Shown piece by piece: positions 1 through 36,611 of a stretch of 36,611 bases of DNA (positions are counted from its first letter, which is position 1; each line of letters begins with the position of its first letter). A program made the translations under genes and the position numbers. The notes under the pieces are model-generated. The model saw only the letters and a list, made by a program, of their open reading frames with translations. It did no database searches and was not told where the DNA came from. The DNA comes from Cochliopodium minus (taxonomy: Eukaryota; Discosea; Himatismenida; Cochliopodiidae): assembly GCA_024220525.1 (NCBI GenBank), contig JAMYWO010000148.1, forward strand, positions 1-36,611. The letters are read 5' to 3'.

Positions 1-2602
1 TTTTTTTTTTGATTTTTGTTTTTTAAATATTTTTGTTTTTTGTTTTGATTTTTTAAAATATTTTTTTGTTTTGTTTTTGAAAAATTGAAAAAAATAAAAA
101 AAATAAAAAAAATACTCTGTCTGCATCCAAACCAACAAATTCCTCTTAAAAAATAAAGAATTTTTTTAAAAAATATAAATAAAAGAGTACCAGCAACATC
201 TCCAAAAATCATCATGTTTGGGTAAGATCCCGTATGATCACTACAATTCATTTTTATTTTACTTTAAAAATAAAAATTATTTTGTTAGTTATTAGTTGAA
301 AAAAAATGAAAAATAAAAATAAAAATTTAAAATTTAAAAATAAAAATAAAAATAAAAATAAAAATAAAAATAAAAATAAAAATAAAAATAAAAAGAAAGA
401 AAAATAAAAATAAAAATAAAAAATAAAAATAAAATAAAGATGAAAAGAAAAATAAATAAAAATAAAATAAATAAAAATAAAATAAAAATAAAAAAAATAT
501 AAAGATGAAAATAAAAACAATGCATAAGATGGATTTTGGCTGTCTTCTCCACAATTATAGCACTTGTTCTCTCCTCTCTTCATTCCTCTTTGAAAAGATA
601 AAATATATTTTAAAAAAAAAAAAAAGTTTAAAAAATAAATGATAATTAAAAAAAATATTTGATGAAAAAAAAAATACTTTTTGCAATTTGGACAAGAGAG
701 GTAAGTGTCAACAGAAAGATGGGTGAGAATTCCGAAGAAAAAGCCTTTCAAATTGGGAAATCTCTCGTTTTGATATGTTTGCTCTATCTGATTCAAGGAA
801 TAAAACTGTATGAATGAATCAAACTCCTCTTTCTTTCCACTAAAAAAAAGTAAAAAATCCAAAATCAAAAAAAAAAGTAAGAAAAAAAAAATGAAACTAA
901 AAATTTTTACAAAAAACAAACAAAAAAACAAATATAAATAAACGAAGAAAGAAAAAAAATAAGAAAAGAATTAAAACCAAAACTTACAAAATAAAATAAA
1001 ATAAACAATAAAAAATGTTAATAAAAGTTGGAAGAAAAAAATTAAAAAAATTAAAAAAAAACTTTAAAAAAAAGTTTTTTACGAATCATTGTTGGTGTTA
1101 TTTCCTGAAAAAGGAAGAGAAGAATTTCCCTTCTTCACTTTCTTGATGGAGGAGAGGGCAGAAGGGTTGAGGGTGAGGAAGAAATGAAGGAGAGGCTGAG
1201 TGGAGGGGAGAGAAGGAGAAACGATGATGGAAGACTCGTAGCTGAACTTCAAATTCTTCTCTCCTCTGTAGTTTCCTGCCATAACGTTTTCCATCAAGAT
1301 GACTGCTCCTATGTTCTTCTCTTTGTCCATTAAGTTGCTGAATTGGAGAGTTTGGAGGACGTATTCGATAGCATCTTCTCCCCATATGTTTATTTCAATT
1401 TTTCCTTTGTAGAATTTTTAAAAAATAAAGGAGGCGAGAAGAAAAAAAAAAGTTAATAATGAAGCAATTAAATGTATGATGTTTGAAAAAAAATGTAAAA
1501 ATGATAAGAGATTTCAAACAAATATCTAAATTAACAAAAATAAAAAAGATCATGAAATAAAGGATTGATTATAATAGATGATTAAAAAAGATGATTAAAA
1601 AAATTAAAAAAAAATTTACCTGTTTTATCTGCATGTTAAAAAACAAAATTATTAGAATGATGTGAAATAACGAACATTAGAAATATATTTACCAGCTACG
1701 AGGAGTGTTTGGAGATCAACAAAAGACTCGAACTTTGTTTTTATTTGCTTTCTTGGGAATATTTTGAGGAGATAGCACAACAACGTCTCACACTTTCCTT
1801 CGGTAAGCTTTTCGATGTCCACGATGTTGGCAGAAGATGACATACAAGGTGTTTTCAAGATGAAGTTCCTATTGTGAAAAAAAAATTTTAATGTATAAAA
1901 AATTTTATGTAAAAAAAAAAAAAAAAAATTATATTTTTCTTGTAAATTATTAGAGATGTCCATAATTATTACAACAGTTTAAAATTTGTTAGTAAACATT
2001 TTATATCCGCTAACAAAGTTGTAATATTTGGACATGTCTAGTAAATTATTTTTCATTGTCAATATATTTTTACCATGGATCGCATGGTGGTGCATTTGGT
2101 GTTGCATACATGTATATCTCTCCATCATTATCTCCATCTCCCAGATGTATTTCGTATTCTTGATCAGCGGGTTGCTCAGGGGATGCCTTTTTGTATTTCA
2201 CCTCTCCATTCTTGATGATCACCTTATCTCCCACCTTGATGAAATCGCTGTTCACTTCTGCCTTGCTATTCCAACATACCACCCTGATTTGTTTTCCTTC
2301 ATCCTTCATCAGAAAGCTGAATACCTTCCCCTCCTTCTTCTCTATCTTCTCTGATTTGGAAGTGAATTCTTTCAATTGGAAGACTCTTGTTACTGATTAT
2401 AAAAAGAAAAATTAATTATTATTAGAATGGATATGCAATTCTATTGCTTATGAATTACCCAATCCTCTGGTATAATAAACTAAGAAATTAATTTTTTGCA
2501 AGGGGAAGAAAATTATTTTCAATAGAAAAATTACAAAGAGAATGTTTTACCATTTCTTGCAATAGTCAATTCTGAGATAGAGAACCAATTAGGTTGTTCC
2601 AT
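1..2602 (-). CDS. RPA1: Replication protein A large subunit (RPA1/RPA70), C-terminal end cut by window edge
   Basis: RPA1 binds single-stranded DNA in replication, repair and recombination as part of the nuclear RPA heterotrimer. Exons in transcription order: 2551-2602, 2074-2392, 1693-1868, 1620-1628 (only 9 nt), 1083-1404, 678-839, 519-587, 191-240, 116-144. The frame stays open for 396 codons to the window edge. Three OB-fold domains are visible: DBD-A (start MEQPNWFSISELT, core KVFSFLMKDEG, VVCWNSKAEV), DBD-B (VADKTGKIEINIWGEDA) and DBD-C with a zinc ribbon CPNC…CYNC (C-x2-C-x11-C-x2-C) followed by DHTGSYPNMMIFGDVA. The start is the ATG at 2602. The protein opens directly with DBD-A, so the usual N-terminal 70N protein-interaction domain (about 110 residues) is missing, and only 203 bp separate the start from CSN7. 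The intron at 1869-2073 carries an inverted-repeat element. The family call is firm; the last exons lie outside the window. Confidence 0.9.
1951..2040 (-). mobile_element. 90-bp MITE-like element, copy 1, in an RPA1 intron
   Basis: A 90-bp element runs from TAGAGATGTCC to GGACATGTCTA. The ends are inverted repeats of about 23 bp, each running inward to ATTACAAC or its complement. It is flanked on both sides by the 9-bp direct repeat GTAAATTAT (1942-1950 and 2041-2049), which marks an insertion. It lies wholly inside an RPA1 intron. Strand is arbitrary: copies 3 and 4 are taken as plus. Confidence 0.9.
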
Positions 2603-2805
2603 TTCACTTTTTATTTTCAATTTTTTTTTATATTTTTTTACATTTTGGCTCAATAATAAAAAAATAAAGGAAAAGGTTGATGATTGGAAGAATAGAATGA
2701 AGATAAACATAGAATCTATTATCAATAAGATTGTAAAGAATATATTTTTTTTTATTTGAAATTTTTTTATTTAACGAATTATAAAAGGAGGGATAATTTT
2801 GTTTC

Positions 2806-3777
2806 TTAATTTCTGAATCCTCTCATCAAACCACCCATGAGCATACCCAATCCCATTCTTCCACCTTTTTTACGTCTACCTCCACCACCTTCTTCAAGTT
2901 CAGAGGAGAGCAATAATTGGAGTTGATGTTTTCTTTCATCGAGTTGTTTTTCGAATTCATCTTTGCGCAAAATGTTCATTTTCCATTCTCCTTGAGCATA
3001 TTTAACTTTATCTTCGATTGTTTGAATTAATTCTTCGCTTTTTTTGAGCCAAGTTTGGAGAACTAAGATTGGAAAAATTAGATTGTATATTAGTAAAATT
3101 CAAAGAGAATGGAAAAATTGATTGGTTGTAAATCCAAGATTTTATATTGTCTGAAAATAAAATTAAATATATTATATTTATGAGTATATAAAATTTCTCA
3201 CAATCAAATCTTAATATAAAGGGATATTCAGAATGAATTATTTTTATGGGCATTTATTTTTATGAATTTTACCAATTTGCATCTCTTTAATTTGATCAAT
3301 CTTTACATCTCTACCAATAGCAAAATCTATTTGAACAATTTTTTCAGATTGATCCAATTTAGCAAAGATGAGTCCTTCATAGATTGAATCCAAAATGAGA
3401 TCTTCCAATTCTCTGACATTATTCAAATCCAAAGCTTTTTGTATACGATCATATGTAATTTCTGAAGATTTAGCTCCAAATGCAGCAACAGTCAACATTT
3501 TGAGTTTTTTAGTTTGTGTAGGATTTAATGCTCCATATTTACTTTCTCCTCCATTTTTAAAATCTTGATAATCTCCATATGCGAATAATTGAAGTTGTTC
3601 AAAAATTTTTTTCTCTTCTGCTGATCCCTTTTCAAGGTTTTTTACATTATCCAATGAAAGGAGTTCACCATATACAAAAATTGCTTTTTCAGACAATGCT
3701 TTTTTGATCAATGCAACTAATGTAGATCCACTTGTACCTGTTGCAAGTTTTACATAATCATTGATGGTTTGAGACAT
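2806..3777 (-). CDS. CSN7: COP9 signalosome complex subunit 7 (CSN7)
   Basis: CSN7 is a PCI-domain scaffold subunit of the COP9 signalosome, which removes NEDD8 from cullin-RING ubiquitin ligases. There are two exons, 3273-3777 and 2806-3062, giving 253 residues, close to the usual CSN7 length. The PCI/winged-helix region is clear near residues 115-165: KALDLNNVRELEDLILDSIY, AKLDQSEKIVQIDFAIGRDV, as in animal and plant CSN7. A C-terminal helix (WLKKSEELIQTIEDKVKYAQ) follows. The last 28 residues are unusual: a Gly/Arg/Met-rich tail (GGGGRRKKGGRMGLGMLMGG and on to MRGFRN). The start ATG at 3777 gives MSQTINDYVKLA. It is divergent from the PH-domain gene, with a 332-bp shared promoter region. 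Confidence 0.93.
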
Positions 3778-4109
3778 ATTTCACTTTAAATATAAAGTAT
3801 AAAAAATTTATAAAAAAAAATAAAAATTTATATTAAAAATGAGTTTTTGATATTTTTGTTTTATATATTCACAAGTTTGAAAAAATCTTTTTATAAATGT
3901 TAATTTATGTTTTATAATCACTCATTCTCTTTTAATTTTTTTCTTTACCAAATTTTATATAACCCAAATTTTTTTTTTTTTTTTTAATTTAATATTTCTG
4001 TATTAGAGTTGAATCAATACAAACAATTTGCTTTATTATAGACTCAATATTTGGAATTTCTGATCTATTTTTTGAATAATCAATATAATAGAAAAATATA
4101 AAAAAAAAA
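3778..4109. promoter_or_regulatory. Divergent intergenic region between CSN7 and the PH-domain gene
   Basis: This 332-bp spacer lies between the two opposite start codons, so it should hold both promoters. It is nearly pure A/T, with a long T tract near 3970-3985 and A-rich leaders directly before each ATG. I see no recognisable transcription-factor site. Confidence 0.4.
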
Positions 4110-7100
4110 ATGAGAGATATGGAAGAATATATGATACCCATAAACAATAATATGAAAGCAAAGAATAGTATACCGATAGTGCCAAATTCATTTGAGGAAG
4201 TTCTCTATCATCCATTAATACATTCACCAATCATGGAAAAGAAATCCTTGATAGAAAAAAATCCTCAAGAAGTGAAACCTAAATTAGGGAATAAAGAAGA
4301 AAATGTTCCATTGGAAATACTTCAATTGTAACATAAATTGAATATTTTTGAATTAATTTGACTTATTTTCACTTACATAAATAAAAAACACATGATATCA
4401 GTAATTATGAACAAATATTGAAATTAACAAAGGATTTCCTCATTAAATTTGAAGATCAGCTATTGAATTCAGGTATATAAATGAAAAAAAAATTTTATTC
4501 GAAAAAAAAATTTTGATTGAAAGATCATAGGGGAGATAACATTCCAAAGTTTATTGGATAATTCTGAATTTATGGATATGTATATACTAAAAATAATGGA
4601 TTTCTGGAAAGAAGGCAATTAATAAACGAAATTTAAAATTGAAATGAATAATAAATAAATTTTTATAATTAATAAAAGAAACAAAGATAAATCAGATGGA
4701 ATATTCTCCCAAATCAATCAACAAATATACTATCGGAAAATTTTTTGTGGAGTTATTCACCAATGAGAAGAGATATTCAATGGAATCCATTCTTTCCAAA
4801 TCTCTCATTTACTACTCTTTCCATATAAACTCTAGCCAGCTTTCTAGTGTATGTCATAATTTTCTCTCATCGAAATCAGTATTAGAAGCAACATCAAAAG
4901 AAGGTAATTAAACAGAAATAAATTAAAAATCAAAAAAATAAAATTTTTTAAAAAAAAATCAAAAAAATTAATATTAAAAATTAATAAAAAATTTTGAATA
5001 AAAGAATAAAAAATGTAAAAATACAAAAAAATTAAAAAATTAAATAAATACAAAATATAAATAAATTAAAAGAATTCATTTCATCCTTGGCTCTCGAATT
5101 TGTAAATAACAACAAGAAGTTCAAATGGCTCAAAGTAACTTCGAGTATCGAGAACGATTTTTATCAGTCCAAGCTCCCTTTCGTGGAGCAAGTAACTGAT
5201 TTGGAAGAAATTGTGTCCGACATAAATATAGGAAATCCTAACTATGAAATAAACTACACTGTAAAAAAAAAAAATCAAATTTAATATTTTTTATTTTTAA
5301 AAGAATTTAACTTCAAATATTTTTTTTATTTTTTTTTGAAGTTTTTTATTTTTTTTTAAATAATCAAATTTTTTTAAACATTTTTTTATTTTTTTTAAAT
5401 TTTTAAATTTTTATCAAAGGAAATCCTAGAAAATAATATAAAAAATTATTCTACCGAGATCATCAAAACATTGGAAGAAGAAAGAGAGTCTAAAATCCTT
5501 AACAAAAGCGATACAGAGTGGTCCAACACCCTCAAGTTTTTTTCGGTCATCAAGAGGGCTCAAGAGGATTACAGCTCTTTGTTTCCTCATTCAATCAAAA
5601 GAAATAACATAAGAGATTTCAATTCGTTAACACAACAACAAAATTTAGTAAAGTTTTTTTTTTAAATTTTTTTTGTTTTTTATTTTTTTTTTCTTTTAAT
5701 TTTTTATTTTTGATTTTTTTTTTAATTTTTTTTATTTTTTTATTTTAATTCTATTGATATTTTTTATTTTATTTTGAATTAAACATTTTATTTATTCTAT
5801 TGATATTTTATTTTTTGATTTTATTTTTGTTAAATTTTTTGGTTTTTTTTTTTGTTTATTTTTTAAATTATTTTATTTTATTTTATTTTTCTTAAATTTT
5901 TTTGGTTCATTTTTTTGGTTTTTAATTTTTTTGGTTTATTTTTTTTTTTAGATTTTTTTTGATTTTTATTAATTTCTCCTTTTATATTAAATTAGAATCA
6001 AAAAATAGAAGATATTACAATCGTGTTGGATAGAATGAAAGAGATCTTAGACGGCTATGAATCTTCACCTGACCAAACCAAACTCTACCAAGTCTCCACC
6101 CTCATGAACGCAATCCAACCCAGAATAAAGTCCATGTATTCTGACCATCAACAAGAAATATTCTCCTACAAAGAATCTTTGCTTTATGTCGCGAAAATAA
6201 TGAAAGAAATTGTTGAAAAAACAAGGTTTATTATTTAATTTTTTTAAAAATATATTTTTTTTATTTTTTATGATTTTTAATTTTTTATTTTTTAATTTGT
6301 ATTTATTTTTAATTATTTTGAATTTTTAATATTTAATTTTTAATTATTTTAAATTATATTTTATTTTTTGATTAAATTTATTTTATTTTTAAATTTTTTT
6401 TTAATTATATTTTTGGTTATTTCTTTGATTCATTATTTTGATTGAATTTTAAATAAATTTTCTTATTCTTATGATAGATATTATGTTTTGTCTGAAGGAA
6501 ATGAGTATGTACACGCCACAGTGGAGTCTCCACAAGTTAGAATGTAAAAAAAAAAAATATATATATTTTTTTGATTATTTTTAAATTTTTATTTTTTTAA
6601 AAAAGAAATTTATCAGATGTTGGAGGTAAATAAAAATTGATTTATTTTTAAATTTATTTTAATTGATTTATTTTTAATTGATTTATTTTTAATTGATTTA
6701 TTTTTAAAATTTTTTTATTAAAGCCCAACCCAAGCCGTTGTATGGATACCTCAAAAAACAGGGTGACAAGGGTTTTGTAAAGTCTTATAAAAAGAGATAT
6801 TTTAGCCAACAAAAAGAAAAACTTGTTTATTTCAGAGATGTCCCAGAAAACGAAAAGTAAACAAAATTATTTTCATTTTCATTTTCATTTTTATTTTTTA
6901 TTTTTTATTTTTTATTAATTTAATATTTTTTATATTTTTATTTTATTTTTTATTTATTTTTATATTTTTTATTATTTTTTATATTTATTTTATATTTATT
7001 ATTTATTTTTTATATTTATTATTTATTATTTATTATTTATTTTTTATTTTTTATCTTAAAATTTATTTTAAAGTACCGAAGCACAAGGTTACATTGATCT

Positions 7101-7305
7101 TAGTAAGGTTGTTCATATCAGAGTAAATAACGAGAAAGAGGGCCTTTTTGACATTGTCACTGTTGGAAGGATCTACCATCTCCAGTATTGCGAGGATTTC
7201 GATCATTCCTTGAATTACTGGATCAAGGGGTTGACCCTTTGGATAGAGTATTGTTCTGAAAAGAAGAATAAACTCAACAACCCTCAATATGTCAATAGAT
7301 ATTAA
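4110..7305 (+). CDS. PH-domain protein with long helical N-terminal region
   Basis: Eleven exons (4110-4327, 4402-4472, 4531-4614, 4679-4903, 5073-5260, 5420-5647, 5996-6225, 6478-6543, 6606-6625, 6724-6856, 7074-7305) sum to 565 codons. The last 100 or so residues form a pleckstrin-homology domain: PLYGYLKKQGDKGFVKSYKK, RYFSQQKEKLVYF, GYIDLSKVVHI, then the closing helix with its conserved Trp (NYWIKGLTLWIEY). PH domains usually bind phosphoinositides or proteins at membranes. Residues 70-430 are predicted helical and rich in charged residues. A BAR-like or IMD-like bundle before the PH domain is possible by analogy with ACAP-type proteins, but I see no diagnostic motif. Exon 9 is only 20 bp. 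The intron after 4614 appears to use a GC donor (GAAG|GCAATTAA). The exon 4 acceptor (4678/4679) is the least certain junction. Function unknown beyond likely membrane association. Confidence 0.78.
6655..6705. repeat. 15-bp tandem repeat in an intron
   Basis: About three copies of a 15-bp unit (AATTGATTTATTTTT) lie in the intron between the 20-bp exon and the first PH-domain exon. This is simple intronic sequence. Confidence 0.6.
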
Positions 7306-7853
7306 AAACTAATTTTTTTTTTATTTTTTTATTATTTATTTTTTAAAAATTATTTTTTTTAAAGAAATTTCGGATTTAACTTCCATCCTGATTCTTCTTT
7401 CAAAAAAATTTTTTTTTCCTATCAAAGGAGGGTTCTAGAAATGTCCAAAATTTACAACTTTGTTAGCGGATATTAATTATTAGCTTACAAAAGTTTAAAC
7501 TGTTTGAAACTTTTGAACATCTCCAGAGGGTTCAAAAAATATTTCATTTTACATTGATAAGCAAAAGAAACTTGTTTTTATTTAGATTTTTAGTTTAGAA
7601 CCTCCCAAAATTCAAGTCAAAGAAAATAATTTGTAATAATTCACTTCACTTCTAGTTCTAGTTTTTGATAATTTATGTTTCAAGAACAAAATATATTTGA
7701 TTTTCACCTTGATTGGATGAATTTTAATTATTATAAATTTTTTATTATTTAATTGAGCTTCACAAAATAGTTAAATGTAAATCACAAAAATTTGTTTCAT
7801 TTCTTCTTGAATGTCCAATTATTAAAGTATATTCGAAAAAAAAATAAAAAAAA
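7306..7853. other. Intergenic region holding MITE copy 2
   Basis: This 548-bp region between the PH-domain and F-box genes holds the inverted-repeat element at 7436-7525. I found no exon with protein-like composition in the rest. The last 60 bp form the A-rich leader of the next gene. Confidence 0.5.
7436..7525 (+). mobile_element. 90-bp MITE-like element, copy 2, intergenic
   Basis: It has the same 90-bp length and core (ACAACTTTGTTAGCGGATAT) as the other copies but is the most diverged. Its right arm reads TTGAACATCTCCA instead of TTGGACATCTCTA. Flanking direct repeats GAGGGTTC (7428-7435 and 7526-7533) match over 8 bp. A ninth base would mismatch, so either the duplication was 8 bp or one base has mutated. 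Confidence 0.85.
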
Positions 7854-9262
7854 ATGGGAAATAATCAATCGAAAAAAGATTTCCCGCCAAAAAAATCTTC
7901 GATTGATGGCAACATCCAATCTATCAAAACAACTTCATCTAATGATCCTCTCATAGATTCCAAATGGGACGATAATATCGAGATTGGGAAGGAATATGAA
8001 AGGCAGATTAATTTACCAAAGCCTATCATCATCGAGATTATATGTTCATTGGATTGGAAAGATTTGAACTCTATCTTCTCAATTTGCAAACAAATATATT
8101 TTCTTACAAAAGAGGGTCAACAATAAATATAAAAAATTTTTTTTTTTTTATTTTTTTTTTATTTATTTATTATTTAATTCAAAAAGATTCATTTTGGAAG
8201 ATATTGATCAAGAACAATTCGAATTTTACACTCAAGGATATTGAGAAGAAAAGGGAGAAACAAACTTACAAGGAAATCTTAGAAGATATAATGGTGCCAT
8301 GGAACCTTGAGACCTCAAACAAAGAACATCTAATATTCAAAAAGTAAAAAAAAAAGTGTTTAAATAATAAATGAAAAAATAAATAAAATTAATCTATTTA
8401 TAATCAAATTAATTTAAAATAATAAATAAATAATAAATCAATCAATCAAAAAGTAAAAAAAAATTAATTTTTTAAAGAAATGAAGTTTCGCACAAGAATT
8501 ATTACAGGTTGGCGGCAGCGTTCACAAATAAAAAGTTTGTATTAGGTTCTAGAAACATGTTATTTACTTTTGAACTCAAAAGAAAAGAAGGAACTAATTT
8601 TTCAGCGGGAATCTGCACAGAAAATAGGTTTGGAAAAAAAAAATTAAAAATATAAAAAAGATTTTAAAAAAATTAAATTTTTCTTTCCGGCTTTACAAAG
8701 TAACACAACTGGTTGGTAAATATTTTTAAAGAAATTTCAAATTATATTGATGTTTATTCAAATTATTCACTAGGTTGCATGGTGGAGATAATGGATTTGG
8801 TGGGTAAAATAATTACTTTAATTTTAATTTTGTTATTCAAAATTATTTTTCCAAATAAATTTTTTTTTTTAACAAAATTTTTTTTTTTAATAAATTTCTA
8901 ATAAAAATATTTGTTATTTATTTCAAATTAAATTTTTGTTGATAATTTTTTTATTATAATTATTTTATTGAGATTTATGATTATTATATTTTTAAAGATT
9001 TAGACCAGGTCTTGTCAAAAACAAAATTGTTCAAGGGTTTTCTCCAATGAAAGTATTGATCACAAAAGAACCCAGTTATTTCGTTTACGACTGCACCACC
9101 AAAGCACCTATCAAATCTGGAAAGATCAACAAAAGAATTGGGGAAGTTTTCTGCTTTTATGTCATCATTTCCAGAGAGAACCATGTTGCGAGATATTTGA
9201 GTGTGAGATCTGTTGATGTTGTTCCATCACAAATTACTCAATCTTATTTGGATGAAATCTAA
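7854..9262 (+). CDS. F-box protein with predicted N-myristoylation site
   Basis: Six exons (7854-8115, 8187-8343, 8478-8627, 8701-8715, 8774-8803, 8998-9262) join in frame to 293 codons. Residues 55-110 form an F-box: INLPKPIIIEIICSLDWKDL, NSIFSICKQIYFLTKEDSFW. This suggests a substrate receptor of an SCF ubiquitin ligase. The C-terminal 150 residues are a putative beta-rich domain (RLAAAFTNKKFVLGSRNMLF, GWLHGGDNGFGG, KVLITKEPSYFVYDCTTK) that I cannot name. The N-terminus MGNNQSKKD has Gly2, Ser6 and following lysines, as in N-myristoylation signals, so membrane tethering is likely but inferred. Exon 4 is only 15 bp and exon 5 only 30 bp. The first donor (GTCAAC) is atypical. The upstream leader is A-rich. 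Confidence 0.8.
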
Positions 9263-9555
9263 ATTTTTTTTTTTTTTTGATTTTTTGTTTGAATATATCA
9301 ATCTTAATTCTTTTTTTTTTTTGATTAAAATAATATATTATTAATTAAATTTAAATTAATTCTTTGTAAAAATAAATAAATAAAAATCAAATTTAACAAA
9401 ATATAAGGGAACCAAATGGTATTCTTCAAAACACTATTTATCTTTTATTAACTTTTTGAGAAAAAAGAAAAGCAATTGTCCAGAATATTGACTACATTAC
9501 TCCTATGAAAGAAATGTTGATGAAAAAGAAATTAATTTTAAAATATAAATAAAAA

Positions 9556-11293
9556 ATGTTAAAGTTGAATTTAATTGAAGAAAAATTTGAACTGAATGAA
9601 TTGCATCATTTCATTTTGAAAGAGGATGATATCAATTGCATTAAAGAATTCTTGTCAAATTTGAATGAGGAAATGATTGATCTCGTGATAAATTACCAGG
9701 ACTTTAAATATTATTTATCTCCTTTACATATGGCCACCATCAAAGATAATATTGAGGTGATTAAGATATTATTTGAAAATGGGAAGATAGATATGGATAT
9801 TAGAGATCATTTTGATTGTACGGCACTTCATCATGCTGCTTTGAATCATAATTATGAGATCATACAATATCTCATTGAGAAGGGATGCAATATTGAAGTG
9901 AGAAATAAATATGGAGGAACTTACAAAGATATCTTCCTCCAAATAAAAAACAAAAATAAAAAAGATAACCAAGATGTGATTGAAAATACAATTTATTTCA
10001 AAGAGAAAAACGATATAGTGGAAATGAATATCAAAGATTTTGAATCAAAAATTGGATGCAAGATGATTTGGGAAGATAATCTTATCAAAAAAAGAGAATG
10101 GATAAAAATGTGGAAAAATCACAAAGAAATAGATATTTCAGTTCTGGATAATTGGGAAAAAGAGTTACAAAAAGAGTGTAAACAATTTCTTTTTTTATTC
10201 AATTTTAAATTTCTTTGAAATTAATTTTTTTTTAATTTTAATATAAAAAGATTTAAAATTTAGAGAAGAAAAAAATAAAATCAAGGTTTATGTAGAACAT
10301 GCTGAAAACATGGGATATTATTTGAGATCTCATCAAAAAATGGAAAAGTTCAAGATTATTGGAGAATATTTAGGTTTGGTGGATTCCAAAAAAATGAACG
10401 AACATATCAGGGACTACAACTCCAAGCTTGAAAATGTCCAACACAAAGAAAGTTGGTACAAAAACCTTTTCTGCATTTCACATCCCCAAACAGAGTATAT
10501 TTTCGAAAATATAGATGCTTTCAAATACAGAGGTATAATGGTATTTTAAAAAAAATTAATTAATCTCTACTTTTATTTCATATTTAATTATTTCGATCTT
10601 ATTTTTCTTGGAATAATTTCAAACATCCAAAATTAAAATTTTTTTGAAAGGGTTTTGTTGCTTCTTCTTTCCCTAATTTGATGGTCATGGAGGTAAAAAA
10701 TTGTAATGGGATTCAATCTAGGTTTGTATTTGTCACCGCTAAAGAAATTGAACCTCATGTAAATTAAAAATTTAAAATTTTTAAAATTTTAATTTTTTTG
10801 TTAGGAAATTTTGTCAATAGATTATGGGAATCATGATGTCAAAAAAATGCCTTATCTGGAACTGAGGAACGAAGAAATGATTTCTTTCTTCACAAAAAAC
10901 AGTTCAAAAGAAAAGTTATTGGATCCCATTACACCAAAAGAGCTCTCTGACAATCTTGAATTAAAAGAAATGTATCAGCTCGTCTCGAAGGAACTTCCTA
11001 TTAAATATTCTTTGAAGACACCCTCTTCTTTTCTACTTTTGATTTTACATGACATTGTTTCTGTTGACACTTTCAAGCTTCTTTTTGAACAATACTCTGT
11101 TAATTCAAAGAAGAAGATTTGGCAGCATTATTTTTTTGAAGATGTACTTTCCCTTTACTCCAAGTTTTTGAAAAGAGAAGACAAAGAGCAAGTTATTTTT
11201 GACAAAAAATTTTTGTTAAGTTCTGTTGGTAAAATATCCTCCTTAGAGTTGAACATAATTATTTCGGATTTAAATGATTTTTATACAAAATAA
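9556..11293 (+). CDS. Ankyrin-repeat and SET-domain protein (putative lysine methyltransferase, divergent)
   Basis: Four exons (9556-10175, 10264-10540, 10651-10758, 10805-11293) give 497 residues. Residues 50-125 hold two or three ankyrin repeats (SPLHMATIKDNIEVIKILFE, DCTALHHAALNHNYEIIQYL). Residues 225-355 read as a SET domain: FKIIGEYLGLV (SET start), IDAFKYRGIMGFVASSFPN (in place of the usual region ending NHSCxPN), RFVFVTAKEI and ILSIDYGNHD (the DYG end motif). SET domains transfer methyl groups from S-adenosylmethionine to lysines on histones and other proteins. The Asn-His of NHSC, which normally contacts the cofactor, is replaced by Ala-Ser, so activity is uncertain. The C-terminal 130 residues are helical, as in SET proteins with substrate-binding tails. 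The first donor is GTGTAA. Confidence 0.8.
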
Positions 11294-11745
11294 AAATCTT
11301 TTTTAATTTTTAAAACTTTAAATTATTAACTTTTTAAACAAGATCTCACAATTTTTTTGAGGTTTAATGTTTTTTCCTTAAAGATTGTCTTTTTAATACA
11401 TCTATTGGTTTATTTAAAACAAAGAAATATTGCTTTCTGGTTCTTCTCTTACATATTTGTTTATCTTTATTCCTTTTTTTAGGTANNNNNNNNNNNNNNN
11501 NNNNNNNNNNNNNNNNNNNNNNNNNNNNNNNNNNNNNNNNNNNNNNNNNNNNNNNNNNNNNNNNNNNNNNNNNNNNNNNNNNNNNTACTCCATTCTAATT
11601 CACAAAAATTAAAAAGAAGGTTTAATTTAAAAGTAAAAGATACCTAACTGAGGTAAATTCATTTGGAAATAACTCAAATTCTTTATCTCCAAAGATTTTA
11701 ATGGAAGCTTGAAATTACTTTTGATTCAAAAAAATAAAAATAAAA
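11294..11745. other. Intergenic region containing a 100-N assembly gap
   Basis: Positions 11486-11585 are 100 Ns, the conventional length for a gap of unknown size. The flanks are A/T-rich with no convincing exon. Sequence or even a small gene may be missing here, so the spacing between the SET gene and the next F-box gene is not reliable. Confidence 0.9.
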
Positions 11746-12293
11746 ATGGAAACCAATAATATTGGTAAATTATTAATCGTACTGATCCTTTTGATTCCCA
11801 TATCTTTCTTAATCATCAATATTTTAAAAAAGATCTCCTCTCAAATCTTAACAAATACCTTGTGATCGACATCTGCCTTAAGATAGATCTGGCAGGAATC
11901 CATAATCTATCTCAATGCAACAAAAAATTGTATGAAATCACAACCAGTGATCTTCTATGGAAGAAAATCTGCATGAAAAAAATCACAGATAGAAAATTCG
12001 ATGAAAATTTTATATTACCAATCAAATATACGTGGAAAAAATATTACGTGGCATATAAAAATAGTTTAACGTATCCATTGGATAATACATCACAATCAAC
12101 CATCATTAATATCTTGAGATTTCAGAGGAGAATGGAGAAGGAGACGTTGATGAGGGAGGTGATGGAGTATTTGGAGAGGATTCATGGAGAGATGGTTTTG
12201 ATAGATCGGCAATTGGTGGAGAATTCTTTGTTGAAATTACTCAAATCTTTTCATGTTCTAATAATAGACAATCTTTATGAATATAATCCATAA
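11746..12293 (+). CDS. Small F-box protein
   Basis: Two exons, 11746-11764 and 11833-12293, join in frame to 159 residues. The F-box sits at the very N-terminus, residues 7-60: DLLSNLNKYLVIDICLKIDL, then AGIHNLSQCNKKLYEITTSD and LLWKKICMKKI, matching the F-box pattern of L…I…yL…L…C+…W+. The remaining 100 residues are helical and charged with no recognised substrate-binding repeat. It probably binds Skp1 in an SCF complex, but its target is unknown. The short first exon encodes only METNNI plus one base. The scaffold gap lies 160 bp upstream of the start, so an additional 5' exon cannot be excluded. Confidence 0.8.
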
Positions 12294-12398
12294 AATAATA
12301 AAAAATAATAAAAAAATTAAATAAATTGATATAAAATAAAAAATAAAAATTTTTTTTGAAAAAGTTTTTTCTTCAAATAAATATCCTCCGATTTTTTT

Positions 12399-14042
12399 TT
12401 ATTTTTCAATGTCCATTATGACAGGCAAGTGATCGCTGTATGTGGAGTAATATACATAACTCCCCAGTACTTTCAAACCGCCAAAATTTTTTACAAACAA
12501 AAAGTCCACAACAGTGCCAGCCCAAACAGTGAAACTGGGTCCCTCAACTCCTAGTTAAAAAAAAAAATTTAGTTCTTTCATTTTTTTATTTTTTATTTAT
12601 TGTTTTTTATTTTTTATTTTTTATTTTTTATTTTATTGTTTTTTATTTTTTATTTTTTATTTTTTATTTTTTATTTTTTATTTTTTATTTTTTATTTTTT
12701 ATTTTTTATTTTTTATTTATTATTCAATTAAATTTATTTTATTTTAACTTACCAATTTTCGAGAATGAATCCACAAACCCACAATTAGTCAATAAGTTCA
12801 GTTCACGAGTGGAAGCACGAGTACCAAAAACACGCTGAAACTCTTCCGAAACTAATTCCCATGCGTTCTTTTCATTAACAAAATAATCATAATCCTTCGA
12901 ACGTACTGCATTAAAATCTCCTCCCAAAATAATTGGTTTGTCATCGTCTTGTTCACTTTGACATTTAAAAAAAATAAATTAAAAATTGATTTTTAATTTT
13001 ATTTTACTTTTGGGTAATCATTTTTATTTTTTATTAATTATTTTAGTTTTAGTTTTATTTTTATTTTATTCTTATTTTTATTTTTTATTTCATCAAAAAT
13101 TTAATTTATTAATGTTTTTTATTTTTTTTCTTTTTATTTTTGTTTCATTTTATTTTTATTTTTATTTTTATTTTTAAATTTGTACAATTTTACATTTATT
13201 TTTATTTTATTTTTATTTTATTTTTATTAATTTTTACATTAATTCTAATAACTCCTCTACCTCTTTCAAACGAGTAGTCCCACCATGATCATAAACATCC
13301 AAATGCGTCCCATAAACAACCAAGTTTTTAAAATTAGTAAAATTCAATTTGACAAAACATCTGCCCTCTCCCCATTTGGGTTCCTCATAATTTTTGCTGA
13401 AAGCCTCCACTTCATATTGTTTTTTGTATGCTATAAAATTTCCGAAGCTAAATCCCCTTGCTCTATTTTAAATTTTTATTCAAAAAAAAAAAAATTTCGA
13501 AAATTATATTCAATAAAATTTTAAAATTTTTAATGGGGAAACAAATTTTTTCTGAAAAAAATTAACAAATTAAATGAAAATTAACAAATGAATTTAATTT
13601 CATTTCATAAAAAATAATAAAATAATTTTTTAAAAACAAAATATAAAAAAAACAATTTTCAAAAAATAATTAAAAACAAATGAATTTAAAAAAAATATTT
13701 TTCTAAAAAACAAAAGTTTTCAAATTTTAAAAATACAATTTCCTACCTACAATATTCGATTTTATAACCCATTTTATCCAAAACTTTTTCCACAGAAACA
13801 TTATCGTTGTTCCTCGAACAATCATCCGCCTCAACCAAAATGAAGACGTCCGGATCTAGTTCCCCCACAATCTCTATAACATAATCCACATTGTGTGATC
13901 CATTAAGAGTGCTCCATTTACGTACGTTGTATGTTAAAATCCTGAAGATTTTTTCTTGATCTTTTTTGGGGATCTTTTTGTTTTTGTGTTTGTTGGAATC
14001 GCAGTCGAGGCTGAACAGATCTTTTTTTTTTGACATGCACAT
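12399..14042 (-). CDS. Endonuclease/exonuclease/phosphatase (DNase I-like) family enzyme
   Basis: Four exons (13747-14042, 13238-13462, 12753-12955, 12399-12550) sum to 292 codons. The Mg-dependent EEP fold is shown by its motifs in order: LTYNVRKW (Asn near the N-terminus), DVFILVEADD (catalytic Glu), VVYGTHLDV (Thr-His), ILGGDFNAV (Asp-Asn) and YSDHLPVIMD (Ser-Asp-His near the C-terminus). The family cleaves phosphoester bonds in nucleic acids, phosphoinositides or sphingomyelin. The motifs do not decide which substrate. There is no signal peptide or membrane span, so it is probably cytosolic or nuclear. The Lys-rich first 30 residues (SKKKDLFS, NKHKNKKIPKKDQ) could act as a nuclear signal. 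A second ATG six bases downstream (14036) could also be the start. Two introns are long (TTTTTA)n-type tracts. Confidence 0.88.
12600..12722. repeat. A/T heptamer tandem repeat (ATTTTTT)n in an intron
   Basis: Roughly 14 near-perfect copies of ATTTTTT occupy the last intron of the EEP gene. Similar TTTTTA tracts fill other introns and give rise to spurious poly-Phe/Tyr reading frames. Confidence 0.8.
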
Positions 14043-14150
14043 CCCTATTTCTCCTTTTGATAGTCCCTCTATTATTGAGTTTTTGGTTTTATTCTTAAAA
14101 AGTTGTTTTGTTTTTAAATTTTTAAAAAAGATGAATGTTTTGATTATGGA

Positions 14151-14240
14151 TAGACATGTCCAAATATTACAACTTTGTTAGCGGATATAAAGTTTTTACT
14201 AACAAATTTTCAACTGTTGTAATATTTTTGGACATCCCTA
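14151..14240 (+). mobile_element. 90-bp MITE-like element, copy 3, intergenic
   Basis: The element runs from TAGACATGTCCAAATATTAC to ATTTTTGGACATCCCTA and is flanked by perfect 9-bp direct repeats GATTATGGA (14142-14150 and 14241-14249). The inner part holds a second inverted pair, GTTAG…CTAAC, so a transcript could fold into a long hairpin. It lies 108 bp upstream of the EEP start codon, in its likely promoter region. Confidence 0.93.
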
Positions 14241-14249
14241 GATTATGGA

Positions 14250-15348
14250 TTTGATATTTGAGTGAAAAATGTTTATAAATTCGTATATTTATCAAATAGA
14301 AGTATGTTTTATATTGGATTTTTTATTCACACATCAATTGAGGAAGATTAAATTTTAACAGCATGAAAATAGAAGGATATCAAATGGGATTTGAATAAGA
14401 AATATTTGATAGGTTTATTACATGCGAAATGTGATTTATCAACTCATTTTGTTTCATTTTTTTTTTTATTCAAATTAATATTTTTTTTTGAAAATATTCT
14501 TCTTTCTTTTGATGAAGATATCAAAAATTAGTTTCAATCCAAAAAATCGGTTGATATAGAGCGACTTTGTTGGACATTAGTTTTAATTTGGATTATAAAA
14601 AAAAAAAAAAAAAATGAGAAAGGAAATTCGATCAGCTCTCTGAGAAAAATATAGAGGTGTTGGAGAAAAAAGGAAGGTTGAAAAGATGATGAAATCCAAT
14701 AAGATTAATGTTATAAAGTGAGATAATGAAACAAAAATAAAATACAACAAATTGAGATCAATTCAAAGATACCATCAAAGAGAAAAAGTGAAAAATAAAA
14801 ATTCCATTTAAAAAAGATTGAACATCTTTGGATGTATTGAGATATTGTTGATTACTTGATCATCCTTTTGTATTTTTTAGATATTAAAAAAAGAAAAGAA
14901 AATAAAGAAGATTTGAATATTTTGTCAGTGAGTTCAATATTCAATTACCAAACATGTGGACAATTTGACATTATCGAAATCAAAAACCAATCAAACTTGC
15001 AAGAGAAGATGTTTGTATTTGGAGGAATTAATTGTCCAAAAAAAATAAAGGAAGATAAATAATTGATTGTTGTATTCAAATAACACTTCTGGTAATTGAT
15101 TATAGTTTGTATTGATAATAGTTTTTTTTGTGGAATTGAAAAGAGATGTTTCAATTTTTTTTTATTTTGTGAAAAAAATATAAAAGTATTAAAATGGAAC
15201 CAAATTATACAATATGACATGACCCACAATTGAATGATTACAACTTTAATATATTGAAAAAATAGGAAGAAAAATATTGATTTTAAAAACAAATTTAAAA
15301 CAAATTTATAAAAAAAAAAAAATTTGAAATATTTTTAAATAGAGTAAA
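14250..15348. other. 1.1-kb intergenic region, possible decayed gene fragment
   Basis: No intact gene is visible. The stretch 14880-15062 reads as SVSSIFNYQTCGQFDIIEIK, then KMFVFGGINCPKK and a stop. The FVFGG string is reminiscent of a kelch repeat, but it stands alone with no splice partners I could support. Base composition in 14520-15060 is less extreme than in nearby introns, which fits a degenerating gene or an unrecognised exon. The remainder is plain A/T-rich spacer before the syntaxin gene. Confidence 0.3.
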
Positions 15349-16080
15349 ATGAACTATGATAGAAACTCTATGAACGAACCTCTTTTGAAAAAGGAAGAGT
15401 ATTTTGATGATGTCAAGATAAAAATAAATGATTTGATTGAAAAACAGAAGAAATTTAAAAATTTTGTGGATAACAAAAGGAGAGGAACAACAAGAAATGA
15501 GCTATTATCTTTGAAAGAACAAATAATAGAAGGGATGAAACAATTGAATTATTATTTCAAAGATAATGAATTGAAGAACTCTGATAAATCATCCAAATTG
15601 CAATACGAGAAATTGATGTTGCAATACAAGAAATTGTCCAGTGAATTGCTTGAATTGATTCAAAAATATTCAGAGCAAGAAAAACAAACGGTTCAAGTGA
15701 TGTCGATGACCCTTCAAATCGATAATCCAATAGAGAGAACTTCCCAAATGGAAGAATTATCCAATATAGAATTATTCGATGTGGATATTGGTGATATAGA
15801 TGAGAAGATCTTAGAGGAGAGAAAGGAAGAATTGAAGCAGATTGAAACAGATTTGGAAGATGTTGCGAGCATGTTTTCTGATATCAACAAGTTGATAGTA
15901 CAGCAAGGGCAACAGATCGATCATATCGACTCCAATGTTGAGAATGTCAAGGATAATGTCGATGAGGGTACCTATGATTCTGAGGTTGCTGCTTATTTGG
16001 ATTGTAAGAGAAGATGTTGTTGTATTTGGTGTTGCATCTTCTGTTGTGTCAAAGATCCCCGTGAAAAAAATAAAAAATAA
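15349..16080 (+). CDS. Syntaxin-like Qa-SNARE with Cys-rich C-terminus
   Basis: This single-exon gene of 243 residues encodes a t-SNARE. The N-terminal 120 residues form a helical regulatory region (KIKINDLIEKQKKFKNFV, LQYEKLMLQYKKLSSELLEL). The SNARE helix covers about residues 150-212: ILEERKEELKQIETDLEDVA, SMFSDINKLIVQQGQQIDHI, DSNVENVKDNV, with the zero-layer Gln in VQQGQQID. Qa-SNAREs drive vesicle fusion by pairing with Qb, Qc and R partners, and the sequence resembles the endosomal syntaxin 7/12 type. The end is unusual. In place of a 20-residue transmembrane helix there is CKRRCCCIWCCIFCCVKDP, with nine cysteines around a very short hydrophobic stretch. Palmitoyl anchoring is the likely alternative, as inferred for mammalian syntaxins 11 and 19. 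It is the only intronless gene in the window. Confidence 0.88.
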   Translation: MNYDRNSMNEPLLKKEEYFDDVKIKINDLIEKQKKFKNFVDNKRRGTTRNELLSLKEQIIEGMKQLNYYFKDNELKNSDKSSKLQYEKLMLQYKKLSSELLELIQKYSEQEKQTVQVMSMTLQIDNPIERTSQMEELSNIELFDVDIGDIDEKILEERKEELKQIETDLEDVASMFSDINKLIVQQGQQIDHIDSNVENVKDNVDEGTYDSEVAAYLDCKRRCCCIWCCIFCCVKDPREKNKK

Positions 16081-16506
16081 TTTATTCTTCTTTTTTAAAT
16101 TCGATCTATTCACATTTATTTCACCATCAACATCAAATCAACCTTTCCATTTCTTCTATTGGCATATATAATGTATATATCCAAACAAATTAAAAATTTT
16201 TTAAATCTAAATATTTTACTTTTATTATTTTCAATATATCTGAACATTATTGGTTTGATTGTTGGTCAAATAATCAATTTTTCTCACTTCCTCAATTATC
16301 TCTTTTATATAAATTTACAAGCAAATAAATAAAAGATCGTAGTTTCAAAAATATAAATATTATTCCAAATTTTCCAAAGTAATTTGGTCTTTTTGAGTTC
16401 TTTAATATCATTTTTTAAAGATCTTGAAAATTATATAGTTTTGTTGAATGAAAGATTTAAAAAATTCAAAAAAAAAAAAATTAAGATCATTTTTTTAAAA
16501 AGAGAA
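16081..16506. other. Intergenic spacer upstream of the CH-domain gene
   Basis: These 426 bp separate the syntaxin stop from the ATG of the calponin-homology gene. The sequence is A/T-rich with poly-A and poly-T runs. I see no exon or RNA gene. Confidence 0.4.
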
Positions 16507-19500
16507 ATGAATATTCAACAAGATTTTAAACATCAGATAGACAACAATGAACATTTAACAGTTGAAGAAAAGCAAAATAGGGATATAAGGGTATCCTTAA
16601 AAAAAAAATTTTTTAACAGTCAAAAATGATCCAAAATTTATATATCAAAGGTATTTGTTAAATGGATAAATTGGATGCTCATTTATGATAATATTGAAGT
16701 GAAAGATTTCGTAAAAGATTTGAAGGACGGAATAATATTGGTGAAACTTGCAACAAGATTATGTTCTACAAATGAAAAATCTATCAAACCAAAATTCAAC
16801 ACAAAGATAAAAGTATATTCAATCTTTTCTTTAAAACAAAAATAATTTTTTATATATTCAATAGGATAAATCACATTTAAGGGAGAATTTTGATATAGCA
16901 TTAGATATCTTGAGAAATAATGGATTTGCCAAAGAAGTGACTGGAATCGGTGCTGAAGATTTCGAGAAGGATGAATCTGGGAATACAGATGCAATAGATA
17001 TGACACCTGTATTGGGATTCTTTTGGCAGGTACAAATATTAAATAAAATTAAAAATAAAAATAACGATATTTTTTATAATTCCCCAACAGAATATAAAAT
17101 TAAAAACAATCAGAAATAAATAAATGAAATAAAATTATAATTTAATTTTAATTTTAATAAAAAGTTGATGTTACATTATCAAAGAAATCATTTTCAAAAT
17201 TTTGAAGGACTTCCAATAAACCAGCACACAAAAGATGAAATGACCAAGTATGAGATGTTTCTTGCCAAATTGGAAACATTCATATCTTTACAAATGATAG
17301 GAAAGTGTTGGGAAATAAGCGGGAAAGAAGTGAAAGCAATAGAGAAGGGAGAAGATAATAATTATTTGTTATCGTCAAACATGTGTTATGTCCTTATAGG
17401 AGTAGCCATGGTGAAGGGTGACAAAGAAAATTGTGAGGTGTTCATTCGCTTTGGAAAAGATAGCAACAGTGAAGATCAACATGAAGCAATCAATTATGCA
17501 AACTCTTTGATAAATAAATTAGGTAACAAATAATCGAAAAATTAATTTTTTTTTTGGAAATTATTTTGTTGTTGGTTCACGATGAAGATAAAATTGTTTA
17601 ATCTTTTGAGGAATTTAATTCCGACAACAAAAAATTATTATTTCCTATAACATCATAAATTATTTTTGATTCTAAATTGTTTTTTTTATTAAAAAGGAAA
17701 AAACAGGGTTCTTGTTGCTTTGATAGAGGAAGGTCACGAAGTACCAGAGTGGAATGATTACTTGGGTATACCTTACGACGAAGATAGTATCAAGCACGAA
17801 CTTTCCAAGATAGATCCAAACACTCACAAAGGAGAAATGGTGGAAGCGGATGAGATACTCGATGTGAAAGGAGAAGTCAAAATTGACAAAGGAAATTTGT
17901 TTTCTCTATCTAATGAGGACGAAGTTATTGTAATGACGGATGAAACCAACGAAATTAATTATAGTGAGTTTCTTGGAAAGTGGAAAGGAGCCAACAATGA
18001 CAACAAACCTATTTCTGTCACTTATTGTAACCCTCTTATTTTGCCTTTGCGTATTCTTCTTGCCATTGAAAAAAAAAGTAATGAGAATGAAGTTGTAGAA
18101 GAACCGGAAATTGTGTTTGCACCTAACGATCGTAAAAAAAATAAATTAATTTTTATACAACAGTTTATTTGTTGATTTATTTATTGAATTTTTAATTTAG
18201 CTGAAGAGAAATTGAAAATAGAAAAAGAAAAGCAAGAACAGCAAAGAGTAGAGCAACAGCGTATTGAAAAAGAAAGAATTGAAAACGAGAGAAAAGAGAA
18301 AGAAAGATTAGAAAAGGAAAGAATCGAGAAAGAAAAGTTGGAAAAAGAGAAACTCGAGAAGGAGAAACAAGAGAAAGGAAGGTTGGAAAAAGAAAGACTT
18401 GAAAAGGAGAAACAAGAGAAAGAAAGATTAGAAAAGGAAAAGCAAGAAAAAGAAAAACAAGAAAAAGAAAGATTAGAAAAGGAGGAGCAGGACAGACTCA
18501 AGATGGAGGAGCTCCAGAAGGAGATCCAGAGGCTCCAGTCGGAGTTGGAGAAAGAAAAGCAAGAAAGAGGGCGTTTGGAGAAGGAAAAGCAGGAGAGGGA
18601 CATTCAAGACAACAACAGATTAGAAAACGAGAAAAAAGAGAATGAGAGAAAAGAGAAAGAAAGGTTGGAAAGGGAGAAACTCGACAAAGAAAGGTTGGAG
18701 AAGGAGAAGCAGGAGAAGATCCATCAGATTGACCTTGAGGGGGAGATCGAGAGGCTCAAGGCAGAGTTGGTGAAAGCTAAGCAAGAGAATGAGAGGTTGG
18801 CCGAAGAATTGGAGCTTTTCAAACAACAAAAAGGTAAACATTTTTTTATTTTTTTTATTTTTTTATTTTTTATTTTTTTTATTTTTATTTATTTTTATTT
18901 TTTTTATTTTTTTATTTTTTTTATTTTTTTATTCATATTTATTAATCTCAACAGTTTTAATTTTATAGATTTTTTTTGTTATTTCCGTTCTAAAATTTTC
19001 TTTATTTTAATTTTGTTTTTATTTTGTATTTAGAAAAAGAAAATCAAGAAAGAGAAAAGAAAGAGAAGGAAAGATCAGAAAATGAAAAGAAGATACAAGA
19101 ACAAAACAGACTGGACAAAGAAAATCTCCAGAAGCAGATCGACGACCTCAAAAACGAGCTGGTGCAGCAGAAAGAAGAAGCGAAGAAAGAGCTAGAAAGG
19201 GAGAAAGAAAGACTCGAAAAGGAAAAGAACGAAGAAGAAGAAAACTTCAAAAAAGACTTAGAACAAAAAGAAAATCAAAAGTTACACGAAGAAATCGAGA
19301 GGGAGAAGGAGAGGCTTGAGAGGGAGAAGGTGCAAGACGAAGACAACTTCAAGAAGCAGTTGGAGCAGCAGGAGAAGGAGAAGTTTGATCAGATCGTTCA
19401 GAGGGAGAAGGAGAGGCTTGAGAAGGAGAGGCTACAAAGTGAGGAGAGAAGTAGGGAGGAAGAGAAAAAGAAGTATGTAGATGTAAATTTCTTTTCCTTT

Positions 19501-20588
19501 TGATTCAATTTTTATTTTATATTTTATATTTGATTATTTAAATATTTTTTTTATTAAATTTTTTATCTTTGTTTTTTGAGGTCGATTATTTAAATATTTT
19601 ACAATTTTTTGTAAAATAAAATTATCCTTTTTTATTTTTTTTTATATTTTTGTTTTTAAAAAATTCTTTAATTTTTTTTTTTTGATTCTTCAATATTGTT
19701 TTGTTGTCATTTAAATATGATTTTAGTTTGATTTTTTTTTTTATTTTCTTTATGTTTTAGTTTTGATTTTTATAGTTTGTTTTATTGTTATTTTAGTTAT
19801 TTTTTTTTTAATTTTTTTATTTATTTATTTAAATTCTTTTTTTTTTATTTGGGTAGCTTCTTCAAAAGGAAAAGGAAAGACTTGAGAAAGAGAAGAATGA
19901 TCAAATAAACCAAGCCAAACAACAGTTTGAGAATGAAGGAAAGGGTGCAGAGGAGAAGAGAAACCAGGAAATAAAAAGTTTGAACGAACAGTTAAAGAAG
20001 GAGAAGGAAAGAGCTGATCTCAACGAAAAAAAGAGTTCGGAGATTCAAAAGGAGAAGAATAGACTCGAAAACGAGAAAAATCAACAAATAAACGAACAAA
20101 AACAACTCCTTCAAAAGGAAAAAGAAAATTTCAACAAGGAAAAGTCTGAAATCAACAAGAAAAACCAACAGGAACTCCAAAGGGAAAGGGACAACTTCAA
20201 CAAAGAAAAATCCGAGTTGAATAAGAAGCATCAGCAGGAACTACTTCAACTTAACAAAGAAAAAACGGAGGAGGGTCTTAGACACCAACAGGAGTTGAAC
20301 AATGAAAGAGAAAACTTAAAGTTGCAACGACAAAGTAAAGATAAAGAGAATCTCAACAAAGAGAATCAACTCGAAGAAGATTTGGAGAGATCTAAGAGGG
20401 AGAGGGAGATCCTTGATAAGGATTGCGAGTTGTTGAAGCAGCAGAAGCTTGAGCGTGATCAGGATATCGAGTTTCTTAAGGACGAGCTCAAGACGAGAAA
20501 GAGAAATTACAATAATCTTTTCATGTTCTTGTTACTTTTGATCCTTTTCTTTGTCATTTATATTCTTTTCATGGATATTTCAATCTGA
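16507..20588 (+). CDS. Tail-anchored calponin-homology/coiled-coil protein (copy A)
   Basis: Eight exons (16507-16590, 16651-16812, 16865-17029, 17165-17522, 17697-18131, 18201-18833, 19034-19482, 19857-20588) sum to 1006 codons. Residues 28-165 form one calponin-homology domain (VFVKWINWMLIYDN, DFVKDLKDGIILVKLATRLC, LGFFWQLMLHYQRNHF), an actin- or microtubule-binding fold. Residues 170-400 are an unrecognised mixed alpha/beta region (EVFIRFGKDS, KNRVLVALIEEG, EVIVMTDETNEINYSEFLGK). Residues 400-975 are a highly charged coiled coil (EKERLEKEK repeats). The last 24 residues are a transmembrane helix (NLFMFLLLLILFFVIYILFM) with almost no tail. The protein should be inserted post-translationally in the ER or nuclear envelope with the CH domain in the cytosol, an architecture like Dictyostelium interaptin or nesprins. 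It stops at TGA. A tandem paralogue follows. Confidence 0.85.
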
Positions 20589-20824
20589 TTATAAAAAAAA
20601 ATATTTTTGTGAAAAAAAAAAAATTCTTGGAATTAAAAAAGATGTTATTTTTTTGAATAGATCACTCATTTTGGTCATTTCATTAAACTTTGATTGAATC
20701 AATGAAAAGATTCATTTTTAAGTGAATTATATTTAAAAACGAAAATATGGAGAAATAAATGAATTGAATGTAAAGCTAATTATAGATTTGATTCAACCTA
20801 TTTTTCATTATAAATAAAATTCAA

Positions 20825-23067
20825 ATGAATAAACTCACAGAGAATCAACATCTTACAAAGGTAAACCATTAAATTTAGATTTTAACTTTTCTTGTTCTTT
20901 CTGAACTTCTTTGTTTCTTTTATTTTAAAGGCAGTTACTTTGTGGATGAATTGGGTATTTAAAGAGGAAGAAGATTATCATTTCACAGAAAAGAATCTCC
21001 TCCAATTCCTCAAAAATGGGAGAATCTTTTATGAAACATCTTTAAAATTAGAAAATGAGAGAGAAAAATTAGAAAAAATTTTTTTACCACAAAAGAAAAA
21101 ACAAATGAAACATAATTTGGACGTAAAAAATTATTTAACATTGTTTTCAATGCCAATAATATTTTTTTTTTTAAAAGGATGAATTGATTAAGACTGATTA
21201 TTTAAATACATCTGAAAAGTTGTGGAAAATGGGGTACTTAGATGAAAAAACTCTTGAAGAAATGGGAACAGAAGGAATTGAAAAAAAGGACAACAATACT
21301 ACCTTAAATGTTTATTGGAGAGTAAAAATTTGATTTTTTAATTTTTTTTTCAAAAATCAAATTATTTCTTCAAAAAAGATGATGAATCATTTTAAAAATA
21401 AAAATTTTGGTGACAGGTTTGCCAAAGATAATCCTTTTTACAATAGAATGGATGAATACGAGAAGTATTCTTCGGAACTTAAATATTTTATACATTCTCT
21501 TAGCGTGGGATTATCAGGTGTTTTAGATTCGTCATCAAACACAATAACAACTTGTGAATTCGATCCAAACCAAAAAAAGAAAAGTTGCCTGCTTGTACAA
21601 AAAACAAAAGTAAAATATTTTAATAAATAATTTTGAAAAAATTTCTTCATTTTTTATTAAATTTTTTAATATATTTTTTAAATTAATTAAAAAAAAATTT
21701 TTTTAATCAAAAGATTTGGAAGAGTATATATTTTCCAACTATCCTTACAAGATTTGGAGAAGGAATCGATAAGAAGGAAGTGGATTTCGTTGTAAAGTCA
21801 GCGCTCGAACTAAAAAACAACTTTGGGGAAAACACTATTCTCATTTTTACTGAAGCTTACAAGGAGACCAATGACTTTAACGAAATTTATTTCCCTAAGA
21901 GAGTTATAAAGAAAGATTTTGACATATCTATATCAATAGATCAAAACAATCTCTCTTTGCAAGATGCCAATTTAAACGAAATTACAAACAACGGTAAATA
22001 ATTCATTTTTTTTTTTTTAATTTAAAAATAAATTATTTTATTAATTTAAATTTATTTTTAAATTATGTTCTTTATTATTTTCATTTTCATTTTATTTTAT
22101 TATTTTCAAATAATTTGGTTTTATTAAAATTTATATTTTAATTTATTAAACCATTTATTTTTTATTTTTTATTTTTATTTTTATTTTTATTTTTTATTTT
22201 TATTTTCATTTTTATTTTTATTTATTTTTTAATTTTATTTTTATTTTTATACTTATTTTTATTTTTATTTTTATTTTTATTTATTTTTTTTCTTAAATTT
22301 TTCTTTAATTAGGTAAATTAACAGTTCAAGAAGATCAACTGATATTGTTCCATAATGATGTAGAAGTAATCTTTGTCAGCCACCAAAGTTACCCATTGAA
22401 CATTCCAGTATTGATTTCAAAGTGGAAAGAAAAATACCCTGGATTCTCTAGAAATTACTCCTTTTGCAGTGATTTCAACTTGTTGTCCCGTTTAGAACAA
22501 TTTATCAATGAAACTTCCATATATGCTACACATAAAAATTTTTCTGATTTGAACGAAAAAGATGATGTTGAGATTGAAGAAGTCAAAAACCAAATTTGTA
22601 TTAATTTTTAATTGATTCAAATTTTTTATTTAATTTTTATTAAATTCTAAATGAAAAAAAATAATTTTTTTTTTTTTTTAGTCTTCAATAAAGAAATTTC
22701 GGAAAAAGAAGAAGAACAACAAGAAAGGAGAAAAATAGATTTGCCTGACATCTTCCTTGAAACAGATCTTCTCAAAGAACAATCTAATGAAACTGATTTT
22801 CTCTCAGATTGGTCTGTAGAAAAAGAATATTCACTCAAAGAAAAAATTTTTTTGAAAAAAATTGATAAATTGATTTCCAAGAAAAGATTTCAAAAAGATA
22901 ATTTTAAAGAAAGGGAAAATGATCTTTTGTTTTCTCAGGATCAGTTATCAAGGGATCTTCAGAAGTGGGTTCTGAAGTACAACTCTTTGGTAAATGTTCT
23001 TGTTATGTTACTTAACTTTGTCATAATTTCTCTATTATATTTCTATTTTACTTCACCTCAAATATAA
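20825..23067 (+). CDS. Tail-anchored calponin-homology-like protein (copy B), short paralogue
   Basis: Seven exons (20825-20860, 20931-21122, 21178-21321, 21379-21609, 21714-21993, 22313-22597, 22682-23067) sum to 518 codons. The order matches the upstream gene. A divergent CH-like domain covers residues 12-135 (AVTLWMNWVFKEEED, LLQFLKNGRIFYE, LNVYWRMMNHFKNKNFG). The same unrecognised middle region follows (ILTRFGEGIDKKEVD, ENTILIFTEAYKE, EVIFVSHQSYPLNIPVLISK). Then comes a charged stretch much shorter than in copy A, and a C-terminal transmembrane helix (NVLVMLLNFVIISLLYFYF) with five tail residues. Three phase-0 introns in the CH region fall at the same places as in copy A, so this is a tandem duplication. 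The CH motif is weak, so actin binding is doubtful. Probable ER or nuclear-envelope anchor. Confidence 0.8.
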
Positions 23068-23587
23068 AATTAAATAATCAATTTCCTCTTATTCTGCTGA
23101 AATATTTTTTAATTGGTTTTTTTTTTTTCTTTGATATGTGTTCCTCATTTCCAATTTATTTATTTTAATAAATGTGTTTGAATTAATATATTCCCCATAT
23201 AAATATGCGAGATATAGACAGTTCAAAATTTAAATAAAAATTTGATTCAAGTAGAAATGTATCAATTTAAATCTCTTCCATAATTATAAACTCCGATGGA
23301 TTATGTTGGCCTCCCCCTTCCAAAGGATTTCAATGTCACCTTCTTTTTTCTTTTTTATCTTTATACTTTAGAATCCTGTGTAGATATGTAGAGGAATAAA
23401 CCACTGCATAGGTGTTTGGAAAATTGATCTTTTAGATTTATTTTAATAATTTTAAAATTAAAATGAAAAAATGAAAAAATTGAAATTCTTTGATTTAAAT
23501 GTTGAAAGATTCAAGTCAGTTCAAATTCTTTGTTGATGAATTACTTTTGAATTTTTCTTTTTTCACTGAATGAAAAAAAAAAAAAAA
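23068..23587. other. Intergenic spacer
   Basis: This 520-bp region lies between the CH paralogue and the RCC1-like gene. It has a short, less A/T-rich patch around 23270-23400 (CTCCGATGGATTATGTTGGC) but no open frame with splice sites that I can support. It probably holds the promoter of the next gene, which starts after a 13-base A run. Confidence 0.4.
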
Positions 23588-26085
23588 ATGGGGAATTCAA
23601 ATAAGGCAAGTGATAACAATATTAAGATGAATAGACAAATTTTTATAGATGATTTAGAAAGGAATATGATCAATATCAACTATTCATCTTATCCTTCCAT
23701 TTATTATACGCTCAACCATTCTCTATCCTTTACCTTGGATGGAGAAAGATGGTTCATCTACGATAGATATTCGAGGAAAATAAGAGAAATTGAAAATACC
23801 AGTTTTGTGGCGCTTTATAATGGATCAAGCCATCGTAAAAAAAAAAAAAATTTTTTTTTTTTTCAATTTATTGTGATAAAATAAGAAATATTAAATTAAT
23901 AAGCTAAATGATGATAGATGGGAATATCTATCTCAAATCACAAATAACCATACAATAATCCAACAATTCATTCATTATATTAAATCTTTCATTTCTCTGA
24001 AAAATTAAAAAAAAAGATTGTACAGTTTCCAAAGACAGATTATCAGTTAAACACAGAGAAAATAATATTATGGTTGATAGTGAAATAGAGCTGATACAGG
24101 CAGGTTGATCAACTTTTTTTTTTTTTTTTTTTTGAAAATTTTAAAATTATTGAAAAACAAATAGGAGGAGATCAGTGTTGGATAATTACTAAAAATAGAC
24201 AAATTTATTTAATAGGGTCTCATCAAAATACAAATGGAATTATGTAAAAGAATTTTTTATTATTTTTTATTATTTTAATGTATGATTTTTTTCATTTTTT
24301 TGTTTTTATTATTTTTTTTTTTTTTTTATGTTTTCAAAATTTTTTTATTTTCCTTTATTTTTATTTTTTATTTTTATTTTTTCTTTTTAAAGTAAGAATG
24401 ACAAATTAGATTTCGATTTTTCAACAATTAAAGAACTCAAAAATAAAGAAAGGGTAGTATGCATATCTACGGGATTTTATTTCTCAAACTTTCTTTTTTC
24501 AAATGGCGTTGTTCTAGCAATAGGGCAATCCAATAACGAAAATGCCAAAAATTTTGACAGCAGTAAAAATTTTTGCATTTTTATTTTTTATTTTTTATTT
24601 TTATTTTTTTATTTTTTATGTCTAACATTTTATTATTTTATTTTTTTATTTTTTATTTTTTATTTATTATTTAATTTTTTGTGTCTAACATTTTATTATT
24701 TTTTTATGTCTCACATTTTATTATTTTATTTTATTATTTTATTTTTATTTTATTTTTTACATTTTATTTTATTTTTATTTTTAATTTCTTTATTTTTTAA
24801 TTTTTAATTTTTATTTTTTTATTATTTTATTATTGTTTAGTTCATTCCTTTTTTTTATTTTAGGTTGGAGGGTAGTTCAGTGTCCTAAAATGAAAACTAT
24901 TTCTTCTGGATCTAATCATACCATTGGAATAAGTTTTGAAAATGAATTGGTGATTTGGGGTGGACAATCTAATCAATTTTCCAATGGAAATCCTGGTTTA
25001 GTCGTACCAATATTTTTAAAATTATATTGTTTAAAATAATTATTTTTTATTTACTTTTTTTAAATAAAATATTTATTTTTTATCAACTTTTTTTAACATA
25101 ATTTTATTTTTATTTTTATTTTTTAAATAAAATATTAATTTTTTTTTTCAAATTTCTAAAATGATTTTGTTTTTTCAAAAAAAAAAATAAATTTTTTATT
25201 TCAACTTTTTAAATTTTTTTATTGTTTTTTTTTAAATTTTACATGATATTGTTTGTTTTTTTAAAATTTTACATAAAATTTTTTTATTTTTATAAAACCA
25301 ATTTTTTTTTTTTAAAAGAAAATAAAAAAAGAACTGGATAAAAAATGGATTGTTGCTTCAGCAGGAGGATTCTACTCAATAGCACTCAATCAAGAAGGTC
25401 TTTATTTTTTTGCAAGTCAACCCACTCTCATAAAAAGAAATTCTCAAATTAAACTAGAACGCATAGAACCCTCCAAACAAATTTATATTGTCAATGATAT
25501 CGACTGCTCTCAAATTACCAGAATTGTAACAACTTATTCTTCTGCCTTTATTTTTTTTCAAAAAGATGATCCTGTCATTGTAATTAATTTTTAATTTTAA
25601 TTTTTTTTAAAAAAAATATGAATTTTACTTTGAAAAAAAGAAGAATGTATTTTACAATTAAATATTTTTCATATTAATTTATTTTTACAATTAAATTAAA
25701 AAAAATGAAAAAAGAAAAAAATGAAAAAAAAAATTTTTAATTCAAAATTTTGAATTTCTAATTAATATTAATTTATTTCATAATTTTTTTTTTGTTCTAT
25801 TATTTTAAGGTTTCAGTCGGAGATTATACTGATTATCACGTTTTGGAATCTATCACAGAACTAGCTTCTAAAAATAAATTGATCATGCCCATAAGTGGAA
25901 ATGGAGGGATGAACATACTATGGAACAAAGAAAATCATTTTAGATGGAGCGATTATTTCAAAAACATTGTTTTTATTGTTTTGTTATCTTTTAAATGGGT
26001 GAACCACAAAAAAACTTTACCTTCTGTGTTTCCTCGTGTTCTCATCTTTGAAATCATCCAATTTTTGTCATCAGAATATCATTAA
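23588..26085 (+). CDS. RCC1-like repeat protein with predicted N-myristoylation site
   Basis: Seven exons (23588-23834, 24017-24103, 24165-24243, 24393-24562, 24864-25000, 25319-25579, 25810-26085) join in frame to about 418 residues. The fifth exon could equally end three bases later. Degenerate RCC1/beta-propeller repeats are visible: DQCWIITKNRQIYLIGSHQN, VVCISTGFYFSNFLFSNGVV followed by LAIGQSN, MKTISSGSNHTIGISFENEL followed by VIWGGQSN, and WIVASAGGFYSIALNQEGLY. RCC1 propellers act as exchange factors or protein-binding platforms. No catalytic assignment is possible here. The chosen start, at the second ATG after an A run, gives MGNSNKASD, a good N-myristoylation context. The C-terminus (LPSVFPRVLIFEIIQFLS) resembles an F-box or SOCS-box helix pair. 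Introns are long T-rich tracts. Confidence 0.78.
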
Positions 26086-26328
26086 AATTAATTAAAGAAG
26101 ATAATTCAAAATTTTTTTTAACATTTCATCAATGAGAACTGTTTTTTTTTATTTTTTAAAATTTAATTTTTTACATTTCACTGAATATATAAAAAATAAA
26201 AAAACCTTGAATCAAAAGTTTGAAAAGATTGAAAGTTTATTAATCCCCTTTCTAATTTTCTTTTTTTTTGCTTCTTTATTCATTAATTTAAAAAATATAA
26301 AAAAATTGGCTCAAATATTGAAAAAGAG

Positions 26329-28177
26329 ATGGACTTTGAAAGGAAGATACAAGAATATAAAAAATCGCTTCCATCATCTCACTTTGAAAAACTCCCCAAG
26401 AATGTTCTATCTATCATCTTCTCCTACATAAGTGTCAAAGATATCTCCATCATGTGGAGAACCAACAAATTTTTTTTTTCCATCATTTATGATTCCATTT
26501 TCTCAACTATAATATGGAAGAATGTATGTGAAAGGGAATTGGATATAGAGCAAAAGGGTTTAAAATATTTAAAATTTTTTTTTATATTTCGGCGAATATT
26601 CATAATTTTATTTATTATCCTTTCAATGAATCTTATATCTTTTTTTTAATCACTTATAGTGCAATTGGATGAGATATTGGATGATTATCTTGAAAATATA
26701 CATTTGCGGGAGTATGAATCGAAGATGAATAGATATTGCCTTTTTTATAAACATTTCATGTTGATAGAATGGGATCCCAATTTGACGTAAATTAATAAAA
26801 TTAATAAAATTAATAAAATTAATAAAATTAATAAAATAAATGAAATTAATAAAATAAATAAAATAAATAAAATAAATAAAATTAATAATATTAATAAAAT
26901 AAATAAATAAATAAATAACTTTATAAATCAAAAAAAAAAAAAAAGAGGAAATCATATTTTATTGTCTGATGACAGAAAACAAGCATCAAGAAGTAAAAAG
27001 TTTTTTTAATATTTCATTTTTAATTTTTTTTAAAAAAAATTTTTAATATTTTTTTTTTTTTAGGAAACCACAACTGGAGTGTTTCATTAACAAAACAATT
27101 TTTCAAATCAGGAGTTCATTTTCTTGAATTAGAAGGTATTTTTATTTTTTTAATATAAATTTAATAATATTTTATTTTGTTTTTATTTTAATATTTTTTA
27201 AAATTAGTCACAGAAATAAGTCGTAAAAAAATTTCTTTTTTTATTTTTTTTTATTTTTTTTATTTTTTTAAATTTTTTGTGAAGAGGCGAGATTTATTTA
27301 TGTTGGGGTTGCCCTAAATCCAAGTGTAGAATATTATGAAATCCATCATGCTTTGCCTGTAAAAAAATAATCAAAAAAAATTAAATCAAAAAAACAAAAA
27401 ATTATTACTTATGTATATTTTAAAATAAAAAATAGGAAGATTATTTAACAAGGTCCGTTGGTAATATATTAAAAAAAAATTAAAAGAGAAAATAGATCAT
27501 AAATGAATACTTCAAAACAAAAAATAGATTAAAACAAAAAATGAAAAAATAGTTCAAAATAAAAATTATTCCAAAAATAACAATAAACAAACCAAAATTG
27601 AAAAAATAAAAAAATAAATATAATTTGATCAAAATAAAATTTTAAAAAAAATTCTGACAATTTAAAATTAAAAAAAATATATACTTATTTTAAAAAATAT
27701 AAAACTTAAAAAAAATATGGAAATTTGATTAGACATGTCCAAATATTACAACTTTGTTAGCGGATATAAAATGTTTACTAACCAATTTTAAACTGTTGTA
27801 ATATTTTTGGACATCTCTAAAATTTGATAAAAAATTTTTAAAAAAAAATAGGGTACAGAATAAAAGGATTGGATAAATTAGAAAAGACGCCAAATAACGA
27901 ACCAAAAAATCCGATTTTATTGATCAGAGACAAAATAGGAGTGGTGATGGATATGGATAACTTCATGATGGGGATCACTCACAACAAGAAGTGGATGGGT
28001 TGGTTCTTTGATCTGAGATACTTCAAAGGGCGTTCCCTCCATTTCATGTGTTGTCTTGCTAATTCCGCTTCTTTGAGGATTGACAAGTATTTGTGTGGTG
28101 ATCGGGCCATTTCTGGTTACATCAATCTTTTTAATGGAGATCTTTTTGATTTTTCCAAATTAAGAGGAATTAAATAA
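26329..28177 (+). CDS. F-box and SPRY domain protein
   Basis: Eight exons (26329-26557, 26660-26786, 26946-26992, 27064-27135, 27208-27222, 27285-27358, 27436-27460, 27852-28177) sum to 305 codons. An F-box covers residues 19-75: FEKLPKNVLSIIFSYISVKD, IIWKNVCEREL. A SPRY/B30.2 domain fills residues 125-300: ILLSDDRKQASR, HNWSVSLTKQFFKSGVHFLE, ARFIYVGVALNPSVE, GYRIKGLDK, DKIGVVMDMDN. F-box/SPRY proteins such as FBXO45 recruit substrates through SPRY to an SCF-type ubiquitin ligase. Orthology is not claimed. Exons of 15 and 25 bp encode internal SPRY strands. The long intron 27461-27851 hosts an inverted-repeat element. The first donor (G|GTTTAA) is non-consensus. Confidence 0.85.
26784..26922. 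repeat. A/T simple repeat (AATTAATAAA-type) in an intron
   Basis: About a dozen imperfect AATTAATAAA/AAATAAATAA units fill the second intron of the F-box/SPRY gene, beginning right after its donor site. Confidence 0.7.
27730..27819 (+). mobile_element. 90-bp MITE-like element, copy 4, in an F-box/SPRY intron
   Basis: The element runs from TAGACATGTCCAAATATTAC to TATTTTTGGACATCTCTA and is flanked by perfect 9-bp repeats AAATTTGAT (27721-27729 and 27820-27828). It is nearly identical to copy 3 over the left 50 bp. It sits 32 bp before the acceptor of the last F-box/SPRY exon. Confidence 0.93.
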
Positions 28178-28447
28178 AAGAAATAATTGTTTTTATACTT
28201 TGTTTTTTTATTTTATTTTTTATTTTTTATTTCAAATTTCAAATTTCAAAATTCAAATTTTTTAATATTTATTTTTTATTTTATTATTCAAATTATTAAC
28301 ATTATATCTTGTAGAAAATTTTAATCCTTTTCATTTACAATAAGTACTTCCCCTCCTAATTTATCTACCGTATTCACTCAAAAATATATTTTATTATTTT
28401 ATAGATTTGAGACAAAAAAAAAAAAATAGAAAAGATATTGACAAGAT

Positions 28448-29750
28448 ATGGAATATAATTGTGAGATTCATTTATGTTGTTTATTGATGGAAGCAATTAA
28501 TTTTATTTGAAACTTATATTTTATATAGTGAAAAAAAATATTGTTTTAGATTGGGAAACCATTCAATCCATTCCATGCATATCTTCGATAGGGCATATAT
28601 CTTTCGGAATAAACGATGAAAGTAACAGATATCCTTTTCCATATTCGAAAAAGGCCTTCATTAAAAATCAAATAAAAATGAAATATATTCTTGAGATTTA
28701 TTCATTCATAAACTCATTTTGCATCTATCCATTTCATATTCAAAAAAAAATATAAAGGAGAAAAATAATATATGAAATATATATTCAATTTTATTTATTT
28801 AATTCAATTTTTTGTTTTAAATTGATTTTTTACTTTTATCATCCTTTTTGCTTCTAATAGATAAGTTGATTTATTGGGGTTACGGAAGTAACGGCAGCGT
28901 TATAAAAGAGCTAGAAAATGAGGTAGTGGCGATCACCGTAGGTTACGAAAAAGCATACATCGTAACACTATCGAACATACTCTACATCTACGTTTTTGAG
29001 TAAAAAAAAAATATTTTGCAACATTTTATAATTTATTTATTTTTTTTTTTTTTTATTTTTTTTGTTACATTTTTCTATTTTTGATTATTTTTATTTGTTT
29101 TTCTTTTTTTTGATTTTATTAATCTTTTCAATGTTTTTTTATTCTTTTTGTTAATTGTTTGGTTTATTTTTTTCTTTTTGCTCTCTTGTTGAATTTGATA
29201 TATTTTTATTCAATTCATTTTTATTTCGTTTAATTTTTGAGATGTTATAAATATCCGCTAACAAAGTTATAAAATTTGGACATGTCCAATTTAATTTTTT
29301 ATTTTTTATTTTTTATTTTTAACCTATTCAATATTTTTTGATTTATTTTTAATTTTTTATTTAATCTTTGTAATTATTTATTATTTGTTTTCATTTTATT
29401 CTTTTTAAAAAGATTTTTAAACGATTTTTTAAATTCTTAATCTGGATTTTTTTGAAAAAAAGGGAGGGGGTTACCAAGATATTAGAACCAAAGGAGAAAA
29501 TAAAATCGGTGCATTATTGCAATAAAGATTTATCTTTTTTAATCTGCGAAGGAGAAGTGTACACGATTCTTCCTGATCAATTTCCTTTCAAAAATCTTTA
29601 TTTTAAAGATAGAAATATCAATGTCATTGCTTTCTGTAGAGTTGACGAATCTGTTTTATTTGCTTCTTTAAATAATTTGTATTTTTATTTTATTATTTAT
29701 TTTTTATTTTTTTATTTTTTTATTTTCATTTTATTTCATTGTTATTTTTA

Positions 29751-29781
<31 letters not shown>

Positions 29782-31967
29782 TTTATTTTTATTTATTTTT
29801 TATTTTTTATTTATTATTTTTATTATTTATTTAATAAAGTTTTTTTATAAAAAAAATTTATATTTGTTTCATTTTTATTAATTATTTTTTAATTTTTTAA
29901 TTAAATTTATTTTTCAATTTATTTTTTTTTTTTAATTTAATAACAAATTTTTTATTGATTTTTAAATTATTTTTTAAAAGCAACAAAGAGGATGATAAAT
30001 TTACGTTAATAAAAAGACTTCATTGAATGAATGTAACTTATTGGACCTGCAGTCATGTTGCAATAGAAGAAGATGTGAGGGTCATAAACATTTTCTAGTA
30101 CTGGGAATGCTGTCTTTTTCCATTTAAGTAAATATAAATATAAACAATTAAAATAAAAAAAAAAAAAAAAATAATAAAAAATAAAACAAAAATTTAAAAA
30201 TAAAATAAGAAACAAAAAAGAAATAAAAATAATATAAAAATAAAAATAAATAAAAAATTTTTAAACAATAAAAAAATAAAAATAAAAAATAAAAATAAAA
30301 ATAAAATAAAATAAAAATATTTAAAATTTGTTAATAAGGCAATGGTAAACTGATTTCTTATGGTTCCAATCATAACGGCTCCACTGGTAGATTGTCAATC
30401 AACTTTATGACTATGCAAATGGGAGAACTTTGAAGATCAAATCGTTATTTCTGCTGCTTCGTTGTACTATGGGACCATTTTGAATTGCAAACTGATAATA
30501 AATGTTTGTTGTATGGATTTGATATAATTCAAATGGGTAAAATAAAAATAAAAATTAAAAAAATTATTTTTTATTTAATATTTAATATTTCCGATTTTAA
30601 ACAATTTTTAAAGGAAATGGGTTTGGGGGATGGTCAGAGAGATACAGTGCGCACTCCAATAAAGCTCCAATACAATGAAAACAAGTTGTTGGAATGTACA
30701 GGTTATTTTCATGTTCAATTAGTTGAAGCAAAAATGGGGAAAGATCAGTAATAGGATGGGATTCAACTCCAGGTTTGTTTGAAATTGATTTATTTTTTTA
30801 AATTTATTTTACTTTAAATTTTAAAGAGAACAAACTTGTCCTTTGTCTTTNAGACAAAAACAAAGAAATAGATAATGAAATAAAAAAAGAAATAAATAAA
30901 GAAATAAATAAAGAAATAAATAAAGAAATAAATAAAGAAATAAATAAAGAAACAAATAAAGAAACAAATAAAGAAACAAACAATGGAGAAACAGACAAAG
31001 GGGAGGATGTTAAAGGAAAGAATTTTAAAAACAAAAATTTGAAAGGAATTAGAGTAATAGATATGGACGAAGGCAATGACGAAAATTCGGTGGAGGAAAA
31101 TGAAGGAGCGACCATGTCGGAGTTAAGATCAACAGAAGAATTAAGATCCACTGAAGAAATAGCCAGTGATGATAATTCTACAGAGGAAATTGATTTTAAC
31201 TTCCTCCCCAATAAAATAATAAGAAAAAAAATTTATTTGGACAGATCCAACTCCTCCACCATGTCCAATTTTTCCCTTTTGTTTGAAAAGTACAACCCCT
31301 CCTCTTCCCTTTTTTTCGATTTGGGCAGTTCTTTGGAAGATTCTGATTTCATCATAAAAATTTCCAACAACACTTCAAAGTTTCATTGGGAAGAAATATC
31401 TCAAAGATTAAAAGATATGCGTTCTTGTAACTTTTTTTTCTTTTTTTTTACTTTTTATTTTTATTTTCATTTTTTCTTTTTTCTTTTTTTTTACTTTTTA
31501 TTTTATTTTTATTTTTTCTTATTTTTTATTAAAATTTATTTTATTTTTCATTTTTTTATTTTTTTATTTTATTTTTCATTTTTTTATTTTTTTATTTTTA
31601 TTTTTATTTTCATTTTTTGATTTTATTTATTTTATTTTTATTTTTGTTAAAATTTATTTTATTTTTATTTTTTATTTTTTTTTATTGTTTAGCTTCTTTT
31701 TCTCCAATATTGATTGCTAAGGGGGTAAAACTCCCAATTAAAGATAAATACGAGGACATCCCTAACATGGAGGTGTGGAAACAAAAGAATTCGACAAGGA
31801 TAGAGAAAAGGAATGTCGTAAAACAAAACCCACTTATGGATTTATCTCTTCAGTTTTTTTGGTTTGTTGTTAATTTTAACGAAAGCTTAAAAGATGATCT
31901 TGAAAACAAAAGTGCTTTCATTTCCCTTCATAATTTTTTATTGGATTATTTCAATTTTAAGGTTTAA
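28448..31967 (+). CDS. RCC1-like repeat protein with BTB-like C-terminus; middle exons disrupted
   Basis: Exons I can join: 28448-28460, 28529-28621, 28861-28999, 29463-29678, 29981-30127, 30339-30536, 30614-30772, 30827-31426, 31693-31967. The first four and last two keep the frame. RCC1 repeats are clear: GHISFGINDENKLIYWGYGS, VVAITVGYEKAYIVTLSNIL, LSNGKLISYGSNHNGSTGRL, LGDGQRDTVRTPIKLQ. An acidic linker with eight EINK/ETNK-type repeats follows. The C-terminal part (LEDSDFIIKIS, HWEEISQRLKDMRSSSFSPI) resembles a degenerate BTB domain, which would give the known RCC1-BTB layout. Exons between 29981 and 30772 carry one in-frame TGA and about five single-base frame changes. Either the gene is a recent pseudogene or this stretch is badly sequenced; an N at 30851 is nearby. 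The intron 29000-29462 contains the deleted MITE copy. Confidence 0.6.
29237..29288 (-). mobile_element. Internally deleted 52-bp MITE copy 5, in an RCC1-gene intron
   Basis: It keeps one end (TATCCGCTAACAAAGTTATA to TTTGGACATGTCCA) and only about nine bases of the other (TTGAGATGT), having lost about 38 internal bp. Flanks GTTTAATTT (29228-29236) and ATTTAATTT (29289-29297) match at 8 of 9 positions, so the copy is bounded by its target duplication. It was therefore deleted within the element rather than truncated. Confidence 0.8.
29981..30772 (+). pseudogene. Disrupted exons of the RCC1/BTB-like gene
   Basis: Three consecutive exons still read as RCC1 repeats only if the frame is changed: a TGA at 30024-30026 after KRLH, a shift near 30096 (VINIF to STGNAVFFHL), a shift near 30429 (MQMGEL to DQIVISAASLYYGTIL), a shift near 30490 (to TDNKCLLYGFDIIQM), a shift near 30622 (GN to GLGDGQRD) and a shift near 30733 (VEAK to NGERSVIGWDSTP). 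Splice sites around them are intact. No other gene in the window shows even one such break. Confidence 0.6.
30889..30984 (+). repeat. Coding 12-bp tandem repeat, 8 copies (Glu-Ile/Thr-Asn-Lys)
   Basis: Eight head-to-tail copies of a 12-bp unit (GAAATAAATAAA, later GAAACAAATAAA) lie in an open exon and encode EINK five times, ETNK twice and ETNN. The linker joins the RCC1 repeats to the acidic, BTB-like part. Unit length divisible by three means copy-number changes keep the frame. Confidence 0.85.
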
Positions 31968-32031
31968 AAAAAAAAAAAAAATTAAAGAATTGTATTAAAC
32001 TCATTGAATTTGCTCAAAACATACATACTTT

Positions 32032-32512
32032 TTATTTGGTCAAATCTAAAACTATTTTTTTTTTGGGTTGTAAATTTGATTCATCTCCATCATCATCGTC
32101 GTCGTCTTCATCTTCATCACTTTCATCTTCATCACTTTCATCACTTTCATCTTTTTTTCTTTTTTTGATAGGTTTTTTGGGAGAGATTTCCATCATTTTT
32201 ATTTCTACAATATTTTCATTTGGGCATTCTTCTTCATCAATCTTTGATAGTATATACTCTCCTTCAGTATAATCTTCGCCATATGTACCTTCCATATACT
32301 CTTTTGCATATTGCTTTGCATTGTGATAATTCTCAAATACCTTTAGAATGGTTGAATTTTGATTGTCAGGGAGAAAGGAATCTCTGAATCTATCGCTTCC
32401 TGTGCTGATGATTATGATCAATTGGATTTAAAGACAATATCTAATAGTTTAGAAAAATGACTTACCCTTCGACATCTGTGTATGTCCAAACTAAATAACA
32501 ATACTTTTTCAT
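32032..32512 (-). CDS. Small protein of unknown function with acidic tail
   Basis: Two exons, 32466-32512 and 32032-32404, join in frame to 139 residues. The N-terminal 85 residues look like a small alpha/beta domain (MKKYCYLVWTYTDVEG, STILKVFENYHNAKQYAKEY). The C-terminal third is disordered: a basic patch (KKPIKKRKKD) runs into a tract of Glu-Ser-Asp and a run of Asp, and the protein ends QPKKKIVLDLTK. Basic-then-acidic tails are common in nuclear or chromatin-associated proteins, but I do not recognise the family. It is divergent from the lipase gene with 181 bp between start codons. The intron is 61 bp. Confidence 0.7.
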
Positions 32513-32693
32513 TTTTTTTATTATGATATTTAATAAAATATATTTAACTGAAAAACCTAAAAAAATATATTGTTATTAATTTTAAAATAAACTGAATGAA
32601 GCAACATAATTTTCAAAAATTTATTTTCTTACAATTGATTGAAATTTACGAAATCAATTCGTATAATTTTAGATTTAATATTATAAAAAAAAA
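32513..32693. promoter_or_regulatory. Compact divergent promoter region (acidic protein / lipase)
   Basis: Only 181 bp separate the two opposite ATGs, so regulatory sequence must be shared or very compact. It is A/T-rich with oligo-A just before the lipase ATG. No specific motif recognised. Confidence 0.4.
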
Positions 32694-34356
32694 ATGAACC
32701 TTGGTTGTTTAATTATTCTTTTTTTCATATTTTCATCTTGTTTTAATTCACTTGCACTACAAAATGATTTTACAAATTCAACAGGTATTGGCAAATAAAG
32801 CCCAACTTTCGAAAAAAAAAAATAATATAATTCCCAATCTAGCATTGAAGAACTTTTATTATGCAGCAGTATCTTATAATAACGTAACACTAGATATTTA
32901 TAATTGGACATGCAATTGTTGTAATTTAATAACGAAAGAAGATGGGAAGTTGGAAGATATCTATCTTATTAATAATACACAATGGGACCTATCAGGGTAA
33001 ATAAAAAATTAATATTCCAAATAAATGGTCTTATTTGAAAGTTTTATCTCAGAAGAATAATTTTATTTACAATTTTATATACTATATCATTCTCATAAAA
33101 GTATTTACAAAATGATCAACAATATTCTTGATACGAAAAACAGTATTCTTCTTTATATTTTTGTCAATAATCCGATCACTGAAAAATATAGGTACATGGG
33201 AGTGAATACAAAATTAAATTTCATGGTTATATCTTTCAGGGGAACGCATTTCAACGATTTGGATAATTGGTAACCATCGGAATATTTTTAGACGAATAGA
33301 AATATAAAAATTAAAAAAAAATAATAAAAAAAAAATTAAATTATTATTTAATCGGATAAAAATTTCCAGGATTTTAAATATAGACATACACAAAGCAGTT
33401 CCATACAAAAATGTTCCTAATTGTAAAGTACACTCTGGGTTTTATGATGCGTACAATGACTTGAAAGAACAAATTTATCAAATAATGAACATTTATTCTT
33501 CCAAATACCCTCAAATATCTTCCATTCTCATTACTGGACATTCTTTGTATTTTTTTTTAATAAAAAATCTTTGATTTTTTTTTAAATCTGTTTTTAAAAA
33601 GAGGGGCTGCGATGGCAGAATTTTGTGCTCTGGATTTAAAAGAGGTTTTCATTCCACTTCAAAATTACACTATAAAAGGTAATAAAAATTATTTTTAAGT
33701 TTTTTTTTAAATTTTTTTTATTAAATTTTTGATAAAAAAAAAAAAATAGTGTGGAGCTATGGAACCCCAAGAATTGGGAATAAAGATTTTGCTCAGTAAA
33801 TAAAATTTTAAAATTTTAAAATTTAAATCTTAATTGGGATTCGGTCTATTAGATATTACAACTGTAAAAAAAAATTATTAAAATAAAATATTTCCAATAA
33901 AATAATAAATTATTAAAATTAAATAATTTAGCAAGTTTGAATTTTGATAAATGGAGAATAATACATTGGAGAGACATTGGTAATTTTTTTTCTTAAATTT
34001 ACTTTGAAAACATCTCAACTTTTATTAAAATAGTTCCCCATATACCTTCAAAGGATATGGGATTTTATCATTGTCCAAGGTCAAATTTTGAATCATTTTA
34101 CTTTAATAAATTCAAAAACTAATCAAATTATGTTTGAAACAGGGAAGTTTGGTACACATCAAATTGTACAGAGTTGAAAGTATGTTCTGATACAGACTGG
34201 GAAGATCCAACATGTAGTGATGTAATCCCAAAATATTTTTTTTTTTTTTCTTTTTTAATATTTTTTTTTTGGAATTAGTCAAAAATTGATCTATCTATAG
34301 ATGATCATTTGTCTTATTATAATTTAAACATGAATTGTGAAAGTATTACAAATTAA
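32694..34356 (+). CDS. Secreted class 3 (fungal-type) lipase
   Basis: Eleven exons (32694-32784, 32843-32996, 33102-33269, 33370-33546, 33602-33678, 33750-33795, 33853-33863, 33932-33979, 34034-34079, 34143-34221, 34279-34356) sum to 325 codons. Residues 1-21 are a signal peptide (MNLGCLIILFFIFSSCFNSL). The alpha/beta-hydrolase core is complete: FMVISFRGTHFNDLDNW (oxyanion region), HSGFYDAYNDL, ITGHSLGAAMAEFC with the nucleophile Ser, VWSYGTPRIGNKDFA, HWRDIVPHIP with the catalytic Asp, and IDDHLSYYNL with the His. It should hydrolyse acylglycerols or phospholipids outside the cell or in digestive vacuoles. Several Cys (NWTCNCC, TCSD) may form disulfides. One exon is only 11 bp. Ten introns in 324 codons makes it the most finely split gene here. 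Confidence 0.93.
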
Positions 34357-34413
34357 AGTGTTTTAAAAAAGAGAATTCTCACTTTTTTTATTTTTGAATG
34401 TTTATTTAATGAA

Positions 34414-36611
34414 TTAAAATTTTTCATAGCTTTTGTTTTTTCTTTTGTAAACTAAAATTGAAATGAAAACAACCAAAATAACAATGATGGCAACCCCAAA
34501 AACGATCAAAAGAATGGTTTCAGTGGACAAGGAACTCTTCAAAGGACCTTTTGAGTAATCTGCAGCCTCATCAATTTTAGAACGTAAAAGGGTGAACTGA
34601 TCAGCTGTTCTATCAAAATCTCCATCACTTAAAGAATCTGTGATTCCTGGAAATCTTTTTTAAAAAAAAATAAATAATTTATTTGAATAAAAAAAGAAAA
34701 AAGAATTTAAAATTTTTACACGTCACTCCCGTATCCTTTGTACAATCCAGGTGCTTGGAGCAAATGTTTGTAAAAAGGTCTTTGTGGGATCCCTGATTGT
34801 TCCAAGAATTTTCTTTCAGTCAAAAACAAAGCTTCGTTCAATTTATTCACCTCACTTCTCAAACTTTCATCTTCACTTTTTAAATTTAAAATTAAATTTA
34901 AAATTAAAATTAAACAAAAGAAATCAAAAAAAGATTAAAACCAAATTAAAAACTAAACGAGAAAAAAAAAAAAGTAATAAAGCAAAGAATTAAAATAAAT
35001 TAAAAATTAATAACCTCAAAGTTTTGTTTTCATTTTTGAGAATGAATTTGTTGACCAATTCAGAATTCTTTTTAAATTTGTTGATTGCTTTTTGCATGGT
35101 ATCGAAATTAATACTTTTGAGATCTGCATCGTTTGGAAAAGAACCAGAAATTTGAGTTTTGATTGAATCAAAATTGGATTGCAAAAAAGAAGCAGTGTCA
35201 GATTGATTGAGAGGCAGAAATGGGTTAGTTGAAATCATGAATCCTATCATTCCCAACAACTGAGTCATTGCTTTGTGATACAAGAATTGAGGATCTCCGA
35301 AATTTTTCATCCAATAGAAACTATCATATCTTTTAAAAAATAAATAAAATAAAAAATAAAAAACAATGGTTTATTAAAATTGATTAAATTAAAATAAAAT
35401 AAATTGAATTAAAATAAAATGAATTGAATTAAAATAAAATGAATTGAATTAAAATAAAATGAATTGAATTAAAATAAAATTAAATTTAGTAAAGTGAATA
35501 AAATTAATTAAAATTATAAATGGAAAAAAAAATATAATTTTAATTAGTTAAGTTGATTAAAATTAAAAAATAAGAAAAAATTAAATTATTAAAAAATAAG
35601 AATAAATTAATGTAAATAAAATTAAATAAGAAATAAACAAGAAAAAAAATTAAAATTAAGAAAAATTAATAATTACCTTGAGTGATATACACCATAATCA
35701 CCAGAGGCCCGACTAAAAGAGAAATCAGCAGAAGAAACTCCAAGAGTATCCAAAAAAGCAGTGTAGTCACTTCCACTCCCCAAAACTCCGAAACTTCCGC
35801 TCCAAACATCATACAAACTCAACCCTGTGTTTGGATCTGTTACTAATTTCATACTTTCTCTAATTACTGAGTAAAGAATTGGTGATGCACCTGAAAAATG
35901 AAAATTAAAACCGTTAAAATTTGAATAAAGTTTAAATTTTTAGAATACTAAATAAATTTGAAATTAAGATACTCTTTGAATAAAAAAAATAAAAAAAAAT
36001 GAAATTAAAAAATGTTGTAAATAAATTGAAGAAATGAGTTTTTTTTTAATTTAATAAAAATAAATAATATTCAATAAATTTAAAAAAAATTTAGATTTTA
36101 GGAAGTAATTCATAATTATTTATTTAAATAAGCAAAATTTCAAAAATAAATAAATCAAAATCAAAATAAAAAAAAATAAAAAATAAATAATCAAAAAAAA
36201 TATTCAAAAAATATTAAAACAAACCGAAATAATAAACAAAAAAGATTTCAATAATAAAATTAAAATTACCAATTCTTAGAACGGGGTTGAGAAAAGTTAC
36301 AGCGGTATCGACGTTTAAGTAAGCGATGAGAGTTTGATTGTAATCCTCCAAGTTTGTTTCAGCGTCATAAGTACTTCCAATCAATCCTTGTTCTTCTCCA
36401 TCCCACGAACTAAATACTATCGTTCTTTCTGGAACCCATCCTTGCTTCTTTAATTCTCCTATTTTTTATCATTTTTTTAAATATTTTTGTTTAATTTTAA
36501 TTATTTTAGATTTATTTTTTTTATTGATTTTTTATTTTCAAAAAGTTATTTCAAAGACCAAACAAAATCCAACACTTTGATCTACAACTTATTTTACAAA
36601 AAGATTAAAGA
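34414..36611 (-). CDS. M28-family glutamate carboxypeptidase II-like protein with C-terminal transmembrane anchor, 5' part outside window
   Basis: This is the C-terminal half of a zinc peptidase related to GCPII, Vps70 and transferrin receptor. Reading the coding strand from the right edge: ERTIVFSSWDGEEQGLIGST (catalytic and zinc-binding Glu pair), TLIAYLNVDTAV (zinc Asp), GVLGSGSDYTAFLDTLGV, then YGVYHSRYDSFYWM (zinc His). The helical transferrin-receptor dimerisation domain follows (NEALFLTERKFLEQSG, IPQRPFYKHLLQAPGLYKGY, FPGITDSL). Family members normally have one N-terminal membrane span (type II). Here a clear span lies at the C-terminus (ETILLIVFGVAIIVILVVFI) with a basic cytosolic tail KRKNKSYEKF, implying type I topology. 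The final exon is 34414-34654. The N-terminus and the first zinc ligands lie beyond the window. Confidence 0.9.
35401..35480. repeat. 20-bp tandem repeat, 4 copies, in an intron
   Basis: Four head-to-tail copies of GAATTGAATTAAAATAAAAT (the first begins with A) fill part of a roughly 330-bp intron of the M28 peptidase gene. They are essentially identical, so the expansion is recent. Confidence 0.9.

Follow-up and report, generated by a model that had tools for sequence, protein, structure and literature searches.

Whether a short sequence that recurs with inverted ends is a mobile element, and what kind of transposase would have moved it, is the question raised by the window analysed here, the whole 36,611-nucleotide stretch of contig C148 in the 44.65-Mb assembly (598 contigs) of Cochliopodium minus. 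Direct reading confirmed the five copies reported for this DNA in the initial annotation, four of them exactly 90 bp and the fifth 52 bp long, and the core TTTGTTAGCGGATAT was found once in each (Table 1). The direct repeats described on their flanks were also present, perfect at 9 bp in copies 1, 3 and 4, perfect at 8 bp in copy 2 and matching at 8 of 9 positions in copy 5. The ends were indeed inverted repeats, but the TAGA start ascribed to them was not universal and the two ends of the element differ; copy 2 has TGGAG at its right end when this is read inward, and copy 5 ends in TTGA and TGGA. Copy 1 lies in inverted orientation relative to copies 2-4.

Table 1. Copies of the repeated element, their parts and their flanking duplications in the window
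Feature	Position	Strand	Observation
Target-site duplication GTAAATTAT	1942..1950	.	identical to 2041-2049
MITE copy 1, 90 bp	1951..2040	-	93% identity to copy 3 over whole length; exact core
Target-site duplication GTAAATTAT	2041..2049	.	identical to 1942-1950
8-bp target-site duplication GAGGGTTC	7428..7435	.	identical to 7526-7533
MITE copy 2, 90 bp, more diverged	7436..7525	+	80% identity to copy 3 over 87 columns; exact core
8-bp target-site duplication GAGGGTTC	7526..7533	.	identical to 7428-7435
Target-site duplication GATTATGGA	14142..14150	.	identical to 14241-14249
MITE copy 3, 90 bp, query	14151..14240	+	single long imperfect hairpin, z -6.24
Left terminal inverted repeat TAGACATGTCCAAATATTACAAC of copy 3	14151..14173	+	direct reading; consensus
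Core TTTGTTAGCGGATAT of copy 3	14174..14188	+	242 exact genome occurrences, control 0
Right terminal inverted repeat of copy 3, read inward TAGGGATGTCCAAAAATATTACAAC	14216..14240	-	
Target-site duplication GATTATGGA	14241..14249	.	identical to 14142-14150
Target-site duplication AAATTTGAT	27721..27729	.	identical to 27820-27828
MITE copy 4, 90 bp	27730..27819	+	94% identity to copy 3; exact core
Target-site duplication AAATTTGAT	27820..27828	.	identical to 27721-27729
Decayed target-site duplication GTTTAATTT	29228..29236	.	8/9 match; direct reading
MITE copy 5, 52 bp, internally deleted	29237..29288	-	core and short ends kept
Decayed target-site duplication ATTTAATTT	29289..29297	.	8/9 match; direct reading

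The window is A+T-rich (A+T 76.1%, G+C 23.9%; A+T of 19 sampled loci, 74.9%) and carries short open frames that belong to eukaryotic protein families; the T-rich DNA between them resembles introns by eye. Among these are an ankyrin-repeat frame at 9556-10218, for which a protein search returned 13 relatives (the best 42% identical), a PCI/CSN7-like frame at 3244-3777 and a weak syntaxin-like frame at 15349-16080 that stays below the Pfam cut-off; long coiled-coil open frames were recognised by eye at 18188-20588. Neither an Rfam match nor a tRNA was found in the window.

The consensus of the family reads TAGACATGTCCAAATATTACAAC TTTGTTAGCGGATAT AAAATTTTTA CTAACAAA TTTTAAACT GTTGTAATATTTTTGGACATCCCTA. 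It contains no gene and is nearly all imperfect inverted repeat, with terminal inverted repeats of 23-25 bp whose two sides are unlike, the left end being TAGACATGTCCAAATATTACAAC and the right end TAGGGATGTCCAAAAATATTACAAC when read inward. The left end mostly begins with TAGAC and the right end, read inward, with TAGGG or otherwise with TGGGG or TAGAG, and there are subfamilies with different right ends (CCCTA, CCCCA, CTCTA). The inner pair TTTGTTAG/CTAACAAA lengthens the inverted repeat, so that the strand of copy 3 folds as one long hairpin, with a foldback energy of -16.9 kcal/mol vs -4.9 (sd 1.9) for 200 shuffled sequences. Divergence from the consensus averages 6% (range 0 to 26%), and 61 of the 70 aligned sequences are distinct, the commonest being seen four times, which suggests more than one burst of amplification, the latest probably fairly recent.

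The lengths and flanks of the copies were compared. BLAST found 76 stretches in the DNA read, of which 70 are full length; six partial ones (in the window, copy 5 and a chance match of low complexity at 8795-8884; elsewhere L022:2392, L060, L074 and L090) were excluded from the length and duplication counts, and weak stretches at L021:2165, L022:2169 and L028:5705 in 10-kb loci were not counted as copies. With lengths taken as projections onto the ends of the query, 50 of the 70 measure 90 bp and 12 measure 89 bp (62/70), the remainder 80-94 bp. An exact-pattern search of the genome for both ends at MITE spacing, in which 78-92 bp was allowed, gave 72 matches of 90 bp and 10 of 89 bp among 100. 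A perfect 9-bp duplication in a single fixed register flanks 48 of the 70 full copies, and 54 have one with at most one mismatch, vs 2 perfect and 25 with at most one mismatch among 4,830 mispaired flanks used as control. The 70 copies had been selected for resembling the query or for having exact ends, so that intact lengths and duplications are over-represented in these rates. The other 16 show at least two mismatches across the nine flanking positions. Perfect 8-bp duplications adjoin the same ends in 4 of the 70 (window copy 2, L035, L044 and L068), that of L044 being A+T-only and hence ambiguous. The 48 perfect 9-mers are 87.5% A+T vs 87.4% in the flanks, and their only clear preference was for A at position 1, where it is in excess (31/48).

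These results clearly demonstrate that the sequence belongs to a genuine family of MITEs, non-autonomous, gene-less and about 90 bp long. Its copies are short and uniform in length, carry inverted ends and duplications and are dispersed at unrelated sites, and the initial annotation as a MITE with 9-bp duplications is strongly supported by the sharp common ends and the duplications in the copies examined. The strong foldback could also be expected of a dispersed regulatory or structural palindrome that is no transposon, or of part of a larger repeat. This explanation is hardly credible, as the duplications occur far above the mispaired control and the flanks are unrelated: cross-comparison of 113 flanks, each 80 bp or longer, gave one weak match (69%). 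As the copies examined thus share no sequence beyond their ends, the element does not belong to some larger repeat, and the reading as a MITE stands.

The initial annotation had proposed a very large genome-wide number from the five copies in the window, which the genome searches did not support. The exact core occurs 242 times, 121 on each strand, and not once in the reversed control; it is present in 35 of the 70 full copies, which scales the 242 occurrences to about 484 copies. Two further copies met by chance in 187 kb of flanking DNA give about 476 (95% limits 58-1,721). The search with copy 3 yielded 473 candidates, of which 40 were scored, each matching 88-90 of 90 bases at 94-100% identity. 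These three estimates, roughly 470-485 copies, are rough because the 70 copies are a non-random sample and the first look that gave 473 candidates was loose, and their agreement should be read as a few hundred. The 100 end-to-end matches (reversed control 0) represent 99 copies, one palindromic copy being listed on both strands. Extrapolated to the whole genome, the density in the window corresponds to about 6,000 copies, roughly 13-fold more than estimated; the family is locally clustered in the window, with 5 cores observed vs 0.2 expected (Poisson 2e-6, for a window chosen because of those copies). A 19-base stretch spanning the core had no match in viral contigs and none in prokaryote contigs.

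The common ends, the duplications, the dispersal and the subfamilies were observed directly; we infer that the copies move by cut and paste and, with less certainty, that a Mutator-like transposase moves them or once did. A trans-acting transposase from a longer element would bind both ends and move the copy; on insertion the target would be cut with a stagger of 9 bp, or rarely of 8, and filling-in by the cell would leave the direct duplication. Mobilisation in trans by a Mutator-like transposase is the best explanation of the family and is probably correct.

The initial annotation had named Mutator-like or Merlin elements as the superfamily, flagged as inference, and the guess is a reasonable one. 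Mutator-like is still the best guess, with no transposase linked to the family, and Merlin is disfavoured. The Mutator-like transposase is the likelier mobiliser judged by duplication length alone, 9 (rarely 8) bp. Duplications of MULEs are given as 8-10 bp, usually 9, in the available parts of PMC2725143 and PMC5225508, and those of the present family, mostly of 9 bp with a few of 8 bp, fall within this range; no clear target motif is seen beyond A+T richness and the A at position 1. The MULE Muta1 makes 8- or 9-bp duplications, and a sequence preference is not apparent according to the available part of PMC5225508. A search of the genome with the MULE profile PF10551 gave one match over the Pfam cut-off, at C136:41708-41917, and a protein search found a second MULE-like frame on C474 (L085, reverse strand 1098-1646), 30% identical to that of C136, with one TAA inside and flanked on one side by 1.1 kb of N. 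The C136 piece was not seen between ends of the family. The sequence TAGAGATGTCCAAA at C136:44631, 2.7-2.9 kb from the MULE piece, is an exact end but opens away from it, and on the opposite side of the piece about 4 kb is N. On C474, the matches to the ends in the 3.0 kb read, with its 1.1 kb of N, had 3 mismatches and did not exceed chance level.

Merlin (IS1595-like) transposases make duplications of 8 or 9 bp, which agrees with those found here, and their elements end in a conserved 5'-GG (available part of PMC8101967). The ends of the present family are TAG or TGG in nearly all 70 copies, not GG, and the domain DDE_Tnp_IS1595 (PF12762) had no match in the genome, in a search whose control matched 1 of 14 genomes (Haloferax volcanii) and from which introns could hide a match. 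Because of these ends and the absence of the domain from the search, movement by a Merlin transposase is very unlikely. More can be said for a hAT transposase making unusual duplications of 9 instead of 8 bp. The terminal pattern of hAT elements is YARNG and their duplications are of 8 bp, with right ends of the type TAGRG in Ac and Tam3. The right ends TAGGG and TAGAG fit this pattern, and the PF05699 profile search of the genome gave two C-terminal domains over the Pfam cut-off, one within an open frame of 757 aa and one within a frame of 969 aa, that mark hAT-type transposase genes at L063 (C259) and L064 (C1). The prevailing left end TAGAC, however, falls outside the hAT pattern, and perfect duplications are of exactly 9 bp in 48/70 copies and of 8 bp in only 4/70. 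Moreover, the pair of family ends, at up to 2 mismatches, is absent from 3.2 kb at each hAT locus, a span taken with the upstream sides excluded, and no good end occurs in a further 1.3 kb downstream of the first locus. We consider mobilisation by hAT improbable on this balance.

Another superfamily, undescribed or known, such as the P element or KDZ, is likewise doubtful as the source of the transposase. A linked transposase was not found in the genome-wide search of ends, which speaks for such an origin, but this is absence of evidence only: flanks were read to a limited extent, some of the DNA is N, and an autonomous partner could have died out or be lacking from the assembly; the KDZ profile PF18758 had no match in the genome, and its control also matched nowhere, so the result is uninformative. 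A transposase that combines terminal bases like those of hAT with a staggered cut of 9 bp would be a long shot, whether it came from a hAT lineage whose cut has changed or from a superfamily not yet described; if real, it acts in an A+T-rich, intron-bearing protist for whose transposons no description was found.

An autonomous element with these ends, which the preferred Mutator-like reading would place in a longer relative, was not found in the genome-wide end searches and limited reading of flanks. Right-end-type ends number 100 in the exact-pattern genome search (reversed control 0), and 39 of them had no partner among the end-to-end matches. Nineteen of these unpaired ends were read, and 18 carry the MITE body, either complete, or shortened, or truncated where the stretch read ends, the sole exception being C136:44631. 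Of the other 20, 13 lie on contigs with listed cores, and in 4 of these 13 an exact core stands at MITE spacing, among the matches listed.

The left-end-like sequence at C136:44631 has a counterpart at C136:21779 (L010 7819-7885 and L052 1501-1566), with which it shares 67 bp at 91% identity. Both begin like the end of the MITE and then differ, and no right end is visible; they may be remnants of a related longer element. As candidate ends of such an element they were rejected, no second copy of the adjoining 9-mer being found beside a right end in the DNA read, and for C136:44631 none was found beside a right end genome-wide at up to 2 mismatches. Directly downstream of the left-end-like sequence on L010 (C136) lies a large inverted repeat (8033-8869), whose arms are 137 bp at 97% identity and whose inner part (8338-8675) is self-inverted at 73%. 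A match to its segment 8243-8339 adjoins the hAT gene on C259 (L063), and L026 matches part of that DNA as well.

No published description of this MITE family was recognised among the titles found, mostly judged by title, and the available part of PMC2657916, on Entamoeba repeats, contains no word beginning 'MITE'. The family is a new instance whose anatomy is wholly within what is known of MITEs. It is clean, repeatedly multiplied and marked by clear duplications in an A+T-rich, protist-like eukaryote, and its defined ends may be used for finding the mobilising transposase. As compared to the hAT elements Ac and Tam3, the right ends are alike in being TAGRG, whereas hAT duplications are of 8 bp and the left end here is mostly TAGAC. 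Merlin elements (available part of PMC8101967) are alike in their 8-9 bp duplications and unlike in their GG ends and in the IS1595 domain, which was not found here. Among the MULEs of protists, EMULE-Ei1 of Entamoeba invadens shares the 9-bp duplication but has 187-bp ends, a length of 2,882 bp and a transposase, according to the available part of PMC2725143. The same source describes TvMULE1-4 of Trichomonas vaginalis, which encode a transposase frame, three of them being 2,127, 2,540 and 2,410 bp long; their short imperfect ends of 20-38 bp, compared by description, are like those of the present family. The Muta1 derivatives of Aedes aegypti differ in their 145-bp ends with subterminal tandem repeats and their known parent, as against ends of 23-25 bp and a parent not found here, but in the available part of PMC5225508 they are alike in their inverted ends, 8-9 bp duplications with no apparent target preference and hundreds of non-autonomous copies.
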